Below, one piece after another: positions 1-64,000 of a DNA stretch of 64,000 bases. The notes under the pieces were generated by a model. It worked only from the letters and a program-made list of their open reading frames with translations, was not told the origin of the DNA and made no database searches. How positions within the stretch are numbered: position 1 is the stretch's first letter; each line of letters begins with the position of its first letter. The DNA lies in the NCBI RefSeq assembly GCF_029624125.1, contig NZ_JARSBN010000002.1:124001-188000 (forward strand), read 5' to 3'. The position numbers were made by a program, and so were the translations under genes. The stretch comes from Winogradskyella marincola (lineage in GTDB: Bacteria > Bacteroidota > Bacteroidia > Flavobacteriales > Flavobacteriaceae).

Positions 1-275
1 TTGGTAACATCTACCAACCAAAAACCAATACCTGTAACAGCTACAATTCTAAAAAGCGTAAGAATAAGCTTTGCTGACTTATCTGAAATAAAGGTAAAAA
101 AATCACTCAGTTTAGTTCCCCAAGCCATTCCATCATTTTCTATAAAATCAATTTTAAACCATGAAAACACAGTAACGCCATCATTTAGGGCAAAATGTGT
201 TTTGATATAAATTTTACTGATTTGATCAACCAATAAAATAAGAATAATAATTATTGAGGCTTTTTTTAATGACAT
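1..275 (-). CDS. lspA: Lipoprotein signal peptidase (signal peptidase II), N-terminal part, runs off the left edge
   Basis: Reading leftward from ATG at 275, the frame stays open to base 1 and gives about 91 residues. Residues 8-16 are a hydrophobic first membrane segment followed by LVDQISKIYIK, and residues 44-53 read FIENDGMAWG. Both match conserved blocks of LspA. The enzyme cuts the signal peptide of diacylglyceryl-modified prolipoproteins in the inner membrane; the lipoproteins at 28.0 and 34.7 kb would be substrates. The two catalytic aspartates lie in the C-terminal half, outside the window, so activity cannot be judged. The gene follows ileS and a TraR-like gene on the same strand, an order I recall as common in flavobacteria, but a 217-bp gap with two hairpins separates it from them. 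Confidence 0.9.
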   Translation of the reverse strand, partial: MSLKKASIIIILILLVDQISKIYIKTHFALNDGVTVFSWFKIDFIENDGMAWGTKLSDFFTFISDKSAKLILTLFRIVAVTGIGFWLVDVT

Positions 276-280
276 ACTAT

Positions 281-300
281 ATTCCTGCGAAGGCAGAAAT
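281..300. repeat. REP-like palindrome, degenerate copy
   Basis: The bases ATTCCTGCGAAGGCAGAAAT form an imperfect inverted repeat of the same type as the copies at 470-489 and 39964-39983. It starts only 5 bp upstream of the lspA start codon, so it would lie in the lspA leader. Confidence 0.5.
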
Positions 301-404
301 CTCTTAATATTAAACAATAAAGCAAAAGTAATGGTTTATTCTTGTCTTGCAACTGAATAAGAACATTGATGTTCTTAAGCTAAACACAATAGAAATAAAA
401 CAAA

Positions 405-437
405 AGACCTCACAGGTTTTAAAAACCTGTGAGGTCT
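405..437. terminator. Long perfect palindrome, possible terminator or dispersed repeat
   Basis: AGACCTCACAGGTTTT (405-420) and its exact reverse complement (422-437) are separated by one base, giving 16-bp arms. It lies downstream of the TraR-like gene and upstream of lspA. The A/T part at the centre would form the loop. There is no long T-run, so a dispersed mobile palindrome is as likely as a terminator. Confidence 0.55.
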
Positions 438-469
438 GTATATGAATTTATTTATAAGCATACTTTTAG

Positions 470-489
470 ATTCCTGCTTTCGCAGGAAT
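470..489. repeat. REP-like palindrome
   Basis: ATTCCTGC (470-477) and GCAGGAAT (482-489) form an 8-bp stem with a 4-base loop just after the stop codon of the TraR-like gene. It belongs to the same family as 281-300 and 39964-39983. Confidence 0.55.
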
Positions 490-492
490 TTG

Positions 493-876
493 CTACTTCT
501 GCATATTCTTAGCTTCGATACTAAGCGTTGCGTGCGGTACAAGCTTTAATCGCTCTTTATTGATTAACTTCCCTGTAACTCTACAAACACCATAAGTCTT
601 ATTTTCTATTCTAATCACAGCATTTTTAAGATCTCTAATAAACTTTTCTTGGCGAATAGCCAATGCCGAATTAGACTCTTTACTCATAGTTTCACTTCCT
701 TCTTCAAAAGCCTTGAATGTAGGCGATGTATCGTCCGTACCATTATTATGGTCATTCATATAAGCACTTTTTATTAATTCTAAATCGTGCTCAGCTTTAC
801 TTATTTTTTCTTGAATTAAAACTTTGAATTCTTCTAAGTCTTTATCTGAATATCTATTTTTAGTATCTGCTGCCAT
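493..876 (-). CDS. TraR/DksA-family protein with degenerate zinc finger
   Basis: 127 aa. The N-terminal two thirds are charged and helical, as in the DksA coiled coil. The C-terminal part (about residues 95-125) reads YGVCRVTGKLI...ERL..VPHATLS, which lines up with the DksA/TraR zinc-finger region. Only one cysteine (C98) remains of the usual four, so zinc binding in the classic way is unlikely. Family members bind the secondary channel of RNA polymerase and alter initiation at stringently controlled promoters; that this one does so is inferred from similarity only. It starts 6 bp after the ileS stop, so it is almost surely co-transcribed with ileS. Confidence 0.85.
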   Translation of the reverse strand: MAADTKNRYSDKDLEEFKVLIQEKISKAEHDLELIKSAYMNDHNNGTDDTSPTFKAFEEGSETMSKESNSALAIRQEKFIRDLKNAVIRIENKTYGVCRVTGKLINKERLKLVPHATLSIEAKNMQK

Positions 877-882
877 AGTTTT

Positions 883-3800
883 TTAATGTTTTTGGATGAA
901 TAATTTGGTATTTACTTCATCAAAAGCAATTTCTATACCATTGTTTAAATTATCCATTAATTTTAAATCTTCGGTTAAGGTTTCAGATTTGATATACTCC
1001 TCGTTTGAAGCGATTGCAGCTGCAACTTGTGCATCATTTTGCAGTTGAACATCAATGCGGTCTGTAACTTCAAATCCAGAATCTTTACGCAAATTTTGAA
1101 TACGGTTTACGAGCTCACGAGCAATACCTTCCTTTCGTAATTCTTCTGTGATTGTAACATCTAAAGCTACCGTTAAAGCACCTTCATTAGCAACTAGCCA
1201 TCCTTCAATATCTTGAGATGTAATTTCAACATCCTCAAGTCCTAAAGTAATGTTTTTTCCATTAATTTCAACGTCTAAACTTCCGTTTTGCTCAATTTTT
1301 TTGATGTCTTCAGCCGAAAACGCACTTATTGCGCTGGCTATCAACTTCATATCCTTACCAAAACGTGGTCCAAGTGCTTTAAAATTTGGTTTTATTTGCT
1401 TTACCAAAATATCCGAAGCGTCTTGTAAAAGCTCTATTTCCTTGATATTCACCTCGTGTTTTATCAAACTTGAAACGGCTTCTATCTCTTCCTTTTGTTG
1501 GTCATTATCAACAGGAATCATTATTTTTTGAAGCGGCTGACGCACCTTAATCTTCTCTTTAGCTCTTAACGATAATACTAATGATGATATTGTCTGTGCG
1601 TTTTCCATTTTGCGCTCTAACACTTTATCTATAGCACTTTCATCTGCCTTAGGAAACTCTGCTAAATGCACACTCTCAAATCCTTCTTTTTGGGTAACTG
1701 CATTAAGGTCTAAATACAATCTATCCATAAAGAATGGCGCAATTGGTGCACCAAGCTTAGCGATGGTTTCCATACACGTATATAGCGTTTGGTATGCCGA
1801 AATTTTATCGGCTTGGTAATCGCCTTTCCAAAAACGTCTTCTACTTAAACGTACATACCAATTACTTAGATAATCTTGAGTAAAGTCTGAAATGGCTCTC
1901 GCAGCCTTTGTTGGCTCATATTCGGCATAATATTCATCTACCTTTTTAATTAAGGTATTTAATTCTGAAAGAATCCAACGGTCTAATTCTGGTCTTTCAT
2001 TTAGAGGAATATCTGCCTCTTCATATTTAAAACCATCTAAATTGGTATATAAACTGAAGAATGAATAGGTATTATATAACGTTCCGAAGAACTTACGTTT
2101 TACTTCCTCTACACCTTCAATATCAAACTTTAAATTGTCCCAAGGGTTGGCATTGCTTATCATATACCAACGTGTTGCATCTGCTCCGTGATTTGCTAAA
2201 GTTTCAAATGGATCTACAGCATTGCCTAAACGCTTAGACATTTTTTGCCCATTCTTATCTAAAACCAATCCGTTAGACACTACATTTTTGTATGCCACAG
2301 AATCGAAAACCATTGTTCCGATAGCGTGCAATGTATAAAACCAACCACGTGTTTGGTCTACACCTTCTGCAATAAAATCTGCTGGAAACGCTTCTTTCTT
2401 ATCAATGAAATCTTTGTTTTCGAACGGATAATGCCATTGTGCATAAGGCATAGAGCCAGAATCGAACCAAACATCTATTAAGTCGCTTTCGCGTTTCATC
2501 GGTTGACCTGATGCTGATACCAATACAATTTTATCAACTACGTTTTTATGTAGGTCTATTTTTTCATAGTTTTCTTCAGACATATTACCAACCTCGAAGT
2601 CTGCAAATATATCTTCAGACATTACACCTGCTTCAATAGCTTTTGCTATTTCACTTTTTAGTTCTTCAACAGAACCTATACACAACTGCTCTTTACCATC
2701 TTCTGTTCTCCAGATTGGTAATGGAATTCCCCAAAAACGTGAACGTGATAAGTTCCAATCGTTAGCATTAGCCAGCCAATTACCAAAACGCCCTTCGCCT
2801 GTTGATTTAGGTTTCCAGTTAATTGTGGTATTCAGCTCGTGCATTCTACCTTTTACGTCAGTGACTTTAATGAACCAAGAATCTAACGGATAATATAGAA
2901 TTGGCTTATCTGTTCTCCAACAATTTGGGTAGCTGTGCTTATATTTTTCAACCTTAAAGGCTTTATTTTCAATTTTTAATTTAATGGCAAGCTCTACATC
3001 TACAGATTTCTCTGGTGCTTCACCATCATTGTAATACTCGTTCTTTACGTACTTACCAGCAAACTCGCCCATTTCTGGTCTAAAACGTCCTTGCAAATCT
3101 ACAAGTGGCACTAAATTACCATTATCGTCCTTTACCAACATTGGTGGAATTTCTGGTGTAGCTTGTTTTGCAACCAAGGCATCATCTGCACCAAAGGTTG
3201 GCGCTGTATGCACAATACCTGTACCATCTTCAGTAGTAACAAAATCTCCAGAAATTACTCTAAAGGCATTCTCAGGATTATCGTTTGGCAACGCATAGTC
3301 TAGCAATTGCTCGTACTTAATACCAACTAAATCTTTTCCTTTGAATTCTTTAACGACGTAGAAAGGAATCTTTTTATCGCCTTCTTTAAATTCAATAAGT
3401 TCAGGCTTGGTTTCTACTTGCTTGTATTTTCCATCAAACTGTTTACCGACAAGACTTTTTGCCAACACCACATTCATTGGCTTGAATGTGTATTGGTTGT
3501 ATGTTTCAACTAAAACATAATCAATCTTTGGACCAACAGTTAAAGCAGTGTTACTTGGTAAGGTCCAAGGTGTGGTCGTCCAAGCTAAGAAATGAATATC
3601 GCCTTCATCTTGAAGAAAATCTGGCAATGTTTCTGCTATGGCTTTAAACTGCGCAACAACTGTAGTATCTGTAACGTCTTGATAAGTTCCTGGCTGGTTA
3701 AGCTCGTGCGAACTTAAGCCTGTACCTGCTTTTGGCGAATATGGCTGAATGGTGTAGCCTTTGTACAACAAATTCTTATCATAAATCTGCTTTAACAACC

Positions 3801-4287
3801 ACCAAACACTCTCCATATATTTGGATTTGTAGGTAATATATGGGTCATCCATATCTACCCAATAACCCATTTTTTTGGTAAGGTCGTTCCAAATATCTGT
3901 GTAACGCATTACAGCTTTTTTACACGCTTCGTTGTATTCTTCAACCGTAATTTTAGTTCCAATATCCTCTTTGGTAATGCCTAATTCTTTTTCAACACCC
4001 AACTCTACTGGCAAACCGTGTGTATCCCAACCCGCTTTACGCTTTACCTGGAAACCTTTCATTGTTTTGTAACGCGGAAAGATATCTTTTATAGCACGTG
4101 CCAATACGTGGTGCACGCCTGGTAAACCATTGGCAGAAGGTGGTCCTTCAAAAAACACGTAAGGCTCTTTGCCTTCTCTGGTAGTTACACTTTTTTCGAA
4201 GATATTATTAGCTTCCCAATAGCTGTTGATGTCCTCAGCAACTTTTGGCAAGTTAAGTCCTTTGTATTCAGGGAACTTTGTACTCAT
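883..4287 (-). CDS. ileS: Isoleucyl-tRNA synthetase
   Basis: 1134 aa, a class I aminoacyl-tRNA synthetase that charges tRNA-Ile in the cytosol. The HIGH-type motif is at residues 57-61 (GVHHV, preceded by PPSANG) and the KMSKR loop is at 682-686. The long region between them holds the CP1 editing domain with its TWTTPWTLPSN block. The length exceeds the roughly 940 aa of E. coli IleS, and the C-terminal 250 residues contain no cysteine zinc site. Both points fit the eukaryote-like type of IleRS, known from many Bacteroidetes and linked to low mupirocin sensitivity in that type; sensitivity here is not shown. It starts the unit ileS-traR-like. Confidence 0.97.
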   Translation of the reverse strand: MSTKFPEYKGLNLPKVAEDINSYWEANNIFEKSVTTREGKEPYVFFEGPPSANGLPGVHHVLARAIKDIFPRYKTMKGFQVKRKAGWDTHGLPVELGVEKELGITKEDIGTKITVEEYNEACKKAVMRYTDIWNDLTKKMGYWVDMDDPYITYKSKYMESVWWLLKQIYDKNLLYKGYTIQPYSPKAGTGLSSHELNQPGTYQDVTDTTVVAQFKAIAETLPDFLQDEGDIHFLAWTTTPWTLPSNTALTVGPKIDYVLVETYNQYTFKPMNVVLAKSLVGKQFDGKYKQVETKPELIEFKEGDKKIPFYVVKEFKGKDLVGIKYEQLLDYALPNDNPENAFRVISGDFVTTEDGTGIVHTAPTFGADDALVAKQATPEIPPMLVKDDNGNLVPLVDLQGRFRPEMGEFAGKYVKNEYYNDGEAPEKSVDVELAIKLKIENKAFKVEKYKHSYPNCWRTDKPILYYPLDSWFIKVTDVKGRMHELNTTINWKPKSTGEGRFGNWLANANDWNLSRSRFWGIPLPIWRTEDGKEQLCIGSVEELKSEIAKAIEAGVMSEDIFADFEVGNMSEENYEKIDLHKNVVDKIVLVSASGQPMKRESDLIDVWFDSGSMPYAQWHYPFENKDFIDKKEAFPADFIAEGVDQTRGWFYTLHAIGTMVFDSVAYKNVVSNGLVLDKNGQKMSKRLGNAVDPFETLANHGADATRWYMISNANPWDNLKFDIEGVEEVKRKFFGTLYNTYSFFSLYTNLDGFKYEEADIPLNERPELDRWILSELNTLIKKVDEYYAEYEPTKAARAISDFTQDYLSNWYVRLSRRRFWKGDYQADKISAYQTLYTCMETIAKLGAPIAPFFMDRLYLDLNAVTQKEGFESVHLAEFPKADESAIDKVLERKMENAQTISSLVLSLRAKEKIKVRQPLQKIMIPVDNDQQKEEIEAVSSLIKHEVNIKEIELLQDASDILVKQIKPNFKALGPRFGKDMKLIASAISAFSAEDIKKIEQNGSLDVEINGKNITLGLEDVEITSQDIEGWLVANEGALTVALDVTITEELRKEGIARELVNRIQNLRKDSGFEVTDRIDVQLQNDAQVAAAIASNEEYIKSETLTEDLKLMDNLNNGIEIAFDEVNTKLFIQKH

Positions 4288-4351
4288 TATTTACATTTCT
4301 TTTCGAGGCACGAAATTAAGGATTTATGCGTAAATGATAAGTCTTAAACCC

Positions 4352-4392
4352 AAAAAAAGCTACCAGATTTGTCTCTGGTAGCTTTTTTTTTT
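4352..4392. terminator. Rho-independent terminator downstream of the PQQ-dehydrogenase-like gene
   Basis: AGCTACCAGA pairs with TCTGGTAGCT, flanked by a run of A before and ten T after, so it can act in both directions. It closes the leftward gene ending at 4412 and insulates ileS from it. Confidence 0.85.
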
Positions 4393-4411
4393 AGTTATTG
4401 TAATGAAAACG

Positions 4412-7400
4412 TTATTCCACAATTACTTTTTTGGTAATTGTACTATTTCCATCAGATAATTGCACAACATAAACACCACTCGTGTAATTTACTGTGCTTA
4501 AAGTATATTGAGTACTATATGCTTTTAAAGTTTGCGTTAAGATCTTACGTCCTTGGATATCGAAAAGACTCAATTCTGTATTATTTGCCATAAGACCTTT
4601 TATAATTATTTGATCTAAAGCATTATTACTAAGTATATCTATACTTTCTAGATTAGTCTCATTTACAGACAATGCATTATTTTCAAATCTTAAATAAAAA
4701 CGTCCAACACCTGTTAAATTTACACTTGGTGTAAAGGTATAATCATTTGTATTTAATAATGTAAAGGTATTGGTTTGAGCATCCTCTAAATATACATTTG
4801 AAGTGATGTTTGAGTCCACTAAACTTATCGTTAATTGCTCTCCTTGTGCTGCATTAACACCAAGTGGTACAATGGCGTTATTAGAAACATCATCATGACC
4901 TATTGCCTGTATAGCCATACTTTCTCCCAAGTTACCTTCTGCCAATTCTGAGTAGATAGAAAAGGTTGAAGACACTCCTCCTAAATGTGCAGCATCATAA
5001 CCTGTATCTAAACCTAAACTTGCATTGTTTGTAATATAGAAATCGGTAACAAAATCATTAGTGCTTGTGCTCAACTTTATTCCTGCATAAGAAATTGTAT
5101 TAGCCGATCTGCCTGGAATAAAATCGTCTGAAGATCCATTAGCTCGCATTGAAGGTGTAAACGTTATATTTCCACCACCAGACTTTGAAGACACAAAGAA
5201 ACCTTGACCTGGAGCTATCAAAGCATTTGGGTTTGCATCAGAATAACTCAAGTTCCAGATTTCCCAATTGCTACCATCTCCATCATTTGCATCATAACCA
5301 TAAACACCTGCTGTTTGAGTTTCAAACTCTGACATGTTAGCTGCTAAGAAGTCTGATAATTTAATATACGACGTATATGGATTACCTATAAGATTCCATC
5401 TTTGATAAGCTGGTCCTGAATTTGCTATAGCCACATCTGCCTGATCCGTTTTAACAGATCCGTTAAACGTAAATGTACTAGCGTTTGTTGAAGCTGTTCT
5501 GTATCCGCGAGCTGCTTCTAAATTAAGAACATCTGATGTAGAATAGGTAAGATAATCTCCTGTAGATTTATCAAAATGTCCAAAGAGATATAATGTTTCG
5601 GCAGCGTTCATATAGATATTACTGTTATTAGCAGTAAAATCACTGAAGCTTTCTCCATTAACTGGCGGAGCTATTAAATCATTTCCGTTAGTGTTTGAAT
5701 TTACAAAACGATGGTATTTTAAATTACCTGTAACACTACCTTCTACTAATAAACTTGCAAATTCATTTGAATCTGAATTTAAAACAAACTCTCCATTATT
5801 AACAATATTACCGTTAACCGTAACTGAATTTGCTTTATCGATATTTAATGTTGCGCCAGAGGCTACTCGTACATTATTTACATTTATATCTGAAGTTACA
5901 TTAAAAGTACCATCTAAAACAAAAATGTCTTCTGTAGCTGTTAAGCCGCTTGGTGGATTTGGTGACCATGTACTGCTACTATAAAGCAAGCCACTGAAAA
6001 TATTGATAATATAATCTTCGTACTCGCCTCCATTATTCCCATCGTAGTCCATTTCACAAGAGTCATTTGGTGTCCAATAAGTTCTTGATGCTACACGCAT
6101 ACGTGTATTACCAGACAATGCTGATACAGGTACTGTAAAACTACCTGTAATCATAGAGTTATGAGGGAATAAATCATCTCCATCTGTAGTACCCCAAACA
6201 CGCTCACCAGAATCACCGAAATCTCCATCTTGATTAAAATCAATCCAAATACTATGACCTGATGTTTTGTTCCATGAATGCGTATTTACCAGTGTTATTT
6301 CAATATTAAAATCATCACCAGTTCTTAGGTTCGGAATTGCTAATCCATCATCTGTATGGTCTGAATATCCATTTACATCATCATTTTGATTACTTGAGTT
6401 CGACAAGATATTAGTGTTTCCTGAATCGCTTAACTGAAAATTACTCATATAAAAATCATCCGGATAATATGCAACTACTGGATTGCAATAATTAATTGCT
6501 GTAGTTGTAAAATTAACCAGTGAACTGTATGCAGATTCTCCTGTACCACAATCTGCATTAACTTGTAGTTCGTAATCTGTAGAAAGGGTTAAACCAGAAA
6601 TTACAATTGAGTTTGTAAATGCTGTTTCTGTTATCCACGAGGATGCTCCAACCTCTCTATATCTTACATTAAAAGTTACATCACTTATATCATCCCACGA
6701 AACGTTAGCCGTTGTTGTACTCGGTACAACATTTAAGCTTGAAGGTACTGCTAGTGTATTAACCGTAACATTTTGTGTTGCTGTATCTGTATTAGTTCCA
6801 TCATCAAAAGTCCATGTTATGGTACCTGACTCTCCTGGATTATATGTTACAGCATCTGTTGTTGTTGCTGTTACTTCTACACAAGCATTATTTATTAACG
6901 TAGGAGCTTCAACAGTAATACTACAATTACTTACAATATCATCTAAAGCTGGTGCCACAAAAGGACTTGGAGAAGCATTTGGCTGAACTGTTATGGTTGC
7001 AGTACATCTGCTTTCATTACCATCATTATCAGTTACTGTTAGTGTAACTTCTGTGGTTTCACCAACATCAGAACAGTCAAAAGTATTATCATCAATTTCT
7101 AACGAAGCAATACCAGCAGATCCACCTGTAGATCCGTTATTGATATCTGAAGCTGTAATTGAAGCTGTACCATAAGAATCTAAAGTAACCGTTATATCTT
7201 GACAGTTTGCAACTGGTGGATTAGAAACTAAAGCACCAACATATTCTATTTTTACAATCATACCAGGATTTGCAACAGATACTCCACTCGTAGATGAAGG
7301 ACCCGAAGTACCACCTCCATTATCTGTAACCGCATAGATTGTTAATCCATCTGGTGAAATTGCCAAATCTCTATATCTATCATTAGAAGAATGCCACTCA

Positions 7401-8650
7401 TCATAGACATCACCAACAACATCATCTCCATTAGCAGAAAGTTTTGCTCTATAAATAGTACCTTTCTTTAAAGATGTTACTAATAAAGATCTTCCCCATC
7501 CTGGGATATTTCCATTTTCATGGATATCTATACTTGAAGGCGCAACCGTTGGCCATGTAAACCAACCACCTGAAGGATCTGTTGCTATAGTACTATTATA
7601 CGTCCCAATTGGTGGCTGAAAATTAGCTGGAACATCATTTGCCGTAGGATAAGACTCATACTCCGTTGCAGTCTCGGCGCCTGCAGGACAGTTATGGTCG
7701 CTAAAAGAACCAGCATTACAACCACCTCCTAAAGAAGACCAATTACAATAAGTGTAAGCCATATTATCATAATAACCTGCTATTTCTGGCCATCCGTAAT
7801 TTTTTCCTTTTTCTACAACATTAATTTCATCATCTACTTTTGCTCCATGCTCTGAGTTAAAAAGTGTACCATCGGCGGCAAAAATAATACCCTGAGCATT
7901 TCTATGTCCATAAGTATAAACATGACTCTGAACACCATCAAGAATTGGATTATCTGATGGAATGCTTCCATCTAAATTTAAGCGCAGCGTTTTTCCTGGA
8001 TAATTATCATAATCTGTAGAAGAGGTAGGTAAAACCTGAGATAAAATTGGGTCACAAGAGTAATCAAACTGATTTGCTCCTTGATCTCCAATTGTATAAT
8101 ACAACTTTAGATCTGGCCCAATAATTAAACGACCAGAATTGTGGTCTGCACTACCAGGTAAGCCTTCTATTATTGTTCCGTTAGCGTCTAACGACGTATC
8201 TTCTGATAAACTATTTGTATTATTATCATATACTAACCTTACAATTCTTAGTTTAAGACCTCCATCACTGTAAGTGTAAGCTGCATAAACATAATTGTTA
8301 GTTGTAGTAGTTATATCTGAGTACAATGCAGGATGTATTGCCATACCCATAAGACCACCTTGCTTAGCATTTGCCACTTTACTTGACAAATCTATCATTA
8401 CACTAGGTGAGCTTGTATATGCATTAGGATCTACTCTAACTATTTTTTCACCAACTCTTTCGGTAACCCATAAATAATCGTCTGGACCGTATGTAATTTC
8501 CCAAGGGTAATCTAAAGCATTGTCTGGTGTTATTTTAGTTGTGCTCCAATCTGAACCGTTTGTTGTTGCTGATGAGCTTGGAGAAAAAGGGGTTTGAGCT
8601 TCAATTGAGATAAAATAAAGAAAGAAGCTAAGGAGTAAAAATCTTTTCAT
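4412..8650 (-). CDS. Secreted PQQ-dependent sugar dehydrogenase-like protein with T9SS sorting domain
   Basis: 1412 aa. Signal peptide at residues 1-19 (ends SIEAQ). Residues about 24-475 form a glucose/sorbosone dehydrogenase (GSDH) six-bladed propeller: a DHNSGRLIIGPD block holds the expected catalytic His, and YGHRNAQG and SEHGAKVDDEIN blocks follow, which in characterised members surround PQQ and Ca. Then come two HYR/Ig-like segments (about 480-640), a fibronectin type III domain (645-725), a GEVED domain (730-890, ending EYEDYIINIF), a beta-rich region with GNPYTS and GQGFFVSS motifs, and a T9SS C-terminal sorting domain (about 1335-1412). Likely oxidises a sugar or aldose end at the cell surface, with the other modules for adhesion; substrate unknown. 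It lies 34 bp after the next gene on the same strand and may be co-transcribed with it. Confidence 0.85.
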   Translation of the reverse strand: MKRFLLLSFFLYFISIEAQTPFSPSSSATTNGSDWSTTKITPDNALDYPWEITYGPDDYLWVTERVGEKIVRVDPNAYTSSPSVMIDLSSKVANAKQGGLMGMAIHPALYSDITTTTNNYVYAAYTYSDGGLKLRIVRLVYDNNTNSLSEDTSLDANGTIIEGLPGSADHNSGRLIIGPDLKLYYTIGDQGANQFDYSCDPILSQVLPTSSTDYDNYPGKTLRLNLDGSIPSDNPILDGVQSHVYTYGHRNAQGIIFAADGTLFNSEHGAKVDDEINVVEKGKNYGWPEIAGYYDNMAYTYCNWSSLGGGCNAGSFSDHNCPAGAETATEYESYPTANDVPANFQPPIGTYNSTIATDPSGGWFTWPTVAPSSIDIHENGNIPGWGRSLLVTSLKKGTIYRAKLSANGDDVVGDVYDEWHSSNDRYRDLAISPDGLTIYAVTDNGGGTSGPSSTSGVSVANPGMIVKIEYVGALVSNPPVANCQDITVTLDSYGTASITASDINNGSTGGSAGIASLEIDDNTFDCSDVGETTEVTLTVTDNDGNESRCTATITVQPNASPSPFVAPALDDIVSNCSITVEAPTLINNACVEVTATTTDAVTYNPGESGTITWTFDDGTNTDTATQNVTVNTLAVPSSLNVVPSTTTANVSWDDISDVTFNVRYREVGASSWITETAFTNSIVISGLTLSTDYELQVNADCGTGESAYSSLVNFTTTAINYCNPVVAYYPDDFYMSNFQLSDSGNTNILSNSSNQNDDVNGYSDHTDDGLAIPNLRTGDDFNIEITLVNTHSWNKTSGHSIWIDFNQDGDFGDSGERVWGTTDGDDLFPHNSMITGSFTVPVSALSGNTRMRVASRTYWTPNDSCEMDYDGNNGGEYEDYIINIFSGLLYSSSTWSPNPPSGLTATEDIFVLDGTFNVTSDINVNNVRVASGATLNIDKANSVTVNGNIVNNGEFVLNSDSNEFASLLVEGSVTGNLKYHRFVNSNTNGNDLIAPPVNGESFSDFTANNSNIYMNAAETLYLFGHFDKSTGDYLTYSTSDVLNLEAARGYRTASTNASTFTFNGSVKTDQADVAIANSGPAYQRWNLIGNPYTSYIKLSDFLAANMSEFETQTAGVYGYDANDGDGSNWEIWNLSYSDANPNALIAPGQGFFVSSKSGGGNITFTPSMRANGSSDDFIPGRSANTISYAGIKLSTSTNDFVTDFYITNNASLGLDTGYDAAHLGGVSSTFSIYSELAEGNLGESMAIQAIGHDDVSNNAIVPLGVNAAQGEQLTISLVDSNITSNVYLEDAQTNTFTLLNTNDYTFTPSVNLTGVGRFYLRFENNALSVNETNLESIDILSNNALDQIIIKGLMANNTELSLFDIQGRKILTQTLKAYSTQYTLSTVNYTSGVYVVQLSDGNSTITKKVIVE

Positions 8651-8684
8651 TTAGTTTATTGCTATGTTAGTTATATGAATGCGA

Positions 8685-11600
8685 TTAATTAATAATTATT
8701 TTTTTGGTAACAACACCTTTGTTTTTAACAGACAACACCACAACATATGCACCTGCCGAAATGTTGTTTAATCTATATTCACTATAAGTTTCATGATAAA
8801 CTTGATTTGCTACAGGTAGCTCTTGACCAAGCATATTTATCATTTTCACACTTTCTATGTTTTCCTTTTCTGGGTTTAAAACTACTATTTTGTTTCTTCC
8901 CATAGCATAGTAAATCTGTAAATTTTCTTCCAGATTTTCTGAAACAGATAAAGCATCTTCCTCTGTTTGAAAAACAATTTCTAATCTATCATTAAACTCA
9001 CCACCCTGAGATAAAAACTGATATGCACCCTCTCTAAGATTGTGATATGTATTTGTTAAATTATCTCTGAGGTAAATTTTTTGATCTTCGGAAATATAAT
9101 CTGTATCTGTTAAGCTTACAGTATAATTATATTCACCAGATGCTTGCAATGCCAATGGCACAACCTTATCATCTGTTATATTGCTATATGCCTGAATTGT
9201 ATATTTGTCTTCACCCATTAACAAACTAAGATCATCATTATTAGACTCTAGATTTTTTGCTTCAAACCCATAATCAAATTCATCTGAAGTTTGATTGCTA
9301 AATCCTAGTAGTAATTCTCTTTTTGTTTGAGGTCCATCCACAGAATTAAATTCTAAGCGAATTCTTTGCATTATTTCTTCTTCAGTTTCTGCCGATACCT
9401 CATCTGACTCTGTTGAATTTTGAGAATCTACAGCTCCTCTAAAAAATACAGAACCATTATCATAAGATCCATCCGCATCAATTTCTTTTACAAAAACACG
9501 TTGACCATTATTAAACACAACATTACCATCCTCTAAAATCTCCACTATAAAACCCTGTGATACTGGTAAGTATCTTGTTGGAATTTTTGTACCATCCTGA
9601 TTACCGTTATTACCACCTTCTATTCCAACAAACTGATATGCTCTAATCGAGCCTGTTTTATTGACTTGAGCATATCCTCCATTATATTGATTTAAAACAT
9701 GAGAAGAACCACTCCACTGTTGCCACAATTGAATTGTACCATCTATTGTACCTTCATTATCATCTATAAACTTATGAATATCTATAGCAGATGGATATGG
9801 ATTACCTAGCAAATAATCTGTTTTTGTATCTGCTGGTTCTGAGCCAGCTCCTCCTGTATCTAAAACAGGTATTACAATGGTTCCGTTATTTGGCTTTCCT
9901 TCAAATAAGTATTGTTGTTCTGAACCTACACCAACACCTTTGGATGTATAACCTACTCCTGAATTTATTTGATCGTAAATATCTATTAAAACCCAGTTAG
10001 AATATGTAACGGCATTAATAAATGTAAATAACCAATAAGTACTGATTTTTCCTTCTTCGTGATAAGCATTAGTAAACTCAAAATCATCTCCATTTTGATC
10101 CTTTATCATAGAAAGGCTAAAACTTGTATTATTTGCATTATTTGAAGTTGTATTATTATCTGTTATTGTTGTTGCAGATAAACTTCCTACTGGAGACGAC
10201 CAATAGTTGTACCTATAAAAACTACTGTTTCCTTCTTGCCTTCTTAATATTTTTCCTGATGAAGATGTTACTAAATCACTTTTATTGGTTTGCACTAATT
10301 GTGAATCATCTTTTAAATCTAAAGCACCATTAAGCTCTAGATACCAATTGTTTTCAATTTTATTATCACCCAAAACAGTGAACATCTGATTTTCATCAAT
10401 TAAAAACCCTAAATTGGTATGAGAGGCATTCGATGTTACATTATTTTTTATATGTACAATACTCCAGTCTTTATTAGTCTGTACATCTTCAATATCCCAA
10501 ACATTACCATGCAACCATGTAGCTTCTGTTGTCCATGGTCCATCAGTATTGGTTACATATGGTAATGGAGCTGTTTGATAATAAATATTCTTAATATTAT
10601 ATAGCTTAGCTCCTGTTCCTTGGTCTAAACTTAGCGTTACTTTATTATCCGTTACATCGTCTTTATATCCATCCATCTTATAGTACTTTAATAAGTTAGT
10701 TCCTATAGAATTTTCTGATATATTTTTTGGAATGATTTTTCCTTGATTAAAACTAAAATTTTCATCTAGTTCTTGATATATAGTAGCTTGTTGCTCCTCT
10801 TGTGTAAGCGCAACATTAAAAACTCTTACCTCGTCTATTTCTCCTTTAAAATAGTTAGTATCTACACCAGATTGTTTACCTATTGTGAAATTTGAAATAT
10901 CAGCAGAAACACCTCCATTACTCAAAGCTCCATCTTGTTTTACACCGTTAATATACAATGCCGTACTATCTGAGTTTGTTGTTGCCGATACATGAGTCCA
11001 TACACCATCTACAACAAGATCTGTAGAGGTAATCACTGCGCTACCATCTAACATTAGTGTTATAGAATTATCGGAATGATTAAGTTGTAAGTAAAAATTG
11101 GACTGACCAGCTATAATACCGTTTGTACTTGCATGATTACTTCCATCTGTTTTTATCCATACCATTAAAGAAGCATCACCTGAAGTTAATACATTACCAT
11201 CTTCGACGTAGTCATTTCTTCCATCAAAATATAATGAGTATGAATCATCTAAATCTCTTGGTGAGCCATAAGCACTATCATTAGTATCAAAACTATCTAA
11301 AAGTCCATCTTTATCAGAGTCTGTAGTACCATCAATAATACCATCACCATTTGCATCTAAATGAACATAGATTGTTGTATCTATATCGCTACCATCACTA
11401 GGATTGTTACTTGCATCATTACTATCTATATCTAAATAATCTGGCACTCCATCTCCATCTGTATCTAAAGGGTCTGGATAACTAAATGTACCATGATCTG
11501 TGGTTGATGCTGTGTCAGAATCATCATCATTATCATCCATTAACGATAATATTCCATCACCATCAAAATCATTATCGTCTATTTTATTGGAATTATCCTC

Positions 11601-14369
11601 ATAGTCTGAGCCTTCTCCCAATCCATCTCCGGAGATATCTACATCACCCAAACCATTATACTCTACATTATCATAGATACCATCATTATCACTATCTAGA
11701 TCCAAATAATCTGGCACTCCATCTCCATCACTATCCCTTGGCACAAGACCTTCATAAGCATCATGCAAACCATTTCCATTTGCATCTACCCAAGGATTTG
11801 TAGTATCATTATATACTGTTGCATCATAGTTATCATCTATTAAACCAAGCTCTACAACATTAGGAATCCCGTCGTTATCATTATCTAAATCTATGATATC
11901 TGCAACACCATCACCATCTAAGTCGCATAATGTTTGCTTTACAAAAACATCATCTATTGCCAAATCATTACCTAAACCACCTAGATTAGCATTACTTAAC
12001 TCAACCGTAAATTGAGTATAAGAAGTTGTAAAACTCGCACTAACCTCTACCCAATCTCCTGCTGGACTTGTTGGCTCTATTAAACCAGATGTTTCTGAAG
12101 CAATAACATTACCATTAGGATCGTAAATAGTAATTATTACCTCTGGACGCTCTCTTGTTGCCAGTTCTGAGCTATCTATATCGTCTCTATCTATATTTAT
12201 AGCATAAAACCCAAACTGAATTGGCACATTTGCAACAGCACCAGAAATAAACTGGTTATAAAAAACACCTGGCTCTTCTGTAGCATTAAAAATTGCCATT
12301 CTACCATAAGTATCTCCTGGAGTATGATCTTCTCCAGCGTACCAATAATCTTCGGCCCATTGAGAAATATCTGTATCTATATCATCTGCAACATCATCAT
12401 CATTTGTAATGGTATAATGTACTGTATAATCTCCATCATTAACACTTGTAGGATTATATGTAGCAGGACATGATCCTGTACCATCTTCATAACAATAACT
12501 TGTTGTAACACCTGCATAATTACCATTAATCATAACTCGGTTTTGCCCAGCACCAAAAGTTTCATTAAGAAACACTAAATCCGTAGTTGATGCAAAAGGA
12601 TAACTTGTACAAGAAAGTGTTTCTTCTTCATCGGTTAAGCCATCATTATCATCATCTATATCTACATTATCAGACACTCCATCACCATCTGTATCTGGAA
12701 ACGTTTGCGCACCCTCTCCTTCTACAACAAAGACATAAGGGTTTTCTTCTGGGTCATCTGAATGAACACTCAACGTGGCAGAAATTACACCTATTGAGGA
12801 TGGGTTAAAAGAAACACCAAAAGTGTCTGACTCACCTGGCGCTAAAGTAAAATCGGTAGGAAAAGTAGTAATTGAAAAATCAGCACTCCCAGTTATAGAA
12901 ACATATGGAGACGTTAAAGTAAGATCTACTACACCATCATTTCTTATTTCAAAAGATCTGTTTAAAGCTCCTGAATTAATATCATATATACCATAATACG
13001 TATGATTATCTGTTGAGGTAGAAGTATCACCGTCAAAGATAAAATTATCATTACCTAAAACCTGAATATCTTGAGTGGTGATATGATTAATTATTTCAAC
13101 CTTATAGTCTTCAAATTCTTCAGGTTGTCCATCGGAATTTCCACATGGTACATTAGAAGACCAATATCTTCTGGCACCAACTCTTAAAACTGTTTCACCT
13201 AAAGCTGATGTCGCAGGAATAGTAATATTTAAATTCCCTGTACCCTCTCCATTAGTATCTCCAATAAGCTCGCCAGCATCTACAAAATCACCATCTTGAT
13301 TTAAGTCTATATAAACTGACCAACCTACATTACTTCCAACAGTTGAAATTGAAGCTGTATAAGTGTTATTTCTTGTTAAATCTGCATAGCCATAGCTAGA
13401 ATCTAAATAACTTGCATAGCCACCATCATCTCCCGATGTATTGTTTATAGTATTGGTATCACCAACTAAAGTAAAATTTGTTATGTAATGAGAACCTCCT
13501 GAATTACTTGTTGGTTCACAATGTCCTAAATTAACAACGATGCTAACTGTCGCTGTATCACAATCATTATTAGCATCGCATAGGTTGTACGTAAAACTAT
13601 CCGTTCCTATAAATCCTGTATTTGGAATATACTCAAACACACCATCCGACACTTCTGTAACAGTTCCATTGGTTGGACCAACATTTATAGCATAGTCATC
13701 ACCATCTGTTCCGTCTGAAGTACCGATATTATCATTACTACTTACATCTATCTGATTAGAAACTCCAGATGTACTATCTTTTAAAACAGCTAAAGAATTA
13801 TCTCTAGCCAAAGGATCTACCAATGTTGCGCCTGTAATATTAAGTGTATAATCTTCGACTTCTGCTCTGTAGTGAAAGTTACAAGCATCTGTAGACATTA
13901 CTCCTTCATTACCACCACAACTAGAACAGTATGAAGCAGCAATTCTTAAGACCGACGAGCCTGTTAAAGCTCCGATATCTATCGTTATATTTCCTGAAAA
14001 AGTTTGAGAAGAGTTGCCATTATTTACATATCCACCAGAATCATAAACCTGCACATAATTTCCTGTACCATCATAGTCTATCCAAAATCGCATTTTGAGA
14101 TCACCCCAAGTGTCTTTCGTATTAGTTGCAGAAAACGAATACGTATTACCTGCTGTAACATTAACAGACAAAGAAGTATGATCTGAATATTGCCCTTCAG
14201 CAATACTATTATTATTTATAGTAGAAGCTGCATCGCCAGTAATTGTAAAATTACTTATACCAAAATTATTCCAGTCTACCATACCAGAAGGCACACACTG
14301 AGCAGACATTTTAAATCCAAAAAAAAGAACAATAATTATGCAAGCTAACTTAAAAGTAATTTTTTTCAT
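8685..14369 (-). CDS. Giant secreted multidomain surface protein (GEVED, anchor-D, TSP3, LamG, T9SS)
   Basis: 1894 aa with a signal peptide (1-24, ends KMSAQ). Domains in order: GEVED (about 25-180), Ig/cadherin-like tandem unit with GTDSFTYNL (180-280), second GEVED (285-430), choice-of-anchor D/HYDIN-like beta domain (440-555), a thrombospondin type-3 Ca-binding repeat (about 560-585), a beta-sandwich of unknown type (590-805), a block of TSP3-like DxDxDG repeats (806-1040), a LamG/concanavalin-like domain (1041-1196), a long module with YWSSPV, GNPYPSA and SQGF motifs, and a T9SS sorting domain in the last 80 residues. No catalytic domain was recognised. Likely an adhesin or polysaccharide-binding surface protein that needs Ca. 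From about residue 1200 onward it is clearly paralogous to the 2034-aa neighbour. Confidence 0.85.
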   Translation of the reverse strand: MKKITFKLACIIIVLFFGFKMSAQCVPSGMVDWNNFGISNFTITGDAASTINNNSIAEGQYSDHTSLSVNVTAGNTYSFSATNTKDTWGDLKMRFWIDYDGTGNYVQVYDSGGYVNNGNSSQTFSGNITIDIGALTGSSVLRIAASYCSSCGGNEGVMSTDACNFHYRAEVEDYTLNITGATLVDPLARDNSLAVLKDSTSGVSNQIDVSSNDNIGTSDGTDGDDYAINVGPTNGTVTEVSDGVFEYIPNTGFIGTDSFTYNLCDANNDCDTATVSIVVNLGHCEPTSNSGGSHYITNFTLVGDTNTINNTSGDDGGYASYLDSSYGYADLTRNNTYTASISTVGSNVGWSVYIDLNQDGDFVDAGELIGDTNGEGTGNLNITIPATSALGETVLRVGARRYWSSNVPCGNSDGQPEEFEDYKVEIINHITTQDIQVLGNDNFIFDGDTSTSTDNHTYYGIYDINSGALNRSFEIRNDGVVDLTLTSPYVSITGSADFSITTFPTDFTLAPGESDTFGVSFNPSSIGVISATLSVHSDDPEENPYVFVVEGEGAQTFPDTDGDGVSDNVDIDDDNDGLTDEEETLSCTSYPFASTTDLVFLNETFGAGQNRVMINGNYAGVTTSYCYEDGTGSCPATYNPTSVNDGDYTVHYTITNDDDVADDIDTDISQWAEDYWYAGEDHTPGDTYGRMAIFNATEEPGVFYNQFISGAVANVPIQFGFYAINIDRDDIDSSELATRERPEVIITIYDPNGNVIASETSGLIEPTSPAGDWVEVSASFTTSYTQFTVELSNANLGGLGNDLAIDDVFVKQTLCDLDGDGVADIIDLDNDNDGIPNVVELGLIDDNYDATVYNDTTNPWVDANGNGLHDAYEGLVPRDSDGDGVPDYLDLDSDNDGIYDNVEYNGLGDVDISGDGLGEGSDYEDNSNKIDDNDFDGDGILSLMDDNDDDSDTASTTDHGTFSYPDPLDTDGDGVPDYLDIDSNDASNNPSDGSDIDTTIYVHLDANGDGIIDGTTDSDKDGLLDSFDTNDSAYGSPRDLDDSYSLYFDGRNDYVEDGNVLTSGDASLMVWIKTDGSNHASTNGIIAGQSNFYLQLNHSDNSITLMLDGSAVITSTDLVVDGVWTHVSATTNSDSTALYINGVKQDGALSNGGVSADISNFTIGKQSGVDTNYFKGEIDEVRVFNVALTQEEQQATIYQELDENFSFNQGKIIPKNISENSIGTNLLKYYKMDGYKDDVTDNKVTLSLDQGTGAKLYNIKNIYYQTAPLPYVTNTDGPWTTEATWLHGNVWDIEDVQTNKDWSIVHIKNNVTSNASHTNLGFLIDENQMFTVLGDNKIENNWYLELNGALDLKDDSQLVQTNKSDLVTSSSGKILRRQEGNSSFYRYNYWSSPVGSLSATTITDNNTTSNNANNTSFSLSMIKDQNGDDFEFTNAYHEEGKISTYWLFTFINAVTYSNWVLIDIYDQINSGVGYTSKGVGVGSEQQYLFEGKPNNGTIVIPVLDTGGAGSEPADTKTDYLLGNPYPSAIDIHKFIDDNEGTIDGTIQLWQQWSGSSHVLNQYNGGYAQVNKTGSIRAYQFVGIEGGNNGNQDGTKIPTRYLPVSQGFIVEILEDGNVVFNNGQRVFVKEIDADGSYDNGSVFFRGAVDSQNSTESDEVSAETEEEIMQRIRLEFNSVDGPQTKRELLLGFSNQTSDEFDYGFEAKNLESNNDDLSLLMGEDKYTIQAYSNITDDKVVPLALQASGEYNYTVSLTDTDYISEDQKIYLRDNLTNTYHNLREGAYQFLSQGGEFNDRLEIVFQTEEDALSVSENLEENLQIYYAMGRNKIVVLNPEKENIESVKMINMLGQELPVANQVYHETYSEYRLNNISAGAYVVVLSVKNKGVVTKKIIIN

Positions 14370-14397
14370 AAGTAGGCGTATTTACGATTGGTTGAGC

Positions 14398-14405
14398 CAA
14401 ATATA
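14398..14405 (-). promoter_or_regulatory. Candidate -7 box (TATATTTG) of the 1894-aa protein gene
   Basis: On the minus strand TATATTTG matches the Bacteroidetes -7 consensus TAnnTTTG and sits 29 bp upstream of the start codon at 14369, implying a short leader. No well-spaced TTG -33 element was identified. Confidence 0.4.
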
Positions 14406-14463
14406 GCTTTTGACACATCAATAACCTACTGAAAATCAATAATAATTACGACTAAATGTGCAT

Positions 14464-14481
14464 TTTTATCGATAAAATGCA
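14464..14481. promoter_or_regulatory. Shared upstream element, copy 1
   Basis: TTTTATCGATAAAATGCA, 95 bp upstream of the 1894-aa gene, matches 20917-20934 at 17 of 18 bases in the same orientation relative to the gene. Its core TTTTATCGATAAAA is a perfect palindrome. Possible operator for a common regulator; the regulator is unknown. Confidence 0.45.
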
Positions 14482-14602
14482 ATATTGTTTTTTTGTTTAA
14501 AAAAAAAGCAATAAAAAAGGCTTTTTTTTAACAATATATCAAAAAAAGACGCTGTAACTCACTGAAAACAAACACAAAAACAACACCCAAACAGACATAA
14601 AC

Positions 14603-14647
14603 AAAAAAAAAGGCTGTACTACAAATACTAGCACAACCTTTTTTTTT
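14603..14647 (-). terminator. Rho-independent terminator of the 2034-aa protein gene
   Basis: On the minus strand a 13-bp stem (14641-14629 with 14621-14609, loop of 7) is followed by a U-run. Two positions are G-U pairs in the leftward transcript but C/A mismatches in the rightward one, so the element is directional and serves the gene that ends at 14674. Confidence 0.8.
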
Positions 14648-14673
14648 AGGAAAGTTTAAAAAACTATACTTCT

Positions 14674-17600
14674 TTATTTTACTACTATCTTCTTACTTAT
14701 TGAAGCATTGGTAGCAGTAACTAAATTTATAACATAAGCTCCTGTACTTAAGTTTTGCAATGTATACTCATTATAAGATCCTGCATAACCTTGTGTTTTG
14801 TACACTGATTGCCCTAACATATTAATAACCTCAATACTTTTAATATCCTCGTTTTTAGGGTTCATTACAACAATCTTGTTTCTGGCCATTGCGTAATATA
14901 ATGATATGCTTTCTATATCTGAATCATTTACAGACAGAGTTTCTGAATCATCTTGAAAAACAATTTCTAACCTATCATTAAACTCGCCAGATTCTGATAA
15001 AAACTGATAAGGTCCATCTTCTCTTAAGTTATGATAAATATCCATTAAATTATCTCTAAGGTAAATATCCTGATCTTCTGAAACATACTCAGTATCTGTA
15101 ATCTTAATTGTATAGTTGTGATTTCCAGAAGATTTTAATGCTAATGGAACCACCTTATCAGAAGTGATATTACTATATGCCTGAATAGAATACACATCAT
15201 CTCCCATTATTAGATTAAGATCATCACTTCCAGGTGAAGTATTTTTAGCTTCGTAACCATAATCAAACTCATCTGAAGTTTCGTCACTAAATCCTAAAAG
15301 TAATTCTCTTCTTGTTTGCGGTCCGTCAACAGAATTGAATTCTAAACGAATCTTTTGCATAACATTTTCTTCAGAATATGAAGAGTTTTGTTCTTCAGAT
15401 GCTTCAGAATTTGGGTTTCCTCTAAAGAATACAGAACCTGAGTTGTAAGAACCATTTGCGTCTTCTTCTTTAATAAACAAACGCTGACTATTATTAAAAA
15501 CAACGTTTCCGCTTGCTATAATCTCTACAGTAAATCCTTGACCTACCGGCAAATATCTTGTTGGCACTTTTGTACCATCTTGATTTCCATTTGTATCTCC
15601 TTCTATACCCACAAACTGGTAAGCTCTAATTCCGCCTGTTTTATTTACTTGAGCATAACCTCCATTGTAGTCACTTAAATTATGAGAACTCCCACTCCAC
15701 TGCTGCCAAAGCATTATAGTACCATCTATAATACCAACATTATCATCTATAAATTTATGAATATCTAAAGCCGATGGATATGGGTTACCCAATAAAAAAT
15801 CTGTTTTTGAAACTGCTGGCACAGAACCATCTCCACCTGCATCAATTACAGGTACTACTATAGTTCCATTATTTGGTTTTCCTTGAAATATGTATTGTTG
15901 CTCTGACCCAACACCTGTTCCTTTTTGAGTATAACCTATACCAGGCTCTATAGGACTTGATGCATTAAGGCTAGCCCAATCATAATACGTAACACCATTT
16001 TTGTAGGTATACATCCAATAGGTACTAATTTTACCTGTTTGGTTATAACTATTGGTAAATTGAAAATCACTTCCGTCTGGCTGCTTTAACATTCCGGTGT
16101 TAAAGTTTGTATTGTTATCGTTATTTGCAGAAGAATTGTTGTCCGTTAAAGCCGATACTGATGTAAGACCTACAGGCGATGACCAGTAATTATACCAGTA
16201 AACACTGCCAGTACCTTCTTGTCTTCTTTTAAGCTTTCCGGTAGCAGACGTTACCAAATCACTCTTAATGTTCTGAATTAATTGCGAATCTTCTTTTAGA
16301 TCTAAAGTTCCGTAAAGCCCTAAAAACCAATTATTATTCACAGCATTACTACCTTCAACTTTTAAAACTCCATCTGTATTAATAATTAAACCAGAGCCCG
16401 AATAAGATGTTGATAATGTAACCTCACTATCAATCTCTACAATACTCCAGCCTTTTACATTATCTACATCTGTAATATCATTAACATCTCCATGTCCCCA
16501 AGTACTGGCAGCTGCCCAATCTCCATCTTGAGTAGATTTGTAAGGTAATGGTGCTGATTGATAGCACAAATTCTTAACATTATATATAACTGCTCCTGGA
16601 TTTACATCTACAGCAGGCGTTACTTTATTATCTAGAATATCATCTTTAAAAGTATCCATTTTATAATATCGAATTAGATTGTTTCCAATATTATTCTCTG
16701 AGATGTCCTTAGGTATTATTTTTCCTCTGTTGAAGTTATAGTTTTCATCTAATTCCTGATAAACAATCTTCTGAATCTCTTCTTCCGACAAACTGGTATT
16801 AAAAACTCTAACCTCATCTATTTGCCCTTTAAAATAATTTTGTCCACCAGTATCAAAAGGTTTTCTTCCAATTCTGTAAATTAAATCATCTGAATAAGGT
16901 ATGCTTCCAGAAGCATTATTACCCGAAGCTACTTTTTCTCCGTTGATATATATTTTTAGGTTTTCCTCTGAAGCCCCACCATCATAAACCGCAGTGACGT
17001 GTGCCCATTTATTATACTCAAGTTTTGCAGAAGATGGTGCTTGAGCTTGAGCATTACCAAACATTTTTAGTCTAACTTTCCTAGAAGAATTCACAAAAAC
17101 CCTAAAGTTTTTCTGTCCCATAATTGCACCTGTAGAATTAAAATCTTGATCTATCTTAACCCAAGCCATTTGCGTTACTTTAGTTAAACCTTCTACAACA
17201 TTAGACGTTTCTTCTATGTAATCGTTTCTACCATCAAAAAGCAAACTGTAAGAGCCATTTTCTATATCTCTTGGTGACCCAAAAACAGAATTATCCGTAT
17301 CAAAATCATCTACAATACCATCTCCATCTGTATCTGCAGATCCACTAACAAATCCATCATTATTAGTATCTAGATGTGCATAAATTGTGTTACCAATATC
17401 ACTTCCATTAGCAATATCATTTGTTGAGTCATTACTAAATAAGTCTAAGTAATCTGGTATACCATCTCCATCTGTATCTAAAGGTGTTGAATAGCTTAAA
17501 GTTCCATGACTACCTGTATTATTATCTAACAAATGAAGTATTCCATCTCCATCTTGATTGCTATCTATTGTACCTGCAGAAGGATCATTGTAATCTCTAC

Positions 17601-20600
17601 CATCACCTACACCGTCTCCATTAACATCAATATCTCCTAAACCATCATACTCTACGCTATCAAAAATACCATCATTATCACTATCTAGATCCATATAATC
17701 CGGAACACCATCTCCATCAGAATCAACAGGAGTTACATTCTCATAAGCATCATGCACACCATTCTGATTAGTATCTGACCATGGGTTTGTAGAATCACCA
17801 TATACGGTTCCGTCTAAATTATCATCAATAAGTCCTAATTCAACTACATTCGGAATACCATCATTATCATTGTCTAAATCATAAATATCTGCTACACCAT
17901 CATTGTCTGTATCTGTGCAATTGTATTCCGTTAATACAGAAAAAGGAAGTAATGTTTTAGAAATAGTTGAGCTAGAATATGACACACTTAAAGACTCATA
18001 ACCACCATTCTCATAAAACAATATAGTAATTGAATGATAACCAGGAGTTAAATCAATAGTTCCAAACCTTTCTTGTGAAGAATGATCTCCATCGTTGTCC
18101 ACTACTTCTTCTCCATTAATAAATAATTTAGAACCATCATCAGAAGTGGTGTAAAACGTATATGTCTCTGTTGTACTTATATTAATAAATCCAGTATACC
18201 TAATGGCAAAAGTATTATCATCTTCAGGTGTTATCATCTGCCAAAGAGCATCAACATCGATTTCAGATACACTACCTGTTGCTGTAGCACCTGAAGTTGG
18301 AATATTATCTACACTTGGCACAACGTTAATATCATAAAACTCATATGATAGACTTTGGGTTACTTGATTACATCCAGCTCCTTCATCTACATTTAATATA
18401 CCATCATTATCAATATCTAAATCTGAAGCATCTCCAACACCATCTCCATCCGTGTCGGAATCTAAATGAAGGGTAGCGCTGTTTTCAATTTGAATACATG
18501 AATTATTAGCATGTGTTACCACTAAAGTATAAACACTACCATCCAATCCAGTAACATCCGAAATATTTAAACTAGCAGACGTAACACCCGAGTAAACACC
18601 ACCATTTGACAAGTTTGCACCATTTAATTGCCATTGATAAACCAAACCTGCATTTTCATCTGCATAATTACTTGAATAGTCTGGTTCACCATTTGTGGTA
18701 TATGTTGTTGTACTTTTTGCTATTGCACTTGTTATAGTAAAGCTTGTGCTTTCACCAACCACAACCAATTGATCTTCTAAATCTGTAGCATTTACAGTAA
18801 CTTCTACCGCTGTAGTAACGTTGGTATTTGTACCTGTATAAGATGTTGCAGCTCCTGTAACTAAACCATTAGCATCAACACCTGTGCCATCTACTTGTCC
18901 GTCTGCATTACTATCTGTATGACCAGCCTCTATTACATCGTAACAGCCATCACCATCACTATCAATATTAACATAATCGAACACACCATTTCCAGAAGTA
19001 TCAATAGGTGTTGTAGCTTCTGCTGTATCATCTACTCCGTTATTATTATTATCACTAAATGAAGCATCGTTACTATCAATCATTCCATCATTATTAGTAT
19101 CCAAACTTCCATTACCAGCTTCGTCGACATCGTAGATTCCATCGTTGTCCGAATCTAAATCTAAGTAATTTGGAATTCCATCGTTATCCGTATCTGTACA
19201 ACCGTTTTCAGACAACACAGAAAATGGTATTAATGTTTTAGAAATAGTTGAACTTGAGTATGAAACAGTTAGATCCTCACCACCAGTTCTTTCATAGAAT
19301 AAAATAGTTATTGGATATACACCAGGAGATAACTCAATATTTCCTGATATTTCTTGCATAGAATGATCTCCATCATTATCAACAACCTGATTGCCATCTA
19401 TAAATAATTTAGAACCATCATCAGAACTCGTATAAAAAGTATATGTTTCTTCTGTATCAATAGTAATAAAACCACTGTATCTGATTGCAAAATTTTCATG
19501 ATCACCAGGTGTAATTGAAGACCAAAGTGCATCTACATCTATCTCAGACACACTACCTGTTGCTGTAGCTCCTGTTGTTGGAATATTATCTACACTTGGT
19601 GCTACATTAATATCATAAAACTCATAAGACAGACTTTGCGTAATCTCATTACATGAGGCTCCTTCATCTACATCTAGGATTCCATCATTATCAGTATCCA
19701 AGTCTGTACTTTCAGGATTTCCGTCAACAATATTTATAAGATAATCCTCTACTTCACCATTTACCCATTGAAAATCACATGATGTAAAATTAGGGTCATT
19801 ATCCCCTTTTACGGCAACACGTATTTTTGACAACACCTCATCAGCATTACTAGGTATTGGAATACTAACTGGTACTGTAACCGTTTTATTTCCTCCTATA
19901 CTATTTGAATGCTGGAACGTGAACAAGAACCTTTCGCCCGCATCTTCAAAATCATTATCAGAACTCTCATTAAAATTTAACCAAACTGCCACTGTATTAA
20001 CATCTGTATTCCATCCGTTTAAGGTAACATCTACAGTACCTGTTAAAGTTTCACCTGTTGTTATGTCTGCAGCTGAAATACCTGAATAATATGTATATCC
20101 TCCTGTTGAACCAGAACTATTATTGTTAATTCCAGCTAGAGAAACATTAGAAATATATAGTGTATTGTAGCCATTTAGATTCGCTGGCTCACAAAACATA
20201 GGTGCTGTATCCTCTGAAGACCCACTACCAGAAACAAAATTAACATTGTAATCTTCTACCTCTCCAGCTTGCCAGTTATAATCACAAGAAGTAAATGATG
20301 TCCCTGTTCCTGTTATCATACCAACACGCATTCTTGCCAAACCGTTTTGAACATTTGAAGGAATAGGAATGCTTATAGGCACTGTTATATTTTTCTTTCC
20401 TCCTGTATTGTTAGTATCTTGAAAAGGAAACAAAAAACGCTCTCCACTATCTTCAAAATCATCATCTTCTTCATTGAAGTTTAGCCAAACTACCACAGTG
20501 TGAGCATCAGTATTCCAACCATCAAGCTTTACCTTAACGGTTCCTGTCAATGTTTCGCCCGCGGTTATATCTGTTGGCGAAACACTAGAATAGTAGTTAT

Positions 20601-20778
20601 AAGAACCTGTAGGCCCACCACTACTTTTATCAATAGTTCCTATAGATACATTAGAAATGTAATTGGTATTGTAGTCGTTAATATTTACTGGTGTACAGTA
20701 TTGTGCGTGTAAGCTTGAAAAAGCTAAAGCATTAAACAACAGCAAAAAACAAATTAAGGGTGCTTTTGAAGTTTTCAT
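14674..20778 (-). CDS. Giant secreted multidomain surface protein (two GEVED, two PA14, TSP3, LamG, T9SS)
   Basis: 2034 aa. Signal peptide 1-26 (ends SLHAQ). Two GEVED domains (about 27-180 and 190-350; both contain GEVEDY) are near copies. Then PA14 (about 373-526), TSP3 repeats (527-620), an Ig-like segment (666-770), a second PA14 (800-950), more TSP3 repeats (950-1163), a LamG-like domain (1173-1330), and a C-terminal region with YWSSPV, GNPYPSA and GQGF motifs ending in a T9SS sorting domain. The PA14 pair shares long identical stretches, so it arose by internal duplication. PA14 and LamG folds commonly bind carbohydrate, and TSP3 repeats bind Ca; a role in adhesion or glycan binding is inferred. 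No catalytic residues were recognised. Confidence 0.85.
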   Translation of the reverse strand: MKTSKAPLICFLLLFNALAFSSLHAQYCTPVNINDYNTNYISNVSIGTIDKSSGGPTGSYNYYSSVSPTDITAGETLTGTVKVKLDGWNTDAHTVVVWLNFNEEDDDFEDSGERFLFPFQDTNNTGGKKNITVPISIPIPSNVQNGLARMRVGMITGTGTSFTSCDYNWQAGEVEDYNVNFVSGSGSSEDTAPMFCEPANLNGYNTLYISNVSLAGINNNSSGSTGGYTYYSGISAADITTGETLTGTVDVTLNGWNTDVNTVAVWLNFNESSDNDFEDAGERFLFTFQHSNSIGGNKTVTVPVSIPIPSNADEVLSKIRVAVKGDNDPNFTSCDFQWVNGEVEDYLINIVDGNPESTDLDTDNDGILDVDEGASCNEITQSLSYEFYDINVAPSVDNIPTTGATATGSVSEIDVDALWSSITPGDHENFAIRYSGFITIDTEETYTFYTSSDDGSKLFIDGNQVVDNDGDHSMQEISGNIELSPGVYPITILFYERTGGEDLTVSYSSSTISKTLIPFSVLSENGCTDTDNDGIPNYLDLDSDNDGIYDVDEAGNGSLDTNNDGMIDSNDASFSDNNNNGVDDTAEATTPIDTSGNGVFDYVNIDSDGDGCYDVIEAGHTDSNADGQVDGTGVDANGLVTGAATSYTGTNTNVTTAVEVTVNATDLEDQLVVVGESTSFTITSAIAKSTTTYTTNGEPDYSSNYADENAGLVYQWQLNGANLSNGGVYSGVTSASLNISDVTGLDGSVYTLVVTHANNSCIQIENSATLHLDSDTDGDGVGDASDLDIDNDGILNVDEGAGCNQVTQSLSYEFYDINVVPSVDNIPTSGATATGSVSEIDVDALWQMITPEDDNTFAIRYTGFINISTTETYTFYTTSDDGSKLFINGEEVVDNDGDHSSQERFGTIDLTPGYHSITILFYENGGYESLSVSYSSSTISKTLLPFSVLTEYNCTDTDNDGVADIYDLDNDNDGIPNVVELGLIDDNLDGTVYGDSTNPWSDTNQNGVHDAYENVTPVDSDGDGVPDYMDLDSDNDGIFDSVEYDGLGDIDVNGDGVGDGRDYNDPSAGTIDSNQDGDGILHLLDNNTGSHGTLSYSTPLDTDGDGIPDYLDLFSNDSTNDIANGSDIGNTIYAHLDTNNDGFVSGSADTDGDGIVDDFDTDNSVFGSPRDIENGSYSLLFDGRNDYIEETSNVVEGLTKVTQMAWVKIDQDFNSTGAIMGQKNFRVFVNSSRKVRLKMFGNAQAQAPSSAKLEYNKWAHVTAVYDGGASEENLKIYINGEKVASGNNASGSIPYSDDLIYRIGRKPFDTGGQNYFKGQIDEVRVFNTSLSEEEIQKIVYQELDENYNFNRGKIIPKDISENNIGNNLIRYYKMDTFKDDILDNKVTPAVDVNPGAVIYNVKNLCYQSAPLPYKSTQDGDWAAASTWGHGDVNDITDVDNVKGWSIVEIDSEVTLSTSYSGSGLIINTDGVLKVEGSNAVNNNWFLGLYGTLDLKEDSQLIQNIKSDLVTSATGKLKRRQEGTGSVYWYNYWSSPVGLTSVSALTDNNSSANNDNNTNFNTGMLKQPDGSDFQFTNSYNQTGKISTYWMYTYKNGVTYYDWASLNASSPIEPGIGYTQKGTGVGSEQQYIFQGKPNNGTIVVPVIDAGGDGSVPAVSKTDFLLGNPYPSALDIHKFIDDNVGIIDGTIMLWQQWSGSSHNLSDYNGGYAQVNKTGGIRAYQFVGIEGDTNGNQDGTKVPTRYLPVGQGFTVEIIASGNVVFNNSQRLFIKEEDANGSYNSGSVFFRGNPNSEASEEQNSSYSEENVMQKIRLEFNSVDGPQTRRELLLGFSDETSDEFDYGYEAKNTSPGSDDLNLIMGDDVYSIQAYSNITSDKVVPLALKSSGNHNYTIKITDTEYVSEDQDIYLRDNLMDIYHNLREDGPYQFLSESGEFNDRLEIVFQDDSETLSVNDSDIESISLYYAMARNKIVVMNPKNEDIKSIEVINMLGQSVYKTQGYAGSYNEYTLQNLSTGAYVINLVTATNASISKKIVVK

Positions 20779-20916
20779 AGGTCAAGATAATAGCGTCCAG
20801 GATAAGACTTTGAGGGGCAGAACTATCCTTTACATTAACAAAAAATTATTAACACTTTTTAATAACGGGAGCAATGATAGGAATAAATAAATTAATAATC
20901 TAATAAAAACGATGTT

Positions 20917-20934
20917 TTTTATCGATTAAATGCA
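20917..20934. promoter_or_regulatory. Shared upstream element, copy 2
   Basis: TTTTATCGATTAAATGCA, 139 bp upstream of the 2034-aa gene start. One base differs from the copy at 14464-14481. A weaker related half (CGATTAAAT) follows about 15 bp further at 20952. Confidence 0.45.
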
Positions 20935-20992
20935 CAATTAATCCGATTAAATACTTTTTGTGTCAGAAAAATAAAACATAAAACACTGTAAA

Positions 20993-22357
20993 TCAGACAA
21001 TAAAATTTACAACGTCTTCAATCTTGGAAATTAACTGAATTTTGATTAAAGTATTTTTTAAAGCAATTTTATTGTATTTAGACACAAAAATCGTGGAAAA
21101 CCCAAGCTTCTCTGCCTCTAGAATGCGCTGCTCTACACGTTGTACTGGTCTTATTTCACCAGACAAACCAACCTCTGCTGCAAAACAATAATCACTTGGA
21201 AGCGCTACATCTTCGTTAGAAGATAATATTGCAGCCACTACAGCCAAATCAATTGCAGGATCATCTACAGTAATACCTCCAGTTATATTTAAAAAGACAT
21301 CTTTTGCACCTAACCTAAAGCCTGCTCTCTTTTCTAAAACTGCCAACAACATATTAAGTCGCTTTGCATTAAAACCGGTTGCAGATCTTTGAGGCGTACC
21401 ATAAACCGCAGTACTCACCAAAGCCTGAACCTCTATCATTAAAGGCCTTAAACCCTCTAATGTAGCCGCAACAGCGTTACCAGACAATTCACCATCTTTT
21501 TCTGAAATTAGAATTTCGGAAGGGTTTGAAACCTCTCTCAAACCAGAACCTTGCATTTCATATATACCAAGTTCGTTTGTTGAACCAAACCTATTTTTAT
21601 GAGCTCTCAAAATTCTAAATACATGATTTCTATCGCCTTCAAACTGAAGAACAGTATCTACCATATGCTCTAAAATCTTAGGACCAGCAATGTGACCATC
21701 CTTGGTAATATGCCCTATTAAAAGCACTGGTGTTGCTGTTTCTTTAGCAAACTTTATAAGCTCTGTAGTACATTCCTTTATTTGCGAAATGCTTCCGGCT
21801 GAAGATTCTATATAATCGCTATGCAAGGTTTGAATAGAATCTATAACTACTAAATCTGGCGCTACATCTTCAATCTGCTTAAAGATATTCTGAGTTTTGG
21901 TTTCTGTAAGAATGTAACAGTTATTTTCTTTAGGGTTAATGCGTTCTGCACGCATTTTTATTTGTTTCTGGCTTTCTTCTCCAGAAACATAGAGCGTTTT
22001 ATAAGGTAGCCTTAATGCCACCTGAAGGAGTAGTGTACTTTTTCCTATACCTGGTTCACCACCCAAAAGCGTTAAGGATCCTTGCACCATTCCGCCTCCT
22101 AACACACGATTAAACTCTGCATCTTGCATATCTAACCTTGCCTCTTGCGCTGTATCAATCTCATTAATCTTTAGCGGCTTTGATGCACGCTTAGATGCTG
22201 ATGTTGATGTTGCTGTTTTCCAACTGCTCTTTTCTGGTTTTTGAATAACCTCTTCTGCAATTGTATTCCACGCTTTGCAAGATGTACATTGTCCTTGCCA
22301 TTTTGCGTATTGCGAACCACAATTTTGGCAAAAAAATGTTGTTTTTACTTTAGCCAT
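20993..22357 (-). CDS. radA: DNA repair protein RadA
   Basis: 454 aa, the usual length. An N-terminal C4 zinc finger uses C10, C13, C24 and C27; a Walker A motif GEPGIGKST lies near residues 100-108, and the RadA-specific KNRFG motif lies near 253-257. A Lon-like C-terminal domain follows (GGITVDDPAIDLAV). RadA is a RecA-related, DnaB-like helicase that drives branch migration in recombination and restart of stalled forks. It is the last gene of the leftward operon that begins with panC, 13 bp after the esterase-like gene. No clear terminator hairpin was seen after its stop. Confidence 0.97.
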   Translation of the reverse strand: MAKVKTTFFCQNCGSQYAKWQGQCTSCKAWNTIAEEVIQKPEKSSWKTATSTSASKRASKPLKINEIDTAQEARLDMQDAEFNRVLGGGMVQGSLTLLGGEPGIGKSTLLLQVALRLPYKTLYVSGEESQKQIKMRAERINPKENNCYILTETKTQNIFKQIEDVAPDLVVIDSIQTLHSDYIESSAGSISQIKECTTELIKFAKETATPVLLIGHITKDGHIAGPKILEHMVDTVLQFEGDRNHVFRILRAHKNRFGSTNELGIYEMQGSGLREVSNPSEILISEKDGELSGNAVAATLEGLRPLMIEVQALVSTAVYGTPQRSATGFNAKRLNMLLAVLEKRAGFRLGAKDVFLNITGGITVDDPAIDLAVVAAILSSNEDVALPSDYCFAAEVGLSGEIRPVQRVEQRILEAEKLGFSTIFVSKYNKIALKNTLIKIQLISKIEDVVNFIV

Positions 22358-22370
22358 TAAACCTCTCTAC

Positions 22371-23729
22371 TTAATTATCCTCTTTTTCTTGATTGTCTTT
22401 ATCGGCTTTAGCTTTCTCTTCTTTTGCTGCTTTTGCAGCTTCTTTAGCTGCCTCTTTTTCTTCTTTTTCTTTTTGCTTAGCTAATTTACGCTCTTCTTTT
22501 TCTATCTCTTTCTCTAACTCCAATAACTCAATTGTGCCATTAAGTTCTTCTAATTTTGAAGTTATATAATCCATCGTTATAAGTGGAGTCTCTTCGAGTT
22601 CTAAAGCATCTTCATAATGCTTTATTGCTTTTTTAGTGTCTTCCGTTTTCTCTGCATGCATGGCCAGATAATGGCTTCCTAAAACAGATTCTGGATATAA
22701 TTTTTTAGCAAGCTTACCTATCGCTTCTAAAGATTCTAAATCTTCGCGTTGCTCTGCTGCTTTTCTTATTTTTTCAAATTCTTCTTCTTTAATTGGTTTT
22801 ACTATACCAAAAAGATCTTCTATTCTATCGTAACGCTCTACCAAATAGTCGTCCAATGTACCTTCATAAGGCATTACCTTCTCTTCTAATTCTTTCTCGC
22901 GAAGCGGTTTATAGATTTCAAAAATCTTATCAAAAGATCTTGCTATAGCGCTATTTACTAACGTGTAGTGCGTATCATTTTCAAAATCATCAAAGTAATA
23001 GGTTAAAAATTGATTATTAACAGCAGAGATTTGCTCATTGGCACTTAATACAGCTTCCCTTATGTATGGCAAATCTTTGTCTGATGTTGCCATGTAATAA
23101 AAAATATCATCTTTAAAAAACTCTAATCGCTCACCTAAATAATCTCTAACTGTACCTGATAAATCTGGACTTATACACACATAGGCATTAAATAATGGAT
23201 CTTCTTTAAAAAGGTAAGAATTAATAAAATTACCCATTAAGTCATGACCAACTGCAATTTTAAATTTACTAAGGTTATAATTTTCTTCTAAATATGGTAT
23301 TAACTCCTGAGCTACAAAATTATGAAAACGCAAACCTGATTCTTTTGGCAAACCCGTTACCTCATCACAATACCCATCATATCGTCTATCATTGCCTTGC
23401 ACTACTCCAACAATTATTGATCCTGGCATATCATCAAAATACGTTTGAAAATCTACTTGACCTGCAATAGGTTCAAATAGATAATCTCCATCAAAAACAA
23501 TAATTAAAGGATACATAATCTCAGAAGATGGATCGTAGTTTTTAGGCAGTTTTATTTTTAATTTTCTAACACTATTAAGATTAGATGAGTTAATCTCCTT
23601 ATAGCTTATCTGCGCAAAAGCTGGTAATCCAACCAACAACACAAACACCATTAAAACAGTTTTTTTCAAAGAAATGAAGTCTTGCTTTTTACTGTAAAAC
23701 ATTTCAGAATTTTTAAGGATTGTAATCAT
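22371..23729 (-). CDS. Secreted esterase-fold (alpha/beta hydrolase) protein with TPR-like and charged tail
   Basis: 452 aa as read. A signal peptide ends near ...LPAFAQ; because about 20 residues precede its basic part, the true start may be the Met at residue 11. An esterase D/enterochelin-esterase-like alpha/beta hydrolase domain follows (about 45-280), with the VFDGDYLFEP block. The nucleophile elbow reads VGHDLMGNF, so D163 stands where a serine is normal. A His in DTHYTLV is retained. Residues about 290-400 are helical and TPR-like, and the last 50 are Lys/Glu/Ala-rich coiled coil. Paralogue of the next gene upstream; 13-bp gaps on both sides place it firmly in the panC-radA operon. Substrate unknown; it may not be a classic serine esterase. 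Confidence 0.8.
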   Translation of the reverse strand: MITILKNSEMFYSKKQDFISLKKTVLMVFVLLVGLPAFAQISYKEINSSNLNSVRKLKIKLPKNYDPSSEIMYPLIIVFDGDYLFEPIAGQVDFQTYFDDMPGSIIVGVVQGNDRRYDGYCDEVTGLPKESGLRFHNFVAQELIPYLEENYNLSKFKIAVGHDLMGNFINSYLFKEDPLFNAYVCISPDLSGTVRDYLGERLEFFKDDIFYYMATSDKDLPYIREAVLSANEQISAVNNQFLTYYFDDFENDTHYTLVNSAIARSFDKIFEIYKPLREKELEEKVMPYEGTLDDYLVERYDRIEDLFGIVKPIKEEEFEKIRKAAEQREDLESLEAIGKLAKKLYPESVLGSHYLAMHAEKTEDTKKAIKHYEDALELEETPLITMDYITSKLEELNGTIELLELEKEIEKEERKLAKQKEKEEKEAAKEAAKAAKEEKAKADKDNQEKEDN

Positions 23730-23742
23730 TTCTGTTTCGTTT

Positions 23743-24894
23743 TTAGTTTTTTAATTCATCTTGAATCTGATACATCTTATCTAGCATCATTTCTTTATCA
23801 ATATACTGAGACGGCTCTAACATTAATCCAGACTTGTATTGCAAGAGCGCTTTGTTAAGATTTCCTTCTATTTCATAATACATTCCCATATAATATGCAC
23901 TTAACATAGATTTTGGGTACTCTTCTTTTACCAATAACGCTAGATTTTCTAGAGAAGTTAAATCTTCTTTTTTCTTAGAAGCCGCAGCAATAGCTCTAAT
24001 ATCGTTTTCTACAAGTTGTTTTTTAAACCCATAGAAAAACTTAATATTATCGTACTTAGCTACAAGGTAATCGTAAGGAGAGCCTTCGTAGGTGAGTATT
24101 TTTTCTCTATATTCTTTTCCATCTATAGGCTTATATAAGGTGAAAATTTCGTTTAACGCCTTCGGTATACCCATTCCCACTAAAGAGTAGTGGTTAGCAT
24201 CATCAAAATTATGAAACGTATAACTTAACTTTTCGTTTTCTACGGTTTTTAGCTTTGCATCACATTCTATAACTTCGGCTTTTATTGCTTTAAAATCTTC
24301 ACTTCCTGTAGCAAGGTAATAAAAGGTTTCTTCTTGTAATTCTGTTAATTTAGCCTTAACACCATCAGCTATGTCAGTTACCAAATCTGGACTTAAACTT
24401 ATATAGGCTCTAAAAGAATTCTTGTTTTTTAATAAAAAGTAATTTATAAAATTAGCGCTTTCATCATGACCTACAACCACTTTAAATTCAGACACTTTAT
24501 AATTACCTTCTATGTAAGGCACTAATTCATCATGTACAAAGGCATAAAAATTTTCACCATTTTCTGACAACAAGCCTTCGTCAGTGTGTTCAAAATCCGT
24601 TGTTCTATATATTTCTTGATTAACACCTACTACTATACATTCTGGTATATCCTCCCAATATGCCTGATAATCTACATTACCTGCAACTGGCTCAAAAAGA
24701 TAATCTCCATCCAGCACAAGAACTAATGGATAAACACGCTCAGCTTTGGCATCGTAATTTCTAGGTAACTGAATTTTTATTTCTCTAGGACTGTTAAGTC
24801 TTTCTGATTTTACGGTTTTGTGGATGGTTTGCGCATATGCGCTTACCACAACAAAAAACATAAAAAATGTTGTGAAGAATGTCTTCATTTGCAA
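23743..24894 (-). CDS. Secreted esterase-fold protein with TPR-like C-terminus
   Basis: 383 aa with a signal peptide (ends VSAYAQ near residue 22). The alpha/beta hydrolase domain resembles the esterase D family and shares LDGDYLFEPVAG and VGHD blocks with its downstream paralogue. The nucleophile position is D144 (GHDESANF), not Ser. The catalytic-type His is kept in NHYSLVG. The C-terminal 90 residues resemble TPR helices, including the YYMGMYYEIEGNLNKALLQY stretch. It starts 38 bp after the UPF0104 gene and ends 13 bp before its paralogue. Probably periplasmic or exported; function not known. Confidence 0.8.
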   Translation of the reverse strand: MQMKTFFTTFFMFFVVVSAYAQTIHKTVKSERLNSPREIKIQLPRNYDAKAERVYPLVLVLDGDYLFEPVAGNVDYQAYWEDIPECIVVGVNQEIYRTTDFEHTDEGLLSENGENFYAFVHDELVPYIEGNYKVSEFKVVVGHDESANFINYFLLKNKNSFRAYISLSPDLVTDIADGVKAKLTELQEETFYYLATGSEDFKAIKAEVIECDAKLKTVENEKLSYTFHNFDDANHYSLVGMGIPKALNEIFTLYKPIDGKEYREKILTYEGSPYDYLVAKYDNIKFFYGFKKQLVENDIRAIAAASKKKEDLTSLENLALLVKEEYPKSMLSAYYMGMYYEIEGNLNKALLQYKSGLMLEPSQYIDKEMMLDKMYQIQDELKN

Positions 24895-24932
24895 TAGTGT
24901 TCTTTAAAGTTAAAGCAAGGTAAAAAATATTT

Positions 24933-25892
24933 CTATATACCTGCTTTCTTTCTGTTGTAGATTGGCAAGTAGATTAAAGAAACACCACCTAAGATAATGA
25001 TTATTAGTGTTTGTGTAGACCACATAATCCAACCAAAGGCTCTGCTTGGGTCTTCTGCTATGCTAAACAAACCAAATGCTATAACAACTGCCTCTGGAAA
25101 AGAGCCTATACCTCCATTGGTTGCTGCAATACTAAAGCTAGCCAGAATAAACCCAATTAAAATTGCTGCCAATGGTATATGTTCTATTTCTGGTAATGCA
25201 AATGTGGTAATGTAAAACATCAATAAATACATTACCCAAATAAAGATAGTATGAAAAATGAAAGGCCACTTTTTTTTCATCTTGAAGACACTAAGGGCAC
25301 CCTCTATTAGTCCACCTATAAACTCTTTAATTTTTAATGCAATTTTAGAACCACTTCTAATTATGATAACATATAGCAAAACTACAAATACAACTCCCAC
25401 AGAAGCTCCTATAATTAAGGTTGAAGAATTAAACTTACCTGCAAAAAAGCTATAAATAAATTCAAACTTTAAGACAAAGGCCAATGCTACTACCAACAAC
25501 AGCATAATGGTATCTGCCACACGCTCGGCAACGATAGTCCCAAAACCTTTTTCAAACGGAATGTTCTCATAATTGGCTAAAATTGAAGCTCTGGCCACCT
25601 CACCTGCACGAGGTATCGTTAAATTAATAAGGTATGCTGAATACACTGACATAAAACTATTGACTAACTTAGGATTATACCCTAAAGGTTCAGCAATAAA
25701 TAACCAACGATATGCTCTGGATAAGTGACTTAAAACACCACAGATTACACCAATAACTATCCAAAAATAATCAGCATCTTTAAAGTACTGAATTAACTTT
25801 GAGATGGATATTTGAGACAATGAATACCACACCAAAACCACACCTAAGAGTAAGGGTATCACAACTTTTAGGATGGACTTGAGTTTGCTCAA
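24933..25892 (-). CDS. UPF0104 / lysylphosphatidylglycerol synthase transmembrane-region family protein
   Basis: 319 aa with about eight hydrophobic segments, including residues about 8-25, 42-60, 120-140 and 155-175 and several in the C-terminal half. The pattern NLTIPRAGEVARASIL and the late TNGGIGSFPEAVV motif are hallmarks of the membrane domain of MprF-type proteins (UPF0104). The aminoacyl-transferase domain of true LPG synthases is absent, so this is a stand-alone, flippase-like membrane protein, probably handling a lipid or lipid-linked molecule. It starts 6 bp after panD; the link to pantothenate synthesis is positional, not functional as far as can be seen. Confidence 0.88.
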   Translation of the reverse strand: MSKLKSILKVVIPLLLGVVLVWYSLSQISISKLIQYFKDADYFWIVIGVICGVLSHLSRAYRWLFIAEPLGYNPKLVNSFMSVYSAYLINLTIPRAGEVARASILANYENIPFEKGFGTIVAERVADTIMLLLVVALAFVLKFEFIYSFFAGKFNSSTLIIGASVGVVFVVLLYVIIIRSGSKIALKIKEFIGGLIEGALSVFKMKKKWPFIFHTIFIWVMYLLMFYITTFALPEIEHIPLAAILIGFILASFSIAATNGGIGSFPEAVVIAFGLFSIAEDPSRAFGWIMWSTQTLIIIILGGVSLIYLPIYNRKKAGI

Positions 25893-25898
25893 ACAATA

Positions 25899-26249
25899 TT
25901 ACTTTAGAAGATTGTTAGCTTCATTTGGAAACACTAAAGATGGCTTAAAAACTTTAGCTTCCTCAATATCCATAAAAGCATAAGTAATTAAAATTAGAAT
26001 ATCTCCAACAGCTACCTTACGTGCTGCTGCACCATTTAATGTAATTTCACCACTGTTTCTAGGTCCAGGAATACAATAGGTTTCTAAACGCTCACCATTG
26101 TTATTATTAACAATTTGAACTTTTTCTCCCTGTATAATATTTGCAGCATCCATTAAATCTTCATCGATAGTTATACTACCAATGTAATTTAGGTCTGCTC
26201 CTGTACATTTTACACGATGAATCTTAGATTTTACAACTTGAATTTGCAT
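25899..26249 (-). CDS. panD: Aspartate 1-decarboxylase
   Basis: 116 aa, normal for PanD. The self-cleavage site G24-S25 is in the sequence YIGSITID and the conserved K9 is present. Cleavage creates the pyruvoyl cofactor at S25. The enzyme makes beta-alanine from aspartate, which PanC in the preceding gene joins to pantoate on the way to CoA. It starts 13 bp after panC. Confidence 0.97.
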
Positions 26250-26262
26250 GAGGCAAAGATAA

Positions 26263-27114
26263 TTAATTTAAGGCGATATTATCTATAAGTCTTATATCAC
26301 CAGCATAAACAGCAATAAACGCTCTATATGTCTTTTTTGTTGATTTTCTTTTTACTGGCTTTAAGGTATCTACATCTGCAATAATAAAATACTCTAGCTC
26401 TAAGAGCGGCTGTTTATTAAATTGTGCTTCTACCCATTCCGTTACATTTTTAGCACTTTTTGTGCCAAACTTAGTTTTGGCAGACTTTAATGTCTTGTAT
26501 ATAAATGGAGCTGCTTCACGATGATCTACTGTTAATCTCGTATTTCTAGAGCTCATAGCCAAACCATCTTCTGCTCTATGAATTGGACAACCAATAACTT
26601 CTACTGGCATATCATGCAATTCTACAAGCTTCTTTATTATTTGTAGTTGCTGAAAATCCTTCTCGCCAAAATAAGCTTTATTAGGTGTAACGATTTCAAA
26701 CAATCGTTTTACTATGGTGCCTACTCCGTCAAAATGTCCGTCTCTAAAAGCTCCCTCCATTTCATTTTCAAGGCCATCAAATTTAAAAGATTGCGATTTT
26801 ACATCATCACCATAAATATCCTCTACTGCAGGTGCATACACCACAATTTTATCATTACTTACAGTCTTTAATAAGGCAACATCTGCCTCTAAAGTTCTTG
26901 GATATTTTACTAAATCTTCTTGATTATCAAATTGGGTAGGATTTACAAAAACGCTAACCACAGCAAATTGGTTTTCGCTCAACGCCTTCTCCACTAGAGA
27001 CAAATGACCATTATGAAGCGCACCCATAGTTGGGACAAAGCCAATGGTTATGTTTTTGACCTTAAAATCATCAATAACTTGAGATAATTCAGATTTATTA
27101 TGAAAAACTTTCAC
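26263..27114 (-). CDS. panC: Pantothenate synthetase
   Basis: 283 aa. The ATP-binding [10 protein letters not shown] motif lies at residues 28-37; a later MSSRN motif and the GYRDG-like block [12 protein letters not shown] are also present. It condenses pantoate and beta-alanine with ATP. First gene of the leftward panC-panD-UPF0104-esterase-esterase-radA operon, divergent from the glycogen-synthase-like gene. A -7-type box lies 26 bp upstream. Confidence 0.97.
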
Positions 27115-27139
27115 TCTAGTAACAAAAAATTAACGCGTG

Positions 27140-27147
27140 CAAACATA
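27140..27147 (-). promoter_or_regulatory. Candidate -7 box (TATGTTTG) of the panC operon
   Basis: On the minus strand TATGTTTG fits TAnnTTTG and lies 26 bp before the panC ATG. No -33 element at normal spacing could be chosen. Confidence 0.4.
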
Positions 27148-27178
27148 ATATTTTACTGGCAATCTGCACAAATTTTTG

Positions 27179-27186
27179 TAATTTTG
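27179..27186 (+). promoter_or_regulatory. Candidate -7 box (TAATTTTG) of the glycogen-synthase-like operon
   Basis: TAATTTTG matches TAnnTTTG and lies 40 bp before the start at 27226. With the box at 27140 it makes a divergent promoter pair in a 111-bp gap. Confidence 0.4.
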
Positions 27187-27225
27187 CATGTTTTTTACTC
27201 TTAATTTACAAAAGCAGAAGATTTT

Positions 27226-28038
27226 ATGAAAGATAAACGAATATTGTATGTGTCCTCGGAAGTAGTTCCATATTTACCAGAAACAGAGATTTCTTCAATG
27301 TCATTTGAAGCGCCTAGAATGGTAAACAAACAAGGAGGACAAATACGAATATTTATGCCACGCTTTGGTAATATTAACGAGAGAAGGCATCAACTACACG
27401 AAGTTATTAGACTCTCAGGTATCAACCTAGTGATTAATGATTTAGACATGCCTTTAATCATTAAAGTTGCCTCTATCCCAAAAGAGCGTATCCAGGTTTA
27501 CTTTATTGATAATGAAGAATACTTTAAAAGAAAAGCAACCTTAACAGATGAGGATGGCAAACTGTTTCCTGATAATGACGAACGTGCTATTTTCTTTGCT
27601 AAAGGTGTTATAGAAACCGTTAAAAAATTAAACTGGGCTCCAGACATTATCCATGTTAACGGATGGTTAGCTTCTCTATTACCATTATACCTTAAAGAAT
27701 TCTACAAAACAGAACCTTTATTTACAGAAAGTAAAATAGTTACCTCTGTATACAATCAAAGTTTTGATGGCACGTTAGATAAGGGAATGATAAACAAAGT
27801 AAAATTTGATGGCTTAGAAGAAGACGCTATAAAACCTCTTGAAAAGCCAGATTATATAAACTTAATGAAAGTTGCTATAGATAACTCTGATGCGGTAATT
27901 AGAGGTTCTCAAGAATTACCTGAAGAATTAGATAGCTATATCAACGATTTAGAAAAACCTGTTTTAGATTTTCACTCTATTGAAGAATTTGCAGATCCAT
28001 ACACAGAATTTTACAAAGACGCTGTACTAAACAGTTAA
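27226..28038 (+). CDS. Glycogen/starch synthase N-terminal-like protein (GT5 fold, single domain)
   Basis: 270 aa, about half of a true glycogen synthase. It has the GT5 N-terminal Rossmann-like domain (ILYVSSEVVPYL, IFMPRFG, PDIIHVNGWLA). The ADP-glucose-binding KTGGL motif is replaced by a PETEISSMS stretch, and the whole C-terminal glycosyltransferase domain is missing. Such proteins are usually named GlgA in flavobacterial genomes, but synthesis of glycogen by this chain alone is doubtful. It is followed after 8 bp by a DUF4270 lipoprotein gene and then glmS, which suggests a role in envelope or amino-sugar metabolism, or in regulation; this is inference. Confidence 0.85.
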   Translation: MKDKRILYVSSEVVPYLPETEISSMSFEAPRMVNKQGGQIRIFMPRFGNINERRHQLHEVIRLSGINLVINDLDMPLIIKVASIPKERIQVYFIDNEEYFKRKATLTDEDGKLFPDNDERAIFFAKGVIETVKKLNWAPDIIHVNGWLASLLPLYLKEFYKTEPLFTESKIVTSVYNQSFDGTLDKGMINKVKFDGLEEDAIKPLEKPDYINLMKVAIDNSDAVIRGSQELPEELDSYINDLEKPVLDFHSIEEFADPYTEFYKDAVLNS

Positions 28039-28046
28039 TAATACTT

Positions 28047-29804
28047 ATGAAAAAGAACAAAATTGCACTTAATTTTTTAGTACTTACGTTAATCGTATCG
28101 AGCTTTATAGCATGTGATAGTGACTTTAACAACTTAGAATCTGACGTTTTAAATAGTGATGTAGCAACTAATTTTGATATCAAAAACGAAAGCTATGACG
28201 TTATTACATACACCAATGCGTTAGGTCCTGTTCAGAGCAACAGTGGCATAGGTCTAAGTACACTTGGAATTTATGATGATAACTATGGTAGAGTAACATC
28301 TAGCTTTGTATCTCAAGTATCATTATCAACGTATTCACCTACATTTCTTGGCAGTGCCAATGAATTACAGATTGATTCGGTAGTATTAACTCTTCCGTTT
28401 TTCTCAGGTGTAACAAATGTTGACGAAGACAACAACATAACTTACAATGTAGATTCTATTCTTCCAGAAGGTGACACGTATAATCCAATAAAACTGAGTA
28501 TATATGAAAACGGTTATTTCATAAGAGACTTCGATCCAGGTGCAGATTTTAATGAAGCTCAAACTTATTTCTCAGACAAAACAGCAACAAACTCAGAGAC
28601 CATTGCTCCGCTAGAAGGTACACCTCTAACATTTGTAGAAAATCCTACAGATGTTAATCACATATCTCTTAACTCTTCAGGCAACATCAACATCAGTAAA
28701 AAAGGATTTATATTAACTGAAACGATAGAAGGAGAAGATGGCGAAGAAGACAATACTACAACTACTTATGCTCCTCCTGGAATACGATTAAAATTAGATC
28801 ATCAATTTTGGGAAGACAAAATAATTAACAGAGAAGGTGAAGCCGTATTAAGCAACGCTAATAACTTTTCTGAGTATTTTAGAGGACTTTATTTTAAAGC
28901 TGAAGCTGTAAATGATGATGGAAGTCACCTTATCTTAAATACAAATTCAACAAGCTCAAATGTTACCATCTACTATACCACAACGACGATAACACAAGAC
29001 GATAATGGAGAAGATGTAATTACAGAAGAGCACAAAAATTTTGCTATAAACTTTAGTGGTAACAAAATCAATTTTTTCGAAAACAGCTTTAACACACCAA
29101 TTTCTGATGGAGACGAAACTCTAGGCGACGAAAGAATCTTTATAAAGGGTGGCGAAGGCTCTATTGCAAAAATTAAATTATTCAATGGTGAAAACATAGA
29201 TGAAGATGACGATACTATGAATGCCTTTGAAAACTGGAAAAATGAGTTTGTTGAAACTGAAAATGGGAAATTCAAAAGTATAAAACGTCTTGTTAACGAA
29301 GCTAACCTAGTGTTTTATGTAGACCAGGATTACTTAGGTCAATCAGGTTTATACGGACCAGAAAGAGAACCAAATCGCCTGTATATTTACGATTTGGACA
29401 ACAAACTTCCTTTAACAGACTTTTTTGTAGACGTAACCAATAACAGTCTTCCTAATTTATCAAAATACAATCACCTAGGTCCATTACAACGTGTAGACGA
29501 TGAATCTAATGGAGATGGTATAAAATATAAATTTAGAATTACTGAGCATATCAACAACCTGCTACTTAATGATTCTACCAATGTAGAGTTAGGTTTATCT
29601 GTGGCTTTAAATGTAAACTTAGAAGAGCTTGCTCAACCAGAAGTTAAAACCAATGATGGATCTACAAAAACAACTCCTATAAGTTCTGTCTTATCTCCTA
29701 GAGGAACTGTTTTACATGGAAACAACTCAGCAGACGATAGTAAAAAAGTATATTTAGAAATATATTACACTTGCTTAGGAGAAGATTGTGAAGACGAAGA
29801 GTAA
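28047..29804 (+). CDS. DUF4270 family lipoprotein
   Basis: 585 aa. The N-terminus is a lipoprotein signal with the acylated cysteine at C23 (SFIAC). The rest is beta-rich and acidic and matches the architecture of DUF4270, a Bacteroidetes-specific family of unknown function (SEYFRGLYFKAEAV and YNHLGPLQRV-type blocks). An outer-membrane or surface location is likely. It lies 8 bp after the GT5-like gene and 37 bp before glmS, in one apparent operon. Function not known. Confidence 0.88.
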   Translation: MKKNKIALNFLVLTLIVSSFIACDSDFNNLESDVLNSDVATNFDIKNESYDVITYTNALGPVQSNSGIGLSTLGIYDDNYGRVTSSFVSQVSLSTYSPTFLGSANELQIDSVVLTLPFFSGVTNVDEDNNITYNVDSILPEGDTYNPIKLSIYENGYFIRDFDPGADFNEAQTYFSDKTATNSETIAPLEGTPLTFVENPTDVNHISLNSSGNINISKKGFILTETIEGEDGEEDNTTTTYAPPGIRLKLDHQFWEDKIINREGEAVLSNANNFSEYFRGLYFKAEAVNDDGSHLILNTNSTSSNVTIYYTTTTITQDDNGEDVITEEHKNFAINFSGNKINFFENSFNTPISDGDETLGDERIFIKGGEGSIAKIKLFNGENIDEDDDTMNAFENWKNEFVETENGKFKSIKRLVNEANLVFYVDQDYLGQSGLYGPEREPNRLYIYDLDNKLPLTDFFVDVTNNSLPNLSKYNHLGPLQRVDDESNGDGIKYKFRITEHINNLLLNDSTNVELGLSVALNVNLEELAQPEVKTNDGSTKTTPISSVLSPRGTVLHGNNSADDSKKVYLEIYYTCLGEDCEDEE

Positions 29805-29841
29805 TCAAACCAAAAATAATCAAACTATTTAAAATTAGTCT

Positions 29842-31689
29842 ATGTGTGGAATTGTTGGGTATATTGGCCATAGAGAAGCTTATCCTATTGTAATTAAAGG
29901 ACTTCAAAGATTAGAGTATCGTGGGTATGACAGTGCAGGTATTGCACTTTATGATGGTACAGACATAAAACTTTCAAAAACAAAAGGTAAAGTTTCCGAT
30001 CTTAAAGAAAGATTAGAAAATGAAATTTCAACTCATGGCACTTTAGGTATTGGTCACACACGTTGGGCTACTCATGGTGTGCCTAATGATGTAAACTCGC
30101 ATCCACATTATTCAAACTCTGGCGACCTGGTTATAATCCATAACGGAATTATAGAAAACTACGATGCCTTAAAAAAGGAGCTAATTAAACGCGGTTATAC
30201 ATTTAAATCAGATACAGATACAGAGGTATTAGTCAACTTGATTGAAGATGTAAAAAAGAATGAAAATATAAAACTTGGAAAAGCTGTTCAAATCGCATTA
30301 AACCAAGTTATCGGAGCTTATGCAATAGCCGTTTTTGACAAAAATAAACCTAATGAAATTGTCGTTGCTAAACTTGGTAGCCCACTAGCTATAGGTATTG
30401 GTGAAGATGAATTTTTTATAGCCAGCGATGCTTCTCCTTTTATAGAATTTACTAAAAACGCTGTTTATCTCGAAGATGAGCAAATGGCTATTATTAGAAG
30501 AGGCAAAGACATTAAGGTAAGAAAAATAAAAGGTGATTCGCTTGTTGATCCTTACGTTCAAGAACTTCAATTAAATCTTGAGCAAATCGAAAAAGGTGGC
30601 TACGACCACTTTATGCTAAAAGAAATATACGAACAACCTGAAGCAATATTAGACACCTTTAGAGGAAGACTTCTAAGCAATGAAGCTGTAATAAAACTTG
30701 CTGGAGTCGAAGACAACATGAAGAAATTTCTGGCAGCAGAAAGAATTATTGTTGTTGCTTGTGGTACGTCTTGGCATGCAGGTTTGGTTTCAGAATACAT
30801 TTTTGAAGACTTAGCAAGAATACCTGTAGAAGTTGAGTATGCTTCAGAATTTAGATATAGAAATCCTGTTATTACAGAAAAAGATATTGTTATTGCAATA
30901 TCTCAATCTGGTGAAACAGCAGATACTCTTGCTGCAATTAAATTAGCCAAATCTAAAGGAGCTTTTGTTTTTGGAGTTTGTAATGTTGTAGGATCTTCAA
31001 TTGCAAGAGAAACTGATGCTGGTGCATACACACATGCTGGACCGGAAATTGGAGTGGCTTCAACAAAAGCATTTACAACTCAAATTACGGTCTTAACATT
31101 AATTGCCTTAAGACTTGCCAGAGCCAAAGGAGCGATTTCTAGCTCAGAGTTTAGACACCATTTAATTGAACTAGAAACTATACCTAGCAAAGTAAAAGAA
31201 GCTCTTGAGTCTGATGGCTATGTTCAGACTATAGCAGATATATACAAGGATGCTAAAAACTTCTTATATCTAGGCAGAGGATACAACTTCCCTGTCGCTT
31301 TAGAAGGAGCTTTAAAACTAAAAGAGATTTCTTATATCCATGCAGAAGGCTATCCTGCCGCAGAGATGAAACATGGACCTATTGCTTTAATTGATGAGCA
31401 TATGCCAGTTGTTGTTATCGCAACAAAAAAAGGACATTATGAGAAAGTTGTCAGTAACATTCAAGAAATAAAATCCAGAAAAGGTAAAATTATTGGTATT
31501 GTTACCAAAGGTGATAAAAGTGTAAAAGAATTGGCTGATCACGTTATAGAAGTTCCTGAGACTATAGAATCTCTCACTCCACTCTTAACGACAATTCCAT
31601 TACAACTATTGTCTTATCATATTGCAGTAATGCTAGATAAGAACGTAGACCAACCTCGTAACCTAGCTAAATCTGTTACGGTGGAGTAA
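29842..31689 (+). CDS. glmS: Glutamine-fructose-6-phosphate aminotransferase (isomerising)
   Basis: 615 aa. The N-terminal glutaminase starts MCGIVGYIG with the catalytic Cys right after Met and has the GHTRWATHG block. Two SIS domains follow (CGTSWHAG, SQSGETADTLAA) and the C-terminus ends in PRNLAKSVTVE as in other GlmS proteins. It makes glucosamine-6-phosphate for peptidoglycan and lipopolysaccharide. No riboswitch-ribozyme is expected in the 37-bp upstream gap, and none is seen. A strong terminator follows. Confidence 0.98.
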   Translation: MCGIVGYIGHREAYPIVIKGLQRLEYRGYDSAGIALYDGTDIKLSKTKGKVSDLKERLENEISTHGTLGIGHTRWATHGVPNDVNSHPHYSNSGDLVIIHNGIIENYDALKKELIKRGYTFKSDTDTEVLVNLIEDVKKNENIKLGKAVQIALNQVIGAYAIAVFDKNKPNEIVVAKLGSPLAIGIGEDEFFIASDASPFIEFTKNAVYLEDEQMAIIRRGKDIKVRKIKGDSLVDPYVQELQLNLEQIEKGGYDHFMLKEIYEQPEAILDTFRGRLLSNEAVIKLAGVEDNMKKFLAAERIIVVACGTSWHAGLVSEYIFEDLARIPVEVEYASEFRYRNPVITEKDIVIAISQSGETADTLAAIKLAKSKGAFVFGVCNVVGSSIARETDAGAYTHAGPEIGVASTKAFTTQITVLTLIALRLARAKGAISSSEFRHHLIELETIPSKVKEALESDGYVQTIADIYKDAKNFLYLGRGYNFPVALEGALKLKEISYIHAEGYPAAEMKHGPIALIDEHMPVVVIATKKGHYEKVVSNIQEIKSRKGKIIGIVTKGDKSVKELADHVIEVPETIESLTPLLTTIPLQLLSYHIAVMLDKNVDQPRNLAKSVTVE

Positions 31690-31714
31690 CTCTCAACAAC
31701 AAAAAATATTTTGA

Positions 31715-31753
31715 AAAGCCTTAAAATTGTGAATTCCGCAATTTTAAGGCTTT
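31715..31753 (+). terminator. Terminator after glmS
   Basis: A 15-bp perfect stem (AAAGCCTTAAAATTG with its complement at 31739-31753) with a 9-base loop, followed by a T-rich stretch and a second small palindrome at 31754-31770. Confidence 0.8.
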
Positions 31754-31859
31754 CAATTTTTCAAAAATTGCTATGCATGCATAATTTTTTGAGAATTTCT
31801 TACCTAATTTTCATATATTTATTTAAATTGGCATCAAATAAATTAACTAATTCTCTAAC

Positions 31860-34661
31860 ATGAAGACAATCTTAAAGATTTTTACATTACTTTTTTGTGT
31901 GGCATCTTTTGCTCAGACCACAGTAAAAGGTAAAATTATTGATGATACTGGGTTACCCTTACCTGGTGCAAATATAGTAGTAGTTGGTACCAGTTCTGGT
32001 ACTGTTTCAGATTTTGACGGTAACTACACCTTATCTGTAGACCAAAATCCACCATTTTCAATTCGTGTAAGTTATACAGGTTTTGAAGCTCAAACTATCG
32101 AGATAACTAGTAATGAACAAACTGTTGATGTCACTCTCAAAGAAGGCAACTCATTGGATGAAGTTGTTATTTCTGCTTCTCGTACACCAGAGCGTATTTT
32201 TGAATCTCCAGTAACTGTAGAACGTTTTGGTATAAAAGAAATCAAGAATACCGCATCTGTAGACTTTTACGACGGTTTAGAAAACCTTAAAGGAGTAGAC
32301 ATAAATACTAACAGTTTAACCTTTAAATCCATCAACACCAGAGGTTTTGCAACGTTTGCTAATACACGTTTTATGCAATTGGTAGATGGAATGGATAACT
32401 CTGCACCAGCATTTAACTTCCCTCTTGGGAATTTATTGGGTATGACAGAAACAGATGTACAAAGTGTAGAATTATTACCTGGTGCTGCCTCAGCTTTATA
32501 TGGAGCAAATGCTTTTAATGGTATCTTATTCATGCGAAGCAAAAATCCTTTTGACCACCAAGGTATAAGCGGTTACATTAAAAGAGGTATTACTTCACAA
32601 GAAGCCGCTGGTGATAATGATTATACAGATCTAGGTGTTAGAATGGCATATAAATTTAGCGAAAAGTTTGCTGCTAAAGTTAATTTTGGCTATTTAAAAG
32701 GTACTGACTGGTATGCTGTAAACGAACAAGACAAACTTAATCGTGGATTAACTAGAGCCGATATTGATTACGACGGAATTAATGTGTATGGTGATGAAGT
32801 AAGTACCAATATTAATGATGTTGCTCAAACATTAGAAAGCCTAGGCTTAGCACCTTCTGGCGCTTCAGCACTTGTTCCTTCAGTAGATGTTAGTAGAACT
32901 GGTTATAACGAAAGAGATTTAACCAATTACAACGCTGAAAGTATAAAAGCTGATTGGGGACTATATTTCCGTCCTTGGGAAAATGATTTTGAAATCCAAT
33001 ATGTAGGAAAGGTAGGCTCTGGTAACACCATTTATCAAGGAGCTAACAGATATAATATCAAAAACTTCTTCTTACAGCAACACAAACTTGAAATTAGAAA
33101 CGATAACTTTTTTGTAAGAGGTTATATTACCGAAGATAAAGCAGGTGATTCTTATGATATGGTATTTACAGGTATCAATATCAACAGAGCGTGGAAAGAT
33201 GATTCAACATGGTTTGGTGAATATGTTGGAGCTTACATAGGTGCAACTTTAAGTGGCGCTAATGATGAACAAGCCCATATCGCCGCAAGAACTCAAGCTG
33301 ATACAGGAAGATATTTACCTGGCACTCCTGAATTTCAAAGAACATTTGAGCAGGTCACAAGTAATCCAGACTTAGGTTCTGGTTCTAAATTCAAAGATAA
33401 TTCTAAAATCTATCATGCAGATGCTAATTACAACTTTGGAGACTTAGTAGATTTTGCTGAAATTCAAGTAGGTGGATCTTACAGAAGATATCGTTTAAAT
33501 TCTTTCGGAACCATTTACACAGATAATGATGGCCCTATTAACTATTCTGAAGTTGGTATTTACACTCAGCTACAAAGATCTTTAGAGCTATCTGAAAACG
33601 TAGAACTTAAACTTACAGGTTCTCTAAGATATGACAAGTCTGAACTATTTGACGGATTCTTTTCACCAAGATTATCTGCAGGTTTTACAATTAATCAAGA
33701 CCACAATATTAGAGCCTCTTTCCAAACAGGATTTAGAAACCCAACGACGCAAGACTTATATATTGGCCTAGATGTCGGTAGAGCTATTTTAGTTGGTGGT
33801 GCTCCTAACAACCCAGCAAGAGACGTTAGAAACTACGATTTAAGTGCAACTGGTACTGCTATTACAGGGCAATCAAATATTGCTTTTGATGGTACAGGAG
33901 CATATAACAATTCATTCTTAGCTAATTCTGTTGGAGCTTTTGCTGCATCAGGAGATCCTACAGCATTAGAAATTGGAAACTCTAACTTAGTACAACCAGA
34001 ACAAGTAAGCTCAGCTGAAGTTGGTTATCGCGGGAAGCTAGGAGATATAATTGTTGATGCCTCTGCATATTATAACCAGTACCAAGATTTCTTGGCTAAT
34101 GAAACTGTAATTGCACCATTTTATGGTGATGTGCAATTAACGCAAACGTTACCAAATGGTACTCCTTTAGCGGTTGCCGCAATTGCTAATGGCGATTATC
34201 AAGCATACCAAACTTATACTAACTCAAATGAAACTGTAAATTCTTATGGTGCTGCAATACAAGTGTCAGCAAAAGTATTTGATGGTTTTGACCTTAGTGC
34301 AAACTACACCTATTCTAAACTAGATTTTGATGTAAAAGCTAATCCTAATTTTAGAACAAACTTCAACACACCAGAGCACAAAGTAAAAGCATCTTTTGGT
34401 AAGACTGAATTATTTAAAAACTTTGGTTTTAATGTGTCTTGGAGATGGAGTGACAACTACTTCTGGGAAGCATCTTTCGGAGATGGAGATGTACCTTCTT
34501 TCAATGTTCTTGATGCGCAAATCAACTTTAGAGTTCCTAGTTTAAAATCTACTTTTAAAGCAGGAGCTACTAACTTATTACAAGATGAGTATTTTACTGC
34601 ATTTGGTACAGGTTTCATCGGATCACAGTATTATGTATCTTGGACAATTAACAACTTATAA
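31860..34661 (+). CDS. TonB-dependent receptor with carboxypeptidase-like regulatory domain
   Basis: 933 aa. A signal peptide (1-18, ends SFAQ) is followed by a CarboxypepD_reg-like domain (about 20-100, VKGKIIDDTGLPLPGANI), a plug domain (about 105-230; DEVVISASRTPERIFE, then TRGFATFANTRFMQLVDGMD) and a 22-strand-type barrel ending in an aromatic C-terminus (YVSWTINNL). No SusD partner follows; instead an SGNH lipoprotein gene starts 20 bp later, so the pair probably acts on one substrate. The substrate cannot be told from sequence; lipid or ester-bearing compounds are a guess based on the partner. Confidence 0.92.
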   Translation: MKTILKIFTLLFCVASFAQTTVKGKIIDDTGLPLPGANIVVVGTSSGTVSDFDGNYTLSVDQNPPFSIRVSYTGFEAQTIEITSNEQTVDVTLKEGNSLDEVVISASRTPERIFESPVTVERFGIKEIKNTASVDFYDGLENLKGVDINTNSLTFKSINTRGFATFANTRFMQLVDGMDNSAPAFNFPLGNLLGMTETDVQSVELLPGAASALYGANAFNGILFMRSKNPFDHQGISGYIKRGITSQEAAGDNDYTDLGVRMAYKFSEKFAAKVNFGYLKGTDWYAVNEQDKLNRGLTRADIDYDGINVYGDEVSTNINDVAQTLESLGLAPSGASALVPSVDVSRTGYNERDLTNYNAESIKADWGLYFRPWENDFEIQYVGKVGSGNTIYQGANRYNIKNFFLQQHKLEIRNDNFFVRGYITEDKAGDSYDMVFTGININRAWKDDSTWFGEYVGAYIGATLSGANDEQAHIAARTQADTGRYLPGTPEFQRTFEQVTSNPDLGSGSKFKDNSKIYHADANYNFGDLVDFAEIQVGGSYRRYRLNSFGTIYTDNDGPINYSEVGIYTQLQRSLELSENVELKLTGSLRYDKSELFDGFFSPRLSAGFTINQDHNIRASFQTGFRNPTTQDLYIGLDVGRAILVGGAPNNPARDVRNYDLSATGTAITGQSNIAFDGTGAYNNSFLANSVGAFAASGDPTALEIGNSNLVQPEQVSSAEVGYRGKLGDIIVDASAYYNQYQDFLANETVIAPFYGDVQLTQTLPNGTPLAVAAIANGDYQAYQTYTNSNETVNSYGAAIQVSAKVFDGFDLSANYTYSKLDFDVKANPNFRTNFNTPEHKVKASFGKTELFKNFGFNVSWRWSDNYFWEASFGDGDVPSFNVLDAQINFRVPSLKSTFKAGATNLLQDEYFTAFGTGFIGSQYYVSWTINNL

Positions 34662-34681
34662 TAACGGAAAAGAAAATCAAG

Positions 34682-36307
34682 ATGAAAAAAATTAAATATA
34701 TAGCATTATCATTCCTAACCTTAGGAATGGTCGCTTGCGAAAATGATTTAGTGCAAGATTTAAGAGATAGAAATGACAATAGCGGAGAACCTCTATCTGA
34801 ATTAACCGCTGGTTCCGCAGATTTTTCAAATTACGTTTCTATTGGAGCTTCTTTTACAGCTGGCTATACAGACAACGCACTTTTTATTGCTAGTCAAGAA
34901 AATTCTTTTCCCAATATTATGGCAAGTAAGTTTGCCAATATTGGTGGTGGCACATTTAATCAACCAATGATGAACGACAACTTTGGAGGTCTGGCTGTTG
35001 GTGGAACGAGAATTACAGACCCAAGGTTGGTTTTTGGCGGAGCAGGCCCTGTTCCTCTTGAGGCAGTTGTTGGACCAGTTACGGTTTCAACAGACATAGC
35101 CTTAAATAATCCAACAGGCCCATTCAACAATTTAGGTATTCCTGGCGCAAAAAGTTTTCATTTAGTAGCACCTGGTTATGGTAATTTAGCTAATTTCCCT
35201 GCTGCAGCTAACCCTTATGCTGTTCGTGTTACAGGAAATGCACCTAACGCTAGTATTTTAGAGTTAGCTATGGCTCAAAACCCAACATTCTTCTCAATTT
35301 CAGAAGTGGGAGGAAATGATGTGTTAGGCTATGCGCTTTCTGGTGGAGATGGATCAAATCCTATAACCGACACTCCAACTTTTAATGCATCACTAAATGC
35401 ATTGGTGGCTGGTTTAACCTCTACTGGTGCCAAAGGTGTTATTGGTAACCTTCCAAATATTACAAGTTTATCTCATTTTACAACAGTACCATATGCTCCA
35501 TTAGACCCAACTAACGAAACATTTGGACCTTTAATCCCTACATTAAACGGAATTTTTGGACAAATAAATTTAGTTTATGAAGCTCTTGGTCAACCAGATA
35601 GAGCTATTGTTTTCTCAGAAACTTCAGCAAGTCCTGTTGTTATAAAAGATGAAAGTTTAGTAGATATATCTGCACAAATGGCTGCTGCATTTAATGCCAG
35701 TCCTACGTTCCCTACATTTATCCAATCATTAGGATTGCCTGCTTCTGCGGCTCCACTAGTAGCAAATCTATTAGGTGCTACCTACGGACAAACGCGACAA
35801 GCAACAGCAGAGGATTTATTAGTTCTACCTAGTAGTTCTGTAATAGGGACCGTAAATACCGATTTCTATGCTTTTTTAACAAGCCAAAACATACCAGCAT
35901 CACTAGCTGGTCAGTTTTCTGTTGAAGGTATTACGTATCCATTAGATGATAAATGGGTATTGTTACCATCAGAACAAGCAGAAATTGCAATGGCTACTCA
36001 AGAATATAATGCCACAATTTCCAATGTAGCAAGCACTAACAATTTAGCATTGGTTGATTTAAACTCAATATTAGATCAAGCTTCAACGACTGGAATTATG
36101 TTTGACGATTACAACATGAACACAGATTTAGTATTTGGTGGTTTAGTAAGCTTAGATGGTGTACATTTAACTGCAAGAGGTTATGCATTAATGGCTAATA
36201 GCTTTTTACAAGCTATAGATGCCACTTATGGTTCAACTTTTGAAGCATCAGGAAACCTAGCAGAAGCTGGTGATTTTTCAACAAATTACTCTCCAGCACT
36301 ACAGTAA
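34682..36307 (+). CDS. SGNH/GDSL-type hydrolase lipoprotein
   Basis: 541 aa lipoprotein with lipobox cysteine C19 (GMVAC). SGNH blocks are visible: block I GASFTAG with S57 as nucleophile, block III GGND (210-213), and block V DGVHLT with D492 and H495. These give a complete Ser-Asp-His set. The domain is long because of inserts between the blocks. Likely an outer-membrane esterase or lipase-like enzyme acting with the TonB receptor encoded just upstream. Substrate unknown. A hairpin terminator follows. Confidence 0.88.
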   Translation: MKKIKYIALSFLTLGMVACENDLVQDLRDRNDNSGEPLSELTAGSADFSNYVSIGASFTAGYTDNALFIASQENSFPNIMASKFANIGGGTFNQPMMNDNFGGLAVGGTRITDPRLVFGGAGPVPLEAVVGPVTVSTDIALNNPTGPFNNLGIPGAKSFHLVAPGYGNLANFPAAANPYAVRVTGNAPNASILELAMAQNPTFFSISEVGGNDVLGYALSGGDGSNPITDTPTFNASLNALVAGLTSTGAKGVIGNLPNITSLSHFTTVPYAPLDPTNETFGPLIPTLNGIFGQINLVYEALGQPDRAIVFSETSASPVVIKDESLVDISAQMAAAFNASPTFPTFIQSLGLPASAAPLVANLLGATYGQTRQATAEDLLVLPSSSVIGTVNTDFYAFLTSQNIPASLAGQFSVEGITYPLDDKWVLLPSEQAEIAMATQEYNATISNVASTNNLALVDLNSILDQASTTGIMFDDYNMNTDLVFGGLVSLDGVHLTARGYALMANSFLQAIDATYGSTFEASGNLAEAGDFSTNYSPALQ

Positions 36308-36330
36308 AATAGATTTTATAATCCTTATAA

Positions 36331-36362
36331 AAGCGCACTCAACTCGAGTGCGTTTTTTTTTA
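36331..36362 (+). terminator. Terminator after the SGNH lipoprotein gene
   Basis: CGCACTC (36334-36340) pairs with GAGTGCG (36346-36352), loop of 5, followed by eight or more T. Confidence 0.85.
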
Positions 36363-36394
36363 TTTAAAAAGATCTATTTTTTTAAATAAAACCA

Positions 36395-36402
36395 TATCTT
36401 TG
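36395..36402 (+). promoter_or_regulatory. Candidate -7 box (TATCTTTG) of atpD
   Basis: TATCTTTG matches TAnnTTTG and lies 85 bp before the atpD start. The implied leader of about 80 nt holds a small stem CAACAC/GTGTTG near 36425-36446. Confidence 0.45.
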
Positions 36403-36484
36403 CAGCGCGAAAAACGCACGTACTCAACACAAACATAAAGTGTTGTTTTTCAGATTTAAATTATTGCAAAACAAAAACATATAA

Positions 36485-37996
<1,512 letters not shown>

Positions 37997-38072
37997 ACTA
38001 ATAGTGCGATATGAGATTTTAGTTGTGAGAACTTCTAATTAGCTCAATACTCTATACTCAATACTAAAAATT

Positions 38073-38366
38073 ATGTACTTAGAAATTGTATCACCAGAAG
38101 CGACTTTATTTAGTTCAGAAGTTGACTCTGTAGTAGTACCAGGTGTAAATGGTGAGTTTGAAATGTTATCTAATCACGCACCTGTAGTTTCTATCTTAGG
38201 TGAAGGAGTTATTAGAATAAAAACACACACACAAAGTCATCTAGTATTTGATGAATTACATGGAGATGTTGTTCCTCATAACGATGACAAAAAAGTTCTA
38301 ACAGTAAGTATTAACTCTGGAACTATTGAGATGAAAGACAACAAGCTAATTATATTAGCTGATTAA
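38073..38366 (+). CDS. atpC: F-type ATP synthase subunit epsilon (short form)
   Basis: 97 aa: the N-terminal beta-sandwich domain of epsilon (MYLEIVSPEATLFSSEVDSVVVPGVNGEFEMLSNHAPVVS as the start region). The C-terminal helical hairpin that inhibits ATP hydrolysis in longer epsilon subunits is absent, so it is a short form. It follows atpD after 76 bp; the spacer carries a 9-bp direct repeat (CTCAATACT at 38043 and 38057). Confidence 0.94.
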   Translation: MYLEIVSPEATLFSSEVDSVVVPGVNGEFEMLSNHAPVVSILGEGVIRIKTHTQSHLVFDELHGDVVPHNDDKKVLTVSINSGTIEMKDNKLIILAD

Positions 38367-38389
38367 GAAATAATATTCTTTCAAAATAA

Positions 38390-38420
38390 AAAAGCGCTAA
38401 ACATAATGTTTAGCGCTTTT
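38390..38420. terminator. Bidirectional terminator between atpC and the oxidoreductase gene
   Basis: AAAAGCGCTAAACA (38390-38403) pairs perfectly with 38407-38420 across a 3-base loop. Both strands end in T-runs; it lies between convergent genes. Confidence 0.88.
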
Positions 38421-38423
38421 CTT

Positions 38424-39398
38424 TTATAGCTTATTTAAAATAGAATCCATTATCCAAGCAGTATGTGTTGCGGTTTTACCTGTAGAAGGATGCTCAATAC
38501 CTGATTGCAAATGCTTTACCATATTTTCAACATGATATTGCTGAATATGCTTAGGGTTTTCAATAAAAACTTGTTCTACTTCATTACTTGTTATAACCTC
38601 AATTGGTTCTTCACCAAATACAGAAAATGATAACTCACCATCACTGCCAACAATCCTAACTTTATCTTCGCGTTTATAAGTACCAAAACTCCACATTCCT
38701 GTTCCTAATACACCATTCTCGTGCTCCCATGATGCTGAAATAATGTCTTTTGCCGAATACAATTGTTGTTGATTAGACGAAATACCTTTTGCTTCTTTTA
38801 CGTCGCCTAATAAGTCTACAAATAGGTCTAATCCATGACTTGCCAAATCATCAAAATAACCTGCTGGTGCAATCTTAGCATCTGTTCTCCAATTATATGT
38901 CTTTGATATATCTAATTCGCTTGGCGTACGACTTAAAGACCAACTTATATGCCTTACACTACCTATTACCTTTTCTTCTAATAGCTCCTTTACTTTTTTA
39001 AATCTTGGCAAGGATCTGCGATAATAGGCTACAAATAAAGGAAGCTCGCGTTTTTCGAAGATCGTTTGTATTTCAAGACACTCTGCATAACTTGGAGCCA
39101 TTGGTTTTTCTATACAACATATTTTGTTTGCCTCTGCTACTTTTATAGCATAATAATGATGTGTATCTGGTGGTGTTGCAATGTAAACAGCATCTACTTC
39201 AGGATCGTTAATTAAGGCATCTGCATCGTTATAATAACGTGGAACGTTATGTCGTTTGGCATAGTCTTTTGCTAAATCAAAATTTCTGCGCATTACAGCA
39301 ACCAACTCAAATCCGTCGGTTATTTGGTAAGCTGGACCACTCTTTACTTCTGTTACATTACCACAGCCAATTATTCCCCATTTTATGCTTTGCTTCAT
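38424..39398 (-). CDS. Gfo/Idh/MocA family oxidoreductase
   Basis: 324 aa. An N-terminal Rossmann fold has the dinucleotide motif GIIGCGNV (residues 8-15) and the family EKP motif (CCIEKPMAP near 95-100). The C-terminal alpha/beta domain has the GYFDDLASHGLDLFVDLLG block with the usual catalytic-region His. A NAD(P)-dependent sugar or polyol dehydrogenase is likely; the substrate is unknown. It ends 4 bp after the shared terminator and starts 29 bp after the umuD stop on the same strand, so it may be read from the umuC-umuD promoter. Confidence 0.92.
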   Translation of the reverse strand: MKQSIKWGIIGCGNVTEVKSGPAYQITDGFELVAVMRRNFDLAKDYAKRHNVPRYYNDADALINDPEVDAVYIATPPDTHHYYAIKVAEANKICCIEKPMAPSYAECLEIQTIFEKRELPLFVAYYRRSLPRFKKVKELLEEKVIGSVRHISWSLSRTPSELDISKTYNWRTDAKIAPAGYFDDLASHGLDLFVDLLGDVKEAKGISSNQQQLYSAKDIISASWEHENGVLGTGMWSFGTYKREDKVRIVGSDGELSFSVFGEEPIEVITSNEVEQVFIENPKHIQQYHVENMVKHLQSGIEHPSTGKTATHTAWIMDSILNKL

Positions 39399-39427
39399 TA
39401 TGGTGTTACCTTTAAATGCTTTTTAGC

Positions 39428-39871
39428 TTAATACAGTTTCTTAATTACATTTGTTACAATGCCCCAAATAACAAAATCGTTTTCCTCAGTAATTTTTATG
39501 ATCGGATAATTTGGATTTTCGGGCTGTAACCATACTTCACCCTTTTCTACTCTAAGACGCTTTACAGTAAACTCACCATCTAAAAAACAAACAGCAATTT
39601 TATTGTTCTCTGGCTCTAGGCTTCGGTCTATAACCAACAAATCATTATCATCTAAACCAGCACCAATCATGGATTGTCCGCTTACTCTGGCATAAAATGT
39701 AGCTTCTTTATTTTTTACCAGTTCTTCATCTAAAGACAAACGTTGTTCCTTAAAATCATCTGCTGGTGATGGAAAACCTGCAGAAATTCCGGTATCGAAG
39801 AAATTTGCTCCAGCATCTTCAACAGGCTCTGGAATAAAAAATGTTAAGTTTTGAGATTGCAGTGTTTTCAT
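39428..39871 (-). CDS. umuD: UmuD-like S24 family translesion-synthesis protein
   Basis: 147 aa. A self-cleavage site A31-G32 (SAGFPSPADD) is followed by the catalytic S67 (SGQSMIG) and K104 (FTVKRL), which form the Ser-Lys dyad of LexA/UmuD peptidases. No DNA-binding domain is present, so it is UmuD and not LexA. After RecA-stimulated cleavage, UmuD' pairs with UmuC to form DNA polymerase V. Here it lies downstream of umuC, the reverse of the E. coli order, with a 123-bp gap that contains a REP-like hairpin. Confidence 0.93.
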   Translation of the reverse strand: MKTLQSQNLTFFIPEPVEDAGANFFDTGISAGFPSPADDFKEQRLSLDEELVKNKEATFYARVSGQSMIGAGLDDNDLLVIDRSLEPENNKIAVCFLDGEFTVKRLRVEKGEVWLQPENPNYPIIKITEENDFVIWGIVTNVIKKLY

Positions 39872-39963
39872 AGTTATTGATTTGCTCCTACTTCTAAGAA
39901 CTTTATTTTTACCATCCCTACAAAAGCAGGAACTTAATTATTTAATTATTTTTTCTTTTCTGA

Positions 39964-39983
39964 ATTCCTGCGTTCTCAGGAAT
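39964..39983. repeat. REP-like palindrome between umuC and umuD
   Basis: ATTCCTG (39964-39970) and CAGGAAT (39977-39983) form a 7-bp stem with a 6-base loop. A half copy (AAAGCAGGAAC) lies at 39922-39932. Same family as the repeats at 281 and 470. Confidence 0.55.
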
Positions 39984-39994
39984 GACAGCAAGGT

Positions 39995-41251
39995 TTATTT
40001 TACAACAATAATATCATTAATATTAGTTGTATATCTTGGTGACAAACGCTCTTGTCTCATTTTCCAAGTGCGTTCTAAATCTTGGTTTCCTATCTTAATT
40101 TTGTCTCCTTTATACTTCTTATTAATCTTATCTATTGCAGACATTAAAGGTTTGTGTTTTGGATCTTCGCTTTCAAACATATCTAGTTGATAATTGTCTG
40201 TTGGCACCAAACCTGTAACCACAACTCCTGCTCTTTTGTACTTAATACCTTTTTTAAAAATTGTATCGACTGCTTTAACTGCTTGTTTGCTTATAATTAA
40301 AGACGAATCTGTAGGGTAAGGAAAATTTATTATAGTACTTGCTCTATGCTGTTCTTCTTCCTTTTTATGTCTATTACTACTTATAGATACAATAATCATA
40401 TGGCAGCTAGAACCTTGTCGTCGCAATTTTTCGGCACAACTCGTAGCAAAGGTAGAGATACGTTCTTTTATATAATTGATATCGTCGTAAGTATAATCGA
40501 AACTTCGAGTGGTGGCAATGGCTCGCTTTCGCGTTGGCTCATCCAATTCAATTTTTGAAACTCCTTCTAAATCTTTTTTGAGCTTCCACTCTGTAATAGA
40601 AAATGTTCGTCGTACCCATTCGTCATCTAGCTGTGTAAAATCATAAGCGGTTTTGCAACCCTTAGCTTGCAATCGGTTTTTTAGTTGCCTTCCTATTCCC
40701 CAAACATCTTCGAGCTTTATCCATTTTAAGGCTTTAATTCTAGAACTTTCAGAATCTATAACATAGACGCCTTTGGTTTCTTTAGGAAACTTTCTGGCAA
40801 TTTTATTAGCCACTTTGCTCAAAGCTTTTGTTGGTGCAACACCTACACAGGTTGGAATTCCTGTCCATTTTAGAATGCGCTGTCGGATCTGAATACCATA
40901 ATCACCAAAATCGAAATCTTTAAAACCTTTGAACTGTAAAAAGGCTTCATCTATACTGTAAACTTCAACATCTGGTGTAAAATGTTCTAATATTTTCATT
41001 ACACGACTACTCATATCTCCGTATAAAGGATAGTTAGATGACAGCACTGTAATATCATTGGCTTTACAAAAGGCTTCCCACTTAAAAATTGGTGCGCCAA
41101 AAGGTAAGTTTATTGCTTTGGCTTCATCACTCATAGAAATAACACAACCATCATTATTGCTAAGAATAGCAACTGGTTTGCCGTTTAGACTAGGATTAAA
41201 AACCCGTTCGCAAGACGCGTAAAAATTATTACAATCTACAAGTGCATACAT
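39995..41251 (-). CDS. umuC: UmuC-like Y-family DNA polymerase (Pol V catalytic subunit)
   Basis: 418 aa from the Met at 41251. A longer open frame begins at 41356, but the family starts at MYALVDCNNFYASCERVF, the extra 35 residues are not conserved in type, and they would overlap the divergent gene at 41309. The catalytic SIDEAF motif is near residue 100, helix-hairpin-helix and little-finger domains follow, and a QLDMF clamp-binding motif lies near residue 353. It copies across damaged template together with UmuD'. The upstream gap is short (57 bp) and holds the partly symmetric ACTATTTAGT; no known SOS box could be assigned. Confidence 0.94.
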   Translation of the reverse strand: MYALVDCNNFYASCERVFNPSLNGKPVAILSNNDGCVISMSDEAKAINLPFGAPIFKWEAFCKANDITVLSSNYPLYGDMSSRVMKILEHFTPDVEVYSIDEAFLQFKGFKDFDFGDYGIQIRQRILKWTGIPTCVGVAPTKALSKVANKIARKFPKETKGVYVIDSESSRIKALKWIKLEDVWGIGRQLKNRLQAKGCKTAYDFTQLDDEWVRRTFSITEWKLKKDLEGVSKIELDEPTRKRAIATTRSFDYTYDDINYIKERISTFATSCAEKLRRQGSSCHMIIVSISSNRHKKEEEQHRASTIINFPYPTDSSLIISKQAVKAVDTIFKKGIKYKRAGVVVTGLVPTDNYQLDMFESEDPKHKPLMSAIDKINKKYKGDKIKIGNQDLERTWKMRQERLSPRYTTNINDIIVVK

Positions 41252-41308
41252 AGATGTAAAGATAAATAAAGTTAGACTAAATAGTATCGTCTTACTATAT
41301 TTGAATAC

Positions 41309-41848
41309 ATGAAACATGGTACCATAATTTCCGAAAGCGACAGACCTATATGGCAAATTCCTATCGCTGCATTTCTATTCACAGCAGCATTAGGCGTTTT
41401 TATTAATATCATTTATAACGCGCAATTAACCGATGTAAGCACTAGGTATATAGTTAATAATCTTAAAACGGTTATTTTACTAACAATACTAGGCATTAGT
41501 TTCTGTTCTAAAAAAAGAATACATATAGATATCGTAAACTCTAGATTTAGACCTACTATTGAAGTTGGCCCTATTAAAATTGGTAAATGGAATACTATTC
41601 AAGATTACGAATATGTCTCTGTATTTCATCAAGCACTTAGCGACGGCAGTTACATATTTGAAGTTAATCTTTGGTACGATACTAACAAGCACTTTAAGTT
41701 ATATGAAGAATATGACTATAAGGAAGCTTTTTTAATAGCTTATGACCTGTCTGAAGAATTAGATATAGACTTGCTAGACGCAACTGTTCCTAATGACTAT
41801 AAATGGATAGATAAAGAGGAATGGAAAGATAAAATCAATTCCGTATGA
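41309..41848 (+). CDS. Hypothetical membrane protein
   Basis: 179 aa, family not recognised. Two hydrophobic segments (about residues 15-37 and 50-65) are followed by a soluble C-terminal domain of mixed beta and alpha type, rich in Tyr and acidic residues. Both ends of the membrane part look cytoplasmic-soluble. It overlaps the next gene by 4 bp (ATGA), so the two are translationally coupled and probably work together. Divergent from umuC. Confidence 0.72.
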   Translation: MKHGTIISESDRPIWQIPIAAFLFTAALGVFINIIYNAQLTDVSTRYIVNNLKTVILLTILGISFCSKKRIHIDIVNSRFRPTIEVGPIKIGKWNTIQDYEYVSVFHQALSDGSYIFEVNLWYDTNKHFKLYEEYDYKEAFLIAYDLSEELDIDLLDATVPNDYKWIDKEEWKDKINSV

Positions 41849-42264
41849 AAGAAACTTTTGTTACCATCGCCAGATTCACCTACTCTAGTGAAGCACAAAT
41901 CATAAAGGGTCGTCTCGAAGCTGAAGGCATTAAAGTCTTTTTAAAAGATAGCATTACCATAGATACCGATCCTTTAGTTAGCAATGCCATTGGTGGTGTA
42001 AAATTGAATGTTTTGGCCGAAGATGAAAGTAAAGCGAAAGCAGTCTTAAATTCTATTTCTGCTTATGCTTTAGATGATAATGGCAATGCTGCTGCCTGTT
42101 CTAATTGTGGTAGCAATAACATTAACCTCTACTCTACTATTAATAGTTTTAAATCCTTGGTTCATTTTATAATAGGTTTTGTTTTTGGCTCACTTCCGCT
42201 AAGCGCGCGTTACGAGTATAAATGCGATAATTGCAATACTATTGTTAACTTTAAAAAGCAATAA
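41845..42264 (+). CDS. DUF2007 domain protein with split zinc ribbon
   Basis: 139 aa. Residues about 5-75 match the DUF2007 (putative signal-transducing) fold: FTYSSEAQIIKGRLEAEGI, then GGVKLNVLAEDESKA. The C-terminus has two CxxC knuckles, C85/C88 and C127/C130, which could bind one zinc. Between them lies a hydrophobic stretch (about residues 105-118, VHFIIGFVFGSL) that could enter the membrane. Start overlaps the stop of the upstream gene. It converges with the MocR gene and overlaps its 3' end by 14 bp. Confidence 0.82.
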   Translation: MKETFVTIARFTYSSEAQIIKGRLEAEGIKVFLKDSITIDTDPLVSNAIGGVKLNVLAEDESKAKAVLNSISAYALDDNGNAAACSNCGSNNINLYSTINSFKSLVHFIIGFVFGSLPLSARYEYKCDNCNTIVNFKKQ

Positions 42265-43747
42265 TCCTATCATAGGCTTGTTTTAACCTAGACACTACAA
42301 TCTCAATTTCATCTTCATCTAAATGCCCAAAACCAAATCTTATGGCACAGGTATTTTTATCTTGATATAAAATCGTTTTTGGTAAAAACACATCTAAAAC
42401 TTCAGCTTCATTTGCTAATTGTACCAGAGAAATCTGTTTTATAAATTTCAACCAAATTGCTAAACCTCCTGAAGGTTTTTCAAACTGAATAACATCTTTA
42501 AATTGTTGTTTTAGAGCATCACACAAAACATCTCTTCGTCTTTTGTAGGTTACAATATTCTTCTTTAAAAGCCTGTATATTTCACCTTCAACAATTAATT
42601 CCGATAGCATTTGCTCTTGTATAATATCGCCTTGCTCATCTAAAAGCGTCAAATAATTATGAGCTTCAGCAATAAGATTTTCGGGTGCTACAACAAATCC
42701 AGATTGAAAACTTGGAAAAAACGACTGTCCCATTTTTCCCAAATAAATCACCATACCATTAGAATCTGCCGTTGCCATTGGTAGCATGGCCGAACCATCG
42801 TATTGAAAATCATAATCGTAATCGTCTTCAATTATGGCAAAACCATAATCTTTGGCCAGGTCCAATAATTGAATACGTCGTTCTGCACTCAAGGTTTTTG
42901 TAGTTGGATAATGCCTATGCGCACTTACATACACACACCGAATTCGATTTTTCACAAAATGCTGTCTTATATAATCTACATCGAGACCGTCGTCATCCAC
43001 AGGAATTGTCCTAATCGTAGCTCCTGCTTCCTGAAAAATAGTGTTAGACGCATAATGACTTAACTGACCAACCAAAACCAAATCGTTTTGCTTTATCAGC
43101 AATTGCGATACGATGTAAAGACTCATTTCAGAACTGCGTGTATTTAGTAGGTTGTTGGGCTTTATATGAAATCCTCGTGTGGCATTGAGATAATTACACA
43201 ACTGCGTTTTAAAGACTGAAATTGATGACGTTGTAGTTCTGTTCCATTTTTGAATAAGTGGTTTACGCTTCATAGCTGCGCTATACCATCTCGAAAATTG
43301 ATGTGTTGGATGCAAACGCAAATCTGGCTTACCATCATTAATAATGTATTTGGCTTGTGTTTGCTGAAGATTGGTTGCCAAATGAAACGACTGTTGAAAC
43401 GGAAAACCAGCCTCCTTAGGATAATGATACGCCTGATGCACTTGCTGTGCAGTAGCCTTAATTTTTGCTGTGGCTTGCTCTGGTAGCAACACAAAAGTGC
43501 CTTTATTTGCAATGATTTCTACCCAACCTTGAGATGCCAACTCATCGTAGATTGCAACGGCTGTGTTTCTATGCACCTTTAAAAGTTGGCTTAATGTTCT
43601 TGTGCCTGGTAATTTTGTACCTTTTACCAGATAACCACGCTGAATAGCATTTATAATTTGCTGAGATACTTGCACATAGACAGGTTGCACGATAGTTTTA
43701 TCAAAACTAATAAGCTGTTTTAAAATTGCTTCAACCGGACTATTCAT
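42251..43747 (-). CDS. MocR-type (GntR/aminotransferase) transcriptional regulator lacking the PLP lysine
   Basis: 498 aa. An N-terminal GntR winged helix (about 12-85; KLPGTRTLSQLLKVHRNTAVAIYDEL) is joined to an aminotransferase class I-like domain (about 115-498). The core EDDYDYDFQYDG block is intact. In the usual GxxSKT block that carries the Schiff-base lysine, this protein reads GKMGQSFFP: Q341 occupies the lysine position and the only nearby Lys is three residues earlier. It may therefore sense PLP differently, another ligand, or none. It is divergent from a TonB receptor gene with about 70 bp between the start codons, which makes that receptor its probable target. Confidence 0.9.
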   Translation of the reverse strand: MNSPVEAILKQLISFDKTIVQPVYVQVSQQIINAIQRGYLVKGTKLPGTRTLSQLLKVHRNTAVAIYDELASQGWVEIIANKGTFVLLPEQATAKIKATAQQVHQAYHYPKEAGFPFQQSFHLATNLQQTQAKYIINDGKPDLRLHPTHQFSRWYSAAMKRKPLIQKWNRTTTSSISVFKTQLCNYLNATRGFHIKPNNLLNTRSSEMSLYIVSQLLIKQNDLVLVGQLSHYASNTIFQEAGATIRTIPVDDDGLDVDYIRQHFVKNRIRCVYVSAHRHYPTTKTLSAERRIQLLDLAKDYGFAIIEDDYDYDFQYDGSAMLPMATADSNGMVIYLGKMGQSFFPSFQSGFVVAPENLIAEAHNYLTLLDEQGDIIQEQMLSELIVEGEIYRLLKKNIVTYKRRRDVLCDALKQQFKDVIQFEKPSGGLAIWLKFIKQISLVQLANEAEVLDVFLPKTILYQDKNTCAIRFGFGHLDEDEIEIVVSRLKQAYDRIIAF

Positions 43748-43759
43748 TCTTTTAAAAGT

Positions 43760-43777
43760 GGACTATTTTAATCGTCC
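43760..43777. promoter_or_regulatory. Candidate operator in the MocR/TonB intergenic region
   Basis: GGAC (43760-43763) and GTCC (43774-43777) form an inverted repeat with 10 A/T-rich bases between. It lies in the only shared control region. MocR proteins often bind direct repeats, so this is tentative. Confidence 0.3.
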
Positions 43778-43817
43778 GGAAAGTTACGACTTTTGCACTT
43801 TCAATTTAAAACAAGAT

Positions 43818-45635
43818 ATGAGAAAAAAGATTACCCCTTTTGCATTACTAATTATGGCTGTTTTTCAGCTTAATGCACAAGAAGTTACACAACAATTAGA
43901 TTCGGTTACTTTAACTGGTACACGTATCGATTTACCTTTTAAAGAAAACTCAAGAACGATAAACATCATTACAGCAGATGCTATTAAAAAAAGTGCCGCT
44001 GTAAATCTTGCAGATCTATTGCAGCAAGTGGCTGGTGTAGACATCAGAAGACGTGGCACAGGTGGCAGCCAAGCCGATCTTTACATAAGAGGTGGTGGTT
44101 TTGACCAAACACTTCTACTAATAGATGGTATAAAAATGGATGATGTACAAACTGGTCATCATAGCATGAATGCTGCTTTACCAATAGAAGTTATTGAGCG
44201 TATAGAAATTATCAAAGGTCCTGCCGCCAGAGTTTTTGGTCAGAATGCTTTTAACGGAGCTATAAATATTGTGACTAAGAAAAACCTGAAAAATTCAACA
44301 TCTGCAACTATTGAAACTGGATCATTTGGACAACTTAATGGTAATGTTACTGCTGGTGTAGATTTAGAAAACTCATCGCATATTGTTCATGTTGGCAGAG
44401 TGACTTCTGAAGGTTACCGAATTAACACCGATTACGACAATGCCAATTACTACCTAAAAAGTACGTTCAATAAAAATGCACAAGCTATTGAAATGACAGC
44501 TACATTTCTTGAACGCAAATTTGGTGCACAAAACTTCTACACAACGAATCCTACGTTTAACGAGTACGAAGAAACGCAGAATAGCTTAATTGCATTTGGT
44601 ACAACGTTTAGAACTGAAAAATTTAAAATTCAACCAAGAGTTTACTGGAAACGTAATCAAGATATCTTTCTATTACGACGAGATGAGCCAGATTTTTATA
44701 GAAACATGCACATTTCTGATAAAATTGGAGCGGAAACAAACGCCTCTTACACTTCAGAATTAGGTATTACTGGTTTTGGTGTAGATCTTTCTAAGATTTA
44801 CCTAAGAAGTAACAACTTAGGAGACCGTAACCGTTTTATGGCTAATGCATTCTTAGAGCATCGCTTTAGTTTGTTAGACAACAAACTAGACATTACACCT
44901 GGTGTTGCTTTAACGTATTTTTCCGATTTTAAATTTCATGCATTTCCTGGTTTAGATGTTGGTTATGACATTACCAACAACTTCAAGGTTTATGGTAACA
45001 TTGGTTATACTTACCGAGTACCAACCTACACCGACTTATATTATAACGATCCTGTAACTACAGGAAATGAAGATCTAGAACCAGAAGAAGCGTTTGCACA
45101 AGAGCTTGGTTTAAAATACATCTCACCAAAACTTACAGCAAGTATCGCTGTATTTAACAGAGATGCAGATAACCTAATCGATTATGTAAGAACATCTGTA
45201 ACCGAAGATGTATTTACTGCACAGAACATCACAGAAGTTAACACCAAAGGTTTAGAGTTTGATGCTGCATACAACTTTAATATTAGCAACTACAAACAAA
45301 CTTTAGCGTTTGGATACTCGTACTTAGATGATAATATTTCAGATCAAAATGAAGAATTATCACGCTATTCACTTAATACGTTGAAGCACCAATATATTAC
45401 GCGATTAAGCACACAGTTATTTAAAAACGTAAGTCAAAACATTGTTTACAAATATGCCGAACGCACAACAGGACAAACCTATAATGTTTGGGATGCCTCA
45501 ATTGCTTTCAGAATTAATCAAGCGGAATTTACAGTAACAGCAAGCAACATTTTTGATGCTGACTACATTGAATCTGGCTTTACACCAATGCCTCCAAGTA
45601 ACGTGTTATTTGGTTTACGATATACGTTTAAATAG
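43818..45635 (+). CDS. TonB-dependent receptor, BtuB/siderophore-type
   Basis: 605 aa from the ATG at 43818, which begins a proper signal peptide (MRKKITPFALLIMAVFQLNAQ). An in-frame ATG at 43758 would add 20 non-signal residues and sits in the promoter region. A plug domain (about 30-150; RGGGFDQTLLLIDGIKMDD, then EIIKGPAARVFGQNAFNGAINIVTKK) is followed by a 22-strand-type barrel ending in an aromatic residue and a basic tail (FGLRYTFK). No carboxypeptidase-like extension. The small size and plug resemble vitamin B12 and iron-chelate receptors. Regulation by the divergent MocR-type protein hints at a vitamin or amino-containing ligand; not proven. Confidence 0.9.
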   Translation: MRKKITPFALLIMAVFQLNAQEVTQQLDSVTLTGTRIDLPFKENSRTINIITADAIKKSAAVNLADLLQQVAGVDIRRRGTGGSQADLYIRGGGFDQTLLLIDGIKMDDVQTGHHSMNAALPIEVIERIEIIKGPAARVFGQNAFNGAINIVTKKNLKNSTSATIETGSFGQLNGNVTAGVDLENSSHIVHVGRVTSEGYRINTDYDNANYYLKSTFNKNAQAIEMTATFLERKFGAQNFYTTNPTFNEYEETQNSLIAFGTTFRTEKFKIQPRVYWKRNQDIFLLRRDEPDFYRNMHISDKIGAETNASYTSELGITGFGVDLSKIYLRSNNLGDRNRFMANAFLEHRFSLLDNKLDITPGVALTYFSDFKFHAFPGLDVGYDITNNFKVYGNIGYTYRVPTYTDLYYNDPVTTGNEDLEPEEAFAQELGLKYISPKLTASIAVFNRDADNLIDYVRTSVTEDVFTAQNITEVNTKGLEFDAAYNFNISNYKQTLAFGYSYLDDNISDQNEELSRYSLNTLKHQYITRLSTQLFKNVSQNIVYKYAERTTGQTYNVWDASIAFRINQAEFTVTASNIFDADYIESGFTPMPPSNVLFGLRYTFK

Positions 45636-45659
45636 ATAGAAAACAACATATCATACTAT

Positions 45660-45690
45660 AAATCCTGTCCTAACCGACAGGATTTTTTTG
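45660..45690 (+). terminator. Terminator after the TonB receptor gene
   Basis: AAATCCTGTC pairs with GACAGGATTT around a CTAACC loop, followed by seven T. Confidence 0.87.
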
Positions 45691-45738
45691 TTGCTATTGT
45701 AACAAAATTCAAATAAGTGCTACATATTATATGTAAGC

Positions 45739-45765
45739 TTATCGCTACATCCGGAATAGCGATAA
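45739..45765. promoter_or_regulatory. Inverted repeat upstream of the pspA-like gene
   Basis: TTATCGCTA (45739-45747) and TAGCGATAA (45757-45765) are perfect 9-bp arms with a 9-base spacer, about 107 bp before the gene start. No T-run follows, so an operator or a dispersed repeat is more likely than a terminator. Confidence 0.4.
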
Positions 45766-45871
45766 AATTCAACCATCACATTCTTATCAGGGCTTTAATC
45801 CTTTAAAAATGTATCCTTTAGTTTAGAATTTATTGTAAGGTATTTCAATTAAAAGTACTAGATTTAACGCT

Positions 45872-46570
45872 ATGAACATCTTTAGAAAGCTATTCAATTT
45901 TTTTCAGGCTAAAGCTAATACCATGATTGATAATCAGTATGAGCTTGAAGACACCATTGAAGAACAACTGAATCGCTTAAAAGAAGAACTTTCTTATACT
46001 ACCGAGCACCTAAATAAAGTAAAAGCGCTAGCAATTCGTGTAAAAAATGACAATAACGAATATGCCACTAAAGCAAAAAAAAGCGAAAATGAAGCTGTTG
46101 CTATTTTAAAAAAAGTACAGCTCAATCAAATTGATGTTTATGAAGGAGATCGCTTAGCCAGAGAAGCTTTGATAAAAAAAGAAGCATTATTAGCAAAAGC
46201 GAAAGCTACAGCAGCAGAACGCGATAAATTAGATTATAAGGTTGAATTGTTAAAAGGTAATGTAGCAATAATTCAATCAAACATTTCAGACTATGAAAAA
46301 GAGCTCGATACTTTAAAAGCTGAAATTAAACTAATCGAAGCTGAACAAAACATAAACAAACAAATGACACATCTTAATGCTCAAAGTATTGATGATAGAT
46401 TGAAATTTTTAAAAGAAAAAACACAAGAATTTCAAGACTTAAAAGAGCAACCAGATGATTATATAAACTTAGACAACGATATAGATTTCACACTAGATGA
46501 TACGGTATCTAAAGCTAATGAAGATCTAAAAAAATTAAAAGAAGAATTAGGCATAAAAAACAGTAATTAA
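45872..46570 (+). CDS. PspA/IM30-family membrane-stress protein
   Basis: 232 aa, nearly all predicted helix and coiled coil, the expected length for PspA/Vipp1. It starts MNIFRKLFNFFQAKANTMID with an amphipathic N-terminal helix, then has the long antiparallel hairpin (about 25-155) rich in Lys, Glu and Ala. PspA-family proteins form ESCRT-III-like spirals and rods on damaged membranes and help to keep the proton gradient. Here there is no PspF, PspB or PspC nearby; instead YqiJ- and YqiK-like genes and a large ATPase gene follow on the same strand, starting 54 bp later. First gene of the cluster. Confidence 0.88.
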   Translation: MNIFRKLFNFFQAKANTMIDNQYELEDTIEEQLNRLKEELSYTTEHLNKVKALAIRVKNDNNEYATKAKKSENEAVAILKKVQLNQIDVYEGDRLAREALIKKEALLAKAKATAAERDKLDYKVELLKGNVAIIQSNISDYEKELDTLKAEIKLIEAEQNINKQMTHLNAQSIDDRLKFLKEKTQEFQDLKEQPDDYINLDNDIDFTLDDTVSKANEDLKKLKEELGIKNSN

Positions 46571-46624
46571 TCAGTTATTTTACCAAACGCGCTCAAAATG
46601 AGCTCACTTTAAAACCATAAACCA

Positions 46625-47350
46625 TTGGAACAGTATTTAGACATCGTATTCTCACAAGTTAACATTACGCTCAGCATTTTGTTAATCCTCCTGATTTTAT
46701 ATTGGCTCGTTACCATGTTTAGTGGTATCGATTTCGACTTAGATGTTGATGTAGATATCGATGTTGACATAGATGCTGACGTAGATATGGAAGTCGAAAG
46801 CGGTCTGGAAAGTGGCAACATAGATTTTCAAGATGTTAGCAATGTAGAAGTAGACCGTCAGCATGTTGTAAACAGAAGAACTCGTAATTTAAAATGGTGG
46901 CAGGTTGTATTAATCTATTTCAACTTTGTTGGCTTACCATTTATGTTCACCTTTACTTTCTGGATTTTTAATTGGTGGCTCATATCTGTTATTACAACGA
47001 CGCTAACCAACAGTTACGATACCAGTTTTGGATATGCTATTGTTTTACTGGCAATACTACCATCATTGTTTCTTACAAAAATCGTAACCGTTCCTTTTAA
47101 ATCCTTCTTTAAAAATTTAAATAAAGACGGTGATAAAGCTATTGACTTCATAGGTTTAGAAGCAAAACTTCTATCTACTATTTCAGGAGAAAAAATGGGC
47201 AATGCCGAAGTTATAGTCGATGGAAACGTAATGACGATCTATGTAAAATCATTAGACACATCAGAACTAAAATTTCATGAAAAAGCACTAATAATTAAAC
47301 AATCCGAAGACAAAAACTACTATTTAGTTGCAAAACCAAACCTTAATTAA
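46625..47350 (+). CDS. YqiJ-like OB-fold membrane protein (NfeD-related)
   Basis: 241 aa. The start is TTG: a stop codon lies 15 bp upstream in frame and no ATG occurs between. A membrane segment (about 14-32) is followed by a strictly alternating Asp/hydrophobic stretch (36-58). Then come a region with two more membrane segments (about 98-165, with WWQVVLIYFNFVGLPF and a later YAIVLLAILPSLFL) and a C-terminal OB-like beta domain (about 180-241; GLEAKLLSTISGEKMGNAEV). This layout is that of YqiJ, which is found with the flotillin YqiK in E. coli. It likely anchors or caps the SPFH assembly encoded 24 bp downstream. Confidence 0.8.
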   Translation: MEQYLDIVFSQVNITLSILLILLILYWLVTMFSGIDFDLDVDVDIDVDIDADVDMEVESGLESGNIDFQDVSNVEVDRQHVVNRRTRNLKWWQVVLIYFNFVGLPFMFTFTFWIFNWWLISVITTTLTNSYDTSFGYAIVLLAILPSLFLTKIVTVPFKSFFKNLNKDGDKAIDFIGLEAKLLSTISGEKMGNAEVIVDGNVMTIYVKSLDTSELKFHEKALIIKQSEDKNYYLVAKPNLN

Positions 47351-47374
47351 CATTTAAAAACCAAATAAAAAACC

Positions 47375-49447
47375 ATGGAAGGAATCTTACCTCTTATTTT
47401 AACCGGACTGGGAATTATTTTATTCCTAATCATTGTGTATTTCGCAATCATTGCGATGTTTTACAAAAAAGTACCACAAGGCCAAGCACTTGTCAGAACA
47501 GGTTTTGGTGGCACAAAAGTAGCCACAGACAAAGGCTTGTACGTGGTTCCTGTATTTCATCGTGTAGAGATTATGGATGTCTCTGTAAAGAAAATTCAAA
47601 TAGAACGTTTGGGCACAGAAGGCCTTATCTGTAAAGACAATATGCGTGCAGATATCAAAGTTGCCTTTTTCGTTCGTGTAAATAATGAAGTTGAATTTAT
47701 TAAGAAAGTAGCACAAACTATAGGTGTAGATCGTGCCTCTCGCATAGAAACTTTAGAAGATCTTTTTGAAGCGAAATTCTCTGAAGCCTTAAAAACAGTT
47801 GGTAAGAAGTTTGAATTCATCCAGTTATATGAAGCGCGTCGCGAATTTAGAGACGAAATAGTAGACATTATTGGCACAGATCTTAATGGCTACACGCTAG
47901 AAGATTGCGCTATTGATTATCTAGAACAAACAGCAGTTTCATTTTTAAAACCAGATAACATCTTAGATGCAGAAGGTATTAAGAAGATTACTGATCTTAC
48001 TGCTGAGCAAAATATTAAAGCCAATTTAATAAAGCGTGATGAAGAAAAAATCATTCGCAAACAAGATGTAGAAGCACAAGAAGCTATCCTAGAATTGGAC
48101 AAGCAACTGGCTGAAAAAGAAGAACAACAAAAACGCGAAATTGCTAACATAAAAGCTCGTGAAGAAGCTGCAACTTTAAAAGTAGCAGAAGAAGAGCGTT
48201 TAAAATCTGAAACTGCACGTATAGCAACCGAAGAAAAAGTAAAAGTTGCTGAAGAAAACATGCAACGTCAAATTATTGTTGCAGAGAAAAATAAGCAACG
48301 TACAGATGCTATAGAAAGTGAACGTGTAGAGAAAGACCGTTTATTAGAAAGAACCGAAAAAGAACGTATTGTGACGTTGGCTCAAATTGAAAAAGAGAAG
48401 GTTGTTGAAGTAGAGAAAAAGAACATTCAAGATGTTATTAGAGATCGTGTTACGCTAGAAAAAGGTGTGGTTGAAGAGCAGGAAAACATGAAAGACATCG
48501 AAGCTTTCAAAACTGCTGACAGAGCAAAACAAGTGGCAATAACTAACGCTGAAGCGGCTGCACAAGAAGACTTAATAAAAACGATTAAATCTGCTGAAGC
48601 ACAGAAAGAAGCTGCAAAACAAAAAGCTGAAGAATTAAACATAGAAGCACAAGCGCAAAAAGAAGCGAGCGAAAAAGAAGCTGAAGCTCGTAAAACACTT
48701 GCTGAAGCAAAAGCAAAAGAGGAAGCTACAATTGGTATGTCTGAAGCACAAGTGATGCATGCAAAAGCTGAGGCTAGCGAAAGACAAGGTGTTGTTGATG
48801 CATTAATCATTCAGAAAAAAGCAGAAGCAGAAGCGAGTGGAATTTCTGCTAAAGCGGAAGCTAAACGATTAGAAGGATTAGCAGAAGCTCAAGTTATTAA
48901 AGAGAAAGCTATGGCAGATGCTTCAGGAATTGAAGAAAAAGCTGAAGCAATGAAGAAGTTAGATGGTGTAGGTAAAGAGCACGAAGAATTCAAACTTAAA
49001 CTTGATAAAGAATTACAAGTTGACTTAGCTAAAATCAATATTCAGAAAGAAATTGCTGATGCACAAGCTAAAGTAATTGGTGAAGCGTTAAGAGCTGCTA
49101 AAATTGATATTGTTGGTGGTGAGACTATGTTCTTTGAGCAAATTATAGGACAAATAACAAAAGCCAAGGGTTATGATCGTTTGGTACAACACTCAGAAAC
49201 TGTAAGCGAAGTAAAAGACGCTATACTAAGTAGCGATGATGTAAAAGGAAACCTACTCGATAAAGTAAAATCCTTTGTAGATAAATATGGTATAAGTTCA
49301 GAAGATATTAAAAACTTAACTATTGCCAATTTACTGAGCAATCTACAAGATAAATCTGATGATAAAAGTGAACAAACCATGTTAAGTAATCTATTCAACC
49401 TTGCAAAAGGCATGGGATTATCTAACAAAAAGATGAATGATTTATAA
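47375..49447 (+). CDS. YqiK/flotillin-like SPFH protein
   Basis: 690 aa. One N-terminal membrane segment (about 7-29) is followed by an SPFH/band 7 domain (about 35-220; VPQGQALVRTGFGG, then DNMRADIKVAFFVRV). A very long Ala/Glu/Lys coiled coil follows (about 230-560) with many AEA-type repeats, then a compact C-terminal region of about 100 residues ending GMGLSNKKMNDL. Flotillins oligomerise into membrane cages or microdomains. This protein, longer than typical FloT, fits YqiK. Together with the PspA- and YqiJ-like neighbours it suggests a membrane-organising complex. Confidence 0.9.
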   Translation: MEGILPLILTGLGIILFLIIVYFAIIAMFYKKVPQGQALVRTGFGGTKVATDKGLYVVPVFHRVEIMDVSVKKIQIERLGTEGLICKDNMRADIKVAFFVRVNNEVEFIKKVAQTIGVDRASRIETLEDLFEAKFSEALKTVGKKFEFIQLYEARREFRDEIVDIIGTDLNGYTLEDCAIDYLEQTAVSFLKPDNILDAEGIKKITDLTAEQNIKANLIKRDEEKIIRKQDVEAQEAILELDKQLAEKEEQQKREIANIKAREEAATLKVAEEERLKSETARIATEEKVKVAEENMQRQIIVAEKNKQRTDAIESERVEKDRLLERTEKERIVTLAQIEKEKVVEVEKKNIQDVIRDRVTLEKGVVEEQENMKDIEAFKTADRAKQVAITNAEAAAQEDLIKTIKSAEAQKEAAKQKAEELNIEAQAQKEASEKEAEARKTLAEAKAKEEATIGMSEAQVMHAKAEASERQGVVDALIIQKKAEAEASGISAKAEAKRLEGLAEAQVIKEKAMADASGIEEKAEAMKKLDGVGKEHEEFKLKLDKELQVDLAKINIQKEIADAQAKVIGEALRAAKIDIVGGETMFFEQIIGQITKAKGYDRLVQHSETVSEVKDAILSSDDVKGNLLDKVKSFVDKYGISSEDIKNLTIANLLSNLQDKSDDKSEQTMLSNLFNLAKGMGLSNKKMNDL

Positions 49448-49503
49448 AAATAAAGCGAGCAGGAAAATGTAAGGTTAAAAATTAATTCAAATGCTTTTAC
49501 TAT

Positions 49504-50088
49504 ATGAACTTTGAAAAATACATCATTGCTAATGGTTTAGAAGAAAAAAAATTGAATGATGCTGTTCAAGAGTTAGCTAATTTATATGCGGACACAGGGT
49601 TCACTAAAGAAGTGAGAATTTTTAAAAGTAAAATAGCAAGCAATGTATTTGTAATTAATTTTTCTAGAGATACAGATTTTGAAAGATTTAAATACTTTGT
49701 CAATTTTCTATTTTACCCTTTTGACTATGAGTCTAATCATGAAGTTTATGGATATTGGAACTTAACTCAAGATGATGATATCAATAAAGAACTCTATGGT
49801 AAAAGAATTCAACTTTATATTTCAGCAAATGACGAAGATGGAGATAATGTATATGGAATTCCTCAAAATTGGGATGAGACCATAAAACTTTGCTTTGCTA
49901 TTGGGCATGCATATGTTCCAATTGGAAGAAAGGAATTCGATTTTTTTGAAAAGTCACTTTCAAAATCTGATTTTTTTGAATTAAAACCAATTTATGGTAT
50001 TATAAATAAATCAGAGAATAAAAAAACAGGTTGTTCTTTTATTTTCTTGATTCTAATCTCTATTACAGCAGCATATATGTTGTTATAA
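49504..50088 (+). CDS. Unrecognised C-terminally membrane-anchored protein
   Basis: 194 aa, family not recognised. The soluble N-terminal 170 residues are rich in Phe, Tyr, Asp and Lys and of mixed alpha/beta look. After a short Lys-rich linker a single hydrophobic segment (about 176-194, GCSFIFLILISITAAYMLL) ends the chain, which is a tail-anchor layout. It lies 56 bp after the flotillin gene and 123 bp before the ATPase gene on the same strand. It could be an accessory subunit or an unrelated insertion into the cluster. Confidence in the gene is good; function is unknown. Confidence 0.75.
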   Translation: MNFEKYIIANGLEEKKLNDAVQELANLYADTGFTKEVRIFKSKIASNVFVINFSRDTDFERFKYFVNFLFYPFDYESNHEVYGYWNLTQDDDINKELYGKRIQLYISANDEDGDNVYGIPQNWDETIKLCFAIGHAYVPIGRKEFDFFEKSLSKSDFFELKPIYGIINKSENKKTGCSFIFLILISITAAYMLL

Positions 50089-50211
50089 AGTAAAATTGAG
50101 AAATTATCCATATGCTTTTTCAAAAAATGATGTTCTCTAAAACTTTTTCAATATAGAGGATGAGGGACAATAACATCTAAATCTCGACTACCGAGTAAAC
50201 TTTTATAAAAA

Positions 50212-53200
50212 ATGGCAGACAACCAAACTGATGATAATATAGCTTTAGATTCTGGAACTTACGAAATCATTCAGAGTCGTTTACTAAAGCAAAAAAACGA
50301 TTTACAAAACCGTTTACACCTCCTTAACGAAGCGCGTAAAACCGTTTTTGGATCCTTAGAAACACAGCTTATTGCTAACGATCGCATCAATACGGAGAAC
50401 AACTGTATTGCCAGAGATATCGTTTCTATAGGAAACCAAAGCTTATTTGGCTATAACGTGCATTTTGGACTGCGTACATCTATTTCGTTGAGTGATGTTT
50501 TTAGCGTTTATCAGTTTCAGCGACACGATGATGCTTTCAGGTTTGAAGAAAGTCCAACTGGATTGCAAATTATTGATGATCCTGTGTTTAAAAACGACTT
50601 CGAAAATCTATATAAATATTATCGAAATACCATTTTTTCAAAGTTTGCCATTATTGGTAATTATCTCCACATGGTATTTCAGCTAAGCGAATCAGTTTCG
50701 GATATAAAAACATTCAAATGGCTTATTAATGGTAATACTTTAGAATATATAGATAACCGTAGTGAGCACGAGTATAAGTATCCTAAACAATACGATTTTA
50801 TCTGGAATGAAGCTGGCCGAGATCATCAACGTAATGGAAAACATGCACATGTTTCTATATTGGATAAGGTTTTTGTTGAAACTATTGGTGGAGATTTAAC
50901 TATTAAAGTCGAAGATAACACAGACGATGGCAAAGGTATTTATAGTGAAGATGTTGAGCATAAAGACCAAACCTTAGATGATGGTCAGTACCGTTATGCC
51001 GATTTGGGAAATCTTATTGTTTTAGAAATAAAACCATTTCAAGAACAACCACGATATTTTGTATACAACCATAAACTTAAAGTTGTTGAAAAAGTGGATT
51101 CCATAGCACAATCTGCTGTTTTGTTACCAGACGATCAAGGTATTATTTTCCCGAGTGGATACTATCTGCAAACTGGTGAATACAATGTGTTTTCAAACAC
51201 AACGTATCAATTAAAATTTCAACAAAAAATAACCTCTCCCAACGGAGAAGATCACCTGTATATTTACTACGATCCTAAGGAGGCTGTTTATGTCTTAATG
51301 TCGTACAACGTCATTGATCAGGAAGTTAAAACACCTATTATCTGTAATGGGTTTACAATTTTAGATAATGGTGAACTGTGTTATTTCCGCACTGAAGAAG
51401 AACAAACCAAGCATCACATGATGCAAATATGGCAAACACCATATTTAAAAGGCGATATTATGCCTTCAGAGCATCAAGACACTTTACTTTATAAAATTGG
51501 GAATAAGGATATTGTTAAGGCCATGGCCGAAACTAACGAGCTTATTACACTACTTAATAAGGAAGATAGCTATGATGGGTTGTATGATGATATTGCGCGA
51601 GTATCCAAAGACATTTTAGATGCTTATTATTGGATTTCTAAAGAAGAGACCCAACAGCTCAATATACCTTTGGCTGAAATCAACAAAGCCTCTAATGCTG
51701 CTATAGATGAATTTGAAAAGGTAAAGCAATTACGCAAACAAGCTGAGCAAGAAACCCTTTCCATTTCTAAGAAATCTGAAGAGCTTTTCAGTAAAATTAA
51801 AAGCACGTCTTTTAAATCTATTAACGATTTTGTAAATCTGCTAACACAATTGCGTTCCATAAGAGGTGAGGCTATTGGATTGTACGAAGTTCGTTATGTC
51901 GATCATGATTTCATTAAAGGTATTGAAGCTCAAATTTTGGAGCAAAACGACACCATTTCTAGGCGTGCAACTACATTTCTTTTAGATGATAAAGCTTTAG
52001 AACCGTATCACAACGCCATTAACGAAAAGCAAAAAACACTAGAAGAGTTAAAAAAGGTCATCGAGATAAAAGCTTTAGAGGAAGAGGTCAATAAAATTGC
52101 AGAAGATTTAGAACTGCTTATCGATATTGTATCAAATCTCGATATTGAAGATACCTCTCACTCCACTAAAATCATTGAAAATATCTCTTTGATTTTTGCG
52201 ACAATCAATCAGGTTAAAGCGGCAATAAAAAACAAATTAAAAGCTGTTGGCAAAAAAGAAGCACAAGCCGATTTTACTGCACAACTCAAACTTATTGATC
52301 AAAGTATTATCAACTATATTGATATTGCCAACACACCTGAAAAATGTGATGAATTTCTCACAAAGGTTTCTATTCAACTTGAAGAATTAGAAGGCAAATT
52401 TTCAGATTTTGAAGAATACATTACTCAAATTATAGAAAAACGAGAAGAGGTTTACGCAGCTTTTGATAATCGCAAATCTAGCCTTGTAGAAGCTCGAAAT
52501 AAAAAAATGATTGCCTTACAAAATGCTGCGCAACGCATTATAAATGGCGCACAAAAAAAGGCACAATCCTTAGAGGATATTGCTGCAATAAATGGCTATT
52601 TTGCCAGTGACCTTATGATAAATAAGGTCCGTGACATCATCGGTCAATTAAAAGAGCTCGGCGATGTTGGTAAATCTGAAGCCATAGAAACAGCGCTTAA
52701 AGTCGCGCGTGAAGATGCTTTACGAAAACTGAAAGACAAAAACGAACTCTACGAGGATGGAGACAACGTTATAAAGTTAGGAAAGCACAAGTTTGGCGTT
52801 AATAAGCAACAGCTAGATGTTACCATAGTTTTTAAAAATAATGAGCTGTTCTACCATCTTACAGGTACCGATTTTTATCAGAAACTAAATCATGAGGTAC
52901 TTAACAACTCAAAAGACATTTGGAATCAAGAATTAATTTCTGAAGATCAACAAGTCTATAGAGCGGCTTATCTTGCCTACAAGATGTTCTCTACTGGTGA
53001 TAAAACAGCACTAAATAAGCTGAATGATGCTGAGTTACTAAGCCATGTACAAGATTACATTAGTGGTGATTATTCAGGTGGTTATGTTAAAGGTGTTCAT
53101 GATTATGATGCCACGCAATTTCTAAAGGTTCTATTACAAAAACATCAGGAATTAGATTTATTAATCTATCCACCAAATGTAAGAGCTGAAGCACAATTTT

Positions 53201-55080
53201 TCTGGAATAATCTTTCTGAAGAAAACCTAAAAGCATACAACCACGACTTAAAAAGTGCTGGTGAGGTTTTGGCTGTTTTTCCCAACAGCAAGGAATATGA
53301 TTTTATCATTGATGAGCTAGCGGAAGACATTCAAACTTCAAGAAAAATTGAGGCTAATAGTGCCAAAACTATTGCCGAATATTTATTTAACGAACTCAAA
53401 GACAATGACGCATTTACAGTTAGTAGCGAAGCTATAAAACTAAAAGATGCTTTTGAAAAGGAATTAAAAGCACAAAAAGCTACCGAAAAATTCAAACAAC
53501 GTCTTAACGATAGTGCTACCCAAAAAGATCGTATAGAATTGGTAAAGCATTGGGTTTCGGCATTTGCAAAAGCAAATGAAAACACATTGGTTCCTTATGT
53601 AAATGAATGTGTGGCTTGTATTTTGCATAAGAACGATAGCGCTTCTAATACTGCTGTTGCAGAAACTGAAATCAAAGATTTAAAAGGCGTTCATCCTAGT
53701 ATTGTTGATGGTACCTTTCAATTTAGCTATCATAAATTCTCTGAAGAACTAGAGCATTTTAATAGTGTAAAAGTTCCTGCGTTTTCAGCCTTTAAATCGG
53801 CTAAACATGAGGTTATAGAACAACTCAAGGAACAGTTGAGATTAGATGAATTTAAACCTCGCGTATTAAGTTCTTTCGTTAGAAACAAACTTATAAATCA
53901 GGTGTATTTCCCACTTATTGGAGATAATTTAGCAAAGCAATTAGGTACTGTTGGCGATACCAAACGTATAGACCGAATGGGTTTATTGCTACTGATTTCA
54001 CCACCTGGTTATGGTAAAACCACATTAATGGAATATGTAGCCAACAGACTTGGCTTAATATTCATGAAAATTAATGGTCCTGCCATAGGCCACGAAGTTA
54101 CCTCTGTAGATCCTGAAGCTGCAAATAATTCTGCTGCCAGAGAAGAGCTTAAAAAATTAAACTTAGCTTTTGAAATGGGTGATAATGTGATGTTGTATTT
54201 AGATGATATTCAACATTGCAATCCTGAATTTTTACAGAAGTTTATCAGTCTATCCGATGGTACACGTAAGATTGAAGGTGTTTACCAAGGCAAACCTAAA
54301 ACTTACGATTTAAGAAGTAAGAAGTTTTGTGTTATCATGGCTGGAAATCCATATACCGAAAGTGGTGAAAAATTCCAGATACCAGACATGCTTGCTAACC
54401 GTGCAGACATATACAATTTAGGTGACATTATTGGAGATACAGCCCATTTGTTTGAGTTAAGTCTTATTGAAAATGCCTTAACAAGCAATCCTGTTTTACA
54501 ACAATTAAGCACCAAATATTTTGATGATGTGTATACCTTAATTGACCGTGTACAACATAACACAGCAGACGCAGAGCTTAAAGGTAATCATAGTAACCAA
54601 GAGGTTGCAGATTATGTTTCTGTGATTGAAAAAGTCATTAAAATAAGAAACACTGTTCTTAAGGTTAACGAGACCTATATTGCCAGTGCAGGTATGGAAG
54701 ACAGCTATCGTACAGAGCCTAGTTTTAAGCTACAAGGATCGTACAGAGACATGAACAAATTAGTTGCCAAAGTAGTGCCTATAATGGATGATAAGGAATT
54801 GCAAACCTTAGTATTATCGCATTACGAAAACGAATCGCAAACTTTAACTAGCGCTGCGGAAGCCAACCTTTTAAAGTATAAAGAATTAAGCAATTCGTTA
54901 ACCGAAGAAGAGCTACAGCGTTGGGAAGACATTAAAGTGATTTTTGCCAAAAACAATAAGCTGAATAGTCTAGGTGGACAAAACCAAATGTCGCAAATTA
55001 TAGCACAGATGGCTGACTTTACTGATAATATTGAAGGTATAAAAGAAATACTGAGACAAGGATTTTTAGACAAAAAATAA
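50212..55080 (+). CDS. Giant AAA ATPase of the 'DNA repair ATPase' type, linked to the PspA/flotillin cluster
   Basis: 1622 aa. The N-terminal 450 residues are beta-rich and resemble the DUF3686/'DNA repair ATPase' N-terminus; the repair label is inherited and untested. A helical middle part (about 450-1230) has several coiled coils. A single AAA module follows: Walker A PPGYGKTT at 1264-1271, Walker B MLYLDD at 1327-1332, and a sensor-1 like MAGNPY at 1376-1381. The module is MoxR/dynein-like in its NP block. No nuclease, protease or membrane segment was seen. Last gene of the cluster 45872-55080; it probably uses ATP to remodel the PspA or SPFH assemblies or a client, by analogy with ESCRT-III/Vps4. 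That is inference. Confidence 0.82.
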   Translation: MADNQTDDNIALDSGTYEIIQSRLLKQKNDLQNRLHLLNEARKTVFGSLETQLIANDRINTENNCIARDIVSIGNQSLFGYNVHFGLRTSISLSDVFSVYQFQRHDDAFRFEESPTGLQIIDDPVFKNDFENLYKYYRNTIFSKFAIIGNYLHMVFQLSESVSDIKTFKWLINGNTLEYIDNRSEHEYKYPKQYDFIWNEAGRDHQRNGKHAHVSILDKVFVETIGGDLTIKVEDNTDDGKGIYSEDVEHKDQTLDDGQYRYADLGNLIVLEIKPFQEQPRYFVYNHKLKVVEKVDSIAQSAVLLPDDQGIIFPSGYYLQTGEYNVFSNTTYQLKFQQKITSPNGEDHLYIYYDPKEAVYVLMSYNVIDQEVKTPIICNGFTILDNGELCYFRTEEEQTKHHMMQIWQTPYLKGDIMPSEHQDTLLYKIGNKDIVKAMAETNELITLLNKEDSYDGLYDDIARVSKDILDAYYWISKEETQQLNIPLAEINKASNAAIDEFEKVKQLRKQAEQETLSISKKSEELFSKIKSTSFKSINDFVNLLTQLRSIRGEAIGLYEVRYVDHDFIKGIEAQILEQNDTISRRATTFLLDDKALEPYHNAINEKQKTLEELKKVIEIKALEEEVNKIAEDLELLIDIVSNLDIEDTSHSTKIIENISLIFATINQVKAAIKNKLKAVGKKEAQADFTAQLKLIDQSIINYIDIANTPEKCDEFLTKVSIQLEELEGKFSDFEEYITQIIEKREEVYAAFDNRKSSLVEARNKKMIALQNAAQRIINGAQKKAQSLEDIAAINGYFASDLMINKVRDIIGQLKELGDVGKSEAIETALKVAREDALRKLKDKNELYEDGDNVIKLGKHKFGVNKQQLDVTIVFKNNELFYHLTGTDFYQKLNHEVLNNSKDIWNQELISEDQQVYRAAYLAYKMFSTGDKTALNKLNDAELLSHVQDYISGDYSGGYVKGVHDYDATQFLKVLLQKHQELDLLIYPPNVRAEAQFFWNNLSEENLKAYNHDLKSAGEVLAVFPNSKEYDFIIDELAEDIQTSRKIEANSAKTIAEYLFNELKDNDAFTVSSEAIKLKDAFEKELKAQKATEKFKQRLNDSATQKDRIELVKHWVSAFAKANENTLVPYVNECVACILHKNDSASNTAVAETEIKDLKGVHPSIVDGTFQFSYHKFSEELEHFNSVKVPAFSAFKSAKHEVIEQLKEQLRLDEFKPRVLSSFVRNKLINQVYFPLIGDNLAKQLGTVGDTKRIDRMGLLLLISPPGYGKTTLMEYVANRLGLIFMKINGPAIGHEVTSVDPEAANNSAAREELKKLNLAFEMGDNVMLYLDDIQHCNPEFLQKFISLSDGTRKIEGVYQGKPKTYDLRSKKFCVIMAGNPYTESGEKFQIPDMLANRADIYNLGDIIGDTAHLFELSLIENALTSNPVLQQLSTKYFDDVYTLIDRVQHNTADAELKGNHSNQEVADYVSVIEKVIKIRNTVLKVNETYIASAGMEDSYRTEPSFKLQGSYRDMNKLVAKVVPIMDDKELQTLVLSHYENESQTLTSAAEANLLKYKELSNSLTEEELQRWEDIKVIFAKNNKLNSLGGQNQMSQIIAQMADFTDNIEGIKEILRQGFLDKK

Positions 55081-55126
55081 AATTTGATAATAAACACAAT
55101 AAGGTTATCAGAGAATTATGATAGTC

Positions 55127-55156
55127 TGTCATTCTGAACTCGTTTCAGAATCTAAA
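55127..55156 (+). repeat. BIME-like repeat, unit 1
   Basis: A 30-base unit starting TGTCATTCTGAACT, itself partly palindromic. The reverse complement of 55174-55203 matches it at 25 of 30 bases. Confidence 0.55.
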
Positions 55157-55173
55157 TGAACTCATTTTATTTT

Positions 55174-55203
55174 TTTAGAATCTGAAATAAATTCAGATTG
55201 ACA
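55174..55203 (-). repeat. BIME-like repeat, unit 2 (inverted)
   Basis: Inverted partner of the unit at 55127-55156, 17 bases away. As a pair they can form a long hairpin after the ATPase gene and may act as its 3' end. Confidence 0.5.
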
Positions 55204-55307
55204 AAATCTTAACTTTTTAGACAGTTTTATCTTTTCACCATAGGATTTACTAATCAGTAATAAGTTATTTTTTATCATACAATTTAAACCAATTGGTAAC
55301 GTTTTCT

Positions 55308-55315
55308 TAACTTTG
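55308..55315 (+). promoter_or_regulatory. Candidate -7 box (TAACTTTG) of the cupin-like gene
   Basis: TAACTTTG matches TAnnTTTG and lies 20 bp before the TTG start at 55336, so the leader would be very short. This supports the TTG start. Confidence 0.4.
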
Positions 55316-55335
55316 GCATTCTAAAGTTTTAACTG

Positions 55336-56196
55336 TTGCAATTAGACCTTCAAGACATACCTCGCGTAAAGACAATTACTAAAGAAGATTTTATTAAAAA
55401 TTACTTCAAGCCACAAAAACCTGTGGTTATTGAGCGTTTTATTGAAGATTGGCCAGCTTATTCTAAATGGAGTTTAGACTACATGAAAGAGGTTGCAGGC
55501 GATAAAACGGTTCCGCTTTACGACGATAGACCTGTAGATTACAAAGACGGTTTTAACGAAGCTCATGCTAAAATGAAAATGAGCGATTATGTAGATCTTC
55601 TAAAACGCGAGCCTACAAAATTCAGGATTTTTCTTTGGAATATTTTGAAAGAAGTACCTCAACTTCAAAAAGACTTTAGTTATCCAGACTTTGGATTAAG
55701 GTTAATGAAAGGCTTACCAATGCTATTTTTTGGTGGAAGAGATTCGTACACCTTTATGCATTATGATATTGATTTAGCTAATATATTCCACTTTCATTTT
55801 GAAGGTAAAAAGCAAGTGATTCTTTTCGATCAAAAACAGAATAAGTATTTATATAAAGTACCGCATTCTTTAATAACAAGAGAAGATATTGACTTTGCTA
55901 ATCCAGATTTTGAAAAATGGCCTGCATTAAAGCATGCCAAAGGTTGGGTCTGTAACCTTAATCATGGAGAGGTATTATACATGCCAGAAGGCTACTGGCA
56001 TTATATGCGCTACTTAACACCTGGTTTTTCTATGAGTTTACGTGCCATTGCGCGTAATCCTAAAAACTTAGGAAAGGCACTTTATAATATCTTTTTAATG
56101 CGTAATTACGACAACCTTATGCGTCGTATAAAAGGCCAAAAATGGATTGACTGGAAAAATGAAAAGGCAATAACGAACACAAAGCCTTACGTTTAA
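55336..56196 (+). CDS. Cupin-like (JmjC/FIH-type) putative Fe(II)/2-oxoglutarate oxygenase
   Basis: 286 aa, TTG start; upstream there is no in-frame ATG that would fit. The cupin_8/JmjC-like fold begins with PVVIERFIEDWPAYSKWSLDY. The metal triad is visible as H142-x-D144 (FMHYDID) and H222 (EGYWHYM). The iron and the co-substrate are inferred from the family. Relatives hydroxylate protein or tRNA targets; the substrate here is unknown. It stands alone, after a BIME-like repeat and before a small beta-barrel gene with its own promoter. Confidence 0.85.
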   Translation: MQLDLQDIPRVKTITKEDFIKNYFKPQKPVVIERFIEDWPAYSKWSLDYMKEVAGDKTVPLYDDRPVDYKDGFNEAHAKMKMSDYVDLLKREPTKFRIFLWNILKEVPQLQKDFSYPDFGLRLMKGLPMLFFGGRDSYTFMHYDIDLANIFHFHFEGKKQVILFDQKQNKYLYKVPHSLITREDIDFANPDFEKWPALKHAKGWVCNLNHGEVLYMPEGYWHYMRYLTPGFSMSLRAIARNPKNLGKALYNIFLMRNYDNLMRRIKGQKWIDWKNEKAITNTKPYV

Positions 56197-56219
56197 TTTT
56201 CTGACATACAATCTATTTG

Positions 56220-56227
56220 TATATTTG
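56220..56227 (+). promoter_or_regulatory. Candidate -7 box (TATATTTG) of the beta-barrel gene
   Basis: TATATTTG, a full match to TAnnTTTG, 28 bp before the ATG at 56255. Confidence 0.45.
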
Positions 56228-56254
56228 CCAACATTTTTTAAAAAAATATAGAAC

Positions 56255-56740
56255 ATGAAAAATATTGTATTTATAGCAGCATTGTTATTTTTTGGTTTTG
56301 TTAATGCTCAAGCTTTTCAAGGCAAAGGAGATCAAAAACTTCAGGTTGGTGCTAACTTTCAAGATGAAGCTACTGGTATTAATGTAACTTATGATTATGG
56401 ATTAGGCGAAAATATCTCTGTTGGTTTATCTTCTTCTTACGCTTTAGGTGTTGATGATGTAATGGCAGATTTAACTGATTTTGGTGACCGTTTTGACCTA
56501 AAAGCAAGATTTAATGCTAACCTTGGTAATGTTATAAACATTGATCCAAATTTTGACCTTTATCCAGGTCTTAGCCTTAGCTTAAAGAATTTTGGTGGTC
56601 ATATTGGTGCACGTTACTTCTTTTCTGATGGTTTTGGCATCTACACAGAAGCTGCTTTTCCGCTTGCAAAGTATGATGATAACGTTGATTTCTTTTACAA
56701 TCAATTTACTTTTAATATTGGTGCAAGTTTTAACCTGTAG
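56255..56740 (+). CDS. Small outer-membrane beta-barrel protein (DUF6646-like)
   Basis: 161 aa. A signal peptide (1-18, ends VNAQ) is followed by alternating strands with many Gly and aromatic residues and a C-terminal FNIGASFNL, typical of an 8-stranded outer-membrane barrel. It resembles the flavobacterial DUF6646 family; I name the family from memory of the pattern. Role unknown. It has its own promoter-like box and ends before a bidirectional terminator. Confidence 0.75.
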   Translation: MKNIVFIAALLFFGFVNAQAFQGKGDQKLQVGANFQDEATGINVTYDYGLGENISVGLSSSYALGVDDVMADLTDFGDRFDLKARFNANLGNVINIDPNFDLYPGLSLSLKNFGGHIGARYFFSDGFGIYTEAAFPLAKYDDNVDFFYNQFTFNIGASFNL

Positions 56741-56744
56741 TTTT

Positions 56745-56787
56745 TGCCATTCTGAACTGTCGCACTGAGTCTGTCGAAGTGTAACAA
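56745..56787 (+). repeat. Dispersed intergenic repeat
   Basis: Begins TGCCATTCTGAACT, 13 of 14 bases the same as the unit at 55127, and continues into a CACTGAGTCTGTCGAAGTG stretch, a type of repeat common between flavobacterial genes. Confidence 0.5.
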
Positions 56788-56810
56788 TTCAGCATAACAC
56801 AATAAATTCA

Positions 56811-56842
56811 AAAAGCCTTTTCTATTATACGAAAAGGCTTTT
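56811..56842. terminator. Bidirectional terminator between the beta-barrel gene and recX
   Basis: AAAAGCCTTTTC (56811-56822) pairs perfectly with 56831-56842 around an 8-base loop, with T-runs on either strand. It lies 1 bp from the recX stop. Confidence 0.88.
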
Positions 56843-56843
56843 T

Positions 56844-57314
56844 TTATAAATACTCATTTAGCTTTTCGTAAACCAAATTACTCTCCCAGCCTCTGTACAG
56901 TAAGTAATCGGCAACTTTCTTCTTTTTCTTGTATAGATTCTTTTCTTTAACCTGCTCTATTCGCTTTTGAGTTATTTCATCTAACGTTTCAAAATAATCT
57001 TCATCGCTAATTTCTTTTAGAGCCACATCTATTGCGTATTTAGAAATATCTTTAAATTTTAACTCTCTTACTAGCCGATTTTTTCCCCATTTTTTTATTC
57101 TGAATTTTCCTCTAACAAAAGTTTTAGCAAAACGCTCTTCATTTAAAAAATTGTGATTAATAAGATGCACCATTATTTTGTCTATTGCCTCAGGAATCAT
57201 CCTCATATTCTTCAACTTAGCTCTTACTTCTTTATGACAACGTTCTTGATAAGCGCAGTAATTTTCAAGCTTTTTTTGCGCTTCATCGATAGTATAGGTT
57301 TTTTGAAGATTCAT
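56844..57314 (-). CDS. recX: Recombination regulator RecX
   Basis: 156 aa, made of three-helix repeats as in RecX (LENYCAYQERCHKEVRAKL, then NEERFAKTFVRGKFRIKKWGKNRLVREL). RecX limits RecA filament growth. It is not near recA here. Together with recO, radA and umuDC it makes four recombination or tolerance loci in the window, but they are in separate units. The C-terminus has the LLYRGWESNLVYEKL block of the family. Confidence 0.92.
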   Translation of the reverse strand: MNLQKTYTIDEAQKKLENYCAYQERCHKEVRAKLKNMRMIPEAIDKIMVHLINHNFLNEERFAKTFVRGKFRIKKWGKNRLVRELKFKDISKYAIDVALKEISDEDYFETLDEITQKRIEQVKEKNLYKKKKKVADYLLYRGWESNLVYEKLNEYL

Positions 57315-57418
57315 ATGACCAAAATATAACTTTTTATTAATTAAGTTCTATCTTGCAATAGCCTGATATAGAACAGATTTAATTTATCTTTATCACAAAT
57401 TAATCCATTTTTATCCCT

Positions 57419-59827
57419 ATGAAAAAAATTACCTCATTTTTTTTGATTGCTGTGTCGTCTTTCTATTTCGGATACTCGCAATCGATTTTCACTAATCCAA
57501 TTACAGACACCAATCCAAGTATTGACAATCCGTATAATAACGGCGAAGTAGTTGATGGCAATATCACAGTTTCTGGTATTGGAAGAGGTATTGGAATAGC
57601 AGCTAATACCGCAACAGACAGATATAATGCTAGAAATTGGGATTCGCCTAGCTTAGATTTAGCAGATTATTTTGAATTTACCCTCACTCCAAATGCCAAT
57701 TATGAGATTGATTTTATTAGTTTCGTTTACACAGGTCAGAGTTCTAATACTGGTCCAACTAACATTGAATTGCGCTCTAGTTTAGATGGATATGCATCAA
57801 CTATTGGCACAACAAGAGTAATAGCTCCGCCAGCCACCTACAATGCAACTATTGACTTATCTGCTGGCGTTTATCAAAATTTAACAGCAGCAACAACTTT
57901 TAGGATTTATGCTTGGAATGCTTCAGCTTCAGCAGGTACTTTTAGTATTAATGATTTTACATTCAACGGTGTTGTAGCAGCTGCACCATGCAACTCAACA
58001 GTAACTTGGGATGGAACCAACTGGTTACCTGGAAATCCTGATATAACAACCGAAGCTATTATAAATGCAGATTATGACACTGCTTTTCATGGAGACTTTT
58101 CTGCATGTAGTATTACAGTTAATGCTACATATGAGTTAACGGTTTCTAATGATACTTATGTTGAGATTCAAAACGATATTGTTGCTAACGGAGATATTAA
58201 TGTTAGGTCTAAAGGATCTGTTATACAAAATAATGATCTTGGTACAGTCTCTGGAACAGGTGATATATCAGTTACCAAAAAGACCTCTTTTTTAAACAAT
58301 TGGTATGAGTATACTTATTGGAGTTCGCCTGTACAAAATGAAACAGTTGGCAATGCATTTTCTGATGCAGAACCAAACAGGCGTTTCTATTTTAATGCTC
58401 AAAATTTTGAAGACGCACAGGCAGAATCAAATAATGATAACAACCCAGTATTGGGAGCTAATGACGATATTGATGATAATGGAGACGACTGGACATTTGC
58501 GAATAATGCAACGATTTTAGCTCCTGGACAAGGGTTTGCAACTACACATGCTGAATCGCTCTTTTTTGGACCTCCAATGTCTACTCTACCATATCAATTT
58601 GATTATATATTCTCCGGACTTTTTAACAATGGTGTAATTAATGTTCCTATCTATAGAAACGATAACACCACTACAGATAATAATTGGAACTTTATTGGAA
58701 ATCCTTATCCATCAGCAATAAGTGTACCTTCTTTTTTAGCTCTTAATGCTTCCATTGATTCCTCTGTACCTGGAAACCCTATTAATGGTGCTATTTTCTT
58801 ATGGTCGCAAAATACAGCACCTTCAAACACTCAAAATGGTAATGAAATTTATAATTTTGCGCAAGCAGATTATGCCATAATTAATGGAGTGACAAGCGTA
58901 AAAGGTGGAGATGAGGATACAAATGGAGATGGAACTGTTAATGCTTTAGATGACCCTAATTTAACCATACCATCTGGACAAGGCTTTTTTGTCGCTATGA
59001 GTGATACTGCACCTGCCACTAATGTTGGTGGAGATATATGGACCACTAACGTTGTATTTAATAACTCTATTAGAGTTCTTGATCAAAACACGCAGTTCTA
59101 CAGAAACTCAAACAGTTCTTCTCTTAATACACTGAAAATAAATTTAACTTCTGATAATGGTGTATTTAATCAGATTGCAGTAGCGTACAGAGATAATGCC
59201 ACCAATGATTATGATGGAATGTTTTTTGACGCACCTAGAAACTTATCGTCTGAAGCTAGTTCAATTTTATATTCTATAATTGAAGGCTCTGACAAGAAAT
59301 TTGCAATACAAGGACGTAATACTTCGAGTTTAAACCTCGACGAAATAGTACCTTTAGGTTTTTATACAGGTATTGAAGTACCTACGATATACACTTTAAG
59401 TTTAGCTAACATCGAGGGAGCTTTTTTAAATGAAAATACTATATATATTAAAGACAATCTTAATAACACAATCCATAATTTAACAAATTCTAATTATAGT
59501 TTTACTTCTGATGCTGGAGATTTTAACGATCGTTTTGAAATCGTATTTACACCTGAAGTTTTGTCTTTAAATGACACTATTATTAATGCAAATGAGCTTA
59601 TAATTACTGAGCTTCATAATGGTGAAGTGCAAATAAAAGTTAGCGAACCACACACCATTGAGCATGTAGAAATCCTAGATATTCTTGGAAGACAGATTTA
59701 CAACTTTACAGGTAATACTTCGGTTGAAGTGTATAACTTATCTAAACTTAGTAATGCCGCATATGTAGCCAAAGTAACTCTATCTAACGGACAAGTTATC
59801 AGCAAAAAAGCTGTTAAACAACGTTAG
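57419..59827 (+). CDS. Secreted T9SS cargo protein of unknown function
   Basis: 802 aa. A signal peptide (1-20, ends GYSQ) is followed by a beta-sandwich segment (about 20-185) that looks like a carbohydrate-binding or Ig-type fold. Then comes a module with YWSSPV (near residue 300), IGNPYPSA and GQGFFVAM motifs that also occurs in the three large proteins at 4-21 kb, and a C-terminal sorting domain (about 725-802; VEILDILGRQIYNF, then AAYVAKVTLSNGQVISKKAV). No enzyme motif was found. A single DxNGDG Ca-like site lies near residue 500. Confidence 0.82.
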   Translation: MKKITSFFLIAVSSFYFGYSQSIFTNPITDTNPSIDNPYNNGEVVDGNITVSGIGRGIGIAANTATDRYNARNWDSPSLDLADYFEFTLTPNANYEIDFISFVYTGQSSNTGPTNIELRSSLDGYASTIGTTRVIAPPATYNATIDLSAGVYQNLTAATTFRIYAWNASASAGTFSINDFTFNGVVAAAPCNSTVTWDGTNWLPGNPDITTEAIINADYDTAFHGDFSACSITVNATYELTVSNDTYVEIQNDIVANGDINVRSKGSVIQNNDLGTVSGTGDISVTKKTSFLNNWYEYTYWSSPVQNETVGNAFSDAEPNRRFYFNAQNFEDAQAESNNDNNPVLGANDDIDDNGDDWTFANNATILAPGQGFATTHAESLFFGPPMSTLPYQFDYIFSGLFNNGVINVPIYRNDNTTTDNNWNFIGNPYPSAISVPSFLALNASIDSSVPGNPINGAIFLWSQNTAPSNTQNGNEIYNFAQADYAIINGVTSVKGGDEDTNGDGTVNALDDPNLTIPSGQGFFVAMSDTAPATNVGGDIWTTNVVFNNSIRVLDQNTQFYRNSNSSSLNTLKINLTSDNGVFNQIAVAYRDNATNDYDGMFFDAPRNLSSEASSILYSIIEGSDKKFAIQGRNTSSLNLDEIVPLGFYTGIEVPTIYTLSLANIEGAFLNENTIYIKDNLNNTIHNLTNSNYSFTSDAGDFNDRFEIVFTPEVLSLNDTIINANELIITELHNGEVQIKVSEPHTIEHVEILDILGRQIYNFTGNTSVEVYNLSKLSNAAYVAKVTLSNGQVISKKAVKQR

Positions 59828-59850
59828 TTTAGATAAAAAACAAAAACATA

Positions 59851-59879
59851 AAAAAGGTCTCGTATAATGAGACCTTTTT
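59851..59879. terminator. Bidirectional terminator between the T9SS cargo and TonB receptor genes
   Basis: AAAAAGGTCTC (59851-59861) pairs perfectly with GAGACCTTTTT (59869-59879), loop of 7, between convergent genes. Confidence 0.88.
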
Positions 59880-59884
59880 GTGTT

Positions 59885-62320
59885 TTAAAAGGCATATTGC
59901 AATGCTAATATAAGATTTCTACCAGCTGCAGATATACCAGAAGAATACGGTCTGTAACGCTGATCTGTAATATTTTCCAGGCTTGCCGTTAGTGTTAATT
60001 TATCTTTCCATTGGTACTGAGTTCTTAAGTTTAATGTGTACCAAGAAGGCGAATATGGTTTTCCGTCTGCATCTGTAGCATACAAATAATCTTTAGAATA
60101 CTCTGATGGTGCCAACTGATTGTAAGACAACTCACTGTTATATACCATAAACGCATCAAAAAGCAACTTCCCTTTTTTCCAGATAAGATGAGTTCTACCA
60201 AAATTTGGAGCTACGTGTCTTACCGGAACTTCTACTCCATTATCATCTTCTGTACCTCCAATAACATTATACTGTGAACGAAGTTGTAACGCCTTAGAAA
60301 AATTAACTTCTGCACCTATTTCAAAACCATAAATCCAGGCTTTAGAAGCGTTTTGTATGGCTTGTACTGAGCTTAATTCTCCATCATACACTATTTCTGT
60401 TTCGCCATTGATATCAAAATCTCTTCTAATTAATGCGTTGTCTAAAAAGGTGTAATAAGTAGCCATGTCTAATACAACTTTGTTTTCAAAATTTAGTTTC
60501 AGACCTAATTCACCTCCATAAGCGTATTCTGGTTTTAAGTTGTTGTTTGGTACCACAACAGATCCTGGCTCAGAGTCAAACACCTTACCAATATCATCAA
60601 TATTTGGTGCTCTAAATGCTGTTGAAGCATTGAGTTTCCATTGTATCATTTTGCTTGGCGACCAAGTTATTCCTGCCGTCCCTGTTAACGCTCCTGTGTT
60701 AATATCAGCTTTGTTAAAAGGAAAATTTAAAAAGACATTATTTTCAGTAAAATCTGCCTTAGCAATTATCTGACTGTATCTTAATCCTGTTTGAAATACA
60801 AACTTTGAATTTGGCTTATACTTTAGACTTGTGTATGCTGCCATAGACTGCCAAGTAGCTCCATCTGGATAGCGCGTTACTGTTGCTGTATTTTCGTTGG
60901 TAATAATATTTTTGTCATGACCTTCAGAATTTACAGTATTGTGTAAATATTCTAATCCATAAAAAAGACTTGTTTTGCGGCTTAGCTCTTTTTCAAAATC
61001 TATATTAAACGATATTGCATCTACATTTTCTTCTCTTACCGCTCTAATATCGGATTGAAAATCTCTATCTTCTCGACTCTCTTTAAAGTTTTGATACGCT
61101 AAAGTCGCTTGAAACTTATCGTATAAATTAGAACTGCTACTGGTTTTTGTGACTTGAAAATTACCCATAAACCATTGCTGCGGACCATAATTCCACTCGG
61201 CAGAACGTAATATTTCTCCTCGTGGTCTTATTAATCTGTCATATCTTGAATAATCTGATGTTGTTGTAAAAAACAACCCTAAATCTAGCTTAAGGTTATC
61301 CTTAGGCTCATATCTCACCTTTTGCATAAGGTTTATCTGATCGTATCCTGTGGGTCTTTGTACTTTAGAATTGCTATTTGCAACGATAACGTCTTCTCCA
61401 TTTTGTCTTACAACATATTGTGGTCTTAGATACTCATCTGGACCATGGCTTCCCATTCTTAAGTCATCAAAATCGGTATAGCTAATATTGGTTAAAAAAG
61501 CCCATTTTTTATAACCTAAATTAAAATCTAGATGTGTTGTTTTTTCGTTATTAGCACTAGCATAGCGAAGCATGGTATTTCCACTAATTATAGACTCGTC
61601 CTTATATGACAATTGTGGTTTTTTGGTGTAAAAACTCATTACTCCACCAATAGCATCGCTTCCATATACAACAGATCCTGCACCTAGTGTTACTTCTGTA
61701 TTTTGAATTGATAACGGATCTATTGAAATAACATTTTGCAGATTACCTCCTCTAAAAATAGCATTATTCATTCTTACTCCATCTACAGAAATAAGCAATC
61801 TATTGGTAGAAAAGCCTCGTATCATTGGGCTACCACCTCCCATTTGACTTTTTTGAATAAATACATTGCCTGTATTATCTAAAAGATCTGCACTTGTTTG
61901 TGGGTTGGCAAAGACAATCTCTTTAGCATTTACCGCAACAATAGATTGTGGAATATCTTTTTTACTTTGTTCAAACTTTGACACCGAAATTACAATTTGC
62001 TTAAGCCCTTCTACTTTTGGAGTTAAGTGTACCGTGTAATTGTTTTTAGAAATTTCTAACTTTCTTAACTGAAAAGGCTCATACAACAGATTCTTAAAGT
62101 AGATAACTTCTCTGTCGTTAAACTTATTTAGATTGGCATTACCATCAAAATCGGTAACTTCGTACTTTGTTTTTTTTAAATTATATAAAGAAACACCTGA
62201 AACAGGTTGATTTGTACCCTCTTCTAAAACCGTGATGGTTTGGGCTTTTATGCCTTTAGAACACAGGCACAAAATGATAGTAAAAATGATACTACATTTT
62301 AGTTTTATATACTTTGTCAT
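59885..62320 (-). CDS. TonB-dependent receptor, haem/haemoglobin-receptor type
   Basis: 811 aa from the Met at 62320, which begins a good signal peptide ending GIKAQ. A Met at 62362 would add 14 residues and overlap recO. A short CarboxypepD_reg-like domain (about 30-110) is followed by a plug (about 125-235; GGGSPMIRGFSTNRLLISVDGVRMNNA) and a barrel with a FRAP box and a nearby NNNL in place of the NPNL box of haem receptors. No His lies between the two boxes, which is where many haem receptors have one, so haem as ligand is plausible but not certain. It starts 25 bp after the recO stop, so co-transcription with porZ and recO is possible. Confidence 0.88.
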   Translation of the reverse strand: MTKYIKLKCSIIFTIILCLCSKGIKAQTITVLEEGTNQPVSGVSLYNLKKTKYEVTDFDGNANLNKFNDREVIYFKNLLYEPFQLRKLEISKNNYTVHLTPKVEGLKQIVISVSKFEQSKKDIPQSIVAVNAKEIVFANPQTSADLLDNTGNVFIQKSQMGGGSPMIRGFSTNRLLISVDGVRMNNAIFRGGNLQNVISIDPLSIQNTEVTLGAGSVVYGSDAIGGVMSFYTKKPQLSYKDESIISGNTMLRYASANNEKTTHLDFNLGYKKWAFLTNISYTDFDDLRMGSHGPDEYLRPQYVVRQNGEDVIVANSNSKVQRPTGYDQINLMQKVRYEPKDNLKLDLGLFFTTTSDYSRYDRLIRPRGEILRSAEWNYGPQQWFMGNFQVTKTSSSSNLYDKFQATLAYQNFKESREDRDFQSDIRAVREENVDAISFNIDFEKELSRKTSLFYGLEYLHNTVNSEGHDKNIITNENTATVTRYPDGATWQSMAAYTSLKYKPNSKFVFQTGLRYSQIIAKADFTENNVFLNFPFNKADINTGALTGTAGITWSPSKMIQWKLNASTAFRAPNIDDIGKVFDSEPGSVVVPNNNLKPEYAYGGELGLKLNFENKVVLDMATYYTFLDNALIRRDFDINGETEIVYDGELSSVQAIQNASKAWIYGFEIGAEVNFSKALQLRSQYNVIGGTEDDNGVEVPVRHVAPNFGRTHLIWKKGKLLFDAFMVYNSELSYNQLAPSEYSKDYLYATDADGKPYSPSWYTLNLRTQYQWKDKLTLTASLENITDQRYRPYSSGISAAGRNLILALQYAF

Positions 62321-62345
62321 AAAATACTTCTGTAATAAAATTGGC

Positions 62346-63065
62346 TTAATGAAACACTTCATTTAGCACTTGTAATGATTTTGGTTTTTTAAAACCATCC
62401 AAATGTAACTCAAAATAATGCAATAAGACATTTAAAAACTCTCTCCTTTGTTTTGCATTGATTTTAATACTATTTAATGCATCAAAATTTGTGCCCAATA
62501 GCTGTTTTAAGAGTGTTAAATTTTCACCAGAAATAGAGTAAATACTATGATTGGTAGATTCAAAAATTCCGGATTCCATGTTAAAATATGGCTGCTCTAT
62601 ATTAATACTGTCTGGTAAAAAGCCAAGATAACGCGTTAACTTTAGCAAAAACAACAAATGAAAATTAGAAAACTGATCTGCACTATCGAGATATTGTAAC
62701 GCAATTTCGAGATAATTAAATAGTGATTCGTTTTTCTCTTCCTCCTTAAGTGTGTGCACTAGAACTTCTGAAAGAAATAGTGCAATAGAGCTCTTGTAAA
62801 TATTAGAATGTACTGTACGATATATATAACTAAACTTTACTTCTTTAATGCCTTGAAGCGACCTATTGGTTTTAAAATTTTCTTCGAAAGATAATTGAGA
62901 CAAAGCCTGGTAGTATATTGTTTTGCTACTCCCTTTTCTAGATTTTAAAACCCCTCTTAAAAGGTAAGTTACCACTCCACGCTCTTTGGTATAACACTTT
63001 ACAATAAGATCGTGGTCTCTGTATTTTAGTTTAGAAAGAACAATACCTTGGTTTTTTGCAAACAT
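62346..63065 (-). CDS. recO: DNA repair protein RecO
   Basis: 239 aa. The N-terminal OB fold (GIVLSKLKYRDHDLIVKCYTKERGVVTYLLRG) and the helical C-terminal part fit RecO. It loads RecA on SSB-coated single strands in the RecFOR pathway. The Cys4 zinc finger of many bacterial RecO proteins is absent (one Cys in the chain). It begins 1 bp after the porZ stop, so it is in one unit with porZ; this neighbourhood is typical of flavobacteria. Confidence 0.94.
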   Translation of the reverse strand: MFAKNQGIVLSKLKYRDHDLIVKCYTKERGVVTYLLRGVLKSRKGSSKTIYYQALSQLSFEENFKTNRSLQGIKEVKFSYIYRTVHSNIYKSSIALFLSEVLVHTLKEEEKNESLFNYLEIALQYLDSADQFSNFHLLFLLKLTRYLGFLPDSINIEQPYFNMESGIFESTNHSIYSISGENLTLLKQLLGTNFDALNSIKINAKQRREFLNVLLHYFELHLDGFKKPKSLQVLNEVFH

Positions 63066-63066
63066 C

Positions 63067-64000
63067 TTATCGTACTATAAGCACCTTTAAAACCTTTGTT
63101 TCAAACGAATCTAAGTCTGAAATCATTACAAGATAAACACCTGTTCTTACTATAGAGTTTCCTAGGTTTTTACCATTCCATACAGCTGTACCTCCATCTA
63201 TAGCAAAGTTATAATTAGCATTTGAAGATCTTAAATTGATATTAGACTGAGCTTCAGCAACAAGGTTACCTTCAATATCGGTAATCTTAATATTTACGTT
63301 TTCTGTTAACCCACTAATTTTAATACCTTTATTGATATCATTTAAATCATTAAATCCTAACACATTATATTCTGGTCGCACAGGATTAGGATATACAAAG
63401 GCATCTTCTAATGTTTCTTCTGGCTTAGAACCACCAGCCTTAAACGAAAGTAAACCCTTAGTTGTTGCTATATAAACCTCTCCATTATTAGAGTCTAATG
63501 CAACATCTAGAATTCTATTAGAAGGCAACGGAGAATTATCTTTTGTAAAATGATAAATGGTGTTTTGTCCGTCTGGTGAAAAGTAAAACAAACCAGAGTC
63601 TACTGTACCAACCCACTTGTTATTAGAACCATCAGCTTCAATATCTGTTATCGTTTGAGATTCTAATAACTCTTGCGCAATTCCATCTTCTAAAATAATA
63701 ATTGAACTTAAAGTAGGATTAGGGTCTTCAAAAAAGCCAGACGTATTATACAAAACCCGTAAACCTAAAACTGTACCAATCCATAATTGATTTCTATTAT
63801 CAATTTCTAAGGCTGTAACTCTGGGAGAAGGAAGGTTTTGCTCTTCTGAAACTAAATTTTTTAACGGATTAGAAAGACCTTCATTATAAGCGTAAAGACC
63901 ATTAGAATAACCACCTATCCATTTTGTACCATTATTATCTATTTCGATATCAAAAAAACCAAATTCATCATTCAATGTATCTTCTATTATTGAAGAAAAA
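63067..64000 (-). CDS. porZ: Type IX secretion component PorZ, C-terminal part, runs off the right edge
   Basis: About 311 residues seen; the frame remains open to base 64000, so the true start lies outside and the apparent TTG at 63975 is not the start. At least four beta-propeller blades with W-I/V-G motifs are present (TKWIGGYSNGLYAY, QLWIGTVLGLRVL, NKWVGTVDSGLFYF, EVYIATTKGLLSF), as in the two-component-regulator propellers of PorZ. A C-terminal domain of sorting-domain type follows (YPNPVRPEYN, then VRTGVYLVMISD). PorZ sits on the cell surface with the PorU sortase and brings A-LPS to cargo. Its place next to recO supports the call. Confidence 0.88.
   Translation of the reverse strand, partial: FSSIIEDTLNDEFGFFDIEIDNNGTKWIGGYSNGLYAYNEGLSNPLKNLVSEEQNLPSPRVTALEIDNRNQLWIGTVLGLRVLYNTSGFFEDPNPTLSSIIILEDGIAQELLESQTITDIEADGSNNKWVGTVDSGLFYFSPDGQNTIYHFTKDNSPLPSNRILDVALDSNNGEVYIATTKGLLSFKAGGSKPEETLEDAFVYPNPVRPEYNVLGFNDLNDINKGIKISGLTENVNIKITDIEGNLVAEAQSNINLRSSNANYNFAIDGGTAVWNGKNLGNSIVRTGVYLVMISDLDSFETKVLKVLIVR

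What the first reader, a model, noticed from the sequence alone, without database searches (positions are those of the whole stretch)
45872..55080. PspA-YqiJ-YqiK cluster with a giant AAA ATPase and an orphan tail-anchored protein
Five co-directional genes join an ESCRT-III-like membrane protein (PspA family), an OB-fold membrane partner (YqiJ), a flotillin (YqiK), an unknown tail-anchored protein and a 1622-aa ATPase. PspA and YqiJ/YqiK are each known, and links of PspA to flotillins and AAA ATPases have been noted in comparative genomics. A full system in which a dedicated giant ATPase might disassemble PspA or SPFH coats, like Vps4 on ESCRT-III, has not to my knowledge been characterised in flavobacteria. 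It could serve envelope stress, phage tolerance or T9SS membrane load.
Basis: partly seen in the sequence, partly recalled or inferred. Interest (0 to 1): 0.72.

Follow-up and report, generated by a model that had tools for sequence, protein, structure and literature searches.

The report
Flotillin-PspA membrane operon with giant ATPase
This is a stripped-down, lineage-specific version of an already described bacterial membrane-stress operon, in which a raft-type (flotillin) scaffold travels with a giant ATP-driven motor and a membrane-repair protein; here the usual partner of that repair protein and the usual regulator are missing.

Summary
The genes are there as described: PspA, YqiJ-like protein, SPFH/flotillin, a 194-aa tail-anchored protein and a 1622-aa ATPase (DUF3686 + DUF7902 + AAA+). 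The operon type is in print: Ravi et al. 2024 (PMC11237479) describe CesT/Tir-PspA + band-7/flotillin + YqiJ + a propeller/coiled-coil AAA+ ATPase. Of 90 loci with at least 6 kb upstream, the ATPase has SPFH beside it in 87 and YqiJ in 85; PspA in 53 of 67 Bacteroidota and 0 of 23 others. So the ATPase looks primarily like the scaffold's motor rather than a dedicated PspA-disassembling Vps4; its modelled AAA+ module leans towards MoxR-type proteins, though other comparisons are less clear. The window departs from the canonical operon: the CesT chaperone and head-to-head XRE regulator, found in 53 of 53 PspA-bearing loci, are gone, and PspA has lost 34 of 78 conserved positions yet remains under purifying selection. 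A sister genome has the same junction. The tail-anchored protein is not a core part: no relative lies in any of the 107 loci, its relatives sit elsewhere.

The parts
45660..45685 (+). terminator-like stem-loop with T tail between the upstream TonB-receptor-like gene and the operon
   Evidence: 10 pairs, 4 G-C, T-rich tail; 7 such sites found vs 5.1 expected in shuffles, so weak on its own
45872..46570 (+). PspA/IM30-family (ESCRT-III-like) protein, 232 aa, fast-evolving but intact
   Evidence: 61.8 bits to PF04012; profile of window + 9 relatives matches Vipp1/PspA structures, E 5e-23
46625..47350 (+). YqiJ-like protein, 3 TM-like windows + C-terminal domain, acidic D-x-D stretch
   Evidence: (PF21001 in 4 of 12 aligned members)
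47375..49447 (+). SPFH/flotillin-like scaffold, N-terminal TM + band-7 + long charged/coiled region, 690 aa
   Evidence: PF01145 in 4 of 12 aligned members; weak match to QmcA
49504..50088 (+). 194-aa tail-anchored protein: local insert, judged not a core member
   Evidence: no relative in any of 107 ATPase loci; relatives at unrelated loci; model beta-alpha-beta-beta-alpha-beta + tail helix 177-193
50212..55080 (+). giant AAA+ ATPase, 1622 aa
50299..51630 (+). DUF3686 region of the ATPase (residues 30-473); presumably the beta-propeller part named by Ravi et al. (not modelled here)
51991..52242 (+). DUF7902 region of the ATPase (residues 594-677)
53986..54363 (+). AAA+ core (residues 1259-1384): Walker A SPPGYGKTT, Walker B YLDDIQH, sensor 1 MAGNPYT; the arginine-finger candidate in PDMLANRAD follows at residues 1391-1399 (motif roles recalled)
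   Evidence: (conserved over 97 sequences)

Best explanation
A derived member of the published CesT/Tir-PspA + flotillin + YqiJ + AAA+ envelope-stress operon. Core: SPFH and YqiJ build a ring or cage on the inner membrane, and the giant ATPase docks on it from the cytosol through its N-terminal propeller and coiled coil and uses a AAA+ ring, probably of MoxR type, to remodel, load or eject what the scaffold holds. PspA is an accessory membrane-repair polymer recruited to the same site. In other Bacteroidota a CesT/Tir-like chaperone keeps PspA in hand and an XRE regulator gates the operon; this lineage lost both, and its PspA has drifted to work without the chaperone. Shown: gene content, order, co-occurrence, the two losses, PspA acceleration with purifying selection. 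Leaning: MoxR-like fold. Inferred: cage formation, docking, direction of ATP-driven action, stress role, chaperone-PspA binding, repressor role.
For: SPFH beside the ATPase in 87 of 90 loci and YqiJ in 85 of 90, in Bacteroidota, Planctomycetota, Verrucomicrobiota/Kiritimatiellota, Desulfobacterota and Clostridia. In 199 genomes of the same family, strong SPFH hits occur in 18, all among the 19 with the ATPase. All 53 PspA loci of the tally have CesT and an opposite-strand XRE gene upstream; of the 18 family genomes with PspA over cut-off, the 17 other than the window's all have CesT beside PspA. No CesT in the window genome, neither CesT nor the XRE in the window by profile (one XRE-like hit of 13 bits), only distant XRE paralogues (26% identity) elsewhere in the genome. 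A close sister (ATPase 96.2% identical over 746 residues) has the same TonB receptor-PspA-YqiJ junction without CesT/XRE. PspA terminal branch 1.47, longest of 52 and 15 times the median, against 1.8-2.9 times the median for YqiJ, SPFH and ATPase; 34 of 78 conserved positions lost vs median 3.7% in 52 others; pairwise dN/dS 0.19. AAA+ model by VIA-align: CbbQ2 Z 15.1 (251 aligned, 4.2 A), NorQ 14.4, next dynein 12.7 and ClpA 12.5.
Against: PspA tracks the ATPase strongly inside the family (16 of 18 PspA genomes), so a direct ATPase-PspA link is not excluded. The MoxR call is not firm: Foldseek by E-value puts RuvB, ClpB/ClpA and MCM first and CbbQ2 at rank 18; Pfam AAA (31.3 bits) scores above AAA_5 (27.6); the best PDB sequence hits are Rix7/VAT/p97 around Walker A. 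PspA can diverge without losing CesT: L099 keeps CesT, yet has lost 27% of conserved positions and has the largest mean tree distance (window second of 52). Between window and sister, PspA dN (0.112) is like that of the TonB receptor (0.119). CesT was not sought genome-wide in the sister. No complex was modelled; no expression or interaction data.
Confidence: 0.48

Rival explanations
1. Vps4-like system: the giant ATPase pulls apart PspA polymers, as Vps4 does ESCRT-III, with SPFH as platform.
For: PspA is an ESCRT-III relative (family assignment; link to ESCRT-III from PMC11188069 passages); PspA and the ATPase co-occur in 16 of 18 PspA genomes of the family; Pfam AAA scores above AAA_5 and classic AAA proteins are the best PDB sequence hits; Ravi et al. 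discuss AAA+ partners of PspA in this light.
Against: SPFH-ATPase operons without adjacent PspA: 12 of 65 Bacteroidota, 22 of 22 others; G019 and G122 lack PspA altogether; the PspA acceleration is not mirrored in the ATPase; no MIT domain in the Pfam scan; MoxR proteins fill the first ten VIA-align rows.
Confidence: 0.17
2. Flotillin-type quality control: the SPFH/YqiJ cage holds unfolded or damaged membrane proteins and the ATPase extracts or refolds them; PspA is only a bystander patching leaks.
For: SPFH-ATPase pairing is the near-invariant (87 of 90); FloA with NfeD stabilises unfolded proteins in S. aureus (PMC13086221 passage; PMC11222466 listing); HflKC works with the AAA+ protease FtsH (PMC13220708 listing).
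Against: No protease domain found in the ATPase (Pfam); no substrate evidence; the strong co-occurrence of PspA in Bacteroidota is then unexplained.
Confidence: 0.25
3. The tail-anchored protein is a functional stand-in for the lost CesT chaperone, anchoring PspA to the membrane.
For: It carries a C-terminal TM-like segment and sits in an operon that lacks CesT.
Against: Not CesT-like by profile comparison (probability 0.2%); predicted topology differs from the recalled CesT fold; relatives occur at unrelated loci, several in genomes without the ATPase (G006, G039, G107, G162, G193); the same junction holds other unrelated inserts. Whether the sister genome has it could not be read (contig break).
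Confidence: 0.06
4. Decaying locus: loss of CesT and regulator started a slide of the whole operon to a pseudogene state.
For: PspA is strongly diverged; congener G157 lacks ATPase, PspA, CesT and SPFH, and G716 has no DNA match to the region (a weak test).
Against: All ORFs intact; dN/dS 0.054 and 0.065 for the ATPase and YqiJ parts and 0.19 for PspA between window and sister.
Confidence: 0.04

Closest known systems
CesT/Tir-PspA + band-7/flotillin + AAA+ (propeller/coiled coil) + YqiJ operon of Ravi et al. 2024 (PMC11237479; type example ANH61662/ANH61663)
   Same: Same PspA, SPFH, YqiJ and large AAA+ gene classes, adjacent and co-directional
   Different: Window lacks CesT and the head-to-head XRE regulator, has a strongly diverged PspA and a 194-aa insert before the ATPase
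Abbreviated YqiJ-band-7-AAA+ operons (same paper)
   Same: YqiJ-SPFH-ATPase core without adjacent PspA: 20 of 23 non-Bacteroidota loci have SPFH and YqiJ, none PspA
   Different: Window keeps PspA
B. subtilis pspA-ydjGHI (PMC8581546, abstract and outline seen; PMC11237479 section 19)
   Same: SPFH protein needed to place PspA on the membrane
   Different: No giant ATPase or YqiJ named; zinc-ribbon and TPM-domain partners instead
P. aeruginosa bac operon (PMC10948618 and PMC13086221, passages)
   Same: CesT-like BacA and PspA-like BacB at the locus that also holds a short NfeD and the SPFH protein PaFlo3
   Different: Six-gene operon; the word ATPase occurs 0 times in the text of PMC10948618; biofilm phenotype of a bacA mutant
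SPFH-NfeD complex QmcA-YbbJ; HflKC-FtsH (passages, listing)
   Same: SPFH cage with an NfeD partner, or with an AAA+ partner
   Different: Sequence match of our SPFH to QmcA is weak (E 0.0097; 0.029); the motor differs from FtsH in domain content
Vps4-ESCRT-III
   Same: AAA+ ATPase in one operon with an ESCRT-III-superfamily protein
   Different: See rival 1

Membership tests
Ravi et al. CesT/Tir-PspA-flotillin-AAA+-YqiJ operon | CesT/Tir-PspA dyad | tested here: not met
   PspA present; no CesT in window or own genome. CesT is beside PspA in all 53 PspA loci of the tally; 7 of 7 scanned CesT proteins match PF22550
Ravi et al. [quoted passage not shown]
   the window's own protein hits no Pfam family, 4 of 12 aligned members (relatives 50-85% identical to it) hit PF01145; coiled coil judged from sequence only
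Ravi et al. [quoted passage not shown]
   DUF3686 + AAA met; propeller and coiled coil taken from the paper, N-terminal half not modelled here
Ravi et al. CesT/Tir-PspA-flotillin-AAA+-YqiJ operon | 3-TM YqiJ/YuaF protein | tested here: met
   3 TM-like windows; PF21001 in 4 of 12 aligned members; profile hit to YuaF only E 0.68
PspA/IM30 family | PF04012 over the curated cut-off | tested here: met
   61.8 bits vs 33.9
Vps4-type AAA+ | N-terminal MIT domain | tested here: not met
   no MIT in Pfam scan of the whole ATPase at E 0.1; sequence level only
Vps4-type AAA+ | Vps4-like AAA+ fold | tested here: inconclusive
   Vps4 4d80 at Foldseek rank 31 (TMt 0.36); not among the 50 rows shown
MoxR-type AAA+ | fold of the AAA+ module | tested here: inconclusive
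   CbbQ2/NorQ/CbbQ fill VIA-align ranks 1-10, Z 13.6-15.1 over 230-251 residues, next dynein 12.7; but Foldseek ranks RuvB, Clp and MCM first, CbbQ2 18th
MoxR-type AAA+ | helix-2 insert and VWA partner (recalled) | tested here: inconclusive
   no strand pair between beta-2 and alpha-2 in the model; no VWA protein searched for
CesT/Tir-like chaperone (for the 194-aa protein) | profile similarity to the operon's CesT proteins | tested here: not met
   hhalign probability 0.2%

The most novel reading that the evidence does not exclude
A natural 'chaperone-free PspA': loss of a PspA-specific CesT/Tir chaperone and its regulator in one flavobacterial lineage freed PspA surface positions from constraint, so the 29 positions conserved in CesT-bearing PspAs but changed in both window and sister would include the chaperone-PspA interface, while the SPFH-YqiJ-motor core stayed unchanged. 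CesT would then be the on/off switch of PspA polymers in Bacteroidota.
Probability: 0.2. Interest if true: 0.6.

Novelty: new variant of a known kind. Interest (0 to 1): 0.36.

Why it matters
It turns a list of operon neighbours into a testable layout: a near-invariant SPFH-YqiJ-motor core across phyla, an optional CesT-PspA module in Bacteroidota with its own XRE regulator, and a natural loss of chaperone and regulator. That points experiments at SPFH rather than PspA as the motor's main partner and offers positions to test for a PspA-chaperone contact.

Tried and rejected
PADLOC scan: weak hits only, best E 0.0027 to Cas1b. Pfam/NCBIfam on the window's own YqiJ and SPFH proteins: no hit, met by scanning relatives. 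YqiJ profile against PDB: weak YuaF hit, E 0.68, ranked second. SPFH profile against PDB: QmcA, E 0.029. The 194-aa protein: no Pfam family over cut-off for the window's copy, scattered weak hits among 10 members (best 5.4e-4), best Foldseek E 0.35, best VIA-align Z 7.5, no phage or plasmid match; considered as CesT substitute and set aside. Vps4 does not appear in the 50 rows shown. Bacteroidetes-type promoter pattern (recalled consensus): no match in 45500-55500; sigma-70-like sites 31 against 37 in shuffles. Greedy ORF calling hid some genes under antisense ORFs, so counts rest on the six-frame repeat. Loci with under 6 kb upstream (17 of 107) were dropped before counting. Phyla of named loci were assigned by me from record titles. 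Of 96 ATPase homologues listed, 53 were given to the structure job.

Literature searches without result: 'DUF3686', 'DNA repair ATPase' + flotillin, MoxR + SPFH + PspA; PspA + flotillin + Flavobacterium gave one unrelated paper. Figures and supplements of PMC11237479 were not seen, so the XRE neighbour may be shown there; in its main text 'XRE', 'S24', 'MoxR' and 'DUF3686' occur 0 times (12 of 17 passages shown).
Full report
OBSERVATION. The five ORFs exist, intact and co-directional, at the stated coordinates. PspA passes PF04012 (61.8 bits); the ATPase is DUF3686 (605 bits) + DUF7902 + AAA. The window's YqiJ and SPFH proteins hit no Pfam model, but aligned relatives do (Band_7 in 4 of 12; YqiJ_N in 4 of 12). 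TM-like windows: 3 in YqiJ, 1 in SPFH, 1 C-terminal in the 194-aa protein. A terminator-like stem lies between the TonB-receptor-like gene and PspA.

PRIOR KNOWLEDGE. [quoted passage not shown] So the association is published; I found no bench work on it.

CONSERVATION. Six-frame profile search and tally: of 107 loci, 90 have at least 6 kb upstream. SPFH is on the same strand beside the ATPase in 87 of 90, YqiJ in 85 of 90. PspA: 53 of 67 Bacteroidota, 0 of 23 others (Planctomycetota 9, Verrucomicrobiota/Kiritimatiellota 8, Desulfobacterota 3, Clostridia 3). Each of the 53 has CesT and an XRE-type gene on the opposite strand upstream; the XRE profile was seeded from 48 head-to-head neighbours of CesT, so that count is not fully independent. 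Seven of seven scanned CesT proteins match PF22550 CesT_Tir_1 (best 188 bits); one XRE protein has HTH_3 and a Peptidase_S24-like part below cut-off.

GENOME LEVEL. In 199 genomes of the family: ATPase 19; SPFH 28, of which 18 strong and all inside the 19, ten weak (E about 1e-7, probably other SPFH proteins); PspA over cut-off 18, of which 16 with ATPase, four further sub-threshold hits. Fisher p 1e-24 and 9e-19, ignoring shared ancestry. ATPase without PspA: G019, G122 and the fragmented G079. PspA without ATPase: G016 and G180, where CesT-PspA sits in a different operon whose neighbours look like the DUF4178/DUF350 type of Ravi et al. (those neighbours named by eye); G016 there lacks the XRE gene. 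Thus CesT-PspA is a portable pair, and SPFH-YqiJ-ATPase a separate core. In a draw from the whole phylum the ATPase is sparse (10 of 395).

WHAT IS ODD ABOUT THE WINDOW. CesT is absent from the window and genome; the XRE orthologue too (only 26%-identity paralogues). The window PspA is 29-41% identical to the others compared, has the longest terminal branch of 52 (1.47, median 0.10) while SPFH, YqiJ and ATPase branches are 1.8-2.9 times their medians, and departs at 34 of 78 positions conserved in at least 85% of 52 others (29 shared with the sister; median of others 3.7%, maximum 27% in L099, which keeps CesT and has the largest mean distance). In the sister genome G773 (source of L128, MAG SAT96) the TonB receptor-PspA-YqiJ junction is the same and also without CesT/XRE; CesT was not sought in the rest of that genome. 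dN/dS: PspA 0.19, ATPase part 0.054, YqiJ part 0.065, TonB receptor 0.079, whose dN (0.119) is like that of PspA (0.112). So PspA is faster than its operon neighbours but still selected. One congener (G157) lacks ATPase, PspA, CesT and SPFH; the other (G716) has no DNA match to the region, a weak test.

THE TAIL-ANCHORED PROTEIN. Neither it nor its family profile matches anything in the 107 loci, 95 of which show SPFH upstream of the ATPase. Relatives occur in 9 other genomes of 397 (26-41% identity), as single genes beside unrelated neighbours and with varied TM attachments. Model (mean pLDDT 83.4): beta-alpha-beta-beta-alpha-beta core plus tail helix; no convincing structural match; not CesT-like. 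The SPFH-ATPase junction is at least 400 bp in 20 of 65 Bacteroidota loci and carries assorted genes; of nine inserts scanned, two match DUF559, one GIY-YIG, two Y1_Tnp, one putAbiC, three only weak families. The 194-aa gene is best read as one more insert.

THE MOTOR. Over 97 sequences the motifs SPPGYGKTT, Y-x-DDIQH, MAGNPYTE, PDML-x-NR-x-D and QGSYR are nearly invariant. The model of residues 840-1622 (mean pLDDT 87.3) matches MoxR-type CbbQ2 and NorQ best by VIA-align (Z 15.1-13.6), then dynein and ClpA (12.7, 12.5). Foldseek by E-value ranks RuvB, Clp and MCM chains first and CbbQ2 18th; Pfam AAA is above AAA_5; weak p97/Rix7 hits cover Walker A. I therefore call it MoxR-leaning, not MoxR.

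MECHANISM. I commit to a scaffold-motor reading: SPFH/YqiJ cage, ATPase as its remodeller, PspA as recruited repair polymer, CesT as PspA's chaperone or lock, XRE as regulator, the last two lost here. Support for SPFH-PspA coupling: YdjI is needed for PspA at the membrane in B. subtilis (PMC8581546, abstract). SPFH-NfeD cages are known from QmcA-YbbJ (PMC13086221, passage). A CesT-like protein, a PspA, a short NfeD and an SPFH share the P. aeruginosa bac locus (PMC10948618, PMC13086221, passages). Other papers: passages only of PMC9239133, PMC11188069, PMC2636767 and further passages of PMC11237479; listings only for the rest.

Noticed in passing
L154:2211-2963 and upstream of CesT in the PspA-bearing Bacteroidota loci (e.g. 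L033, L036, L062): XRE-type regulator with S24-like part, on the opposite strand next to CesT in the canonical operon; likely the operon's regulator. The word XRE does not occur in the main text of PMC11237479.
   Followed up: partly
SPFH-ATPase junction in L030, L033, L037, L050, L065, L071, L106 (inserts scanned) and L038, L088, L124, L135 (by eye): Recurrent insertion spot carrying DUF559, GIY-YIG, Y1_Tnp, putAbiC and small TM genes.
   Followed up: partly
window 46730-46786 (YqiJ-like gene, residues 36-54): Acidic alternating D-x-D run; three of its aspartates are invariant in 12 aligned sequences across phyla, perhaps metal or lipid-headgroup contact.
   Followed up: no
L147, L148, L149, L150, L152, L153: Sporadic family of the 194-aa protein: one shared domain joined to an N-terminal TM, a C-terminal TM bundle or a tail anchor at unrelated loci.
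   Followed up: partly
L110:9968-14815: ATPase gene of Dysgonomonas capnocytophagoides is split into two ORFs (499 and 1047 aa).
   Followed up: no
window 55081-55335: Gap after the ATPase holds an inverted-repeat-like TCATTCTGAAC...GTTTCAGAATC element, seen by eye.
   Followed up: no
L156/L158 (G003:C33): A second, lone CesT-like gene near a CesT-PspA pair, with an XRE gene between.
   Followed up: no
L099: PspA of this Sphingobacterium locus is also strongly diverged although CesT is present.
   Followed up: no
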